From Planctomycetales bacterium (GTDB lineage Bacteria; Planctomycetota; Planctomycetia; Pirellulales; Lacipirellulaceae): a stretch of DNA of 48,980 nt. Numbering within the stretch: the first letter of the stretch is position 1; the number at the start of each line of letters is the position of its first letter. The DNA is taken from positions 1-48,980 of the forward strand of contig JAGQOU010000037.1 of the NCBI GenBank assembly GCA_020427145.1, in the 5' to 3' direction. Under the pieces are notes generated by a model that made no database searches, had not been told where the DNA came from, and worked only from the letters and a program-made list of their open reading frames with translations. The translations under genes were made by a program, and so were the position numbers. Below, in pieces: positions 1 to 48,980 of this stretch.

Positions 1-362
1 GTGGCTTCGGTGCCGCTGTTGACCAGCCGCACCATTTCGACCGACGGCACGGCCTCGATGATCAGCTCGGCCAATTCGCTTTCGGCCTCGGTCGGCGCCC
101 CGTAGCTTGTGCCGCGGGCGAGGGCCGCCTCCAACGCAGCGACGACCTGCGGGTGGCGATGCCCCAGGATCATCGGCCCCCAGGAGCCGATGTAGTCGAC
201 GTAGCGATTGCCGTCGACGTCCCACAGGTAGGCGCCGGCGGCGCGATCGATGAACACGGGCGTGCCGCCGACGGCCCCGAACGCGCGGGCCGGACTGTTG
301 ACGCCGCCGGGCATCAGTTGCTGGGCTCGGTCAAACGCGGCAACGCTACGATCGCGATTCAT
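1..362 (-). CDS. hemL: glutamate-1-semialdehyde 2,1-aminomutase, N-terminal part (cut by window edge)
   Basis: The reverse strand encodes the first 120 or so residues of a glutamate-1-semialdehyde aminomutase, the PLP enzyme that makes 5-aminolevulinate for tetrapyrrole synthesis in the cytoplasm. It starts [20 protein letters not shown] and runs through family-typical stretches: [40 protein letters not shown] and [11 protein letters not shown], the last being the start of the PLP-phosphate-binding region. The active-site lysine lies beyond the window. The ATG at 362 has a GGAG five bases upstream, which supports this start. It lies 84 bases downstream of the kinase gene on the same strand, so the two could be co-transcribed, though nothing links their functions. 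The identification rests on recognised sequence and is firm. Confidence 0.95.
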
Positions 363-446
363 GGCATCTCCGGGGGCGACGACGGGTGACGGGGGCGTCG
401 TATAGAAGATAACCGAGCCGCGCGGATGCCGACAGCGGCGCCCGCG

Positions 447-2267
447 CTACTCGGCCAACTGGTTCAGTCGCCCGTTGGCTTCCCGCACGACGTCCGCGGC
501 CCAGGGCTGATCCTGATACAACTCGACCAACCCCTGGTACATGCGCCGGGCCGCCTGGGGATTCGTCCGAGCGATTTTCTCCGCCGTCGCAAGTCGTGCG
601 CGCAGCAGCGGCAGCTGCGCGGCCGCGTCCTCGTCGAGCGTTTCGCGCAGGCGACGCAATTCCAGGTCCGCCGCGCGCAACCAGCGGCGTTGCGTCTCGT
701 CGAGCGCGAGCGCCGGATCGTCGAACCGCTCGTCGCCGTCGGCGTTCGGATCGACGCCGAACAGCCGCAACAGATTCGCCAGCTTCTCGGCAGCGCCGGC
801 GGGGTCAGTCTCGCGAGACGCCATCGCGGCGGCGTACCACCGCGCCGAGGGCTGCGCTTGTGCGTCGCCGCGGAGTCGCACGCGGCTCCGCAGGCCTTTG
901 GCCATGTCGAGCAATTCGAGGTCTTGCTGGTACTCCAGAAATTCCTCGGCGCGAGCGTCGTCGGGGAACCGCTCAAGAAAATCGGCGATATCGGCGCGGT
1001 GGTCTCGCAGCCCCGACGTGCGATCGTCTGCCACTGCCGCGGTAACCTCTTGATAGATGTCATCAGCCGACGCAGGACGGGTGATGCGGTAGCCGCCGTA
1101 AATGAGCGCAGCCAGCGCGGCCGCCAAGCCCGCCAGCGACGCCCACTGGGCCCAGTGGCTCTCCTCGGCCTCGCGCTCGCTGCGCAAGGCGTCCTCGGCC
1201 ACGGTCGTGAATCGACTGGTACGCCTTTCGGCCGGCGCGGAAACGCCTCGTTCGTCGTCTTCCGCGGCGGCGTCCTCCGCCAGCGTCGCGGCGTCGTACA
1301 GAGCTTCGCCGCCGGTTTCCACCGTGATCAACGAGATGGGTTCGCCGGGCAGCGTCGCGTCGCTGTCCGGCGCTGCGGTGGCCGAGCTGCCGTGGTCCGG
1401 GGATGGCGCCGCTTGGTGCGAGGCGGCTTCCGTTTCCGCCTCCTTTCGCGACAACGCTTTGGCCATCGCTTCCATGTGGCGGCTGAGCACCAGCACGTTG
1501 GGGAACCGTTCGGCAGGTTCCTTGCTCAGCAGTTGCCGGATCAGGCGATCGAGTTGCTCCGGCGTTTGCGGAGCATAGCGCCGCACCGGCTCCGGTTCCG
1601 CGTAGCGCTGCATTTGCAGCATTTCGGGCATGGTCTTGGCGCGAAACGGCGGCCGCCCGGTGAGCAGCGCGTACATCACGCAGCCGAGGGCGTACTGATC
1701 GCACTTGTCGGTGACCGCCCGCCCGTCGGCTTGCTCGGGCGACATGTAATCGGCCGTGCCCAACACGCCGCCGGCGGTGGTGAGCTGGTTGGCGCCAAAC
1801 AGCCGCGCGATGCCGAAGTCGGCCAATTTCACCCGCCCGTCGGGCGCCAGCAGAATGTTGGCCGGTTTGATATCGCGATGCACGACGCCGTGGTCGTGCG
1901 CATGCTTCAACGCCCGGCACAGCTGAACGGCGATATCGAGCGTTTCGTGCCAGTCGAAGCGGCGGCCGTTGTTGAGCTCTTCGTCGAGGCTTGGCCCGTC
2001 GACGCGTTCCATTGAGTAGAACAGCACGCCGTCGTCTTCGCCGTAGCCGAACATGCGGACGATGCCGTCGTGCTGCAGCTTCTTGAGCGACTCGATCTCG
2101 GCTTCAAACCGTTCGCGAAAGCCCTCGGCGGCCGCGAGATGGGGGCTGAGCGCCTTGACGGCCGCCACCTGCCCGGTTTTCGAGTCGACCGCGGCGTACA
2201 CGGCTCCCATGCCGCCTTTGCCGATCCGCTTGCCAATGCGGTAAGGCCCGAGTTGCTTCGACTCCAT
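447..2267 (-). CDS. Hanks-type serine/threonine protein kinase with one membrane segment
   Basis: This 606-residue protein has a complete eukaryotic-type kinase domain at about residues 8-270. Visible elements are the glycine loop GKGGMGAVY (17-25), the ATP-binding lysine K38, the helix-C glutamate near 57, the catalytic loop HRDIKPAN (130-137, D132), the DFG motif (150-152) and SPEQ (176-179, the usual APE position). All catalytic residues are present, so it should be active. An acidic, Ala-rich linker follows (about 275-370), then one membrane segment (about 373-392) and a roughly 210-residue extracytoplasmic domain rich in Arg/Ala/Glu helices, which may be TPR-like. This is the usual PknB-like topology with a sensor outside. 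The sensor does not resemble PASTA domains, and its ligand is unknown. A GGAG ten bases before the ATG supports the start. Confidence 0.93.
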   Translation of the reverse strand: MESKQLGPYRIGKRIGKGGMGAVYAAVDSKTGQVAAVKALSPHLAAAEGFRERFEAEIESLKKLQHDGIVRMFGYGEDDGVLFYSMERVDGPSLDEELNNGRRFDWHETLDIAVQLCRALKHAHDHGVVHRDIKPANILLAPDGRVKLADFGIARLFGANQLTTAGGVLGTADYMSPEQADGRAVTDKCDQYALGCVMYALLTGRPPFRAKTMPEMLQMQRYAEPEPVRRYAPQTPEQLDRLIRQLLSKEPAERFPNVLVLSRHMEAMAKALSRKEAETEAASHQAAPSPDHGSSATAAPDSDATLPGEPISLITVETGGEALYDAATLAEDAAAEDDERGVSAPAERRTSRFTTVAEDALRSEREAEESHWAQWASLAGLAAALAALIYGGYRITRPASADDIYQEVTAAVADDRTSGLRDHRADIADFLERFPDDARAEEFLEYQQDLELLDMAKGLRSRVRLRGDAQAQPSARWYAAAMASRETDPAGAAEKLANLLRLFGVDPNADGDERFDDPALALDETQRRWLRAADLELRRLRETLDEDAAAQLPLLRARLATAEKIARTNPQAARRMYQGLVELYQDQPWAADVVREANGRLNQLAE

Positions 2268-2513
2268 ATGCGATTTGCTCCGCCGCCAATGTCCGCCCCA
2301 GTTTTCGCGCAGAAAGATCCTGCCGGGATGGCTCCATCCTAACAGCGGCCGCCGCCCGCAGCCAGCAACGCTAGCGGGCCCGCGGCCGCCGTTCGTCGTC
2401 GCGGCCCATGCCAGCAGAGCCAGCGACCTTGAGCCGCTCGGCCGGTTTTCCTACAAGACGCCTCCTCTATTCCGCGGCGTCGAGCCGCTTGCTTAATTTG
2501 CGAGGAAGCCGTC

Positions 2514-4217
2514 ATGGCATTCTTACGCGCGGTTGGCGCTGTCAGTGCGGCTTGGGTAGCGCTCGCGCCGTTTGCAACAACGGTATGCGGCGAGCAGCCT
2601 GGCGCCTTTCCGTATATCGCGTACGTCGTATCCGACCAAGCCGCGGTGCGTAGCGGGCCGGGCGATTCGTTTTACGCCGCCGGCGATCTGGCGCGCGGTC
2701 GCGCCGTCGAAGTCTATCGCCACGACGCCAACGGTTGGTGCGCCATACGACCGCCCGAAGGGAGCTTCAGCCTGGCGCCCGTCGAGGCCCTGCAGGTCGT
2801 GGGGCCTCGCGTGGCGGAAGTCGTCGCCGAGGGCGCCGCGGTGCGCGTCGGCAGCCGGCTCACCGATCAACTGAACGTGGTGCAAGTGAAACTCATGTTG
2901 GGCGAGCGCGTCGAGGTGCTCGCGCCTCCCCGGCTAGGCGACCCGCTGGTACGCATCGCACCGCCATCGGGGGAGTTTCGCTTTGTCGCCGCGGGCGACC
3001 TCTCACGCGAACCGCCCACCGAACAAACGCCGCAAGGGCGGCAGCCCGCGACAACAGGTTCGCGGTGGCGGGCATACGGCGCCCGTCACCGCGACGAGGC
3101 CGAACCGGCGATTGTCGTGCCCGACGCCGCCAGCGAAACCAGCGCGTCGCCGCGACCGTTGGCGCCCGTGACCATGCTGGGGGCGAATCCCGCCGTGCCG
3201 ACGCGGCTGGCCGACCCCATCCAAATCGTGCCGGGTTCGCCGGCCGCGGTGCAGCCGATGCGTTACGAGGTGGAAGGCGAGGCAGCCGCGCAGCGTCCAC
3301 CCGCCCCGGCGTCGACCTCGCCGCCCGCGCCGACGGCTCCTGCCCCGGCTGCCCAGGTTCCGATGAGTGCCGCGACCATGGCGCCTGCGCCCAGCGCGTC
3401 TGCCGGACCGCTGCCGCGGATTCGGTTCGAAGGGCGCAACGTTCGCTCGTCCGTGCCCGTGACGCGCGAAGTCGCCGAACTGCAACTCGACCTGTCGCGG
3501 GCAATCGTCGCGCCGCCGCAACCGTGGTTGCTGGCCGGCCTGCGCGAGGAAACGACCACCGCGTTGGGGCATGCCCAAACGGCAACCGAACGCGAACAGC
3601 TGCGCGAGCTTCTCGCCCGCATCGTGCTGTTGGAGGAGATTGCCAACGAGCGCGCACGGATTGCGGTCGCTCGCGATGCGGCCGCGCGCGACGAAACGAC
3701 GCCCCGTGACGGAAGCGAAGCGCGCTTGGCCGACCGAGCCGGCGCCGGTATGACGGAACCGACCGAACCCTTGGACGTCTTCGACGCGCAAGCCGCCGCC
3801 GCTGGCAGCGACGACGGCGCTTCGCCCGGCGAGTCGGATGACATCCGCGCACTGGTGCGGCGCGATCTGGGGCTCTCGAACCGACCGGCCGACGATCCTT
3901 CGGCGATCACGCCCACTCCGCGCGACGCCGCTGAACCGCCACAGTATGCGGGCACGGAAGCCCGCTACGACGCGGTTGGCACACTCAAGCCGGTCGTATC
4001 GCGGCGCAGCCAGGCGCCGCAGTATGCCCTGATTGATGACAACGGCCAGATCGCAGCACTCATCACGCCATCGCCGGATCTCAACCTGCAAGAGTACATC
4101 GGCCAACGGGTCGGCGTGGTGGGATCGCGCGGCTACATGCCCGAGTTCCGCCGCGCCCACGTCACCGCGACGCGCGTAACGTTGCTGGAAGCCGGCAGCG
4201 GCGTGCTGCTGCGGTAA
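2514..4217 (+). CDS. exported SH3-like domain protein with Pro/Ala-rich linker
   Basis: This is a 567-residue protein with a probable signal peptide (residues 1-26, hydrophobic core from AVGAV to VALAPFATTV, cleavage near CGE). A bacterial SH3-like domain follows at about 34-96 (AAVRSGPGDSFYAAGDL, VEVYRHDANGWCAIRPPEG). A second, more diverged SH3-like repeat spans about 99-160. A long Pro/Ala/Thr-rich, low-complexity region (about 165-290) links to a charged helical stretch (about 310-400). The last 70 residues form a compact domain (QYALIDDNGQIAALITPSPD, then YIGQRVGVVGSRGY) that I recognise only as common in planctomycete envelope proteins. A peptidoglycan or periplasmic binding role is plausible from the SH3 domains but unproven. 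GAGGAA about seven bases upstream of the ATG supports the start. Confidence 0.8.
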   Translation: MAFLRAVGAVSAAWVALAPFATTVCGEQPGAFPYIAYVVSDQAAVRSGPGDSFYAAGDLARGRAVEVYRHDANGWCAIRPPEGSFSLAPVEALQVVGPRVAEVVAEGAAVRVGSRLTDQLNVVQVKLMLGERVEVLAPPRLGDPLVRIAPPSGEFRFVAAGDLSREPPTEQTPQGRQPATTGSRWRAYGARHRDEAEPAIVVPDAASETSASPRPLAPVTMLGANPAVPTRLADPIQIVPGSPAAVQPMRYEVEGEAAAQRPPAPASTSPPAPTAPAPAAQVPMSAATMAPAPSASAGPLPRIRFEGRNVRSSVPVTREVAELQLDLSRAIVAPPQPWLLAGLREETTTALGHAQTATEREQLRELLARIVLLEEIANERARIAVARDAAARDETTPRDGSEARLADRAGAGMTEPTEPLDVFDAQAAAAGSDDGASPGESDDIRALVRRDLGLSNRPADDPSAITPTPRDAAEPPQYAGTEARYDAVGTLKPVVSRRSQAPQYALIDDNGQIAALITPSPDLNLQEYIGQRVGVVGSRGYMPEFRRAHVTATRVTLLEAGSGVLLR

Positions 4218-4230
4218 ACGCCCCTCGCGC

Positions 4231-4318
4231 CGGGAGTGCGAAGCTCTGCTGAGCCAGAGAGATCGACTGAGCCAGAGCGTTAGGTCCGCGCGCCGCTCGC
4301 CAGAGCCATGCCCTCCCG
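4231..4318. repeat. intergenic inverted repeat, copy A
   Basis: The left arm at 4231-4255 begins CGGGAGTGCGAAGCTCTGCT. The right arm at 4294-4318 is its imperfect reverse complement, ending GCCATGCCCTCCCG. An internal short direct repeat, GAGCCAGAG, occurs at 4251 and again at about 4269. The left arm is nearly identical to the reverse complement of the right arm of copy B at 37598-37666, so the two belong to one dispersed family. The element fills most of the 231-base gap between two convergent genes, a typical site for REP-like elements and bidirectional terminators. No transposase is near it. Confidence 0.65.
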
Positions 4319-4448
4319 TCTGGAACAAAGCCAGGCGTAAGCCTCCGGGTAGCTACGGCTTGGCCCCAGCAGCGCAAGAGCAGCAGCTTCGCGCGTTATG
4401 CAGGCGCCTGCGCAAAGCGAGCGAGCGGGGTGCGGCCAACACAGCGAA

Positions 4449-5807
4449 CTAACGCCGCTGGGTGTTGAGAATCTCCGTCGCTCGCGCGGCGACGCGGGCG
4501 TCGTTGTCATGCACCGCACGGCGGCGGGCAATCTCCGGCAGTTGCGGATCGTGCATGGCCGCCAGCAGCGAGAGGGCCTCGATGCGCGTCTCTGCGTCGC
4601 CTGACTCCGCCAACTGCCGCAGTATGCGACGGCTCTCCCCCGAGGGAACTCGCGTGAGCCGCTCTGCAAGCGTCAGCTGGGCCGGCGGCGGCGAGCCGGC
4701 GGATTGGCCCGCGGCGGAGGTTTCGTTCACCGGCGTGCCGCGCTCCGCGAGTTCGCGACGGATGGCGGCGGCTTGAAAGTGATCGGCTGTCGGGAGCTGC
4801 CGCAACAAGGCCTCGGCTGGCGCATCACGCAGCATGCGGGCCTGGTCGCGCACCTCCAGCGGCGTCGGCAGCGGGGCCAAACGCACCGCGGCGCCAATTC
4901 CACCCCCTGGACCCGTGGCGGCGGGGGCTTCACTGCGTGGCAACGCCTGAGCAACGGCTTCGCTGTTGCTCTTCGCAGCGGCATCGACCAGCGGAGGCTC
5001 GGCGACCCGTGACTGGACCAGCGGTGGTTCAGCGAGCGGCGGCTCGACGAGCGGTTGCATCGCGATCGGCGAGGCGCTCCGATCGGTCGTTGGCGGCGCC
5101 GTCGACCAGAGCGAGGCAGGTTGACGCGGCGCCGCCGAACCGACGACCGCGTTGCCCGGCCGAGGCGGGCGCTCCGCCGGGGTGGCCAGCAGGTGCATGT
5201 CCATCGCCGGCGCCTGCAATTCGCGAAACGCCGTGGTTTGAGCCGGATCGGCCGCGTGAGGCTGAGCGCGACGCCGGGGGAGCGTGGCCAAAATCGCTTC
5301 GCAGTCGGCAATCAATCCGGCCGCCTCGTCCGGCGGCAACGCCTCGCTCAGTTCCATCGATAGCATGGCAAACGTCTCGCACCATCGCACGTCGTTCGCG
5401 GCGAACTGCCCGACCCGCGCCCGCAGCACGCGGACCGCTTGCGTGAGCGGTTGCAGCAAGGCGCCAGCGTCGCTCGTTTCGCGCCAATTGACCAACCAGA
5501 TTTCGAGGCGCTCGTCGAGTTCGCGCCGGGCAGGCGTCGCTAAGTCGGCGCGCGGCTCGGCAGCCAGCCAAGCCAAGCGTTCCACGCCAACCGTCCCCAA
5601 TTCGGGCAGCCGAGCAACGGCGCCCGCGGCGCGACCGTCGGGCGCATGCAGCGCGGCCAATGCCAGCCGGTCGGCGCGGGCCTGACGGTACCATCCTTCC
5701 ATGTGGTTGTACGCCAGCGAGGCCACAGCGCACGCGGCCCCCGCGGCGGCGAGCAGCTTGAGGCTCGCCCCCAGCAACGGGCGTTTGGCAGGAGACGCGG
5801 AGGTCAC
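4449..5807 (-). CDS. membrane-anchored protein of unknown function with HEAT-like C-terminus
   Basis: The reading frame stays open back to 6245, but that would overlap the divergent pheA gene. I place the start at the GTG at 5807, just before TSASPAKRPLLGASLK, giving 452 residues. No clear ribosome site supports this choice. A single hydrophobic segment at about 11-32 (LLGASLKLLAAAGAACAVAS) looks like an N-terminal anchor. It is followed by an Ala/Arg/Leu-rich helical region, a Pro-rich linker with four EPPL-type repeats (4982-5060) and a last 70 residues resembling HEAT repeats (RRILRQLAESGDAETRIEAL and AARATEIL). I do not recognise a family. The topology suggests a periplasmic helical scaffold. 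It is divergent from pheA with about 196 bases between the starts. Confidence 0.7.
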   Translation of the reverse strand: MTSASPAKRPLLGASLKLLAAAGAACAVASLAYNHMEGWYRQARADRLALAALHAPDGRAAGAVARLPELGTVGVERLAWLAAEPRADLATPARRELDERLEIWLVNWRETSDAGALLQPLTQAVRVLRARVGQFAANDVRWCETFAMLSMELSEALPPDEAAGLIADCEAILATLPRRRAQPHAADPAQTTAFRELQAPAMDMHLLATPAERPPRPGNAVVGSAAPRQPASLWSTAPPTTDRSASPIAMQPLVEPPLAEPPLVQSRVAEPPLVDAAAKSNSEAVAQALPRSEAPAATGPGGGIGAAVRLAPLPTPLEVRDQARMLRDAPAEALLRQLPTADHFQAAAIRRELAERGTPVNETSAAGQSAGSPPPAQLTLAERLTRVPSGESRRILRQLAESGDAETRIEALSLLAAMHDPQLPEIARRRAVHDNDARVAARATEILNTQRR

Positions 5808-6003
5808 GAAGGGCGGCTCGGGGAAATGCGGGAAGGGGGCCAGGTTGCTCTCGACGAGTGGGCGGATTCTCGCGAAAAACCCGGTTGGCCGGCAAGGCCA
5901 GCTGCCGGCGCCAGGGCTGCGCAGCACCCCCAAACCCTCGGGGCCGACGGCGGCCGCTGACGGTCCCCCTTCCCTCGTTGCCCATCGCAACCATACTGAC
6001 AGC

Positions 6004-7095
6004 ATGAGCAAGCCAGCTGACAGCGACCGCCCCGGCCGGGCGCCCACCGCGGCGCAACTTCGCAAACTCGACCGCGAGATTGCCGAGCTGTTGGTGCGCC
6101 GCGCCCAACTCGCGCTCGCCCGCGGCGACGCCGAACTCGCGGGCGACGCCGCCGAGCAGTCGCTGCTGGCCGCCGACAAGGTCGACCTCGCCCCCTTAGA
6201 CGCAGCGGCGCTGCGCGCCGTGTTCCGCGAGTTGCACAGCGGCATCCGGGCGGCGTCGGCGCAGACCCGCGTCGCTTATTTGGGACCCGAGTTCACTTAT
6301 AGCCATCTCGCGGCAATGGCGTGGTTTGGCCAAAGCGTCGACCTGACCCCGGTGGCCACCATCGCGGCGGTGTTCGACGAAGTGGAGCAAGGCGACGCGG
6401 AGTTTGGCGTCGTGCCAATTGAAAACTCGACCGATGGTCGCGTCGCCGACGCACTGCACTGCCTGGCCCGCGCGTCGCGCGGCTCGCATCATGTGCAGAT
6501 TTGCGCCGAAGTGCCGCTGCGAATTCGCCATTGCCTGTTGGGGCAGGGACCGCGCTCGACGATCCGCCGGGTTTGCAGCAAACCCCAGGCGTTGTCGCAG
6601 TGCCGCAACTGGTTGGCCGCGCATCTGCCCCATGCCGAATTGAGCCCGACCGCCAGCACGGCCGAAGCGGCGCGGCTGGCGATTGCCGATCCCGCTACGG
6701 CCGCCATCGCCAGCGAACAGGCGGGCGTGAACCACTCGCTGATGGTGCTCGCGCGTCACATCGAGGACAGTTCCGACAATGTCACGCGGTTCGCGGTGAT
6801 CGGTCGCGCGAGCGGCGCCAAAACGGGGCGCGACAAGACCGCGCTGGTATTCGAAGCTCCGCACGAGCCGGGCGCCCTGGCCGACGCCATGGCAATCTTC
6901 AAACGGCAGAAGCTCAACCTCACCTGGATCGAGTCGTTCCCTGTGCCCGACGAACGGGGGCGTTACTACTTCTTCGTCGAGTTCCAAGGCCATGCCAGCG
7001 AGCTGCATCCGCGACGTGCGCTGGCGGCGTTGGAGAAGAAGGCGACGCGACTGACCGTGCTCGGCTCGTATCCCGAAGGGGCGGTCGTCGGTTAG
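6004..7095 (+). CDS. pheA: bifunctional-type PheA: chorismate-mutase-like domain, prephenate dehydratase, ACT domain
   Basis: The 363-residue protein has the P-protein layout: an AroQ-like helical domain (about 15-85), prephenate dehydratase (about 88-268, starting RVAYLGPEFTYSHLAAM) and an ACT regulatory domain (about 276-360). The dehydratase carries GVVPIENSTDG and the catalytic TRF in NVTRFAVIG (about 261). The ACT domain has PGAL and IESFP, the positions that bind phenylalanine in the family, so feedback inhibition is likely. It should convert prephenate to phenylpyruvate in phenylalanine synthesis. The mutase domain looks weak: the Lys and Arg that align with E. coli K39 and R51 appear to be replaced (GDAEL, AAEQSLL). 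The ATG at 6004 is chosen because the AroQ homology begins soon after; the frame is open further upstream. Confidence 0.92.
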   Translation: MSKPADSDRPGRAPTAAQLRKLDREIAELLVRRAQLALARGDAELAGDAAEQSLLAADKVDLAPLDAAALRAVFRELHSGIRAASAQTRVAYLGPEFTYSHLAAMAWFGQSVDLTPVATIAAVFDEVEQGDAEFGVVPIENSTDGRVADALHCLARASRGSHHVQICAEVPLRIRHCLLGQGPRSTIRRVCSKPQALSQCRNWLAAHLPHAELSPTASTAEAARLAIADPATAAIASEQAGVNHSLMVLARHIEDSSDNVTRFAVIGRASGAKTGRDKTALVFEAPHEPGALADAMAIFKRQKLNLTWIESFPVPDERGRYYFFVEFQGHASELHPRRALAALEKKATRLTVLGSYPEGAVVG

Positions 7096-7361
7096 CAGCC
7101 AGCTGAACAGAGGGACTGGCTCGCGGAACGTCGCCGCGAACGCGGGCGATGCACGCCATGGGGAACGCGCCTACCCCGTGTTCACCCCCCCGTTCAGCGG
7201 CCTGTGGTCTCCGCGATCGCGGGAGTTTGAGCCGAAAGATAACGAGCGGTCCGTGCGCGAAAAGGAGCCGCGCGACGGCGCCGTTGGCGGTTATACTGGG
7301 GGGCTGAAAACGTCGGCCGCGGCGTTCGATTCTGGTCGCATCCAGCCAGCGAGGCTTCCAC

Positions 7362-8972
7362 GTGCCCCTCTTGCCGCCAAACGTCATCTCCCGCGCCTTG
7401 CTCGGCGCGATCCTGTCGATCCTCGCCGTGACAGCGGACCGCGCCGGCGCCGCATTTACCGAGCAAGGACTTGCGGTGCTCGGGGGCGCCAATTTTGATT
7501 CGCGCAGCGCCTCGCTCGCCGACATCGACGACGACGGCGATCTCGATTTGTTCTTCCAGGGCAGCTTCGGCTCGCAACAACTGTTCCGCAATGAATTGGT
7601 AGAAAACGGGTCGCTCGCGTACACGAATATTTCCGCCTCGCTTCCGTCGGGATTGGGCTCGTCGTGGAGCGCCGCGTGGGGGGACTACGACGGCGACGGC
7701 CGCATCGACGTGTTCGTCGGACAAACGAACAACGGCGCCTCGGGCGACGTGCTGCACAACGATGGCGCCGGCGGCGGGTTTTCCAACACCAGCGTCGCCA
7801 CGGGGTTGAACGACCCGGGGTTTCACCAGAACGTTGCCTGGTGCGACATCGACGCCGACAACGATCTCGATCTCATCATCGGCATGGAGGGGCCCGAGAA
7901 GCACGAAATCTACTTGCAGGGGCCTGGTCACGTGTTTACCCCGGTTGGCGCCGCGGTTGGATTTCAAGAGCCCTTTGGCACCAAATCCTACGGCATGGCG
8001 ATTGGCGACTACGACGACGACGGCGACTTCGATATCTACATTTCGACCTGCCGCACCAACAACGATATTCGTAACAACTTCTACAAGAACATGCTCACCG
8101 AAACCGGCACGCTGTCGTTTGTCGACGTTGCCGATCTCAATGGCACGCAGAACACCAAGAACAGCTACGGCAGCGAGTTTCACGACTTTGACGATGACGG
8201 CGATCTCGACCTGTTCATGGTGGGGGCCGATCGGCAGCCCAATAAGATCTTTCGCAACAACGGCGACGGCAGCTTTACCGACGTCGATTCCCTCACAGGG
8301 CACGCCCTGGTCGACGACTTGGGCGGCGATTTCAACGGGGCTCGCCCAGTGGACTACGACAACGACGGCGATCTTGATCTGTATTTTCACGACCATCTGC
8401 CGGGAGCCAGAACGAGTTACGCGGGTATGTTGTACCGCAACGACGGCAACTGGCAGTTCACGAACGTCACGACTGCCGAGGGGCTCCACGCGCCAAATCA
8501 GGGCGCCTACGACAGCGTGTGGGGTGACCTCGATCGCGACGGCGACCAGGACCTCGTCATCCCGACCGACGGTGGAAGCGACGAACGCGTCTACCTGAGC
8601 GATGAGGCAGCCAACGGCAACCATTGGCTGTACGTGGAACTGGCTGGCCCCGAGGGCAACACGACGGGAATCGGCGCGTCGCTGTTCGCCACGATCAACG
8701 CAGGGACGCCCGAGGAGCGCACGCTCCGCCGCGAAGCGAACACCAACGCCGGCACGTTTGCGCAGAGCGACTTGCCGGTACACTTCGGCCTGGGTACGGC
8801 AACGGTCATCGATGAGCTGCGCATCGAGTGGCCGGACGGCACGGTGCAGGTATTGGCGAACGTGGCGGTCGATCAGTATTTCGCAGTAGCAATCGTGCCG
8901 GAGCCCGGAGGAGTCGCCATCGCGGCAATCGGGCTTGCGGCGATCTTGGCGTGCGGCGGCCGACGGCCGTAG
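7362..8972 (+). CDS. CRTAC1-like VCBS/FG-GAP repeat protein with ASPIC/UnbV domain and PEP-CTERM tail
   Basis: This exported protein of 536 residues starts at a GTG and has a signal peptide ending near ADRAGA (about residue 30). Seven calcium-binding FG-GAP/VCBS repeats follow, each with a D-x-D-x-D-G-like loop: DIDDDGDLDLFF, DYDGDGRIDVFV, DIDADNDLDLII, DYDDDGDFDIYI, DFDDDGDLDLFM, DYDNDGDLDLYF and DLDRDGDQDLVI. They should form a seven-bladed beta-propeller. The ASPIC/UnbV domain (about 415-500) includes GIGASLFATI and LRIEWPDGTVQ. The protein ends in a PEP-CTERM sorting signal: VPEPGG, a hydrophobic helix, then GGRRP. It is likely anchored or secreted by exosortase, but no exosortase is in the window. 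A TATACT at 7292-7297 could be its -10 box, but I see no good -35. The propeller ligand is unknown. Confidence 0.9.
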   Translation: MPLLPPNVISRALLGAILSILAVTADRAGAAFTEQGLAVLGGANFDSRSASLADIDDDGDLDLFFQGSFGSQQLFRNELVENGSLAYTNISASLPSGLGSSWSAAWGDYDGDGRIDVFVGQTNNGASGDVLHNDGAGGGFSNTSVATGLNDPGFHQNVAWCDIDADNDLDLIIGMEGPEKHEIYLQGPGHVFTPVGAAVGFQEPFGTKSYGMAIGDYDDDGDFDIYISTCRTNNDIRNNFYKNMLTETGTLSFVDVADLNGTQNTKNSYGSEFHDFDDDGDLDLFMVGADRQPNKIFRNNGDGSFTDVDSLTGHALVDDLGGDFNGARPVDYDNDGDLDLYFHDHLPGARTSYAGMLYRNDGNWQFTNVTTAEGLHAPNQGAYDSVWGDLDRDGDQDLVIPTDGGSDERVYLSDEAANGNHWLYVELAGPEGNTTGIGASLFATINAGTPEERTLRREANTNAGTFAQSDLPVHFGLGTATVIDELRIEWPDGTVQVLANVAVDQYFAVAIVPEPGGVAIAAIGLAAILACGGRRP

Positions 8973-9065
8973 TCCATCGTCCCGATCGCCCCATTCAAAA
9001 CGCAGGCAGACGCGGCGGAATCTCCGCTACGGAACTTGCAGTTCCCGCCGCCGACGTCGCACGCC

Positions 9066-9102
9066 GGTCGCCACGTTGACGGTCGCCACGTTGACGGTCG
9101 CC
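9066..9102. repeat. 15-bp tandem repeat, about 2.5 copies
   Basis: The 15-base unit GGTCGCCACGTTGAC occurs exactly at 9066-9080 and 9081-9095, and a third partial copy (GGTCGCC) ends at 9102. It sits about 95 bases upstream of the alpha-L-fucosidase start, in the 224-base gap after the VCBS protein. Iterated sites at this distance can be regulator-binding sites, but a chance slippage duplication is equally possible. Confidence 0.7.
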
Positions 9103-9196
9103 GTTGCGTGGGCGACAATCGGCGCATTCCCGAGGCGCTAATCTTGCCATTTCGGCGTTGCGCTCGCGCGAGTCTTTCCTGTCAGGAGTCTCTTTC

Positions 9197-10924
9197 ATGC
9201 GATCTCGCATTTCGATCGTCGCGATTCTGATTTGTTGCTCGCTGTTTGCCGCGGCGTCTGGCGCCCGGGCCGAGGAGAGCGCCGCGCAGCGCGACCAGCG
9301 TTTGGAGTGGTGGCGCGAAGCAAAGTTTGGCATGTTCATCCACTGGGGCGTTTACGCCGTCCCGGCGGGAACGTACGAGGGCAAGCAGATTGGCGGCATC
9401 GGCGAGTGGATTCAGCATCAAGCGAGAATCCCCGTGGCGACGTACAAAGACTACGCCCATCAGTTCAATCCCGTGAAGTTTGACCCCCAGGCGTGGGCCG
9501 AGTTGGCCAAGGACGCGGGCATGCGCTACATGGTCATCACGTCCAAGCATCACGACGGGTTCGCGCTGTACGATTCCGCCGCGACCGATTGGGACGTGGT
9601 CGACGCCACGCCGTACGGCAAAGGGCTGCTCGCCCCGCTGGCCGCAGCGGCGCGCGACGCGGGGTTGAAGTTCGGACTGTACTACTCGCAAGCCCAGGAC
9701 TGGAACCACCCCGGCGGCGCCAAGGCCGGCTTGAACGAAGGCGACGGATGGGATCCGCAGCACAAGGGGAGCTTTGACGACTACCTCGCGGAAATTGCCG
9801 TCCCGCAGACCAAGGAGATCCTCGAACAGTTTCACCCCGATGTGCTGTGGTGGGACACGCCAGTGTGGATGACCCGCGAGCGGGCCCAACCGCTGCACGA
9901 GTTGCTGGCGCTGCAGCCGCAGATCATCACCAACAACCGACTCGGCGGCGGATTCGCCGGCGACACCGAGACCCCCGAGCAGCACATTCCCGCCACCGGC
10001 TTTGGCGATCGCGACTGGGAAACGTGCATGACGCTCAACGACACCTGGGGCTACAAAAGCTATGACCACAATTGGAAGAGCACCAAGACGATCATCACCA
10101 ACCTGGTCGACATCGTGTCGAAGGGCGGCAACTATCTGTTGAACGTCGGGCCGACGGCCGAGGGCGAGATTCCGCAGGAGTCGATCGACCGGCTGCACGA
10201 AGTCGGCGCCTGGATGGCCGTGAACGGCGACGCAATTTACGGCACCACCGCCAGTCCTTGTCGCAAGCCGGCGTGGGGGCGACTCACGCGCAAGGGCGAT
10301 CGAGTGTTCCTGCACGTGTTTGATTGGCCGCAGGACGGGCGGCTGACTCTGCCGTTGCGCGTCGAGACAAGCGGTTGTCGCCTGCTGGCCGACCCGGACC
10401 GCGAGTTCGCCGTGACTCAGACGGAGGAAGGTCTGGAGATTGGCGTCACCGGCGACGCGGTCGACCCCATTTGCACAGTGATTGAGATGAACATAGCCAG
10501 CGAGCCCCAAGAGGTCTTCCAGTACGTCGAGCCGGACGCCGCGGGCGAGTTGACCCTTGCCGCTGCCGACGCCGCACTCACCGGCGGCGTGCAATTGGAG
10601 TCCATCGGCGGCCAAAACAATCTTGGCTACTGGACGGATCGCGGCGACAGCGTCGTGTGGCGGGGCGTCGTCACCCGCGGCGGCGCGTACGACGTGATCG
10701 CCACGACCGGCTCGTTCGCCCCTGCGACCCTGCGGCTCAGCGTTGGCGACGCCCAGGCGGAGCTTCGTGTGGCGGCGACCGGCGGCTACGATCGCTTTAA
10801 GGAGGCGCAGGCGGGCGCGATTCAAATCGAGCAGCCGGGGCGCTATGAGATCACGCTGCAGCCGGCCGGCAACGATTGGCAGCCCATCAATCTGCGGAGT
10901 CTGAAGCTCGTACCGACCAAGTGA
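9197..10924 (+). CDS. exported alpha-L-fucosidase, GH29
   Basis: This 575-residue secreted glycosidase has a signal peptide at about 1-25 (SIVAILICCSLFAAASGARA). The GH29 catalytic domain starts at about residue 35 with LEWWREAKFGMFIHWGVYA. Conserved substrate-binding histidines are seen in FIHWG (H49) and SKHHDGF (H118, H119). The strand DVLWWDTPVW carries the likely nucleophile D220. GGNYLLNVGPTAEGEIP is the typical end of the barrel. A C-terminal beta-sandwich-like region (about 460-575) probably helps bind glycans. The enzyme should release terminal L-fucose from fucosylated polysaccharides in the periplasm or outside the cell. AGGAG at 9184-9188, eight bases ahead of the ATG, fixes the start. 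It converges with an FAD oxidoreductase and lies near a GH39 enzyme. Confidence 0.95.
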   Translation: MRSRISIVAILICCSLFAAASGARAEESAAQRDQRLEWWREAKFGMFIHWGVYAVPAGTYEGKQIGGIGEWIQHQARIPVATYKDYAHQFNPVKFDPQAWAELAKDAGMRYMVITSKHHDGFALYDSAATDWDVVDATPYGKGLLAPLAAAARDAGLKFGLYYSQAQDWNHPGGAKAGLNEGDGWDPQHKGSFDDYLAEIAVPQTKEILEQFHPDVLWWDTPVWMTRERAQPLHELLALQPQIITNNRLGGGFAGDTETPEQHIPATGFGDRDWETCMTLNDTWGYKSYDHNWKSTKTIITNLVDIVSKGGNYLLNVGPTAEGEIPQESIDRLHEVGAWMAVNGDAIYGTTASPCRKPAWGRLTRKGDRVFLHVFDWPQDGRLTLPLRVETSGCRLLADPDREFAVTQTEEGLEIGVTGDAVDPICTVIEMNIASEPQEVFQYVEPDAAGELTLAAADAALTGGVQLESIGGQNNLGYWTDRGDSVVWRGVVTRGGAYDVIATTGSFAPATLRLSVGDAQAELRVAATGGYDRFKEAQAGAIQIEQPGRYEITLQPAGNDWQPINLRSLKLVPTK

Positions 10925-10963
10925 GCCAAGCCAGGCGCCGTCGGTGCGAACCTCGCTACTTGG

Positions 10964-12643
10964 CTACTTGGCGATCGCATCGTCGAGGGTCAACACTTGC
11001 CCCGCGGCGCGCAGCCGCGCGGCGAGTTCGTCGTACGGCACGTCCTGCACGGGACAATTGTGCTGGATCGCCAGCTTGGCGGTCGTGGCGGCCGAGTGCC
11101 CCAGGACCATGAACACCGGCTCCATGCGAATCGAGCCAAAGGCGATGTGCGAGCTGCTGACGCACACGGGCACGATCAGGTTGGTACACTCGGCGCGCCG
11201 CGGCACGATGGCGCGAAAGCTAATCGGGTACGGCCCAAAGCCGTGGACCTGGACGTCTCCCTCGTCTTGCGCGTGGCCGTCGGCGTCGACGTAGCGCTGG
11301 CAGTTGTGGCTGTCCATGCCGTAGGCGCCCATGCCGACCGAGTCGGCGGCGATCTCCCGGCCGCGGCAGTTGTGCTCCGTCATCACATAGTCGCCGATCA
11401 TGCGGCGCGCTTCGCGCACGTACAACTGCGGCGGCCAGTTGTCGGTCGCCACGAATTCGTCTCTGGCCAAACCAATGCGCTGAAACGTCCGCTGCACCGC
11501 GTTGGGCACGTCCGGATGATTGGCAAGCGTCCACATCAGGCCTTGCTGATACGACAGGTGGTCAGCCACGATCCGCTCTCGCGCGGCGTAGTCGGCCTCG
11601 GGATAGTCCCAGTTGCCGCCCAGGTAGTCGGTGGAAAACGCCCCGTTGTTGTTGGTGTCGGTCTTGCGGTTGGGCATCCACACGGGATTCCACGGTGCGT
11701 CGCGATCGCCCGCTGCAAAGTACCGCAGCAGCAGCTCGTAGCGGGCCGGGTCGTAGTCGGCGGGCTTGTTCCAAGAGCGGCGATTCGCCGGCACGTCGGT
11801 CGTACACATGCGAAAACAGTACGCCTGCACCAGCTTGTCGCCCGTGCCCGCGGGGGGCAGCGGCGCGCTGCGCTGTACGCCCCAGACCAGCCCCGAGGCC
11901 GGATCGCCAGGCGCAACAAATGGGTCGACCGGCCTGGTGAACCGGTGCCTATGGGTGTTGAGCCCCGGCTGAACGCCGTTGAGCGTTTCACCGTACGCCG
12001 CGTTCGCCTCGCGGCCCACGTGGTACGACACGCCGGCGGCGGCCAGCAGATCGCCTTCGTACGTCGCGTCGATAAACGTCCGGGCCGCGTATCGTTGGCC
12101 CGACTCGCAGGTGATGGCCGTGATTCGCCCGTCGTGCATTTCGACGCCGGTCGCGCGGTCGAGCCGCTCGTTCAAGATCGGCTCAACCCCCGCCGCGGCC
12201 AGCATCTCGGCGAAGATCGCTTGCGCCACATGCGGCTCGAAAGTCCACATCGCGTCCTGAGCCGGGTCGAAATGCGGTCCACGATGCTGATACTCTTCGG
12301 GCGTCTCATGCACCCAAGCGTCCGCGTTGCGGTAGTGCTCGGCGACGGCCGCGTAAAATTCGCGGGCGAGGCCGCCGATGACGTGCTTGTTGCCGATATC
12401 CGTGGCGCCGAGGCCGCCGGTGGTGAGACCGCCGAGATGCGCCGAAGGTTCAATGAGCACGACCTGCAGACCTTCGCGGCGCGCCTGCACCGCAGCGGCG
12501 ACCCCGGCCGACGTACCGCCGTAGATCACCAGATCCGCGTCCGCGGCAGCGCACGAAAGGGGGCAGGCCGCAGAACCCGCTGCCAAGGCGAGCATCGCCA
12601 CCGAACATTGCGCCGCTCGACGGAGTGACATGGTGCGTAACAT
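10964..12643 (-). CDS. exported FAD-dependent oxidoreductase (FAD_oxidored type)
   Basis: The protein has 559 residues from the ATG at 12643, preceded by AAGGACCTG. A second ATG, twelve bases in, is possible. The frame runs open to 13015 but would overlap the upstream gene. Residues about 10-34 look like a signal peptide (LALAAGSAACPLSCAAA). A Rossmann FAD-binding fold follows (DLVIYGGTSAGVAAAVQARR, then VVLIEP), and then HLGGLTTGGLGATD, typical of the FAD_oxidored family. Other family-like stretches are FIDATYEGDLLAAAG and VQRTFQRIGLARDEF. Such enzymes are frequent in planctomycetes near sulfatases and glycosidases and are often mislabelled xanthan lyase; substrates are mostly unknown. It lies 85 bases downstream of the GH39 gene on the same strand, so the two probably form an operon for polysaccharide breakdown. 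Confidence 0.88.
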   Translation of the reverse strand: MLRTMSLRRAAQCSVAMLALAAGSAACPLSCAAADADLVIYGGTSAGVAAAVQARREGLQVVLIEPSAHLGGLTTGGLGATDIGNKHVIGGLAREFYAAVAEHYRNADAWVHETPEEYQHRGPHFDPAQDAMWTFEPHVAQAIFAEMLAAAGVEPILNERLDRATGVEMHDGRITAITCESGQRYAARTFIDATYEGDLLAAAGVSYHVGREANAAYGETLNGVQPGLNTHRHRFTRPVDPFVAPGDPASGLVWGVQRSAPLPPAGTGDKLVQAYCFRMCTTDVPANRRSWNKPADYDPARYELLLRYFAAGDRDAPWNPVWMPNRKTDTNNNGAFSTDYLGGNWDYPEADYAARERIVADHLSYQQGLMWTLANHPDVPNAVQRTFQRIGLARDEFVATDNWPPQLYVREARRMIGDYVMTEHNCRGREIAADSVGMGAYGMDSHNCQRYVDADGHAQDEGDVQVHGFGPYPISFRAIVPRRAECTNLIVPVCVSSSHIAFGSIRMEPVFMVLGHSAATTAKLAIQHNCPVQDVPYDELAARLRAAGQVLTLDDAIAK

Positions 12644-12728
12644 CAGGTCCTTGTCCCAAAGGGGAGCGAATGAGCATTTCAGGAAGGGATTTCGAGTCCC
12701 CGCAGTCATCGCGAGGTCGCGTCGCTCG

Positions 12729-14417
12729 TCACTCGTCCCATTCAACGACAAACAATGAAACGCCTTGCCGCGGCAGCGTGAACTGCAGCGTGGCTTGCCC
12801 GTCGATGACCGCCAGCGTCTGGGGGGCGTCGAGGGCGGCCAATTCCGAGGCTTGCTGCAGTGTTGCATACTGCTGTGCGGTCGGCTCCGCTGGGGAACCC
12901 ATCGCCTGCCAGGCGGTGTACGCGTTGCTGTGATCGTGATCAATGCGGTAGTGAGCGACGCGCGCCCCGTCTGCGGCGGCAGGCAAGTCTTCCAGCAGCA
13001 GTGAAACGGCCGCATCGTCGCCGGGCACGTCGTCGTCGTGATAGTGCCACGCCATCACGCACAGCCGGCCCGCGTCGCGACTCGCCAGGGCGGCGACGTC
13101 GGGCGCGCGCCGCACGCCGTGACGAACCATCTGCTCCAGCGGCGCCGCGTGATCGCTGTCGACGGCCACCCGCTCGCCCGACATCCGGCTGAACATGCGA
13201 AACACGTTGAGCACCGGCTTGTTGATCCCCCCGGTCGACAACGCGCGGAAGCCGGCAAACAGCGGTTCGTTCTCGAACTCAAACGCCCAGGTGAGCGCCC
13301 CTTCGAGGTTCACCTGGTATTTGCGGGCCAGGTCAAGCTTGCGGGCGAAACTCGCCGCCGTGTAGCTGCTGTACATCGTGCCGTTTCGATACCCCAATTG
13401 CGGTCCCTGGCATGCCGCGCAGCCTTCGGGGTCCGATTCGCCAATGACGATCGGTTTGTCGCGTACGGCCGGGTGAGAGGCGATGATGCGAAACCCGCGC
13501 TCGACTTCCTGCAATTGGGCGGCAATGCCCATCTGCACGCGGCCGTCGACGAACCGCGGCGAACCCTTGGCGTGAAACGAGACGAAGTCCAGTGGCGTGC
13601 CGATTTCGCCCGTCGCGTAGTTCACGCCATACTCGCAGTGGTCGAGAAAGTCGTGCGTGAACTCCCCCCCCGCGCCCGCCGTGTCAGGACCGCCAACCCG
13701 CGCCGTGGGCAGCGCTCTTCGCACCGCGTCGACCGCGTAGTCGTGCAGTTTGTGGAATTCTTCGGGCGTGCCCTGCCAGTAGCCCGCATTGGACTCGTTC
13801 CAGGTCTGCCAGTACCAGGTCTCGACCTCCTCGCGGCCGTAGCGCTCGACGCAGTGCAGCGCCCACCGGTGCACGAGTTCGGCCCACTTGTCGTAGTCCT
13901 TGGGTGGAAATGCCCACCCGGTGAAAATCTCCTCGTACCGCAGCTGCGGGTTCCATTGATGCTGGTAGGGCTCGGGGCGCGTTGACAAATCTCGCGGCAT
14001 GAAGCCGATTTGTACGTATGGCCGCACCCCGGCGGCCAAATAGGCGTCAAAAATGCCGTCGAGAATGGTCCAGTCATACTGCGGGCGACCGGCGGCGTCC
14101 TCGGAGTAAACGCCCGTTGAGCCCCATTTCAGCGCCGGCGTGCCGTCGCCGGAGGTGAGCAAATTGTGAGCGCGAAAGAAAACTTGTTGCGGCGCCAATT
14201 CGCCCAGGTCGGCCAGCAACTGCTTGCCGTGTGGCATCGTCGCGTAGTTCGGTTCGTCGGCCCCAAAGAACCGCCAAATCGCCGGCAACGGGCCCAGCGA
14301 GTCGCCCGCGTCGACGCGAATTTGCACGGGAAACGTCTCCGCTTCCACAACGGCGGCGGTCAGGATGTTGCCGCCAATCGAAAGTGCCAGAGCCAAGCGT
14401 TGAAACCAGATCATCAT
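12729..14417 (-). CDS. exported GH39-family glycosidase (beta-xylosidase-like)
   Basis: This 562-residue protein has an N-terminal signal peptide (about 1-27, LALALSIGGNILTAAVVEAE). The (beta/alpha)8 barrel shows both clan GH-A glutamates in GH39-like context: the acid/base E208 in WYWQTWNESNAGYW and the nucleophile E327 in KPIVIGESDPEG. The motif DFVSFHAKG and the region around PYVQIGFMPRDLS also fit GH39. The C-terminal beta-sandwich (about 430-562) ends in SLFVVEWDE. GH39 members act on beta-xylosides or alpha-L-iduronides, so the exact substrate is open. It is the first gene of a leftward pair with the FAD oxidoreductase and is divergent from the zinc-ribbon gene. The ATG at 14417 is directly followed by a second in-frame ATG. 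Confidence 0.88.
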   Translation of the reverse strand: MMIWFQRLALALSIGGNILTAAVVEAETFPVQIRVDAGDSLGPLPAIWRFFGADEPNYATMPHGKQLLADLGELAPQQVFFRAHNLLTSGDGTPALKWGSTGVYSEDAAGRPQYDWTILDGIFDAYLAAGVRPYVQIGFMPRDLSTRPEPYQHQWNPQLRYEEIFTGWAFPPKDYDKWAELVHRWALHCVERYGREEVETWYWQTWNESNAGYWQGTPEEFHKLHDYAVDAVRRALPTARVGGPDTAGAGGEFTHDFLDHCEYGVNYATGEIGTPLDFVSFHAKGSPRFVDGRVQMGIAAQLQEVERGFRIIASHPAVRDKPIVIGESDPEGCAACQGPQLGYRNGTMYSSYTAASFARKLDLARKYQVNLEGALTWAFEFENEPLFAGFRALSTGGINKPVLNVFRMFSRMSGERVAVDSDHAAPLEQMVRHGVRRAPDVAALASRDAGRLCVMAWHYHDDDVPGDDAAVSLLLEDLPAAADGARVAHYRIDHDHSNAYTAWQAMGSPAEPTAQQYATLQQASELAALDAPQTLAVIDGQATLQFTLPRQGVSLFVVEWDE

Positions 14418-14553
14418 TGCGAATTGCCGTAGTGCGGATGGGAAGAAGAGCGGGCGGACCGGGAACGCCTGCCGCGACCCTGCGTCGGCGGAGTCGTCCC
14501 TGGCGATCCCTCGGAATCAAGCGACCACTGTGCCAAGACGCGGCCCGCAACAG

Positions 14554-14559
14554 TATAAT
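14554..14559 (+). promoter_or_regulatory. candidate -10 box for the zinc-ribbon gene
   Basis: A perfect TATAAT lies 68 bases before the ATG at 14627, in the otherwise GC-rich 209-base divergent gap. The -35 position with a 17-base spacer reads TGCCAA, a weak match, so the site may be activator-dependent. I infer transcription starting near 14566. Confidence 0.45.
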
Positions 14560-14611
14560 TAAGTAGGTGAGTCGCAAGTCCGGCGAGGCGCCGCTGTCGC
14601 CCTGTTTTAAC

Positions 14612-14617
14612 GGAGGG
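14612..14617 (+). promoter_or_regulatory. ribosome binding site that decides the start at 14627
   Basis: GGAGGG ends directly at an ATG at 14618 and lies nine bases before a second in-frame ATG at 14627. Only the second has workable spacing, so translation should begin at MHEPIYCGHC. Confidence 0.7.
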
Positions 14618-14626
14618 ATGACAATC

Positions 14627-15238
14627 ATGCACGAACCAATCTACTGTGGGCATTGCGGAAAAACGCTGGAGCCGAAGCACGCCCTCGCTGGCGTCGGCTC
14701 GATGGGGACGCGACGCGCCGAATTTGAGGCCCGCTCCTTCTACTGGTGCGGACATTGCGAACACGCCTGGCCGTTGCCGCTGGAGGATCGCACCGAGCAA
14801 CTCTGCGAGGCCTGCGATCGGTTTATCCCCCTGGGACAGAGCTATTGTCTGTACTGCGGTCACCATTGCGCCGAAGCGTTTGTGGGAACCGCGGGATTTG
14901 ACGAGGCCGTCCAATTCGGGGGCGAAGTCGACAGCCAGACGCCGCCGCGCGACATCCCCACGGGGCGCGCAGCACCGCTCCAAGCCGTTGCTCGCATCCT
15001 GACGTTGATTGCCGATCCGCCTCAAGCAAGGGTTGCGCCGCGCGCGGGCGATCGTCCCGGCAGCTACGCTTACTGGTTTGATGGCGGGGCCTGCCGCCAG
15101 CACACGGGCGGCGTGCCCGCGTTTGAGTTCGACGACGGATCAACGGCCGAGAACTGGTCGAGCGACAACCGGCTGCACGTGGCTCTCGTCATGCCCGACG
15201 GCGCGGCGGTGACGGTGACCCAGTTGCGTCGGACCTAA
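14627..15238 (+). CDS. double zinc-ribbon protein of unknown function
   Basis: This 203-residue soluble protein has four C-x2-C pairs in its first 81 residues: C7/C10 (YCGHCGK), C41/C44 (WCGHCEH), C60/C63 (CEACDR) and C74/C77 (CLYCGHHC, with an extra C81). They should fold as two zinc ribbons. A linker leads to a second part (about 125-203) with SYAYWFDGGACRQHTGG and a last stretch VALVMPDGAAVTVTQLRRT, of no family I recognise. There is no signal peptide or membrane segment, so it is probably cytoplasmic and may bind nucleic acid or protein. It has its own likely promoter and stands between two oppositely oriented catabolic genes. It converges with the dehydrogenase gene, 109 bases away. Confidence 0.8.
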   Translation: MHEPIYCGHCGKTLEPKHALAGVGSMGTRRAEFEARSFYWCGHCEHAWPLPLEDRTEQLCEACDRFIPLGQSYCLYCGHHCAEAFVGTAGFDEAVQFGGEVDSQTPPRDIPTGRAAPLQAVARILTLIADPPQARVAPRAGDRPGSYAYWFDGGACRQHTGGVPAFEFDDGSTAENWSSDNRLHVALVMPDGAAVTVTQLRRT

Positions 15239-15347
15239 CGCGATGGATCTGACGCAATTGATCGCCACTGCTGCAGTACGTTGGGGCTAGAAGGCCGGCG
15301 AGTGAGTTGCCATGGTCGCGGCGAAGCCCCTCGGGCGCCGTGGCTCC

Positions 15348-16379
15348 TTACGGTTCCAACACCACCTTCATCAAGCCCGGTTCGCGGGCGTACAGGCGCT
15401 CGAACCACCGCGGGCCTTCCAGCAACGGCGCGCGGGCGGAGATGAGCGGCGCTACGTCGATCTTGGCGGCGGCCATCAACTCGATCGCGCGGGGATACTC
15501 GCCTTGCGACGCGCATGAACCCAAAAGCGTCAACTCGCGCGTCACCACGTCTTGCAGCGGCAGGGGGACGCTGGGGCTGAGATTGCCCACCAGCGTGACT
15601 GCGCCGCCTTTGCGAGCGCAGGCCACGGCCGTGTGGACGGTCGCCGCGGCGCCAACCACCTCCAGCGCCGCATCGGCCCCGCGACCAGCGGTCAGTTCTT
15701 TCACGCGAGTCACTGCGTCCTGATTGGCTGGATTGACCGTTTCGTCGGCTCCAAACCGTCGCGCCATCGATAGCCGATCGTCATCCAGGTCGACCGCGAT
15801 GATCTGACCGGCGTTGGCGGCGCGCAACGCTTGAATCACCAACGTGCCGATCATCCCTGCGCCGACGACCACCGCCGTGCCGCCAGCGGGAAACGGCTGT
15901 CGCCCCACGGCGTGCAGGGCAACCGCCACTGCTTCGATGAGCGCCGCATGGGCGAACGGCAACTCAGCGGGCAGGCGATGGAGTATCCGCTCGGGCACGG
16001 TCACGAACTCGGCAAACGCCCCGTGACGGCGGTAGTCGTCGCACGACACGCCCAGCACCTGCCGGCGGTCGCACAGGTTGATCTGCCCGCGTTGGCAGTA
16101 TTCGCAGCTTCCGCAAAACACGGTCGAATCGAACGTGACGCGATCGCCCGGCGAGAATTGGCTGACCTCCCGGCCGGCCTGTTCGACGACGCCCGCGGCC
16201 TCGTGCCCCATGACCAGCGGCGGTTGGCGCCGGCCGGTGCTGCCGTCGTAGCCATGCACGTCGCTGCCGCAGATGCCGCACGCGGCGACGCGAACCAGCA
16301 CCTCGTCCGGGGCGATCGTCGGATCAGGCACGTCGACCAGGTCCAATTGTCGGGGAGCGCTGAGCAGCAAGGCCTTCAT
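15348..16379 (-). CDS. zinc-dependent medium-chain dehydrogenase (sorbitol/threonine dehydrogenase type)
   Basis: The protein has 343 residues from the ATG at 16379 (MKALLLSAPR). An in-frame ATG at 16412 would add eleven non-conserved residues, and GGGA eight bases before 16379 favours the shorter form. The catalytic zinc site is seen as CGICGSDVH (C37) with GHE (H59, E60). The structural zinc has four cysteines, C89, C92, C95 and C103 (FCGSCEYCQRGQINLC). The Rossmann motif VVVGAGMIGTL is followed by an aspartate-containing IIAVDLDDDRL, which suggests NAD over NADP. Substrate candidates are polyols, sugar alcohols or L-threonine; sequence alone does not decide. It is divergent from the GntP permease (207-base gap), so oxidation of an imported sugar-derived compound is plausible. 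Confidence 0.9.
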   Translation of the reverse strand: MKALLLSAPRQLDLVDVPDPTIAPDEVLVRVAACGICGSDVHGYDGSTGRRQPPLVMGHEAAGVVEQAGREVSQFSPGDRVTFDSTVFCGSCEYCQRGQINLCDRRQVLGVSCDDYRRHGAFAEFVTVPERILHRLPAELPFAHAALIEAVAVALHAVGRQPFPAGGTAVVVGAGMIGTLVIQALRAANAGQIIAVDLDDDRLSMARRFGADETVNPANQDAVTRVKELTAGRGADAALEVVGAAATVHTAVACARKGGAVTLVGNLSPSVPLPLQDVVTRELTLLGSCASQGEYPRAIELMAAAKIDVAPLISARAPLLEGPRWFERLYAREPGLMKVVLEP

Positions 16380-16586
16380 GTCAAATCCCACGTGTTGCGA
16401 GTTGGAACTCAATTCGCCACACTAGCGTCGCCGCGCCGTCGGGGAAAGACGTCGCCGCGGCCAATCGTCCGACTGGCGGCGGTTTGAACCGATCGAGACG
16501 CGCGTGGCGACTCGGTCGCGCACGCGCCTTCGTCCTCTTCCAAGTCGCCCGAGCTCCTGTAACCGCAAGCCGGCCGCGCGCAATTC

Positions 16587-17945
16587 ATGATTCCACCGCT
16601 AGCCATTCTCGCGATCGGCGTTGCCATTGTGCTGACCGCGATTCTGTGGTTGCGGCTCAATGCGTTCTTGGGATTAATCGCCGCGGCCTTGGCGGTGAGT
16701 TTGTTGGCGCCGGGCGCTGCCAACGAACGTGTAACGCGGGTCGCAGCCGCCTTTGGCGACACCACGGCCGGCGTGGGGCTGGCGATTGTCTTTGCGTCGG
16801 TCATCGGCGCCTGCCTGGTGGAATGCGGCGCGGCGGATCGCATCGTGCAGGCGTGCCTGGCGGTCTTCGGCCGCCGCAACGCCGCCGGGGCGCTCGCCGC
16901 CAGCGGATTTGTGCTCGCCGTGCCCGTGTTTTTCGACACGGTGTTTTATCTGCTCGTCCCGCTGGCGCGCTCCACGTATCGACTCACCGGCAAGCACTAC
17001 CTGCGGTACCTGCTGGCGATCGGCGCCGGGGGCGCCGTGACTCACACCATGGTGCCGCCGACGCCGGGACCGCTGTTGATGGCCGACCAATTGCACGTGA
17101 ACGTCGGCCTCTTGGCGTTGGTGGGCGCCGCGGTGGCCGTGCCGATGACGCTGTCGGGATTGGCCTTTGCCGCGTGGAGCGACCGCACGCTGACGCTGTC
17201 GCAACCGCCGGTCCTGGAAACCAGCCCGGATGAACTCGCCGCCGCCGCGCAATCCATGCCGCCGCTGGCCGCGGCAGTAATTCCGATTCTCATGCCACTG
17301 GCCCTGATTACCATGGGGCCGCTGCTGGCGTCGGGCAACGACGCGACCTTCGCCGCGGCGCCATGGCTGATGTTGCTCACCGACAAGAACTTGGCGCTGT
17401 TCCTGGCCGCGATCGCCAGCCTGGTGTTGTGCCGCGCCTATCGGCGACCCGGCGGTCGATCGATTTCGCAGCAGGTCGAGGAAGCGGTTCTCAGCGCCGG
17501 CGGCATCGTGTTGATCACGGCGGCTGGCGGAGCGTTCGGCGCCATGTTGCGCGAGGCGGGCGTGGGGCAGGCGGTCAGCGATCTGTTTGCCGTCGAGTCG
17601 CGCGGCGCCGGCTTCACGATGTTGTGGATCGCCTTTGCTATTGCGGCCCTCATCAAAACCAGCCAGGGTTCGACCACGGTCGCCTTAGTGACCGCGAGCG
17701 CCATGCTGCGATCCATGCAAGGACAGACCGAACTGGGGCTGCACCCCGTTTATCTCTGCACCGCGATGGGGTCCGGCGCCATGATCACCAGCTGGATGAA
17801 CGACAGCGGCTTCTGGATCTTCTGCCGCATGGGCGGGCTCACCGATCGCGAAGGGCTGAAGACCTGGACGCCCATTATGATCGTGATGGGCGCCGCGGGA
17901 ATGGCGACCACGCTGGCGCTGGCGGCGCTCTTCCCGGGCGTGTGA
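16587..17945 (+). CDS. GntP-family permease (gluconate or related organic acid : H+ symporter)
   Basis: This highly hydrophobic inner-membrane protein of 452 residues has about 12 membrane segments. Family signatures include FFDTVFYLLVPLA, GGAVTHTMVPPTPGPLLMAD, LIKTSQGSTTVALVTASAM and GSGAMITSWMNDSGFWIF. These fit the GntP family, which imports gluconate, idonate, glycerate and other sugar acids. The substrate cannot be told from sequence. The neighbours are a zinc dehydrogenase (divergent) and two SDR enzymes (convergent, 36 bases away), an arrangement fitting uptake and oxidation of a sugar acid or hydroxy acid. The start is the ATG at 16587; no strong ribosome site is visible. Confidence 0.93.
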   Translation: MIPPLAILAIGVAIVLTAILWLRLNAFLGLIAAALAVSLLAPGAANERVTRVAAAFGDTTAGVGLAIVFASVIGACLVECGAADRIVQACLAVFGRRNAAGALAASGFVLAVPVFFDTVFYLLVPLARSTYRLTGKHYLRYLLAIGAGGAVTHTMVPPTPGPLLMADQLHVNVGLLALVGAAVAVPMTLSGLAFAAWSDRTLTLSQPPVLETSPDELAAAAQSMPPLAAAVIPILMPLALITMGPLLASGNDATFAAAPWLMLLTDKNLALFLAAIASLVLCRAYRRPGGRSISQQVEEAVLSAGGIVLITAAGGAFGAMLREAGVGQAVSDLFAVESRGAGFTMLWIAFAIAALIKTSQGSTTVALVTASAMLRSMQGQTELGLHPVYLCTAMGSGAMITSWMNDSGFWIFCRMGGLTDREGLKTWTPIMIVMGAAGMATTLALAALFPGV

Positions 17946-17981
17946 CGCGCCGCGATCTCGCGCGCTGCCGGCGGCGGGCGC

Positions 17982-18713
17982 TCAATCGTGCGGCTGCGTC
18001 GTCGGTTTGATCACGAGTTCCGGCACATGCGCGCGCGCCGGCAGTCGGGCGATCATCAGCACCGCGGCCGCCACATCCTCGGGCTGCAGGATCTGCTCGC
18101 GATGCTCGTCGCTCACCGGCACGGGCCGACGGTCGAGAATCGGCGTGTTCACCTCGCCGGGATAAATGTTGGAGACCCGCACCCCCTCGTCCTTCACTTC
18201 CAAAGCCGCGGCGATTCCCAGCGCGGCCATGGCGAACTTCGACGCCGAGTACCCCGGGCCCCCCAGCGGCCCGGCGCGGCGGCCAGCGGTCGAAACGATG
18301 TTCACGACGAGCCCGTCGCGGCGGGCTCGCATTGCCGGCAGCACCTGCTGCAAGCAGTAGAACGCGCCGGTGGCGTTGGTCTGCAGCATCTGCTGCCAAT
18401 CGTCCGCCGACAGCGCGTCGAGTCGGCGATCGCGCACGTTCATGCCGGCATTATTGACCAGAATGTCGCTCTCGCCCAACTCGCTGCGCACCCACGCGAA
18501 AAACTCTCCGACGCTGTCGCGATTCGACACGTCAAGTGTTCGCCCGTCGCACGAGCCAACTGCGGATAAATCATGCACGGCCCGCTCCACCGCAGCGGCG
18601 TTTCGGGAACCAATCGCAACGCGACAACCCGCTTCGACCAGAGCGCGGGCAATTCCGAAACCAATGCCCGTCGCGCCGCCGGTGACGATGGCAATCTTTC
18701 CGTTGAGATCCAT
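17982..18713 (-). CDS. short-chain dehydrogenase/reductase
   Basis: This is a classical SDR of 243 residues: cofactor motif TGGATGIG (11-18), NNAG (87-90), catalytic S141 in NIVSTAG, and Y155/K159 in YSASK. The absence of an acidic residue after beta-strand 2 (VAIGSRNAAAV, with Arg) suggests NADP(H). The C-terminal part (VSNIYPGEVNTPILDRR, LVIKPT) resembles bacterial reductases of the 3-oxoacyl-ACP reductase or YdfG type. The substrate is unknown. It is downstream of a second SDR on the same strand (114-base gap) and convergent with the permease gene, so it may belong to the same catabolic set. Confidence 0.9.
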   Translation of the reverse strand: MDLNGKIAIVTGGATGIGFGIARALVEAGCRVAIGSRNAAAVERAVHDLSAVGSCDGRTLDVSNRDSVGEFFAWVRSELGESDILVNNAGMNVRDRRLDALSADDWQQMLQTNATGAFYCLQQVLPAMRARRDGLVVNIVSTAGRRAGPLGGPGYSASKFAMAALGIAAALEVKDEGVRVSNIYPGEVNTPILDRRPVPVSDEHREQILQPEDVAAAVLMIARLPARAHVPELVIKPTTQPHD

Positions 18714-18827
18714 GGCGTTTGCGCGACCGCGCGCCGGGGCCGCGATCGACTGTCTCCCGATTGAAGGTCCCGCGCTCGTCGAAGTGCAGAGATTCGCGGC
18801 GCCGCTGCGCGAGAAGGCGCCCCGCCG

Positions 18828-19571
18828 CTAGGCCTCTCCGCCAGCGGCTTCGACGACATTCCGGGCGAAGCTAGCATAGGCTGCGCCGAGTTCCTTAGCC
18901 ATGGTGTCGGGATAGGCGTGGAACTGCCCCTCGGCGAGCGCCGCGACGATCGCTTCGCCGACCAGCGACGGCGACTCGGCCATGTCGGTCAGGCCGGCGT
19001 CATGCGCCATGTCGGTCGCGATGGGTCCCGGATGTACGCTGACCACCGCCGTGCCTTGCTCGGCAAGGACGCTGTGCAGCGACTGGGTGAGGGAATACGC
19101 TGCCGCCTTCGACGCACCATACGTGCTGAACGCTGGGAACGCGCGCATTGAAGCGACGCTGTTGAGCTGAACCAGCGCACCGCCGCCATTGCGCTTGAGC
19201 ACGGGCGCGAAGGCCTGCGCCACGCGCAGCAGGCCGTTGACGTTCACATCGATTTCGAACGCGAGATCGTCAATAGCTCCCCGATCCAGCGGACCGCTGG
19301 TCTTGAGCACCCCTGCATTGTTCACGACCAGGTTCGCGTCGGATGCCGTGGCCGCCGCCGCGGCGACGAGGTCCGGTTTGGTCGCATCGAAGGCCACCGG
19401 AACGACCTTGTCGCCGTAAGTCGCCGCCAGCGGGGCGGCCGAGGCGGGATCGCGCACGGCCGCGTAGACTTTGGCGGCGCCGTGTTTTAACAGCGTCTCG
19501 GTAATCGCCTTGCCGATCCCGCGATTGGCGCCGGTAACCACGGCCACGCAGCCATTGACGTCAAAACTCAT
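18828..19571 (-). CDS. short-chain dehydrogenase/reductase
   Basis: The protein has 247 residues from the ATG at 19571, chosen because GGAG lies six bases upstream; the frame is open to 19604. SDR motifs are TGANRGIG (13-20), NNAG (84-87), S138 in LNSVAS, and Y151/K155 in [13 protein letters not shown] after the second strand points to NADP(H). The product stretch [18 protein letters not shown] is typical of SDRs in which PG-x-I/V-x-T-D/E-M follows the active site. The substrate is unknown. It precedes the SDR at 17982-18713 in the same direction and could share its transcript. Confidence 0.9.
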
Positions 19572-20035
19572 CTCACGCTCCGATGATTGTGTCTGATTGA
19601 ACAAGCGTCTGCTTCAACACAGTGGCCCGCCATGCCGGCAACGATATGCGGCGGCAGTCTCGGGGGCAAGCGCCCGGCAAGTCGGGCGAAGCCAAACATC
19701 GGCCGCAGCAAAGAGACGCCTGCGCGGGTTTTGCGTCGTGAGGTTGCGGCCCGAGTCGCCAGTCGGCACCTTCACTGCGGGGCGTCCAAGGCCCAGGCGG
19801 TCAATCAATCTGTCGCATGCGATCGAGCAGGCGCAATCCTAGCAATCCAACCAATCGGACTGCAAATCGCGATTCGCGCGATTTGACGCCGCCGTATCGA
19901 GCCGGCGCGCCCTGAAAATGACCGGGCGCCGGCACATGCGCGCCGAAGCCCTCACAATTCTCAGGCTATGCTTGTTCAGCGACTTTCCCCAGTGGGATGG
20001 CTCGCGCCAGACCATCTCCCGCGGAGCATAGCGGT
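19572..20035. other. 464-base intergenic region, nothing recognised
   Basis: This is the divergent gap between an SDR gene and the PilZ-domain gene. I see no convincing ORF, hairpin, repeat or RNA gene. It should hold promoters for both sides, but no clear -35/-10 pair stands out. GGAG at 20022-20025 serves the PilZ gene. Confidence 0.5.
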
Positions 20036-20854
20036 ATGAACCCCTTGCCAGTCGCCGTGAACGACCTCCAGGTCGGAGACCGTCTTTGCGAGTCGGTGTA
20101 CGCCCATGACGGGAAGTTGCTGCTCGCCGCGGGAACGCAGCTCGAAGCGCCGTTGCGTCAGCATTTGGCTGCCAAGCGAGTCGCGTGCGTGCTCGTCGAG
20201 CGCGATGCGCCCCTCGAATTCAATGCGGTCGCACATTGCGCTGGATGCGGCGCCGGGCTCGCACTGCGTCCGCCCAGTTCGACCGCGATGGCGGGTTTGT
20301 GGACCTGCTGCGGTTGCGGATCGATCTACGTCGCCGCATTTGACCCCGGCTGTACGGGGCTGCACTGCGGTCCCGAACGCGTCTACTGCGATCGCAGCGC
20401 CTGCAACCACATGGCGGCAACTCACCAATACTCCATGTCGCCCGAGGAGTTTGAGGCCGCGCGTCTCCTCTCCGGGCCGATGTGTGCGACGGCGGAATCG
20501 CTCTACGCGGGACGCGAACGGCGCGGCAGCAAGCGGCGGCCGCTTGACGCGGAGGTGGAACTGCTGCCGTTGGACCGCACGTATCGCGTTGTCGGCGAAT
20601 TGATTTCGGCTCGTACGCGCAACGTGTCCTTCAGCGGCGCCAGCGTGGTCGCGCCGCGCGGTCGGCGCTGGCCGGCGTTCGTCGTCGACTTCACCCGGGC
20701 CGGCCTGCCGCAGCTACGACTCGTGATGCAGGTTGTCCACGAGACGCCCTCGGACGACGAGTCGCGCGTGATTGGCGGGCGTTATTGCGGCCGTCTCGAC
20801 GATTCGGTAGGCGACCTGCACAGTCTCAAGCCGACGGTCGTCGACGGAAGGTGA
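20036..20854 (+). CDS. PilZ-domain protein with inserted zinc ribbon (probable c-di-GMP receptor)
   Basis: The protein has 272 residues from the ATG at 20036, which has GGAG ten bases upstream; an upstream in-frame ATG at 19997 is less likely. Residues 8-55 (DLQVGDRLCESVYAHDGKLL, AAGTQLEAPL) resemble the small domain found N-terminal to many HD-GYP proteins. A cysteine-rich part follows with C68/C71 (HCAGCG) and C91-C94 (TCCGCG), probably a zinc ribbon, plus more Cys/His to about 130. A PilZ domain (about 160-265) has both c-di-GMP motifs: R-x3-R in RRGSKRR (R163-R167) and N-x-S-x2-G in NVSFSG (196-201). No membrane segment is seen. A cytoplasmic c-di-GMP effector is likely; its partner is unknown. 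It converges with the dihydropyrimidinase gene. Confidence 0.82.
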   Translation: MNPLPVAVNDLQVGDRLCESVYAHDGKLLLAAGTQLEAPLRQHLAAKRVACVLVERDAPLEFNAVAHCAGCGAGLALRPPSSTAMAGLWTCCGCGSIYVAAFDPGCTGLHCGPERVYCDRSACNHMAATHQYSMSPEEFEAARLLSGPMCATAESLYAGRERRGSKRRPLDAEVELLPLDRTYRVVGELISARTRNVSFSGASVVAPRGRRWPAFVVDFTRAGLPQLRLVMQVVHETPSDDESRVIGGRYCGRLDDSVGDLHSLKPTVVDGR

Positions 20855-20887
20855 TTCGCCGGGAGCCAGGCTTGCGAAGCGGCGTCC

Positions 20888-22267
20888 CTAAAAATGCGTC
20901 GGCTCGCGGCGCAGGAACTGCCCGTGCCCCAACTCGCCGGTGAATTTGCCGCCTTGCACTTGGACTTTCCCCCGCACCAAGACGGTTTCCGCTCGGCCGG
21001 CAATTTCCCAGCCTTCGAACGCGCTGTAGTCGACGTCCATCTCTTGGTCCGCGGCAGAGATCCGGCCGCGATAGTCCGGGTCCCAGACAACCACGTCGGC
21101 GTCGCTGCCCGCGGCAATCGCGCCCTTGCGCGGGTAGAGCCCGAACAGCTTGGCCGCTTGCGTGCTGGCCGCGTCGACGAACGTGGCCAGGTCGATGCGT
21201 CCCGCGGCCACGCCGTGCGTGTAGAGCAGCGTGACGCGATTCTCCACCGAGGGAATGCCGTTAGGGATTTGCGTGAAGTCGCCGCGGCCCATCTCTTTCT
21301 GCCCGGCAAAGTCAAACGGCGCATGATCGGTGGCCACCGTGCTGATGAGCCGCGAACGGAGGGCGTTCCACAACGTCGGCTGTTGCCGAACGTCGCGCAA
21401 CGGGGGCGACATGACGTACTTGGCGCCCTCGAAGTCGGGCAGCTCGGCATACGACTTGTCCACGACGAGGTAGGGAATCACGGTCTCGACCCACGCGTTG
21501 ACGCCCCGTAGGTGCGCCGCCTGCACCGCTGCCAACGCCTCGCCGCAGGACGTGTGGACGCAGTAGACATGGGCGCCGGTCAACTCGGCGAACGTCATCA
21601 GGTGGTGAACGCCCTCGGCTTCGACGCGGGGCGGACGCGACGGTTCGTGCCACTCGGGGCCCGTCTTGCCCTCCGCGAGCAGTCGCTTCTGCAACTCCGC
21701 CACGAGGGTCTCGTTTTCGCAGTGCGCGGTGACAATCAGCCCCAACTCCTTGGCCAGCGATAGCGTGGCGAACAGCTCGCCGTCGTCGACGCCAAACGCC
21801 CCTTTGTAGGCCAGGAACACCTTGAGCGACGCGACGCCCCGATTGGCGATCTCACGAATCGCCGACTCGGCGCCGCCGTCGAAACGCGACACGCCCATGT
21901 GAAACGTATAGTCGCACGCCGAACGCTCGCCCTTGCCGAGCCACAACTCGAAGGCTTCCAGCGGATCATCGCTGCGGGCCGGGCAGCACATCTCGATCAG
22001 CGTGGTGGTGCCGCCAACCAACGCCGCCCGGCTCGCCGATTCGTACGTATCCTTGGCGAACGTGCCCATGAAGGGCAGATAGATATGGACGTGCGGGTCG
22101 ATAAACCCCGGAAAGACGAACTTGCCCGCGGCGTCAATGATCTCGGCGTCGGCCGGCGGAGCAACCTGGGGACCGAGCGCGGAAATGGTCTCGCCGTCGA
22201 TGAGCACGTCGCCGATGAAATCGGCGTCGGCGGTGACGATTCGCCCGCCCTGGATCAGTAGCGACAT
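20888..22267 (-). CDS. dihydropyrimidinase / D-hydantoinase-type amidohydrolase
   Basis: This 459-residue cytoplasmic amidohydrolase has the dihydropyrimidinase pattern. Metal ligands are DPHVHIYLPF (H59, H61), the carboxylated lysine K149 in SLKVFLAYKG, H182 in TAHCENE, a later histidine in VYCVHTSCGEAL, and the catalytic aspartate in STVATDHAPFDF. The C-terminal GAIAAGSDADVVVWDP is typical of cyclic amidohydrolases. It should open a cyclic amide ring such as dihydrouracil or a hydantoin. No other pyrimidine-degradation gene is adjacent, so the true substrate is open. The length matches the family. The start at 22267 (MSLLIQGGRIVTAD) begins exactly at the family's first strand. Confidence 0.92.
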   Translation of the reverse strand: MSLLIQGGRIVTADADFIGDVLIDGETISALGPQVAPPADAEIIDAAGKFVFPGFIDPHVHIYLPFMGTFAKDTYESASRAALVGGTTTLIEMCCPARSDDPLEAFELWLGKGERSACDYTFHMGVSRFDGGAESAIREIANRGVASLKVFLAYKGAFGVDDGELFATLSLAKELGLIVTAHCENETLVAELQKRLLAEGKTGPEWHEPSRPPRVEAEGVHHLMTFAELTGAHVYCVHTSCGEALAAVQAAHLRGVNAWVETVIPYLVVDKSYAELPDFEGAKYVMSPPLRDVRQQPTLWNALRSRLISTVATDHAPFDFAGQKEMGRGDFTQIPNGIPSVENRVTLLYTHGVAAGRIDLATFVDAASTQAAKLFGLYPRKGAIAAGSDADVVVWDPDYRGRISAADQEMDVDYSAFEGWEIAGRAETVLVRGKVQVQGGKFTGELGHGQFLRREPTHF

Positions 22268-22391
22268 TGCGGCGTCTCCCGTGTGGAATTGAATGGCACG
22301 CGGCCAGTCTGATCGTGACTCGCGCGATTCTCAAGCCCCCGCCGCTTCACAATCGCCAAGTGCTCCTCAAGTCTCGGTGACACAACGCAAG

Positions 22392-22422
22392 AAAAAAGGC
22401 CGGCGGTTACCCCGCCGGCCTT
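22392..22422 (-). terminator. Rho-independent terminator of the giant protease gene
   Basis: A perfect 11-bp stem, AAGGCCGGCGG / CCGCCGGCCTT, with a 5-base loop lies at 22396-22422. On the reverse strand it runs into six T residues (22397-22392). It lies 78 bases past the protease stop codon, in the right orientation. Confidence 0.85.
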
Positions 22423-22499
22423 CGAAATCAATTGATAGGTTTCGATCGTCCGCGACATCTCAATCCCAAATGCCAAATGGCGCGCGACGCTCGAGCCGC

Positions 22500-25400
22500 C
22501 TACCCAAATCGCCAATAGGCCTCGTCGGCCAGTGCCGAAGTGAGCGCGTCGTCGATATCGCCGTCGTCAAATTGCTCGACACGTTCGTGCCGGAGACCAT
22601 GGCGACGAGAGGCGACAAAATCTCCGAACGCCTCGTCGCGTCGGTTGGCGCCAATGCGGAGATCGGCGACCGGGGCGTCAACATGCGACTCAACGCCGTC
22701 GTGACGGCCCAAGAACCCGCGATGCTCGCCGCGCGGTTCGGGTCGGGAGGCAAATCGAGCCACGTCCACTAGCGACTGAGAGTCCAATTGTTCGGCCCCG
22801 CTGTCCACGGGTGCCGCAATCGCCTGCAGCGACGTCGATTCGATTGCTCCCAATGCACTGGCGGTCGGCTCGAACACGGTCGACGGGGTCGTGCCCGCGC
22901 CGAACTGGGCTTGCCATGTCGCGAGATCGGATCCATCGACGTTGCCGTCGCTATTGCCGTCGCCGGTGTAGAGATTCACACCGGTTTGCTGACTAAAGCC
23001 GCGTTGCCAGGCGAGGAAATCGGCGCCGGCAACACCTCCGTCGGCATCGAAGTCGCCCGTGGCGGGCACTTCAAGCGCCGCGGCGACTTGCACAACTCCG
23101 TTGCCGTCGCCGAAATGCTCCATCAGCATGCCGAGGTCGGCGCCGTCAACGGCGCCGTCGCCATTGGCATCGCCGTCGGACTGCGTGGCGCCGGACGTCT
23201 TGCCGTAGCCGCGTTGCCAGGCGAGGAAGTCGGCGCCGTTAACGACTTGGTCGCCGTTGACGTCGGGCTCCTCGGTCGACAACGTTGAGACGGCTGCGAC
23301 CGGCAAACGGTAATCCTCAACCTCTCCGATCAGGGCAGAACCGTAGATCGAGTCGATGCCGTACTCGCCGTAGCGGAAGCGTGCGTACACGTTCGAGGCC
23401 GTCACGCCAACAGGCACTTCGAACGACACGTCGTTTGAGCCAGCGTCAAGCAAAACCTTTGTTCCGACTTGCGGGCCGGTTGAGCCCACCAGCGTGAAGG
23501 TGAGCCGCTCGCCGGCATCATCGAAGTCGCCGTCGTCGTTGAAGTCCATCCAACCCGTGAGGTACCCGCCGTGCCGGCTGGCGACCACCGTGGCGGTGTT
23601 CGTTCCGGCGACCAACGGATTGAGCGTCACGCCGTCTTCATCGTCGATGCCGTTGGCGTCGTCGCCCGTCGCAGCGAGATTGGGCTGACCGTTGACGTCG
23701 GCGTCGACGCTGGCGCCAAGGTAGTAGATGCCCTTCTTGTGACGGGCGCCGTTCTCGGCCAGAGTCGTAGCGCCGTAAATCGCGGGCAAATCGCCATAGT
23801 CCAGAATCGCCGAGTTCTTCAGGCCGAAGGCCACGCCGCTGACCGTATCGCCGCTGGCGAGATTCACAATATACGGTCCGTTGGCGAACGGCACGATCTG
23901 CGAGAATGGCGAGGTCACCACTGCGCGGACGACAATATTGTTTTGCGGCGGCAACTCAGTAAAAACGAAGGCTCCATGTTCGTTGGTCACGGTCTGAATA
24001 TCGCCGGCGTCCAGTACGCCGCTGTTGTTTACGTCGACATAGACGGTAATGCCTTGGACGCCCGCTTCACCAGTTTGTCGCGAACCGTTGACGTTGGCGT
24101 CCTCATAGACGACGCCCAGCACAATGCCCGGCTGGGCGATGCCGACGCCCGGAGCCGAGTTGAGCGGAGGGGCGATGGCAAAATCAACGCCGGAGAACGC
24201 GTCGCCAGGCACGGCAAACCGCGTGTCGAGTCCTTCCTCGGGGGACGTGATCTGCCAGTTGGCCGGCAGATCGACCGTCACGTTAATCACCGATGCTGAG
24301 GTGATCGGGACAGTCAGCGTGTAGGCGCCGGTTGCGTCGGTATCGACGACCGCTTCGCCGGCGTCGCGAACGCCATTGCGGTTCGTGTCGGCGAATACGC
24401 TGACGTTCGGCATCAGCACGTCATCGCTATTGAATACGCCGTCCGCGTTGGTGTCGGCGAAGACGACGCCGCTGAAATCGGCTTGATCGGCCACGGGGGC
24501 GCCGGGATCGAGCAGGAAGTTGATTCCCTTGACGTGGTACTCCTGCTCGGCGCCGTTGCCGTCGAGCCAGGCCAGCGGCGTACCTGAGCCGTCGACATTC
24601 ACTTCGAGATTCGCGGCACGATCCCAAACCTTGAAGTAATCCGACGTGATCTCCCACTCCGACTTGTAGTGGCGCAGAAAGCCCGCCGCGGTCGTCGTGT
24701 CTTCCTCAGCGGTGCGACCCAGCGGGTCTTCGATCGAGATGATGTAGTCGTCGGGGACCAAGTCAAAGTAGTAGTTGCCGTCGGCGCCGGTGACGAATCG
24801 GTCGACAATCACCCCGTCGCTGGCGCGGCGGGCAATGACGGTCACGTTGGCGGCAAACGCCTCCTGCTCGAGATCCACGAGGTTGTCGAACTCAAGAAAA
24901 CGCACCGTCGCCGGATCGCCGTCAAGGTCGAAGACCTGCTCCGTTGGGAGGGCGCGGCTGTAGTTGAAGTCGTCGTCGCGGTTTTCGTCGAGACCGACGA
25001 AGCCCTGAACTCGCTTGGTATTGGCGCCCACCGGGCTGCCATGCCATGCCACCTCGACGCCGTCCAGCACAAAGGGAGTCGTGCCGTAATTCTCGAAATG
25101 GAGTTGCCAGCCGCCTTCCAGCGCCGCCCCCAGCGTGGCGGGCGTTAACGCTGCGGTGTTGCCGCCGGCATGGTTGCCGCGGAGAGCCTCGAACCCGGTC
25201 GTGTTGATGATCGGCTCACCGGTCAACGGGTCGAAGACCAAATTGTCGTCTGACCGTTCCCCCCAACTTTGGTTCGTATTAAAAGTCCACACCATGCTTC
25301 CGCCGGTTGTATCGACTGAGCCTGGCGCCAGTTCGTACGTGAACTCCGACGCATTTTGTAAAATCGCGGCGCCGTTGCCCGGCTGAACATAGAAGTTGTT

Positions 25401-27572
25401 GAGTTCGGACTGAGTCCCGTCAGGGGACACAAGCAAAATGCGCAAATGGTCCAACGCAGCGGCGGTGCCGCCGGACAGGCTCAATTTGACTTCGACGGTC
25501 TCCACCGACATCGTGTTGGAGTCGGGGACCGTGAAGAATAGCGGTGCACCGCGGGTGTTGTCAGGCGGAGCGGGATCAGAAAACGGAGCGGCTGCAAAGT
25601 ACTCATTCCAGTAGGCAATAAACCCAGCCGTTCCGCCCAGGCCGCCGGGGACGAGTTGATTGCCTGACGGGTTGTCGCTGACTTCGCGTCCCGGGATGCC
25701 GCCGCCCTCAATTTCGTCGCCCGGGTTGAGCCAGAAACTTGTGTAAGTTCGCTCCGTCGGGAGCGATTGACCCTTGGTGGTCCATTGTTGTGCGAGTGCC
25801 ACCGCCAATTCGGCATCGACCACGCCGTGGCCAAATCCGATCATCTCGCCCTTGGTCCCGCGCCCGAGGCTGACCGTATAGCCCGCGCCATTGGTCAGGT
25901 TGTTGACGGTGGGCTGGTAGTGATAGGCGATCCAGTCGCCATCGCCGGAGTCGCCACTCGCGGCCGTCAGGTTGGGGTCGAGCGTGGGCGTGACTGTCTG
26001 AATAGTCGGGTCAATCGCCGGATCATAAAGATCGGGATCGTGGAACACCGGCATTTGATTGGTGATCCACAGATTCTGCGTGCCGCCGATGTTGCCGCCG
26101 TTAGGCAGGCCCTGATTCAGTCCCAGGTCGTAGCCGCTTTCGGGAACGTCAAATTGCGAATTCTGCCGGGCAGAGCGAACCAAGATTTCCTGCACGTCGC
26201 GCCACGACAGATTTGGATTCGCTTCAAGCATCAGGGCGATGACGCCAGTGACCATTGGCGCCGCAGCCGACGTCCCGTTGAACCGCGTTGTGTAATCCGT
26301 ATCGTCGAAAAAGTCGCGGTCAAACTCCTGTCCCGTGATCGGATCGGGAGCAATATTGAAACCGCCCAGCCCCGACTCGGCGGTTCCCGTCAGATCGGTC
26401 GTCCAAATGCCGCTGCCCAGACCCGTGTCGTCAGCAATTGTTTGTCCGGCGTTTGAGCCCGTGGGAGCCGCTATCAAGACTGACGTTGCCGTCTCTGGGT
26501 AACCGGTTACCGTGCCGTCGTCGTTTTCGTAAATGCCGTCGTGGTCAACGCCTGTCACGCCAATGGTGTAGCGCGAGTTGACCCAACCGTTGTAGGCCGA
26601 CGTATCGAGTCCGCCGACCGATGGGAAGCCAATGGGGGCGCCAGAGCCGCCGCTATTGCCGGACGAGAAGACGTGGATGACGCCCAGCCCGTCGCGCCCA
26701 AAAAAGATCGAGTCGCGAATCGCCAGCAATTCGTCGGCAGTCGGGCCGGCAAGACCTCGGACGACGCCAGGGCCCCAACTGTTGTTGGTGATGTCAATTT
26801 GGTCTGTCGCGTAACGGAAAATATCGACAAACGGATCAGTCTGCACGGTGATGGGAGACGTAGGATCAATTGCTCGGATGGGCACTAGCGTGGCCCCGGG
26901 AGCGATCCCCGTACCGCCCACCCCATTGTTAGCCATCGCGGCGATTATGCCTGCCACTGCCGTGCCGTGTGCAACGCTGGGATCCAGCAAGTCGGGCCGA
27001 GGACTCGCATCGCCGTCCCCGGTTCGCGCATCCAGTTCTAGCGTGGAAGAAATGTTCGCAAACAGGTCGGGGTGGTCCTTCTGAATCCCGCTGTCGATCA
27101 CAGCTACGACCACGCCGTTACCAAAGATACCTTGGTTCCAGACAGGGGCGACGTTGATGTCTTCTCCGGGGACGCCAAAGATCTTTTGGAAATCCGGATT
27201 GCCAACTTCCTGTCCGCTATTGATCAGGTGCCACTGATTGCCGACCAGCGGATCTGTCGGCACCGAGAGCGTGGTTGGAGCTGCGCCGGACGCACTCGTT
27301 GCCGACAACGCTTGCCAAAACAACTCGTTCTGGAGAATCGCCAAATAGCCTTCGAGCGTATCGCTGGACAGCGACGAGAACTGTCCTTGGACGCTGGCAT
27401 CGTTTAGCGCAGCGAGCGTAGCAACGCCGCTGTCGGCCGACATCACGCGGCGATCTTCTAGCGGCTCGAACCCGAGTCGGCGTTTTTGGCGGCGACTGAT
27501 CCCTGCGGGACGGCGATTGCTGCGGCGCTCGGGCGTTCGGCCCGACCCCCCGGCGAAATAGGTATTGCGCAC
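22500..27572 (-). CDS. giant secreted subtilisin-like protease with P-domain, SdrD-B-like, GEVED and dockerin-like domains
   Basis: This 1690-residue protein opens with a basic stretch and the planctomycete signature FEPLEDRRVM (35-44). The S8 peptidase domain (about 105-460) has an intact triad: D160 (VVAVIDSGIQ), H202 (AHGTAVAGI) and S435 (FNGTSAAAPM), with N306 as oxyanion residue. A proprotein-convertase-like P-domain follows (about 670-845, LRILLVSPDGTQS). Next come SdrD-B-like Ca-binding beta domains (about 854-1247, FADTNADGVFNSDD, YEDANVNGSRQTGE) and a GEVED domain (about 1257-1425, GWMDFNDDGDFDDAGE). Two dockerin-like pairs of EF-hands follow (about 1432-1560, GADFLAWQRG twice). The last 130 residues are unusually Arg/His-rich and end in EAYWRFG. 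The start is a GTG with GAGG ten bases upstream. Targets are unknown; surface protein processing is likely. Confidence 0.92.
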   Translation of the reverse strand: MRNTYFAGGSGRTPERRSNRRPAGISRRQKRRLGFEPLEDRRVMSADSGVATLAALNDASVQGQFSSLSSDTLEGYLAILQNELFWQALSATSASGAAPTTLSVPTDPLVGNQWHLINSGQEVGNPDFQKIFGVPGEDINVAPVWNQGIFGNGVVVAVIDSGIQKDHPDLFANISSTLELDARTGDGDASPRPDLLDPSVAHGTAVAGIIAAMANNGVGGTGIAPGATLVPIRAIDPTSPITVQTDPFVDIFRYATDQIDITNNSWGPGVVRGLAGPTADELLAIRDSIFFGRDGLGVIHVFSSGNSGGSGAPIGFPSVGGLDTSAYNGWVNSRYTIGVTGVDHDGIYENDDGTVTGYPETATSVLIAAPTGSNAGQTIADDTGLGSGIWTTDLTGTAESGLGGFNIAPDPITGQEFDRDFFDDTDYTTRFNGTSAAAPMVTGVIALMLEANPNLSWRDVQEILVRSARQNSQFDVPESGYDLGLNQGLPNGGNIGGTQNLWITNQMPVFHDPDLYDPAIDPTIQTVTPTLDPNLTAASGDSGDGDWIAYHYQPTVNNLTNGAGYTVSLGRGTKGEMIGFGHGVVDAELAVALAQQWTTKGQSLPTERTYTSFWLNPGDEIEGGGIPGREVSDNPSGNQLVPGGLGGTAGFIAYWNEYFAAAPFSDPAPPDNTRGAPLFFTVPDSNTMSVETVEVKLSLSGGTAAALDHLRILLVSPDGTQSELNNFYVQPGNGAAILQNASEFTYELAPGSVDTTGGSMVWTFNTNQSWGERSDDNLVFDPLTGEPIINTTGFEALRGNHAGGNTAALTPATLGAALEGGWQLHFENYGTTPFVLDGVEVAWHGSPVGANTKRVQGFVGLDENRDDDFNYSRALPTEQVFDLDGDPATVRFLEFDNLVDLEQEAFAANVTVIARRASDGVIVDRFVTGADGNYYFDLVPDDYIISIEDPLGRTAEEDTTTAAGFLRHYKSEWEITSDYFKVWDRAANLEVNVDGSGTPLAWLDGNGAEQEYHVKGINFLLDPGAPVADQADFSGVVFADTNADGVFNSDDVLMPNVSVFADTNRNGVRDAGEAVVDTDATGAYTLTVPITSASVINVTVDLPANWQITSPEEGLDTRFAVPGDAFSGVDFAIAPPLNSAPGVGIAQPGIVLGVVYEDANVNGSRQTGEAGVQGITVYVDVNNSGVLDAGDIQTVTNEHGAFVFTELPPQNNIVVRAVVTSPFSQIVPFANGPYIVNLASGDTVSGVAFGLKNSAILDYGDLPAIYGATTLAENGARHKKGIYYLGASVDADVNGQPNLAATGDDANGIDDEDGVTLNPLVAGTNTATVVASRHGGYLTGWMDFNDDGDFDDAGERLTFTLVGSTGPQVGTKVLLDAGSNDVSFEVPVGVTASNVYARFRYGEYGIDSIYGSALIGEVEDYRLPVAAVSTLSTEEPDVNGDQVVNGADFLAWQRGYGKTSGATQSDGDANGDGAVDGADLGMLMEHFGDGNGVVQVAAALEVPATGDFDADGGVAGADFLAWQRGFSQQTGVNLYTGDGNSDGNVDGSDLATWQAQFGAGTTPSTVFEPTASALGAIESTSLQAIAAPVDSGAEQLDSQSLVDVARFASRPEPRGEHRGFLGRHDGVESHVDAPVADLRIGANRRDEAFGDFVASRRHGLRHERVEQFDDGDIDDALTSALADEAYWRFG

Positions 27573-28263
27573 GTTCTTGCGACCTCAATGGGGAGCGGAA
27601 ACGCCCCGCGCCGTCAGCGCGGCGGGCAATTCCCTAAAAAAGTATTCTGTTCCAATTGGGCCCAGCCGCCGGTCCTGCGGCCGAGGCCCCTGCAGAATTG
27701 GGCCCAGCCGCCGGTCCTGCGGCCGAGGCCCCTGCAGCGCGGGGACTGGGCGCGTCGGCGGTTCCCCGCCTCGCCTCTTGAAACCCCATACAAATGCACG
27801 GGTTTCTTGAATTTCATCCTAGGCACCGGTTTTTTTATCGTCAAACACTGTGCAAGAGGATTCGTGAGAAGCGCGACGAATCTTGCCAAGTTTTGCGCGA
27901 AAAGCCGCCCGACCGGGGAGTACGTGGGGGTTTCCAACCCGTTTTTTGTTGGCGACCCGTGACAATATCCCCTTGCGGAGCATGGTCGTAAGACAGAGGT
28001 GCGCAGGCTGCGGTTGTAAAACCTTGGCGATTGTGCCGGAAACGCTGATTACTCCGCAGGCGGCGGTCCGATAAACCCTACCGAGCAACCTGAATTGCGG
28101 GCGTCTCGCGGCGACCCGCAGCAGGGCGCCGGCTGCATGCAGCCGGCGTACCCAATGACTGACCTATAAGCAGCGAAGCCGACGCAACGCCACTGGCGGC
28201 GGCGGCGCAACTTGACATGGCCGGCCGCGGCGCGACCGCGGCTTGCTTCGGGGGGAACATCCG
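27573..28263. other. 691-base divergent regulatory region of the surface island
   Basis: This gap separates the leftward protease from the rightward beta-barrel gene. Its left part holds the exact 42-bp tandem repeat (27654-27737). Its right part is comparatively AT-rich, with T-runs near 27832 and 27943. Several short ORFs cross it on both strands, but none has a domain, a ribosome site or gene-like codon bias, so I regard it as non-coding. Promoters for both giant transcripts should lie here; I found no strong consensus pair. Confidence 0.5.
27654..27737. repeat. exact 42-bp tandem duplication
   Basis: Two identical 42-base units abut at 27654-27695 and 27696-27737. Each begins AATTGGGCCCAGCCGCCGGT and ends GAGGCCCCTGCAG. 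The unit contains the palindrome GGGCCC and a short CCGC/GCGG hairpin. It lies 82 to 165 bases upstream of the protease start. The length is a multiple of three, so short ORFs stay open across it, but none looks like a gene. Confidence 0.95.
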
Positions 28264-29529
28264 ATGACGTTTCTTTTCTCGCGCACGATGCGCTGGACGG
28301 CTGCGCTGGCCCTGGTCGCCGTGGCGGCTCAGTCGCTCCACGCACAACAGGGCGGCGGTATGGCCGGTTACGGGCCCGTACCGGGACCCCAGGCGTTTCC
28401 CGCTTCGCCATTGGCGGGTGGCCCGGCGGCGGCTGGCGGCGGGGCCTACATGGACGCCCACGGTCAGCCAATTATCTTGCCGGCGCAATATGGTGCGCCG
28501 ATGGGCTACGCCGACCCCATGAGCGGAGGCATGCCGGACGACGGCATGCTCGCCGATTTCGGCGGATACAGCATGCCCGACCAAGTGGGACCACATTACT
28601 TTGACGTGGCGGTCGATTCGGTATTTCTGCAGAACAATGACTCATTCCAAGGCGCCGGGGCGCTGGCCTCGATTGGCGCCGCCGGCCCGCTTACCTTGTT
28701 TCCGTCGAATTATACCGACGACTATGAAGCAGGCTGGAAAATTGCTGCCCGGCTGGATATCGGGCCGCTGAGCGTGTTCGAAGCCACTTACATGGGGCTC
28801 TACGACCTGGGATTTGCCGCCACGATCAATTCGGTCGACGTGGCCCCCGGCGGAGCCGATTTCCAACTCTTTTCGCCCTTCTCAGACTTTGGGACCGGGA
28901 CATTGATCCCCGGCGTGGACGATGGACAAACTTATTCCATTACCTATGACGGCGAATTGCAGAGCACGGAATTCACCTATCGGCGCTACTGGGTCGGGAA
29001 CAATCCTCGCGTCAGCGGCACCTATTTAGCGGGTTTCCGCTATGTGAGACTCAACGAGACATTTCGTTACGATACCGTGGGCTTGGTGACCTCCGTGGCG
29101 ACTGATTCGGCGTCCCGCTTGTGGGACGGCGACAACGAGATGCTGGGCTTCCAATTCGGCGGCGACGGCTGGATTGGTCTGCGGCAGGGCCTGCGACTAG
29201 GCGGAGAGACCAAGGTGGGCGTTTACAACAACCACTACGTTTTCCAGAACGCCGGAGACCTACCGGGCGACGCAGACGATTTTTCGAATGTCACGAAGGG
29301 CGATCAGGTGTCGTTCATCGGCGAGGCCAATGTGATGATGGTGGCCGACATTCTGCCGAGTTGGTCCCTCAAGGGCGGATACCAAGTCCTTTACATGAGC
29401 AGCCTGGCGACAGTCGGCATCAACGCCGCCGACGCAATTGCCGCCCAAGATTACAGCCTCTCCGTGGTGAACTCGCAGGGCGACGCCCTGTATCACGGGT
29501 TCTTCGGCGGGCTGGAATACGTCTGGTAA
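28264..29529 (+). CDS. BBP7-like outer-membrane beta-barrel protein
   Basis: This 421-residue exported protein has a signal peptide (about 1-28, WTAALALVAVAAQSLHAQ) and a Gly/Pro/Met-rich mature N-terminus (about 29-95). A C-terminal region of amphipathic strands ends in an aromatic residue (GFFGGLEYVW), as in outer-membrane barrels. Stretches such as EFTYRRYWVGNNPRVSGTYL, AGFRYVRLNETF, LGFQFGGDGWIGL, GVYNNHYVFQNAGD, FIGEANVMMVADI and LKGGYQVLYMSSLA match my recollection of planctomycete BBP7-family barrels; I could not check this. GGGGGGA eight bases before the ATG at 28264 supports the start over an upstream in-frame codon at 28243. It is followed by a strong terminator, so it is monocistronic. 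Its job, pore or adhesin, is unknown. Confidence 0.75.
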   Translation: MTFLFSRTMRWTAALALVAVAAQSLHAQQGGGMAGYGPVPGPQAFPASPLAGGPAAAGGGAYMDAHGQPIILPAQYGAPMGYADPMSGGMPDDGMLADFGGYSMPDQVGPHYFDVAVDSVFLQNNDSFQGAGALASIGAAGPLTLFPSNYTDDYEAGWKIAARLDIGPLSVFEATYMGLYDLGFAATINSVDVAPGGADFQLFSPFSDFGTGTLIPGVDDGQTYSITYDGELQSTEFTYRRYWVGNNPRVSGTYLAGFRYVRLNETFRYDTVGLVTSVATDSASRLWDGDNEMLGFQFGGDGWIGLRQGLRLGGETKVGVYNNHYVFQNAGDLPGDADDFSNVTKGDQVSFIGEANVMMVADILPSWSLKGGYQVLYMSSLATVGINAADAIAAQDYSLSVVNSQGDALYHGFFGGLEYVW

Positions 29530-29596
29530 GGGCGCCGCGACCGCTTTTCGGGCCGCCGCTCTTGCCCGGAGAGAACTCAGTTTGAGGCTCGACGAC

Positions 29597-29632
29597 ACAG
29601 CCGCAACCGGAAGGTTGCGGCTGTCTTCGTTT
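29597..29632 (+). terminator. Rho-independent terminator of the beta-barrel gene
   Basis: A perfect 12-bp stem, ACAGCCGCAACC / GGTTGCGGCTGT, with a GGAA tetraloop is followed by CTTCGTTT. It lies 67 bases after the stop codon. The stem is strong and the loop stable; the T-run is short. Confidence 0.85.
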
Positions 29633-29770
29633 GCAGAGAGCTTGCCCGTCGGGAGCCGCCTTGCGCCCCCTCGTCCGCACCCGCCAAGTCGTCGTTGGGT
29701 CGCCACTGCCGATATTGCGGCATTCCGGCAAAAAAAGCGGATTCTCCCCAATTTCCGGTCTGTCGGATTT

Positions 29771-29799
29771 TTGCGTCTTGTGCAGACGACAATTACAAT
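29771..29799 (+). promoter_or_regulatory. candidate sigma-70-type promoter of the beta-helix gene
   Basis: TTGCGT (29771-29776) and TACAAT (29794-29799) are separated by exactly 17 bases, giving nine of twelve consensus positions. The site lies between the preceding terminator and the gene start at 29976, in a locally AT-rich stretch. Confidence 0.55.
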
Positions 29800-29975
29800 C
29801 AAAAGACTACGAGGGGGTGGTGCGCGCGAGTTGCGCCGCCCCAAAGGCTGATCGGAAACAACCGAGCTCCGCGGAATGGCGGGGCGCGGTCTCTCTGAAT
29901 TGAGCTCAAGCAACCCGGCGGGGCGGCCAGCCCATTGCGCCGTAAGAAGTGGACATCTGAAGAGGTAGTAAGGTC

Positions 29976-32900
29976 ATGGCTATGGGAAGTTGGTGGGGCA
30001 AGAGGACGAACCGGCGCGGGCGGTCGAGCATCGAAAGCGGTCGATTGCGCAAGGGACCGCGGCGGCACGAGGGGCGTCGGCTGCTCGTCGAAGAACTTGA
30101 GGACCGGCGGATGCTGGCGGTCCTGACTGTGTTGAATCCCCTCGACCTTGATACTGGCGGCAATGTCGTGCCGGGTTCGTTGCGGCAGATGATCAACATC
30201 GCCAACTCCAATGGCGAGGCGGACACGATCGTGTTCTCCGAGACCGCGTTGATCTCCACAGGAGGAACGATCGTCCTCGACGGGCGAAACGTCGGCAGCG
30301 AATTAGCGATCACCGATAATTTGACGATCGCGGGGTCGGGGGCGCGCAAGATTTCCATCGTTCAGGGAAAGAACGACACGCGCGTTTTTAACATCGACAA
30401 CGGTGACGATGACAACTTCATCAACGTGACCATCACGGGCGTCACGATTTCCGGCGGCAACCTGATTGGCACCGACGAGGACGCCGATCGCGGCGGCGCG
30501 ATCTATAACAAAGAAGTCGTCACGCTCAACGAGGTTTCGATCGACGGCAACTCCGCGTCGATGGGCGGCGGCGGCATCTACAACAAATTCGGCTCCGTCA
30601 CGATCAACCGCAGCAGCGTTCTGAACAACTCGCAGGGCGTGCTGAACGGCGATCCAGAAGAGGATGAAAAGACGGCCCGAACGAGTATCAGTAACTCAAC
30701 GTTTTCCGGCAACAGTATTGGGCTGACAAACCAGCGCGGAACCGTCGACATCGTCCAATCCACGTTTGCGGAAAATGGCATTGGCCTAAATAGCCAGGGC
30801 AACGGTCTGCCGGAACTCGACGACATGGGGATGCCTACGGGCGATCCGCCGCAGCCGGTTGTGTTTACCAATATCGAGGGCTCAATTTTTGCGTACAACT
30901 CGATATATGATCTCTCGACTCTGGGAGTCGAAGCAGGCGACGGCGAAGACGCGCCCCCGCGGAGTTCGAACCCATCTATTTTCTCCTACGGCTACAACAT
31001 CTGGGGCGACGACCCCGAAATGCTCGATCCGCGCACGATGCTGGATCCGTTGCCCACGCCAGCTGATGAGGGGACGATCGCTGAAATCGATATGCCATCG
31101 ACCGACCGCATCACCGATCCTTTTCTTCTTCCGCTGGGCAACTACGGCGGGTCGACAGACGTTTATTTGCCGAATAACGATCCGATGAACCCAGACTTCG
31201 GGGCAATTAGTCCGGCAATCGACACCGGCGATCCTGACGCGGGCGGGTCGTTCTACGAACAGCGCGGGCGGCAGTTTACGCGAATCTTCAATATGACCGG
31301 GACGATGGACCCGATTATCGATGTCGGCGCCGCCGAGGTGCAGGCCGGTCAGTTCGTCGTCGACACGTTGCAGGACGACTTCGACTATCAGTTTTCGGGA
31401 TTTGGCTCAGCCGATTACCTCGACTCGCAAGGCAATGTCGGAACGCCTTTCTTTCCAGCATTCAGAGGCGATTTTAGTCTCCGCGAGGCCATTCTGTTTT
31501 CGCAGCTGAACCCTGAGGTCGACACAATTGAGTTTTCGCCGCTCTTGTTGGGCGAAGCGGATCCGACTGCCTCGAAGGCGCCAACGATTCTGCTGTCTTT
31601 GGGCGAGCTCGTGCTCGATCATGAAGTGATCATTCAAGGGCCAAAGACCTTCGAGTTGGAGATCGACGCCACGGGCAACGATGCGACGCCCAATCTTAAC
31701 AATGCGGATGGCACGCGAGTCTTCAACATTGACAACGGTATCACCGTCGATATCCCGGAGTTTGGCATCGTCGCTGCGATCGACGTGACGATCAACAACC
31801 TGACGATTATGGGCGGCGACGTCATCGACCGTGGCGGCGGCATCTACAATCGCGAAAACCTGTTCCTCAACAATAGTTGGGTCAAAGACAACGCCGCCAG
31901 CAACGACGGCGGCGGCGTGTTCGTCCAGTTCGGCAGCTTGACCGTCGATTCCAGCACGTTCAGCAACAACTTTGCCGCGGACGACGGCGGCGGCATTTAC
32001 TTCGACATTCCCACGTTTGGCGCGGTAGCGCCGATCGTCGGTACGATCGTCAACTCGACCATCACCGGCAACACCGCCGGCGATCGCGGCGCCGGCATCG
32101 GCAATTTCAACGGCGATGTCACGATCGAGCACAGCACGATCACGCTCAACTCGTCAGCGTCGACGCGAGGTAGCGGCGTGGCGTCGATGGGTGGCGCGTT
32201 TGCTACAACGAGCGTCCGCTCCAGCATTATCGCCGGCAATGTCAATAACGATATCGAATACGTCAGCGGCGGGAGCGCCTCTGACATCGTGTCGCTGGGA
32301 TACAACATCATTGGCAACGGCAATGCCATTTCGGAGTTTATCCAGACCGGCGACAAAATCGGCGTACTGAATCCGATGTTGGACGCCCTGAAGCGCGAAG
32401 GGGGACCGACCCCCGTGCAGAAGCCGCTCGCCGGCAGCCCGGCGATTGACGGCGGCGATCCCGCCGACGTCGCTGACGGAGTCTCTGCGCCGCTGTACGA
32501 CCAGCGCGGCCAACTGTACACGCGCGTTTTTGACGGCGATCAGGACGGTACGGCCGTGATCGACGTCGGTGCGTATGAGTTGCAGGGCGTCACCTACGTG
32601 GTCGATACGCCGCTGGATGAGAATGACGGCAACATTGGCGTCGGGTTTCTGTCGTTGCGAGAAGCGATCGAACTGGCGAATATCAATCCCTTGCCGGACG
32701 TGATCATGTTTGATCCGGCCGTCCTGTTCGACCAGACCATCTATCAGAGTTCGGCGTCGTCCTTGAAGCCCGGTACGCCGGCCGACATGCGCATCACCGA
32801 TTCGGTGACGATTGTGGGCTTAGGCCTCGACTTCTTGACGATTGATCTTCAAGCCGCGTACGACGATATCGATCTCGCCGTCCCGAAGAAGGCGCGCCTG

Positions 32901-34970
32901 TTTACGATCGACGACGGCAAGGCCGGGTCGACGATTGACGTGAAGATTCAGGACTTGCGGATCGCAAACGGCTTCGCAACGGGTGAGGACATCTTCTTTG
33001 AGCCGATCGAAACAATGGGCCCCGGCGGCGTCATCAATAGCAAAGAAAATCTCCAAATCGAGGGGCTTTACTTCGTCAATAACTCGACCACGGGCGACGG
33101 CAAGTACGGCGGCGTGATCTATCAGGAGGGCGGCAGTCTGACGCTTGGCCTAAGCGGGCTCACGGGCAACTCGACCACCTTTACCGCGAACTCGACGGAC
33201 GGCGTCGGCGCCAACGGCGGCGTGTTGGCGGCGATTAATGCCAACGTGCTCATTCAGGGTGATACCTCGTTCTCGGGGAATTCCACCTCGCAGACCGCTT
33301 CGCACGGCGGCGCCATCTATGTGCAGGGCGGAACGCTCACTGTGGATGAGAGTTCCGTGACGGGTAACGTCACGGCCGACGGCGCTTCGCGAGGCGGCGG
33401 AATCTACGCGGTGAACGCGACGGTCGATATCGTCGGTTCGAACATCAGCGGAAACGCCACCGCTGGCGCGAATTCGGAGGGCGGCGGGCTCTATGAAGTC
33501 GCCAGCACCGTCAATTTCAGCAATAGCAATCTGAGTCTGAATCAATCCTTTGGTACGAGCAGCGAAGGCGCGGGAATCTACGCCAATGGCGGGAATGTCA
33601 CGTTCAACAACAGCCGCGTGGCTCAGAACAAGACGTTCGGCAGCGGGTCCAGCGGGGCCGGCGTGGTGGCGACCAACGGCGCCGTCGTCGACGTGTACGC
33701 TACCGCGGTCTCGGGTAACCAGACCAGCGGAGCCAACGCCCACGGCGCTGGCATTCAAAACCTTGGCGCCAAAGTCACGGTTCGGGACAGCCTGATCGAC
33801 GCCAATCAGGCCCTTGCCGCCACCGCCAACGGCGGCGGCATTTGGAATGACGCCAACCTGGCGGGATCTCAGTACACGACGATCGTCAATAGCACCGTCT
33901 CGACCAACCTTGCCGGCGGTCGCGGCGGCGGCATCTATAACGCCGATGGTTTGACGCAGTTGCTGCATAGCACCGTTGTCGGCAATCAGGCGAACAACGG
34001 TTTCTACGGCTACGGCGGCGGCATCGCTTCGTTCGGCACGGCGGCCACTCTGACGGTCGTGGGTTCGTCAATCGTCGCTGCGAACCTGGGCAGCGACGTC
34101 GATCAAGTGCTAGGCAGTTTTGCCAACACGTTCTCTTCGGCCGGCTACAACCTGGTCGGCAGCGGTTTGGCGCTCGGCGCCTTTCCCACAAACGACGGCG
34201 ACTTGCCGGGTACGGTTGATCCCGTGTTGGGACCGCTGGCGAATAACGGCGGACCGACATTCACGCATGCCGTGCTGGAGGGCAGCCCGGCGATTAACGC
34301 CGGCGATCCGTTCTTCTCGTCGCTGGCGTTCTCGCCCACGTTGGACGACGATCAGCGCGGCGCCGACCGCGTGCTGCAAGGCCGCATCGACATTGGAGCC
34401 TACGAGTCGAATTTCACGCCTCCCGCCAACGCCGATTTTGACGGCGGGGGGATCATCAATGGCGGCGATTTCCTGGCGTGGCAGCGCGGGTACGGAATTA
34501 CGTCGGGTGCTTCCAAGGGACAGGGCGACGCGGATCTCAATGGTTCGGTCGACGGAGCCGATCTCAGCGCCTGGCAGAGTCAGTTTGGCACGACGCCAGC
34601 GGCGACTGTCACCGTAGCCGCGGCGGTCGTTGGGGGCGGCAGCGATTCGTCGAATCTGTTGGCTGACGAGGCCCTGGCGACCCCGTTTGACGAGACCACT
34701 GCGGCGTCGACGACGGCTCCGCTGCTGGGCGCCAACGAATGGTTGCTGGCGCCCGTCGTCGAAAAGGAATCTGCCAACGAAGTTATGGCGGCCGATGCGA
34801 TTTACGAGCAAGTCGGCGACGACGCTCAGGCTTCCGCGGCCGCGTCGCTAACCTCGACTTCGTTCGCCAGCCATTCCAGCGATATTTCGGACGAACAGTC
34901 CCTGACGCAAGTTGGCGCCGCGGAAGACTGGGTCTTCGACGAGTGGGGCGACGAATCCTGGGGCCTGTAA
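29976..34970 (+). CDS. giant secreted triple-module beta-helix protein with dockerin-like C-terminus
   Basis: This 1664-residue protein has an Arg-rich start and the planctomycete signature VEELEDRRML (38-47), as in the giant protease. Three modules follow, at about 62-455, 458-871 and 871-1485. Each begins with a CSLREA-like segment (SLRQMINIANSNGEADTI, SLREAILFSQLNPEVDTI, SLREAIELANINPLPDVI). Each continues with right-handed beta-helix coils rich in GGGIYN and NSTFSGN, and closes with a choice-of-anchor-Q-like segment (SPAIDTGDPDAGG, SPAIDGGDPADV, SPAINAGDPFF, each followed by QRG and IDVGAYE or similar). A dockerin-like EF-hand pair (about 1486-1541, GGDFLAWQRGYG, NGSVDGADLSAWQ) and an acidic tail ending in WGL complete it. 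It is likely a surface or secreted adhesin or polysaccharide-binding protein; no catalytic residues can be assigned. Confidence 0.9.
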   Translation: MAMGSWWGKRTNRRGRSSIESGRLRKGPRRHEGRRLLVEELEDRRMLAVLTVLNPLDLDTGGNVVPGSLRQMINIANSNGEADTIVFSETALISTGGTIVLDGRNVGSELAITDNLTIAGSGARKISIVQGKNDTRVFNIDNGDDDNFINVTITGVTISGGNLIGTDEDADRGGAIYNKEVVTLNEVSIDGNSASMGGGGIYNKFGSVTINRSSVLNNSQGVLNGDPEEDEKTARTSISNSTFSGNSIGLTNQRGTVDIVQSTFAENGIGLNSQGNGLPELDDMGMPTGDPPQPVVFTNIEGSIFAYNSIYDLSTLGVEAGDGEDAPPRSSNPSIFSYGYNIWGDDPEMLDPRTMLDPLPTPADEGTIAEIDMPSTDRITDPFLLPLGNYGGSTDVYLPNNDPMNPDFGAISPAIDTGDPDAGGSFYEQRGRQFTRIFNMTGTMDPIIDVGAAEVQAGQFVVDTLQDDFDYQFSGFGSADYLDSQGNVGTPFFPAFRGDFSLREAILFSQLNPEVDTIEFSPLLLGEADPTASKAPTILLSLGELVLDHEVIIQGPKTFELEIDATGNDATPNLNNADGTRVFNIDNGITVDIPEFGIVAAIDVTINNLTIMGGDVIDRGGGIYNRENLFLNNSWVKDNAASNDGGGVFVQFGSLTVDSSTFSNNFAADDGGGIYFDIPTFGAVAPIVGTIVNSTITGNTAGDRGAGIGNFNGDVTIEHSTITLNSSASTRGSGVASMGGAFATTSVRSSIIAGNVNNDIEYVSGGSASDIVSLGYNIIGNGNAISEFIQTGDKIGVLNPMLDALKREGGPTPVQKPLAGSPAIDGGDPADVADGVSAPLYDQRGQLYTRVFDGDQDGTAVIDVGAYELQGVTYVVDTPLDENDGNIGVGFLSLREAIELANINPLPDVIMFDPAVLFDQTIYQSSASSLKPGTPADMRITDSVTIVGLGLDFLTIDLQAAYDDIDLAVPKKARLFTIDDGKAGSTIDVKIQDLRIANGFATGEDIFFEPIETMGPGGVINSKENLQIEGLYFVNNSTTGDGKYGGVIYQEGGSLTLGLSGLTGNSTTFTANSTDGVGANGGVLAAINANVLIQGDTSFSGNSTSQTASHGGAIYVQGGTLTVDESSVTGNVTADGASRGGGIYAVNATVDIVGSNISGNATAGANSEGGGLYEVASTVNFSNSNLSLNQSFGTSSEGAGIYANGGNVTFNNSRVAQNKTFGSGSSGAGVVATNGAVVDVYATAVSGNQTSGANAHGAGIQNLGAKVTVRDSLIDANQALAATANGGGIWNDANLAGSQYTTIVNSTVSTNLAGGRGGGIYNADGLTQLLHSTVVGNQANNGFYGYGGGIASFGTAATLTVVGSSIVAANLGSDVDQVLGSFANTFSSAGYNLVGSGLALGAFPTNDGDLPGTVDPVLGPLANNGGPTFTHAVLEGSPAINAGDPFFSSLAFSPTLDDDQRGADRVLQGRIDIGAYESNFTPPANADFDGGGIINGGDFLAWQRGYGITSGASKGQGDADLNGSVDGADLSAWQSQFGTTPAATVTVAAAVVGGGSDSSNLLADEALATPFDETTAASTTAPLLGANEWLLAPVVEKESANEVMAADAIYEQVGDDAQASAAASLTSTSFASHSSDISDEQSLTQVGAAEDWVFDEWGDESWGL

Positions 34971-35327
34971 GGGAGCCGGCCGCCGCAGTGCGTGGTTAGG
35001 GGAGTCGATTCGGAGACGTCAATCGAAGAATTGCCGCCGCAGTGCGCGAACCTGGCGCCCGTCGCCGCGTCCTGCTAGCGACGGCGGCGAGCTGCGGCGG
35101 CTCGCTCCTTTCTGGGCGATTTCCGCCGTTTCTGCTTGTCGTCTGTCTACGTTTTCGGTTGCGGACTACAATAAGAGAGGGCGGTGATTCGACGCGGTCG
35201 AGTTTCGACCCGTTACGGCTTGTCACCCCGCCGAGACTTGAGGAGTGAGTTTCCCCAGCGACCAGCGTGCAGCCGGGCCATGCCGGCGGAATGCACGTGT
35301 CGCAGTCCCTGGAGTTGCATCTGGCCT
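34971..35327. other. 357-base gap before hflX
   Basis: A 14-base direct repeat, GCCGCCGCAGTGCG, occurs at 34979-34992 and 35033-35046. Between the copies, TCGATT and AATCGA form a short hyphenated inverted repeat. TACAAT at 35167-35172 could be a -10 box for hflX, but no matching -35 is at the right distance. The hflX frame stays open back to 35184, but the upstream part looks non-coding. Confidence 0.45.
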
Positions 35328-36686
35328 GTGTCTATTACCGACCGCAAGCAAAGCGTGGACAGCGAGTCTGCCGTATTGGTGGGCGTCAAGCTAGCGCAAC
35401 AAGAAATCTTTGACGAGGAACTGGACGAGCTGACCGGTCTGGTCGAGACCGCCGGCGCCGAGATTGTCGGCCGCGTCACGCAGCGTCGGCAGGCGCCCGA
35501 CCCGGCGACGTACATCGGTCACGGCAAAGTCGACGAGCTGGCGGCAATTGTCGAGGCGACCGACGCCGACGTTGTGATTTTCGACAACGATCTGTCGCCC
35601 GGGCAGGGTCGCAATCTTGAGAAGGCCCTCGAGGTCAAGGTGCTTGATCGCACCGAGGTGATCCTCGATATCTTTTCCACCCGCGCCCAAACGCACGAGG
35701 CCCGGCTGGCCGTCGAGTTGGCCCAGCTGGAATACTCGCTGCCGCGGCTCAAGCGACTTTGGACTCACCTGTCGCGCATGAAAATGGGCGTCGGCATGCG
35801 CGGCCCGGGCGAGAAGCAGCTGGAAACCGACCGCCGGCTGGTCGAGCGGCGAATCAGCGAGCTCCGACGCGAGCTGGACAAGGTCCTCAAACGCAAGGAA
35901 CGCGAAGTCTCGGCCCGCAGCGATCGCATGACCGTCTCGCTGGTCGGCTACACCAATGCCGGCAAGAGCACGCTGTTGAACCGGCTGACCGATGCGTCGG
36001 TGTTGGCCGAGGACAAACTGTTCGCCACGCTCGACACGCGCACGCGGCGGTGGATGCTGCCGGGCTGGGGGCCCGTGCTGTTGAGCGACACGGTGGGGTT
36101 CATTCGCGACCTGCCTCACCAGTTGATCGCCAGTTTCAAGGCGACGTTGGAAGAGGCCCGTCAGGCCGACCTGCTGCTGCACGTGGCCGACGCCAGCAAC
36201 CCCGCGGCGCTGCAGCAGATTCGCGCCGTGTACGCGGTGCTCCATGAGTTGGGCATCGAGGAAAAGGATACGGTGCTGGTGCTCAACAAAATCGACCGCC
36301 TGGACGATCCCGTGCGGTTGGAATCGCTGCGGACCAAGTATCCCAATGCGGTGCCGATCAGCGCCTTTACGGGCGACGGCGTGCCGCGATTGGCTGGCGC
36401 CGTGAGCGACGCGCTGAGTCATGATTTTCTGGACCTGGACGTCAGTTTCACGGCCGCCAACGGCAAGCTGCTGGCGACCCTGGCCCAATTTGGGGACGTG
36501 CTGAGCCGCACGTTCGCCGAAGACCGGGTCTACGTGCATGTGCGGCTGGCGCGAAAATACTTGGGGCGGCTCCATGAGCACGCCGGGGTGGAGATCCGAC
36601 CCCACGCGGGCGGCGAGGGGCGGTTCAAGCCCGTTATGCCCGGCGACGCCGATGAACAGTCGCCGCAGATCGGCGACGTCGCGTGA
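35328..36686 (+). CDS. hflX: ribosome-associated GTPase HflX
   Basis: The protein has 452 residues from the GTG at 35328 (SITDRKQSVDSESAVLVGVK), my choice because the family's first strand starts there; ATG at 35280 is an alternative. The HflX N-terminal domain shows GRVTQRRQAPDPATYIGHGK and DNDLSPGQGRNLE. The linker has the family hallmark RGPGEKQLETDRR. The G domain has G1 GYTNAGKST (about 205), G3 DTVGFIRDLPHQL and G4 NKID. The C-terminal region (about 365-452) is short. HflX splits or rescues stalled ribosomes under stress, a cytoplasmic role. It stands alone here, unlike the hfq-hflX order of enterobacteria. Confidence 0.95.
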   Translation: MSITDRKQSVDSESAVLVGVKLAQQEIFDEELDELTGLVETAGAEIVGRVTQRRQAPDPATYIGHGKVDELAAIVEATDADVVIFDNDLSPGQGRNLEKALEVKVLDRTEVILDIFSTRAQTHEARLAVELAQLEYSLPRLKRLWTHLSRMKMGVGMRGPGEKQLETDRRLVERRISELRRELDKVLKRKEREVSARSDRMTVSLVGYTNAGKSTLLNRLTDASVLAEDKLFATLDTRTRRWMLPGWGPVLLSDTVGFIRDLPHQLIASFKATLEEARQADLLLHVADASNPAALQQIRAVYAVLHELGIEEKDTVLVLNKIDRLDDPVRLESLRTKYPNAVPISAFTGDGVPRLAGAVSDALSHDFLDLDVSFTAANGKLLATLAQFGDVLSRTFAEDRVYVHVRLARKYLGRLHEHAGVEIRPHAGGEGRFKPVMPGDADEQSPQIGDVA

Positions 36687-36777
36687 CGTTGCCCCGCGAT
36701 TGACTCCTCGGCGTGCCGCTTCCCGCGTCCACGGGCGAGGCTAGACGCCTCGCGCGCCGGCGGCCATAGTGGGGGCC

Positions 36778-37584
36778 ATGTCGCGACGTTTGCTCCAAGA
36801 TCGACGAACCGTGATCACCGGCGCCTCGCGCGGAATTGGCCGCGAGATGGCGCTGGCGCTGGCGCGACGCCGCACGCGGCTTCTGCTCGTCGCCCGTAGC
36901 GCCGAACCGCTAGAGACTGCCGCCGGGGAGTGCCGCGACCTTGGGGCGACCGTCGACACAGTGACGGGCGACGTGACCGACGCGTCGACGCGGGACCTGA
37001 TTCGCGACTCGGTCGTGCAGCGCTGGAGCGGCGTCGATCTGTTGGTGAACAACGCGGGAGTGAGTGCTCACGGCCCGTTTGCCCGCAGCGACGAGGCGAC
37101 GCTGCGTCGCGTGATGGAGGTCAACCTGTTCGCCCCCGCGGAACTCACGCGAATGTTGCTGCCGTTGATGCCGCACGGCGATGCCGCGGCGATCGTCAAC
37201 ATCGGCTCAATTCTGGGGTACCGCGCCGCACCGTTCAACAGCGAGTACTCAGCCAGCAAGGCGGCCCTCCGCGCGTGGAGCGAGGCGCTGCGGGCGGAAT
37301 TGGCGGGCGCGGGGATCGACGTGCTACTGGCCAGTCCCGGCACGACCGACACGGAATTCTTCGACCATCTCGTCGCCAAGCGGGCCGAGATGCCCTGGAA
37401 ATCGGCCAAGGGCCTGCCTCCGGCAGTCGTCGCCGAGCAGATTGTGCGGGCCATTGAGCGAGGCCGGCGCGAGGTGTTTCCCAACTGGCGCGGTCGGGCG
37501 CTGGTGGTCGCCAATCGGCTCTTCCCCGGCGCCGTCGATGGTTGGATGAAACGCTACAGCGGCGGGGCCAACTCCGGCCGCTAG
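36778..37584 (+). CDS. short-chain dehydrogenase/reductase
   Basis: The protein has 268 residues from the ATG at 36778; a GTG three codons earlier (36769) is possible. It shows TGASRGIG (14-21), NNAG (91-94), S144 in NIGSILGY, and Y157/K161 in YSASK. VARSAEPLE after the second strand has Arg, which suggests NADP(H). The C-terminal extension (about 205-268, GRREVFPNWRGRALVVANRL, then a hydrophobic/basic end) resembles SDRs of the DltE/YqjQ type, which often act on lipids. The substrate is unknown. It lies 91 bases after hflX in the same direction and may be co-transcribed with it. Confidence 0.88.
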   Translation: MSRRLLQDRRTVITGASRGIGREMALALARRRTRLLLVARSAEPLETAAGECRDLGATVDTVTGDVTDASTRDLIRDSVVQRWSGVDLLVNNAGVSAHGPFARSDEATLRRVMEVNLFAPAELTRMLLPLMPHGDAAAIVNIGSILGYRAAPFNSEYSASKAALRAWSEALRAELAGAGIDVLLASPGTTDTEFFDHLVAKRAEMPWKSAKGLPPAVVAEQIVRAIERGRREVFPNWRGRALVVANRLFPGAVDGWMKRYSGGANSGR

Positions 37585-37597
37585 GCTCCGTCCCCAA

Positions 37598-37666
37598 CGG
37601 GAGTGCGAGGCTCCGCCGAGCCGCACGTGCGGCAGGTTCTCTGGCTCAGCAGAGCTTCGCCCTCCC
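37598..37666. repeat. intergenic inverted repeat, copy B
   Basis: The left arm at 37598-37622 begins CGGGAGTGCGAGGCTCCGCC. The right arm at 37643-37666 reads GGCTCAGCAGAGCTTCGCCC then TCCC; its reverse complement differs from the left arm of copy A (4232-4255) at one position. A short CGCACGTGCG palindrome lies between the arms. The element sits just after an SDR gene, inside the 310-base gap before the pseudouridine synthase gene. The rest of that gap shows no gene or promoter that I can support. Confidence 0.7.
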
Positions 37667-37894
37667 AGTGCGCGGTCTCGTTCCTTGTCTTGAGACAACG
37701 CCTGCTTTGGCGACGGCAATTCTTCGTTTCGGAACCACGAAGGGGCGACGGACGCGATTCAGCGAATTCTCACGGACCGCATTGCGATCCCCCCGTTGTG
37801 CTCATCGAGTCGTCGTGGTTCAACAACTCAGAAAACAAGTCTTCGGTCCCCTGGCCCCAATTGACGCCGCGGCGGTTTTTGGCACGATCGGAGC

Positions 37895-38641
37895 ATGACC
37901 ACGACGCCCGCCGAACTGCCGCTGGAGATTCTTTACGACGAGGGGCCCTGTCTGGTCGTCAACAAACCAGCCGGGCTGCTCACGCAGGCCCCGGCGGGAA
38001 TCGACAGTCTCGAGGTGCGCATCAAAGCGTTCTACCGCCAGCGCGAGGGCAAGCCCGACGACGCCAAGACTTACTTGGGGTTGCCGCACCGGCTCGACCG
38101 GCCGGTCTCGGGCGCCATCGTGTTCGCCCGGCACGTGCGCGCTGCCCGCAAGCTAAGCAGCCAATTCGAAAACCGCACGATTGGCAAAAGCTACTGGGCG
38201 CTGGTCGGCGGCCGCGTTGAACCCGACGAAGGCACGTGGCGCGATCACTTGCACAAACGCCACGGCATGGCGCAGGCCGAGGTCGTCGCGGCCGAGCACC
38301 CGGCGGCCAAGCATGCCGTGCTGCACTATCGCGTGTTGTGGCAAGGCGCCGGTCCCGGCGGCGGCGACGCGACGTTACTGGAAATTGAATTGGAGACGGG
38401 TCGCACGCACCAAATCCGCGTGCAGTCGGCCAGCCGCGGCCACGCCGTCTGGGGCGACAGTCAGTACGGCAGCGTCGAGCCGTTCGGCCCGGCGGATTTG
38501 GAGCTACGCGACCGGCCGATCGCCTTGCACGCGAGGCAGCTGTCGTTCAGCCACCCGATGACGGGCGAGGCGGTGGAGATTGTGGCGCCCTTGCCGGCGA
38601 CTTGGCTCGAACTGGACTTGCCTCACGTGCAACGCGGGTGA
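37895..38641 (+). CDS. RluA-family RNA pseudouridine synthase
   Basis: This 248-residue protein has the RluA catalytic motif PHRLDRPVSG with the nucleophilic aspartate D68, preceded by LVVNKPAGLLTQAP, the usual first strand and loop. Later conserved parts are IGKSYWALVGG, LETGRTHQIRVQ and HAVWGDSQYG. No S4 domain is present, and the protein is short, which fits the stand-alone RluA/RluC-like or YqcB-like subgroup. It should isomerise a uridine in rRNA or tRNA; the exact target cannot be told. The start is the ATG at 37895. Confidence 0.93.
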   Translation: MTTTPAELPLEILYDEGPCLVVNKPAGLLTQAPAGIDSLEVRIKAFYRQREGKPDDAKTYLGLPHRLDRPVSGAIVFARHVRAARKLSSQFENRTIGKSYWALVGGRVEPDEGTWRDHLHKRHGMAQAEVVAAEHPAAKHAVLHYRVLWQGAGPGGGDATLLEIELETGRTHQIRVQSASRGHAVWGDSQYGSVEPFGPADLELRDRPIALHARQLSFSHPMTGEAVEIVAPLPATWLELDLPHVQRG

Positions 38642-38662
38642 GTTGGCATAGCACGGCTTCGC

Positions 38663-40408
38663 CTAAACGCTGTTGCGACGTCGCAACAGCGTTATGGCGC
38701 CGAGTGCGGCCAACGCCCAGGCCCCCGGTTCCGGAATGATATGGAACACGTTGCCGGGCATGTCGCTCATGCCAGTGTTCCAGGCGATGATGCTCGACAG
38801 GTTGACCGCGTTGAAGTCGATGACCGCGCTCACTGCGGGGTTGTCCATCAACTCGGCGTCGGCGGCGTAAAAGTAGCGGTCGCCGTCCCGCAGCCGGGTA
38901 AACTGGTCGATCATCCCGGCGGCGATCAAGTCGCCGAACGCCGCGCCGGCAGCGTGATCCTCGGCGAGCGCACCGACCCAGGCGTCCACTTCCGAGACGT
39001 TACCGTAGACGCTGGCCAGCGCCGTTTGCAGATCGACGTCGGACGTGATGTCAGCAAACGTGGCGGCCGCGTCCAGTCCGTAGGCTTCGCGCATGTCGTT
39101 GTAGAACGGCAGGCCGTGATCGCGACCGCGTTGGATATTGAGCGAAGCGAGATCCATGCCGCCGGCGCCGGGGGGGCCGAACAGGAAGTTCCGCACGTCG
39201 TCGATAATCATCACGTCGACTTCCATGGCCTTCTGCAGCGAGATGCCCTTGAGCAGCTGGGCCACGCGATCGGTTGAGCCGGTCGCGTCGCCGGCAAAGT
39301 AGCCGGTGGTGAAGAACGCGTCGCGCAGCGGGACGCCGCCGGCCGGCGCCGAGCCGACCGCAGCCAGCGGTAGCTCCTCTGGCAGCAGGCTATGCCCGAA
39401 GCGGAACAGGGCGGTCGCGAATTCGTTGGAAATGCCGGCGTTGAGCGTACTGTCGTAACTGTAGTCGGCGACTCGCGGCGCATTGGCGCCCAACACCGCC
39501 GGCAGAAACTCGTTGTAGGTAATGGTTTGTATCTCGGCGCCGACGATCTTGCGGGCCGTATTGTAGAGCTCGTCGCCGGTCCACAGGGGATTGTTGGCGG
39601 CGAGCGAATCGACCAGGCGATTGTGTTCGCGCATGAAGAGCGTGTGCATGGCCGTTAGCCCCAGCTGCTCGTTGGCGCGAACGTCGCCCGCGAGGAAGAG
39701 CTGCGACTGGTCCTGTCCTGGATTCGAAGCATTGGGCAGCCCGGCGGTGTTGAACGGCATCAGATTGCCGGCGCTGGTCTTCAGCTTGCCGCCGACGTCG
39801 CGCAGGGCCGCCTGCCGAGTGGCGTCGCTGCCATACACGTTCGAAGCGTCGATATACGCGGTAATTCCGTTGAGCTGTTGCCGCGGATTGGCGGCGCTCG
39901 TTCCGGTGGCAGGATCGTATTCCGACCGGCTAAACGGGATGCCGGGGAACAGGGGGTCGCTGCCGCTGACGGCAATCATGCTCATCTCGGCGACGTTGCC
40001 GCTGGTGCCGACGTGGGTGATGTCGTGGTCCAGGAACTGGCCCCACTGGTACACCATGCCGCTCATCAGGTGGGTGTTCGTCGGCGAGCCGCCGCCGGCG
40101 CTCATCACGACGTTGCTGACGTCGCGCGGATTGGCCAAGCTGGTCGAGCTGCCCGGTCCGCCGGCAAAGATGCCGCCGTCGCCGCCGTCGGGATAGTAGG
40201 CCCCAGTGGAGGACGGAGTTTGGCTGACGCGCACGAGCTGCGCGCCCCCGGCGCCCCAGCCGTCATTGGCGAGATTGTTTCCCGTGCCGTCGATGGCGCG
40301 CGGGTCGGTGACCGGTCGCGGCGTGCCCGCGACGGCATTGTGATCATTCCACAAAAAAAGGGCAGTTCCTGCCCAAAGCAGGAACGCCCCAGTATGTCGC
40401 GTATTCAT
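38663..40408 (-). CDS. secreted animal-type haem peroxidase with PEP-CTERM sorting signal
   Basis: This 581-residue protein has a signal peptide (about 1-28) and a peroxidase-cyclooxygenase domain. Residues comparable to myeloperoxidase are present: distal His H128 in QFLDHDITH, catalytic Arg R244 and the ester-link Glu E247 in GDVRANEQ, MREHNRLV, and the proximal His H339 in LFRFGHSLL. LNIQRGRDHGLPFYNDMR is a family hallmark. The haem enzyme is therefore likely active, oxidising halides or phenolics with peroxide outside the cell. The C-terminus is a PEP-CTERM signal, IPEPGAW, then a hydrophobic helix, then RRR. A perfect 28-bp palindrome covers the last codons. It is a single gene with a 173-base upstream gap. 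Confidence 0.93.
   Translation of the reverse strand: MNTRHTGAFLLWAGTALFLWNDHNAVAGTPRPVTDPRAIDGTGNNLANDGWGAGGAQLVRVSQTPSSTGAYYPDGGDGGIFAGGPGSSTSLANPRDVSNVVMSAGGGSPTNTHLMSGMVYQWGQFLDHDITHVGTSGNVAEMSMIAVSGSDPLFPGIPFSRSEYDPATGTSAANPRQQLNGITAYIDASNVYGSDATRQAALRDVGGKLKTSAGNLMPFNTAGLPNASNPGQDQSQLFLAGDVRANEQLGLTAMHTLFMREHNRLVDSLAANNPLWTGDELYNTARKIVGAEIQTITYNEFLPAVLGANAPRVADYSYDSTLNAGISNEFATALFRFGHSLLPEELPLAAVGSAPAGGVPLRDAFFTTGYFAGDATGSTDRVAQLLKGISLQKAMEVDVMIIDDVRNFLFGPPGAGGMDLASLNIQRGRDHGLPFYNDMREAYGLDAAATFADITSDVDLQTALASVYGNVSEVDAWVGALAEDHAAGAAFGDLIAAGMIDQFTRLRDGDRYFYAADAELMDNPAVSAVIDFNAVNLSSIIAWNTGMSDMPGNVFHIIPEPGAWALAALGAITLLRRRNSV
38666..38693. repeat. perfect 28-bp palindrome over the end of the peroxidase gene
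   Basis: AACGCTGTTGCGAC (38666-38679) is immediately followed by its exact reverse complement (38680-38693), with no loop. On the reverse strand it encodes the RRRNSV end of the PEP-CTERM tail and stops just before the TAG. It could fold as a hairpin in the mRNA, but there is no T-run after it. Confidence 0.95.
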
Positions 40409-40581
40409 TAGTTGCAGCTTCGAAAGATGTTAGCCGAGAGGCCAGACAATGCGACGACGAACGTGCTCGCGTCACCCCGGAACATTGTTCCTGATTACCC
40501 ACATGGTAAAGTCGGTGACGGCCATCCGCAAGCGATTTGGGAAAAAGTGCCGCAAAACAGCCGGCGAACAGCCGTTACAAC

Positions 40582-42099
40582 TCAACCCGTCGGCATCCAG
40601 CTGAACAGCCAGGGCTGAATCCAGGGGTTCCAGGTGGGGTAGCTGGCCGCCAGGGCCGAGAAGGCGAGCAACACCAGCGCCGCCGCACGCCCCAGCGGAC
40701 GCCGCGATAGCCCATCGACCGCCGGCAGCATGCCCCAGAGCCACAGCGGGGCGAACCAGAACATCCAGCGGAATCCACTGGTCATCCCGCCGTAATTGCG
40801 GTCTGCCAACGGGCGGCCGATGTAGAACGCCAGGCACACGATCGACATAAGGAGGATCCCCGCCGCCGCGACCTGGGCAAAGCGGTCGCCGCGCCGCAGC
40901 CAAAGGACCAGTCCGGCGGCGCTGAGCAACCAAATCGGCGTCAGCGAAAACACGCCGTGGTGGCCAATGAGCACATGCAGGGCGTATGTCGCTCGGCTGC
41001 GTTCGCCGCGGTCGATGCCCTGGGGGTCGAGCCAGTAGCTGTCGATCGTGCGGCCTTCCAGTTCGTAGCTGTAGCTGTACCAATTGTCCTCGGGGTCGGT
41101 TTGGCTGCGGTGAGCGTACGGCGGGCGCCAACTGGCGTGGGCCGCGTAGTTTGTTCCAAAAAACGCCGCCGCCACCACGACTGTCGCCGGCAGGAAGGCT
41201 AGCATCGTTGCCCGCAGATTGACCCACGCCAAACCGGCGCCAACCAGCGCCAGCAGCGAAAGCGCCGGTAGCTCGTTCGAGGCGGTGAACGCCGCCGCCA
41301 AGCCAGCCAACGCATACCACCGTAGCCGCTCGTCGCGGTCGGCCACGATCCGCGCCACGGCGTACAGCGTTACCGCGGCTGCGACCGCCGCGGGCAGGTG
41401 ATTGTTCAGCACCACGACAAACGGCTTGAGCATCGTTCCCAGCGCCGCCGCCGCCACGACGAACACGCGCCCCCAATCGGTCGTGCCAAACCGTTCGGCC
41501 AGCGCCGCGACAATCGCAATCAGAAACGCCAGCGGCAACACGTTGACGATCATCAACAGCAGCCGCCCGACCGTGTACGGCTCCTCAGCCAGCGTCATGC
41601 CGGTGATTGACTTCACCAACCAGTACAGCCCGGCCGTGGGAACGTACGACAGCGGCGGCTTGCTGGAGTATTGGTGAAGCTGGCCGTCGCGCCCGCGGTG
41701 CTGGACCATGTCGATGGTGTTCCAACGGTGGCGGTCGAGCAACTCGTCGATTTCAAATGTGCCGAGCTCCGCCAGCGAGCGGATCGCCAACCAGCGGCTG
41801 CGGTCATTGCTGCTGAGAAAGGGCCGCATGAGCTGCTCTTCGCGCTCGATCACGGGCGTCTCAGCCGCGATTCGTTCTTCGACTGCCGCCTCGTCGAGTC
41901 CCTGCGCGACCAGCTTGCGGCGGAGCGAATCGATGCGGACGCTCACGGCGCGACGCTCCGCGTCGGCCCGATTGACCGAGTCGACCGCCAGCAAGCGGCC
42001 GGTCGCGTCGCCCACGGCCAGCGCAATGAGGATGGCGTACACGCCGCGGCGCAGGGCGCGGCCCGGGTCGGTCGCAGCCGGCTCGGCGTGGTCGCTCAT
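40582..42099 (-). CDS. multi-pass membrane protein, probable GT39-like glycosyltransferase
   Basis: This 505-residue inner-membrane protein has about nine or ten hydrophobic segments. An N-terminal segment (about 20-38) is followed by a charged loop of about 110 residues, which ends in HQYSSKPPLSYVPTAGLYWL (K147-P-P). That S-x-K-P-P-L element in the first large loop is typical of ArnT/PMT-like GT-C glycosyltransferases, which use polyprenyl-phosphate sugars. Further acidic and basic residues are spread between helices. The start overlaps the stop of the GT2 gene by four bases (ATGA), so the pair is translationally coupled. That fits a GT2 enzyme making a lipid-linked sugar that this protein then transfers. 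Acceptor unknown. Confidence 0.75.
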   Translation of the reverse strand: MSDHAEPAATDPGRALRRGVYAILIALAVGDATGRLLAVDSVNRADAERRAVSVRIDSLRRKLVAQGLDEAAVEERIAAETPVIEREEQLMRPFLSSNDRSRWLAIRSLAELGTFEIDELLDRHRWNTIDMVQHRGRDGQLHQYSSKPPLSYVPTAGLYWLVKSITGMTLAEEPYTVGRLLLMIVNVLPLAFLIAIVAALAERFGTTDWGRVFVVAAAALGTMLKPFVVVLNNHLPAAVAAAVTLYAVARIVADRDERLRWYALAGLAAAFTASNELPALSLLALVGAGLAWVNLRATMLAFLPATVVVAAAFFGTNYAAHASWRPPYAHRSQTDPEDNWYSYSYELEGRTIDSYWLDPQGIDRGERSRATYALHVLIGHHGVFSLTPIWLLSAAGLVLWLRRGDRFAQVAAAGILLMSIVCLAFYIGRPLADRNYGGMTSGFRWMFWFAPLWLWGMLPAVDGLSRRPLGRAAALVLLAFSALAASYPTWNPWIQPWLFSWMPTG

Positions 42100-43124
42100 C
42101 GCGACTCCCGCTCAGCGGGCGACGGTGATTGACGATGTTGAGCCGACGACTCTCGCGCCGTGCGGCGAACCGGTTCGCTTGGACCGGTGTGCTCGGCGAT
42201 GGAGAACTCGTCGCGATCGCGGGACACCAGCGCGGCGATCATTTCGGCGACGAAGCCAATCGCCAGCAACTGCGTGCCGATCAGCACGGCGACCAGCGAA
42301 TAGTACAGGGCCGCCGTTTCATGGAGATGCACCGGCTCGGCGCCCGCGAGACGCGACCAGCACCAGACGATCGCCAGGTAAACCATGCCAACAGCGCCCG
42401 CTCCCAGCGACAACAGACCCGCCGAGCCAAGCCAATGCTGGGGCCGGCGGCCGAAGCGGGTGATGAATTGCACGGTGAGCAGGTCGAGCAGTCCCTTGGG
42501 GATCCGCGACCAGCCGTATTTGGATTCGCCATGCTCGCGCGGCCGATGCTCCACGGCCGTCTCGCCGACGCGAAACCCGCGCGCCGCGGCCAGCACGGGC
42601 ACGAACCGATGCAATTCGCCGTACAGGCGAATTTCGTGAATCACGTCGCGGCGGTAACACTTGAAGCCGCAGTTGTGATCGTGCAGCCGCACGCCGGTCA
42701 GCCGCCCGACCAGCGCGTTGAACGCCTTGCTGGGCCACCGCTTGTGCCACGGGTCGTGTCGCGTGCGTTTCCAGCCGCTCACCACATCGTAGCCCTCGTC
42801 CAACTCGGCAAGCAGCTTGGGCAACTCCGCGGGACTGTCCTGCAGGTCGGCGTCCATGGTGACGATGATCTCGCCGATCGCCGCATCGAACCCCGCCGAC
42901 AACGCCGCCGCCTTGCCGAAATTGCGGCGAAAGCGAATCCCCTCGACGCGCGGATCGCGCTCGGCCAACTGCTGCACGACTTGCCAGGAATCGTCGGTCG
43001 AGCCGTCGTCGATCAGCACGATCTGCAGCTGGTAATCGTGCGCGGCGGCCACGTCCGACAACTCCTGGTGGAGCGTGGCGAGCGTGCCCGCTTCGTTCAG
43101 CAGCGGAATGACGACGCTAATCAT
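42096..43124 (-). CDS. GT2 glycosyltransferase with C-terminal membrane helices (polyprenyl-phosphate sugar synthase type)
   Basis: This 342-residue protein begins MISVVIPLLNEAGTL, a typical GT2 start. The nucleotide-sugar and metal motifs are LIDDGSTDDS (39-42 DDGS) and TMDADLQDSP (91-93 DAD). The acceptor region has HDHNCGFKCYRRDV and HRPREHGESKYGW, as in ArnC, GtrB and dolichol-phosphate mannosyltransferases. Two hydrophobic helices at about 235-255 and 275-297 anchor it in the membrane. It should transfer a sugar from a nucleotide to polyprenyl phosphate on the cytoplasmic face. The downstream GT39-like gene overlaps it by four bases. Confidence 0.9.
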   Translation of the reverse strand: MISVVIPLLNEAGTLATLHQELSDVAAAHDYQLQIVLIDDGSTDDSWQVVQQLAERDPRVEGIRFRRNFGKAAALSAGFDAAIGEIIVTMDADLQDSPAELPKLLAELDEGYDVVSGWKRTRHDPWHKRWPSKAFNALVGRLTGVRLHDHNCGFKCYRRDVIHEIRLYGELHRFVPVLAAARGFRVGETAVEHRPREHGESKYGWSRIPKGLLDLLTVQFITRFGRRPQHWLGSAGLLSLGAGAVGMVYLAIVWCWSRLAGAEPVHLHETAALYYSLVAVLIGTQLLAIGFVAEMIAALVSRDRDEFSIAEHTGPSEPVRRTARESSAQHRQSPSPAERESR

Positions 43125-43318
43125 GCGGTCTGCAGAGGCAATGGGAGTTCGTTGGGCGGGAGTCGGGCGAGCCCCGCCGCGTACGGTTCAGGATACACGC
43201 TCCGCCCAGACGCCGCATCGGCCGCAAACAGCCGGACCGCGCGGCGACGGGGCTCACGAAGGCCGTACGACCAATTGTAACGGTTGCGCAACTCGCAAGG
43301 CATAAGAACCAACCCCCA

Positions 43319-43457
43319 GGCGAGCGGGGGGCGTCAGCCCCCTGTTTCCCAGCCTGTTGAGTAGGCGGACAGTCATGCTCCCCGCAACGCAAATCCCCGG
43401 CACTCGCGGCGGAGTTCGCGCCCGCAACCAACAGGGGGCTCACGCCCCCCGCTCGCC
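43319..43457. repeat. long-spaced inverted repeat, 27-bp arms
   Basis: The left arm at 43319-43345 begins GGCGAGCGGGGGGCGTCAGC. The right arm at 43431-43457 is its reverse complement with one mismatch, 85 bases apart. Each arm is itself a small hairpin (GGGGGC / GCCCCC). It lies in the 437-base divergent gap between the GT2 gene and the AI-2E transporter. I recall similar sequences from other planctomycete intergenic regions but could not check. Confidence 0.85.
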
Positions 43458-43561
43458 GTTGGCGTGATTTGCGCGGGACGTCGCGGGTCGGCGCATCGGT
43501 CGGTCGTCGGATTGCTTACACTGAGAGCCCCTGTCTGCTTCTCGTACCGGAGACCTCCGCC

Positions 43562-44872
43562 GTGCCGCGCGTCGTGTCGTTCATCGTGCTGTTGGGCATC
43601 CTGTTGCTCATCGGTTCGCTGTTTTTCCAGGTGATGGTGCAGTTTGTCCTGCCGCTGTTCCTGGCGTCGGTGCTGGTGGTGATCTTCAAGCCGCTGCATC
43701 AATGGATCGGCGAGAAGCTTCCCGGTCGTCCGCGCTTGATGGCCATGGCCACCACGGTGGTGATCGTGGCGATTGTGGTGCTGCCGGCCACAGTGTTGGG
43801 GTGGCGGGCGTATCTGGAAACGCGTGACACGGTGATGAGGTTTCTCGAGGACGACGCCAAGAAAGACGCGCTCGTCAAGGCAGTTAGCGATCGCGAAACG
43901 CGGGTCCTCGAATGGTACAAGACGACGTTCGGCTCGGAACCCGATATCAAGGGACTGGTCGAGCAAGCCGCCAAGCAAACCAGCGGCTGGGTCGTCAGCG
44001 GCGTCAAGACCGTCTTTGGCACGCTCGTCGGGTTGGCGATCATGACCTTCGCGCTGTACTACTTTCTGGCCGACGGTCCGGCGATGATCGACGCGCTGAT
44101 GCGGCTGTCTCCGCTGGACGACGACTACGAACGCGAGTTGCTCGATAAGTTCTCCAACGTCAGCCGCTCGGTGGTGGTGGCTTCGCTGCTCTCGGCGGTC
44201 GTGCAGGGGATTCTCGCGGGCGGCGGATATTTCTTTGCGCTCAGCGGCGACGCTCCGATCGCGCTGTTGACCATGCTCACCATCGTGTTGGCGCTGGTTC
44301 CGTTCGTGGGGGCCGCGGCGATTTGGGTGCCCGTCGTCGCATGGCTCTACCTGGTCGACGGTCGCACCGCCGCCGCGGTCGTGCTCGGCGTCTACTGCAT
44401 CGGCGTCGTCTCGATGGTCGACAACTTCATCAAGCCGTACGTGCTGCACGGGCAAGCAAATCTGCACCCGTTGTTGGCGCTGATCAGCGTGTTAGGCGGC
44501 GTGCAGGTCCTGGGCCCAGTGGGCATCCTCGTCGGCCCGATGCTGGTGGCGTTCCTGCAGGCGATTCTCAACATGGTTCACAAGGAATTGCAGCTGCTGG
44601 GCGTGCCGGAGCGGGCGCGCGGCTCCAAAAGGCAGCAAGTGAGTCCGTCGGTACGCGTCGAGGCGGAAGCGGCCGTGGGCGGCGAGGGATTCGATTGGTC
44701 GCTCGGCGGCAACGACGACGGCGAGCAGGGCGACGACGGCAACGGCCCGCAGGAACAATCCAAGGCGCCTTCGAGTAAGCCCAGTGCGTCGCCGTCCGCT
44801 CAATCCAGCGGCGGCCCTGACGCCGGCAAGCCGACCGGGTCAGAAAAACGGCGCCGTCGGCGTAAGCGCTGA
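43562..44872 (+). CDS. AI-2E family transporter (PerM-like membrane protein)
   Basis: The protein has 436 residues from the GTG at 43562, which has GGAG nine bases upstream; the frame is open to 43469. Eight or so membrane segments surround a soluble loop (about 95-150). Family stretches are VLPLFLASVLVVIFKPLHQW, GLAIMTFALYYFLADG, LALVPFVGAAAIWVPVVAWL, VDNFIKPYVLHGQANLHPLL and LGPVGILVGPMLVAFLQ. Members export small molecules or ions in several bacteria; the name comes from autoinducer-2 export in one. The last 85 residues are an unusual low-complexity tail: acidic Gly/Asp/Glu-rich, then Ser/Pro/Ala-rich, ending in a block of Arg/Lys. Confidence 0.92.
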   Translation: MPRVVSFIVLLGILLLIGSLFFQVMVQFVLPLFLASVLVVIFKPLHQWIGEKLPGRPRLMAMATTVVIVAIVVLPATVLGWRAYLETRDTVMRFLEDDAKKDALVKAVSDRETRVLEWYKTTFGSEPDIKGLVEQAAKQTSGWVVSGVKTVFGTLVGLAIMTFALYYFLADGPAMIDALMRLSPLDDDYERELLDKFSNVSRSVVVASLLSAVVQGILAGGGYFFALSGDAPIALLTMLTIVLALVPFVGAAAIWVPVVAWLYLVDGRTAAAVVLGVYCIGVVSMVDNFIKPYVLHGQANLHPLLALISVLGGVQVLGPVGILVGPMLVAFLQAILNMVHKELQLLGVPERARGSKRQQVSPSVRVEAEAAVGGEGFDWSLGGNDDGEQGDDGNGPQEQSKAPSSKPSASPSAQSSGGPDAGKPTGSEKRRRRRKR

Positions 44873-45019
44873 GTGCCGTTCCCGCGTGCCTGAGCAGCCG
44901 AGCGACAGGCAGCTGTCCCGCTGGCGCCGCGACTGGTGAAACTGGGTCTCGCGTGCCGTCCCGACCCTTGTCGCCTCGTCCCCGGTCGGCAAATTGCCGA
45001 TACTCCGCAGCAACGCCCC

Positions 45020-45048
45020 TTGTCGCGGGCGCGGCGGCGACGTATCCT
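45020..45048 (+). promoter_or_regulatory. candidate promoter of feoAB
   Basis: TTGTCG (45020-45025) and TATCCT (45043-45048) are 17 bases apart, with eight of twelve consensus positions matched. It is followed at once by the palindrome at 45061-45079, so a repressor bound there would sit just past the transcription start (near 45055). Confidence 0.45.
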
Positions 45049-45060
45049 AACGTTATTGTG

Positions 45061-45079
45061 ATTGAGACGCTGTCTCAAT
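45061..45079 (+). promoter_or_regulatory. 19-bp palindromic operator candidate upstream of feoAB
   Basis: ATTGAGAC, a GCT centre, then GTCTCAAT form a perfect 8-3-8 inverted repeat, 61 bases before the feoA start. The length equals a Fur box (19 bp), and the gene it precedes is an iron transporter. The sequence is not the E. coli Fur consensus, so the regulator (Fur-like, DtxR-like or other) is inferred only from position. It is too short and lacks a T-run to be a terminator. Confidence 0.6.
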
Positions 45080-45139
45080 AACGCCGTCGCCGCATCGGCG
45101 GAAAACCTCGGGTCGGAACAGCCTACGAGAGTTGGAGTT

Positions 45140-45421
45140 ATGGTCACCCAATCGCGCGATCTTGCCGAAGTGCCGCCGCTGCCGGCTGTGCGGCTGACCG
45201 ATGTCGCCTCGGGCGTGGTGGCCCGGGTCGCCGAGATCGCCGGCCACTGCGACGATTCGCTGCGACTCAAGGCCCTCGGCCTGTGCTCCGGTCGCATTGT
45301 CCAGATTGCCGCCGCGGGCGACCCCATGATCGTCCGCGTGGTGGGAGCCCGGGTCGGCGTGTCGGCGCGGCTTGCCGAGACCGTGACCGTCGTGCCGCAA
45401 CCGAATACCGCAAGCCGCTAA
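45140..45421 (+). CDS. feoA: ferrous iron transport protein A
   Basis: This small protein of 93 residues has the SH3-like FeoA fold: VRLTDVASGVVARVAEIAG, then DDSLRLKALGLCSGRIVQIA and DPMIVRVVGARVGVSARLAETVTV. FeoA is the cytoplasmic partner of FeoB and stimulates its Fe2+ transport. It is longer than most FeoA (about 75 residues) through an N-terminal extension. The ATG at 45140 is chosen as the first after the operator; GGAG is only two bases before it, so a slightly later start cannot be excluded. feoB follows 54 bases downstream in the same direction. Confidence 0.92.
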   Translation: MVTQSRDLAEVPPLPAVRLTDVASGVVARVAEIAGHCDDSLRLKALGLCSGRIVQIAAAGDPMIVRVVGARVGVSARLAETVTVVPQPNTASR

Positions 45422-45475
45422 CTTTCTCGCCCGAACGCGATCACCGTTCGCATCGGCTGGGGCGATACGACTGCA

Positions 45476-47488
45476 ATGTCATCCGCCGCGCTGCCGATCG
45501 TCGCCGCCATCAACGCTCCGCACAGCGCCGTGGTGGCGTTGGTGGGCAATCCCAACGCCGGCAAGACGACCCTCTTCAACCGGCTGACCGGTCTGCGGGC
45601 CAAGACGGCCAACTTTCCCGGCACCACCGTTGAGCATCGCCGGGCCGACGTCCGCTTGGACGGCGCGGCGGTAACGCTTGTCGATTTGCCGGGGCTGTAC
45701 ACGCTCGACGCGGTGACGCCCGACGAGCGGGTGGCCCGCGACGCGCTGACCGGCGAGCTGCCCGGGACGCCCCAGCCCGCCGTGGCCATGGTGGTGGTCG
45801 ACGCAACCAACGTCGAGCGGAGTTTGTTTCTCGTTGCGCAGCTGTTGGAACTGAAACTGCCCACCATCGTCGCGCTCAACATGATGGACGACGCGGTGCG
45901 TCAAGGGCTGGAGATCGACCGCGACGAGTTGCAGATGCGGATCGGCTGTCCGGTGATCGCCGTCTCGGGACGCACAGGGCAGGGGATCGACGATCTGCGC
46001 CGCGCACTCGCCGTGGCTGTCGCCGACGCCACCGCCACCGAACCGCCCGCCGCGCTGGTGAAGTGTGGCGCCTGTAGCGGCTGCCAGTACGCGGCTCGCT
46101 ACGACTGGGCCCAAGGGGTGACCGCCGCCGCCGTGCGGGGCGAGCCCGCCCTGCGCAGCGCTCGCACCGAGCGGATCGATCGCGTGCTGACCCACCGCGT
46201 CGTTGGCATGGCGTGCTTCGCCGCGGTCATGGCGCTGGTGTTCACGCTCATCTTTTGGGTGGCCCAATATCCGATGGGTTGGATCGACGGCCTGTTCAGC
46301 ACCGCTGGCGATTTGGCCGCCCGGTGGTTGCCGGCCGGCGACTTCCAGAGTTTCGTCGCCGACGGCGTGATCGGCGGCGTGGGCGGCATGCTTATCTTCT
46401 TGCCGCAAATTTGCCTGCTGTTCTTCGCGCTGTCGCTGCTGGAAGACTCCGGCTATCTCGCCCGGGCGGCGTTTGTGATGGACCGCCTGATGCACCGCGT
46501 CGGGTTGCCGGGCAAGGCGTTCGTGCCGTTGCTGTCGGCGCACGCCTGCGCCATTCCCGCGATTATGTCGACGCGCGTGATCGAGGACCGCCGCGATCGG
46601 CTGGCCACGATCATGGTGATCCCGCTGATGACCTGCTCGGCTCGCGTGCCCGTGTACGCCATGGTGATGGCGCTGTTGTTTCCGCATCGCCCGCTCTTGG
46701 CGTCGGCCGTGTTCGTGGGGGCCTACGCGCTGGGGATCGTGGCGGCGCTGGGCATGGCGTGGATCTTCAAGCACTCGCTGCTGAAGGGCCGCACCAAGCC
46801 GCTGGTGATCGAGCTGCCCAACTACCGCCTGCCGTCGCTGCGCAACGCGCTGCTCACAACCTACGACCGGGCGTGGGCGTTTATCAAGAACGCCGGCACC
46901 ACGATCATGGTCATTGCCCTGATCATGTGGGGCCTGGCCACGTACCCGAAGATCGACGCCGACGCCCTGCCGCCCGAGACGCAGGCGGCGATTGCGGCGG
47001 CCGAAGCGACAGGCGACGACGCGGCCGCCGACCGACTGCTCAGCCAGGCGCAACTGCAGCATTCCTTTGCCGGAAGGATTGGCCGCGGCATCCAGCCGGC
47101 CTTCGCCCCGTTGGGGTTCGACTGGCGAATGAGCATCGGCGTGGTCAGCTCGCTCGCAGCCCGCGAGGTGATCGTCTCCACCCTGGCCGTGCTGTACGGC
47201 ATCGGCGACGACGAAGCGACCGACGACGAAACGGGCGCCTCACGATCGCTGCTCGAAAAACTCCAAGCGAGCCGCCGCGCCGATGGCGGGCCCGTGTTCA
47301 CTACGGCGACCTGCCTCAGCCTGCTGGTGTTCTACGTGCTGGCGATGCAGTGCCTGCCGACCCAGGCCGTGACTCGCCGCGAAACCGGCACGTGGAAATG
47401 GCCGCTCATTCAGCTGGGCTATATGACCGTGTTGGCGTACGTGGCGGCGCTGGTGACCTATCAAACGGCCGCCGCAGCGGGCTGGTAA
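45476..47488 (+). CDS. feoB: ferrous iron transporter B
   Basis: This 670-residue Fe2+ permease has an N-terminal G domain with G1 GNPNAGKT (24-31), G3 DLPG (70-73) and G4 NMMD (135-138). A helical switch region follows, then the membrane core with Gate motifs: LEDSGYLARAAFVMDRLMHR, PLLSAHACAIPAIMSTRVIE and PLMTCSARVPVYAM. The cysteine in SAHACAIPAI matches the family's conserved gate cysteine position. Between the G domain and the membrane part is a C-x2-C-x2-C motif (C197, C200, C203; KCGACSGCQYAARYDW), which classic E. coli-type FeoB lacks. It imports ferrous iron across the inner membrane. There is no feoC next to it. The start at 45476 lacks a strong ribosome site. Confidence 0.95.
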   Translation: MSSAALPIVAAINAPHSAVVALVGNPNAGKTTLFNRLTGLRAKTANFPGTTVEHRRADVRLDGAAVTLVDLPGLYTLDAVTPDERVARDALTGELPGTPQPAVAMVVVDATNVERSLFLVAQLLELKLPTIVALNMMDDAVRQGLEIDRDELQMRIGCPVIAVSGRTGQGIDDLRRALAVAVADATATEPPAALVKCGACSGCQYAARYDWAQGVTAAAVRGEPALRSARTERIDRVLTHRVVGMACFAAVMALVFTLIFWVAQYPMGWIDGLFSTAGDLAARWLPAGDFQSFVADGVIGGVGGMLIFLPQICLLFFALSLLEDSGYLARAAFVMDRLMHRVGLPGKAFVPLLSAHACAIPAIMSTRVIEDRRDRLATIMVIPLMTCSARVPVYAMVMALLFPHRPLLASAVFVGAYALGIVAALGMAWIFKHSLLKGRTKPLVIELPNYRLPSLRNALLTTYDRAWAFIKNAGTTIMVIALIMWGLATYPKIDADALPPETQAAIAAAEATGDDAAADRLLSQAQLQHSFAGRIGRGIQPAFAPLGFDWRMSIGVVSSLAAREVIVSTLAVLYGIGDDEATDDETGASRSLLEKLQASRRADGGPVFTTATCLSLLVFYVLAMQCLPTQAVTRRETGTWKWPLIQLGYMTVLAYVAALVTYQTAAAAGW

Positions 47489-47593
47489 CCACCGACCGAC
47501 GCGGTTCTCACCCGGAAATTGGCCCAGGGCCAGGTGGTGTCCTAAGGTTGGGGAGGAGGGCGGCCAGGGCAGGCTCTGGTTGCACAGCTACGA

Positions 47594-47800
47594 CTACGCG
47601 CGCCGATTGCGTAGCCATCGGGCGGCCGGCCGAGCGAACCAAATGCACGCGAGCCACCCCAGTTTCCAGGCAACATCCACAGGACTCACGGGGTCGTGGA
47701 ATGCGACCAGGTACACCACCAGGGCTGCGAGGATCGCGAAGGCAATGTTTTGGCTAGTGGAGAGGCGTGGCACGGGCGTGGATGATGGGGATGCATCCAT
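47594..47800 (-). CDS. small two-helix membrane protein, unknown
   Basis: This is a 68-residue protein from the ATG at 47800 (MDASPSSTPVPRLSTSQ). Two hydrophobic segments (about 18-36 NIAFAILAALVVYLVAFHD, and about 43-57 VAWKLGWLACIWFARP) are separated by a short polar loop, and a basic tail (RWLRNRRA) would stay in the cytoplasm. The frame is open upstream to 48028, but that part looks non-coding and overlaps the promoter of the next gene. I do not recognise a family. It lies downstream of feoB on the opposite strand, so it is not a feoC. Confidence 0.5.
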   Translation of the reverse strand: MDASPSSTPVPRLSTSQNIAFAILAALVVYLVAFHDPVSPVDVAWKLGWLACIWFARPAARWLRNRRA

Positions 47801-47981
47801 GACCGCCAAGATACCCTTCCTGGGAGCCGACTGCCAAATTGGACCCCAAAAGTGGGCAGCGATTCCGTTTAGTGGATGACGGGTAGTGATACCGTTTGAG
47901 CCCTGCGCAGAGGGCGCGAACCCATTGGCGCCGCGAGCGTCATTTATTCCCGCCGTTGCTGAGAACCATCGACGCCCCGCG

Positions 47982-48010
47982 TTGACGGACTTGCATTCGG
48001 GCGTCAAAAT
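47982..48010 (+). promoter_or_regulatory. candidate promoter of the small basic protein
   Basis: TTGACG (47982-47987) and CAAAAT (48005-48010) are 17 bases apart. The -35 is nearly perfect, the -10 matches four of six. The start codon of the next gene lies 74 bases downstream of the -10. Confidence 0.45.
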
Positions 48011-48083
48011 ACCGGGCTCGGCGGCCAATCATGCCGCTGACTCCTTAAAGCACACTCTCCCCAGATCATTGAAGGAATATTCC

Positions 48084-48275
48084 ATGGCAGGCAGCGAACG
48101 CGCTCGCGAGCTTCGTCGGCGACGGGCTCGAAAGACGAAGGTCACGAAGATCAAGCAGAAGCTCCCCAAGGCGACGCAATCCGAGAAGGTCGAAATCGCC
48201 CGCAAGCTGCGCGAAATCACCCCGGGCGCCGAGCAGCTGATCGAAGATTGGAAGCTGGTGGAGGTGGACCGGTAG
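48084..48275 (+). CDS. short basic helical protein of a planctomycete-typical family
   Basis: This 63-residue protein begins MAGSERARELRRRRARKTK and continues KIKQKLPKATQSEKVEIARK to an acidic end (QLIEDWKLVEVDR). The first half is strongly basic and helical, so RNA, ribosome or DNA binding is possible. I recall near-identical short proteins from many planctomycetes (a DUF6800-like family), but this is memory only. The start is firm: AAGGA at 48072-48076 lies seven bases before the ATG. The frame is open upstream, but that part does not look coding. It converges with clpB, 14 bases away. Confidence 0.8.
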   Translation: MAGSERARELRRRRARKTKVTKIKQKLPKATQSEKVEIARKLREITPGAEQLIEDWKLVEVDR

Positions 48276-48289
48276 GCGGTCGACCCCAG

Positions 48290-48980
48290 CTAGGGCTGAT
48301 CGACCCGGCGGAACGTGAACTCCTCGTCCACCGCGTCGATCTCCACCGTCGCGCCCTCGGGGTACTCGCCGCGGAGTAGTTCCGTGGCGAGCGGATTGGC
48401 GACCGATTGCTGGATCACGCGCTTCACCGGCCGGGCGCCGAAGCTGGGGTCGTAGCCCAGCGCCGCAATGCGATTGCGGGCCGCCTCGGTGACCACCAGG
48501 TTCAGGTCGCGCTTGGCGAGCATCGCCTCCAGGTGCGACAGCTGGATATCGACGATCCGCCGCACCTGCTCGCGACCCAGCGGGTGGAACACGATCGTCT
48601 CGTCGACGCGGTTGAGGAACTCCGGCAAAAACCGCGTTCGGAGCGCCTCTTTGAGCGCCTCCTTCATCTCGTCTTCGCTGCCCCCCTCTTGCGCGATCTG
48701 CTGGATCAACTGGCTGCCGACGTTGCTGGTCATCACCACGATCGTGTTGGTGAAGTCAACCGTGTGGCCGTGGTTGTCGGTCAACCGGCCGTCGTCGAGC
48801 ACCTGCAGCAGGATGTTGAAGACGTCCGGGTGGGCCTTCTCGATCTCGTCGAGCAGAACCACCGAATAGGGCTTGCGCCGCACGGCCTCGGTCAACTGAC
48901 CGCCTTCTTCGAAACCGACGTAGCCAGGAGGGGCACCCACCAGGCGCGAGACGGCGAACTTCTCCATGTACTCGGACATG
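48290..48980 (-). CDS. clpB: ClpB disaggregase, C-terminal part (cut by window edge)
   Basis: The last 230 residues of ClpB are visible. They start in the second AAA+ domain at [20 protein letters not shown], then [20 protein letters not shown], the Walker [16 protein letters not shown], sensor 1 in [11 protein letters not shown], the arginine finger region [12 protein letters not shown], and sensor 2 in [13 protein letters not shown]. The C-terminal small domain ends in FTFRRVDQP. ClpB extracts polypeptides from aggregates with DnaK in the cytoplasm. The N-terminal domain, first AAA+ module and middle domain lie beyond the window. The protein is not truncated at its C-terminus. Confidence 0.96.

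Follow-up and report, generated by a model that had tools for sequence, protein, structure and literature searches.

The perfect palindrome that precedes feoAB in the window, i.e., the whole stretch of 48,980 nucleotides of planctomycete DNA that was analysed, is very likely a Fur operator at the feoAB promoter that would shut feoAB when iron is plentiful. This reading draws on features that can be seen directly in the DNA, namely, the site, the promoter, the joint conservation of the two, the one Fur gene detected in the genome, and half-sites in the promoter of that gene. With ample ferrous iron, metal-loaded Fur would sit on TGAGA-N5-TCTCA, between about +7 and +25 relative to the predicted start, and bound Fur would block RNA polymerase, so that feoAB would be off; with scarce iron, Fur would leave and FeoAB would import Fe2+. 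Binding by Fur, iron as the metal, and repression as the effect are what would be expected from the protein family, and the transcription start is placed approximately, by its distance to the -10 element. The features of the region are listed in Table 1.

Table 1. Features of the feoAB upstream region and genes (window positions)
Feature	Position	Strand	Basis or remark
-35 element TTGTCG of the predicted feoAB promoter	45020..45025	+	sequence and conservation in relatives
-10 element TATCCT, spacer 17	45043..45048	+	sequence and conservation in relatives
Left flank CGTTATTG	45051..45058	.	near-mirror of the right extension, but displaced
Transcription start, approximate (predicted)	45055	+	about 7 nt past the -10 element
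Fur-type operator (putative)	45061..45079	.	7-1-7 unit TGAGACG-C-TGTCTCA at 45063-45077
Extended right half-site GTCTCAATAACG	45072..45083	.	first 11 bases recur in the genome's fur promoter
feoA, 93 aa	45140..45421	+	PF04023 FeoA, 1.5e-8, 35 bits (cut-off 23)
feoB, 670 aa	45476..47488	+	TIGR00437 feoB, 1.2e-147, 493 bits (cut-off 316)

Conservation of the palindrome and promoter ahead of feoAB

The palindrome is formed by the arms ATTGAGAC (45061-45068) and GTCTCAAT (45072-45079), which are separated by GCT, and within its 7-1-7 unit the outer five bases of both arms are a perfect inversion. The distance from the TATCCT -10 element to the palindrome is 13 bp, and that from the end of the palindrome to feoA is 60 bp. 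A promoter candidate with a spacer of 17, followed by a perfect 8-3-8 palindrome ahead of feoAB, had been described in the initial annotation and was confirmed here. The window contains one perfect 8-3-8 palindrome compared to a mean of 2.05 in 20 Markov shuffles, and the rarity of the palindrome was dropped as evidence because such shuffles yield as many. The palindrome itself is the only match in the window to both arms at up to three mismatches (9 of 100 shuffles had one), and TTGAGACN3GTCTCAA occurs as a single copy in the draft genome (5.86 Mb, 72% complete). The promoter is weak, with 4/6 positions per hexamer and 8/12 together, and was missed by a promoter scan with a threshold of 9/12. 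Since the palindromic shape is not rare and the promoter is weak, both become convincing only through conservation.

FeoB was found in 268 of the 296 genomes of the order. The set of 101 feo loci comprised 30 from the FeoB search, 60 further upstream regions, and 12 from the motif scan, less one locus that begins inside FeoB (L055); after removal of 15 in which no FeoB start was found and two with under 500 bases, 84 upstream regions were available, and in each of these the best TGAGA-N5-TCTCA match within the last 550 bp before feoB was recorded. The exact box was present ahead of feoAB in 58 of the 71 relatives of the same order that had not been chosen by the motif, and in 71/84 upstream regions when the 12 motif-fetched ones and the window itself are included, counts that are not independent events because the loci come from related genomes. 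The best match had one mismatch in five regions, two mismatches in two, three in five, and four in one, i.e., an exact box was missing from 13/84, and eight of these were off by at least two mismatches. Among 1680 mononucleotide shuffles, two exact boxes and 12 with one mismatch were obtained. The motif is thus present upstream of most orthologous feoA genes, and this conservation supports the earlier suggestion that the palindrome may be an iron operator of planctomycetes or be read by a different metal sensor. The proposed search upstream of feoA was borne out for TGAGA-N5-TCTCA, which is common, but the full 14-base TTGAGAC-N3-GTCTCAA is much rarer, being found anywhere in 25 of the 296 genomes of the order (reversed control: 3); besides the window's own locus, 12/24 loci with this longer motif sit ahead of feoB, as assigned by FeoB matches.

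The promoter is conserved together with the box. The arrangement TTGNNN-N16-18-TANNNT, with the -10 element ending 8-20 positions before the box, was found in 65 of 75 box-bearing feo upstream regions, namely, in 21/25 among L026-L054 (shuffled mean 0.2) and in 44/50 among the other loci, which include the 12 motif-fetched ones (shuffled mean 0.5), and this backs the promoter candidate of the initial annotation. In a relative of the same genus (L027), TTGCCA-N17-TATCTT lies at the same distance to the box as the promoter in the window.

The classical 7-1-7 Fur box is TGATAATNATTATCA, and the window box agrees with this sequence at 8/14 positions by eye; unlike in that box, the core in the window reads CG-C-TG instead of AT-N-AT. 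Judged by its letters, the feo box has the 7-1-7 frame of Fur sites, with the A/T core mostly replaced by C/G. Over the 75 feo boxes, in which the outer TGAGA and TCTCA are fixed by the search itself, position 6 is C in 43%, A in 29%, and T in 27%, position 7 is T in 75%, and position 9 is A in 69%. The window box is atypical at two positions: its position 7 is G, as in 9% of boxes, and its position 9 is T, as in 3%. The right flank of the feo boxes of the order favours TCTCAATAA. In Xanthomonas campestris, Fur-regulated receptor genes carry AATGAgAATcATTctCATT, as given in an excerpt of PMC1790865, and 10 of the 14 non-central positions of the window box agree with it by eye. Shared with that Fur box, as far as the excerpt describes it, are the 15-bp inverted repeat, the outer TGAGA and TCTCA, the spacing, and the location near an iron-uptake promoter. 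The remark that the site differs from the classic Fur box therefore applies to the replaced A/T core, but not to the frame TGAGAnn-n-nnTCTCA, which is close to the excerpted Xanthomonas consensus.

In gel shifts of Aliivibrio salmonicida Fur on 5'-AATGATAATAATTATCATT, the changes A8C and T9G each weakened binding much, and the A8C/T9G pair weakened it slightly less than either change alone (PMC7536154). In our own alignment, the left half TGAGACG has C and G exactly at these positions, so that the window box may be weaker for a classical Fur, or the planctomycete Fur may tolerate the C/G core.

Candidate regulators of the putative operator

The search of the genome yielded one Fur-family gene, at L056 (PF01475). 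It lies on contig C422, apart from the contig of feoAB, and its protein scores 92.2 bits against PF01475 (cut-off 23.1). PF01475 was present in 40/43 genomes of the family, and a match at 1e-30 or better in 229/296 genomes of the order. The nearest solved relatives of the L056 protein are Campylobacter Fur structures (6d57, 1.8e-24; 4ets, 2.1e-24), followed by weaker matches to PerR and Zur-type chains (2fe3, 5.3e-16; 2o03, 1.3e-13). Among the NCBIfam models, two Fur models come first (NF051892, 76 bits vs a cut-off of 220; NF006999, 68.5 vs 146), and the protein scored below every curated NCBIfam cut-off, including those of the Fur, PerR, Irr, and Zur models. By these matches, the protein would work like a Fur while lying outside the curated Fur equivalog cut-offs. 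A residue that could account for the C/G core was sought in this protein, without success; where other Fur proteins have their minor-groove Lys, a site that aligns with a Lys of Campylobacter Fur, the L056 protein and the family segments have Arg. The feoAB1 operator of Magnetospirillum gryphiswaldense, whose complex with MgFur has been solved (4RB3), is a feoAB Fur site with a 7-1-7 unit, according to an excerpt of PMC11353095; the L056 protein is only a distant homologue of MgFur (4raz, 3.1e-19).

The stricter motif ATTGAGACN3GTCTCAATA was scanned in public prokaryote genome contigs, and at least 116 loci were obtained. Among the 116 loci listed, 10 have the site where a Fur-family gene begins, with the Fur alignment starting 15-69 bp after the site, and 14 have it at most 500 bp ahead of feoA or feoB, one locus having both Fur and feo. 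A DUF1559 alignment begins within 200 bp of the site in eight of the listed loci, a ZnuA-type alignment alone follows it by 79-80 bp in one, and for 84 none of the seven query proteins was found at those distances (tblastn, E 1e-4, a threshold that may miss distant relatives). In 7/10 Fur loci, the whole site precedes the likely frame start, and in the other three (L304, L336, and L377) it overlaps a possible start codon, the frame at L336 being open far upstream. Among the titled matches listed, Fur-adjacent loci include Cloacimonadota, Neomarinimicrobiota, Acetothermia, and Atopobium, and a hand count of the 80 titled matches listed gave 34 Planctomycetota and 24 Verrucomicrobiota. Seven of the 116 contigs were already part of the order scan (L265, L292, L310, L315, L344, L358, and L360), so that 10/14 feo loci and 7/8 DUF1559 loci are additional. 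The wide scan may be taken as partly independent support for Fur as the binder.

It is unlikely that the operator is bound by another Fur-family sensor, i.e., a Zur-, Mur-, or PerR-like protein that senses zinc, manganese, or peroxide, as the box belongs to a ferrous iron transporter and a single Fur-family gene, with Fur as its best matches, was found in the genome. Nevertheless, Zur boxes have the same 7-1-7 frame as Fur boxes, and boxes also precede ZnuA-type metal-binding genes in two relatives (L006, by Pfam; L007, on the contig of L265). In the wide scan, L336, L343, and L377 have the palindrome where a Fur-family gene begins, with a ZnuA-type gene next in line; judging from this arrangement, the palindrome may serve other Fur-family sensors too. 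Moreover, a second Fur-family gene may be missing because the genome is 72% complete, and the same-genus relative has a second, weaker Fur-family match (8e-12).

Binding of the palindrome by a DtxR/MntR-type iron or manganese repressor is very improbable. DtxR boxes are also palindromes of about 19 bp, and three Fe_dep_repr_C (DtxR-type C-terminal) matches are located within 7 kb on one contig of the same genome (C52, L166), two of them within reading frames about 500-550 codons long, with an internal TAG in one frame. However, the 11 kb around these genes contain no TGAGA-N5-TCTCA better than three mismatches, the motif accompanies Fur-family genes instead (in the 116 loci listed of the wide scan, which were compared with Fur, feoA/feoB, ZnuA-type, and DUF1559 queries), and the base pattern of the palindrome differs from the DtxR type. 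Still less probable is an RNA hairpin in the feoA mRNA, acting as a leader structure or attenuator: any DNA palindrome can fold and the box is at the start of the predicted transcript, but the letters themselves are kept, exactly TGAGA and TCTCA in 71/84, and the feoA leader palindrome gave no Rfam match and no terminator. In addition, the seven upstream regions with one or two mismatches revealed no clear Watson-Crick compensation by eye, a comparison in which a single mismatch cannot reveal compensation and G.U pairs would remain in L094 and L106. Lastly, a chance palindrome is hardly credible: although the composition of the window would let about two perfect 8-3-8 palindromes arise, the arms are conserved throughout the order in the same place before feoAB.

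Separated half-sites in the fur promoter

The gene for the putative regulator of feoAB, Fur, carries parts of the same motif in its own promoter (L056:1939-2110, contig C422), where TTGAGAC occupies the -35 position of a TAGAAT promoter and GTCTCAATAAC-N14-GTTATTGAGAC lies 104 bp beyond it. With fur upstream regions whose initial 45 coding bases are identical collapsed into one, there were 37 in the window's family, 23 in a second family, and 16 elsewhere. A pair of TTGAGA and TCTCAA that are 50-110 bp apart was present in 22/37 (shuffled mean 0.02) and 13/23 (shuffled mean 0.01) upstream regions of the two families, respectively, and missing from 15/37 and 10/23; it was found in 0/16 of the others, among which L120 is a distant Fur-family paralogue. 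The distances between half-sites A (TTGAGA) and B (TCTCAA) are 90, 92, and 101-105 bp in the window's family and 57 and 67-69 bp in the second family. Half-site A is the -35 box in the window's family and follows the -10 element in the second family. A third half-site, C (TGAGAC or a close variant), often occurs 27-34 bp after B, with none listed for seven loci that have the A-B pair. The spacings are kept though A shifts from the -35 box to just past the -10 element, and little conserved DNA lies between the half-sites.

A periodicity in these spacings had a nominal p of 0.0024 with a best period of 11.6 bp, and with four cluster means p was 0.00225 at 11.4, values that are suggestive only since the four clusters were picked after inspection and the period was scanned. 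The half-site spacing in the two families is perhaps helically phased. A tentative possibility is that Fur autoregulates in these two planctomycete families by bridging the separated half-sites A, B, and often C. At the fur promoter, a dimer or oligomer on distant half-sites would then make a small DNA loop, in an AraC-like manner; we know of no established case of such looping for Fur. No Rfam RNA was found in the fur leader. Fur of Helicobacter pylori compacts DNA at the arsR promoter, a precedent for several spaced operators, as far as described in an excerpt of PMC5007355; there, whole operators are involved, in contrast to the separated half-sites of the planctomycete fur promoters. As a lead, the half-site arrangement at fur is more unusual than the feoAB operator.

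Other candidate targets and implications

In eight genomes, 31 exact TGAGA-N5-TCTCA sites were counted compared to 15 for the reversed control. This roughly two-fold excess means that the pattern alone is unspecific and that weight should be given only to sites in a suitable position before genes, and the genome-wide count was dropped as a regulon finder. TTATTGAGAC was likewise rejected for that use (15 vs 11 for the control, with both orientations summed over four genomes); in the window's genome, it has only two sites beyond feoA and fur (L381 and L392). The same genome contains four exact TGAGA-N5-TCTCA sites (control: 0), the one at feoA and three others, at L165 before an MFS transporter gene, at L167 before a YceI gene, and at L168 before an ORF. 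At L167:203-1179 on contig C54, TGAGAATGAATCTCA is located about 210 bp ahead of the gene for a YceI-domain protein, and this site resembles the classical Fur box more than that of feoA does. At L165:2001-2015 (contig C88), TGAGATGATTTCTCA lies ahead of the MFS transporter gene, and at L168:2300-2314 (contig C13), TGAGACGACGTCTCA lies 39 bp ahead of the 247-aa ORF; the L165 and L168 sites may each be a real target or a chance occurrence.

Exact sites in relatives include those at a ferritin (L181), at ZnuA-type proteins (L006; L007 by likeness), and at DUF1559 proteins. Ferritin genes had been proposed as targets, and this is weakly supported: the exact box was found at 1/12 ferritin-like loci of five genomes; in the window's own genome, none of the three ferritin-like loci has it, and ferritin was dropped there as a second target. 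Fur-type boxes also occur ahead of or near the starts of genes for DUF1559 (PF07596) proteins or proteins with a similar pseudopilin-like N-terminus (L002, L003, L004, L170, L172, L173, and L179; L272, L285, L328, L337, L348, L352, L355, and L358). L004, L172, and L179 were assigned to DUF1559 by Pfam and the rest by tblastn or by eye, and L004 and L358 are on one contig. At L170, the box is inside the called ORF, before the prepilin-like part, and at L173 it is at the end of the preceding ORF. Visual inspection of the ORF lists of ten loci revealed no gene neighbourhood that would account for the boxes ahead of DUF1559 genes. A subset of the large planctomycete DUF1559 family may be under iron control.

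Among the papers listed from an open-access collection, no title or displayed abstract described a planctomycete Fur box, and no paper with the literal string TGAGAATNATTCTCA was found in that collection. The window site is very probably an ordinary, well-supported Fur-type feoAB operator with a slightly unusual centre. It offers a testable consensus for iron control in planctomycetes, namely, TGAGA-N5-TCTCA, which in one family is often TTGAGACTNAGTCTCAA-like. The motif also points to further candidate iron-responsive genes, i.e., those for the YceI protein, DUF1559 proteins, and metal ABC transporters.
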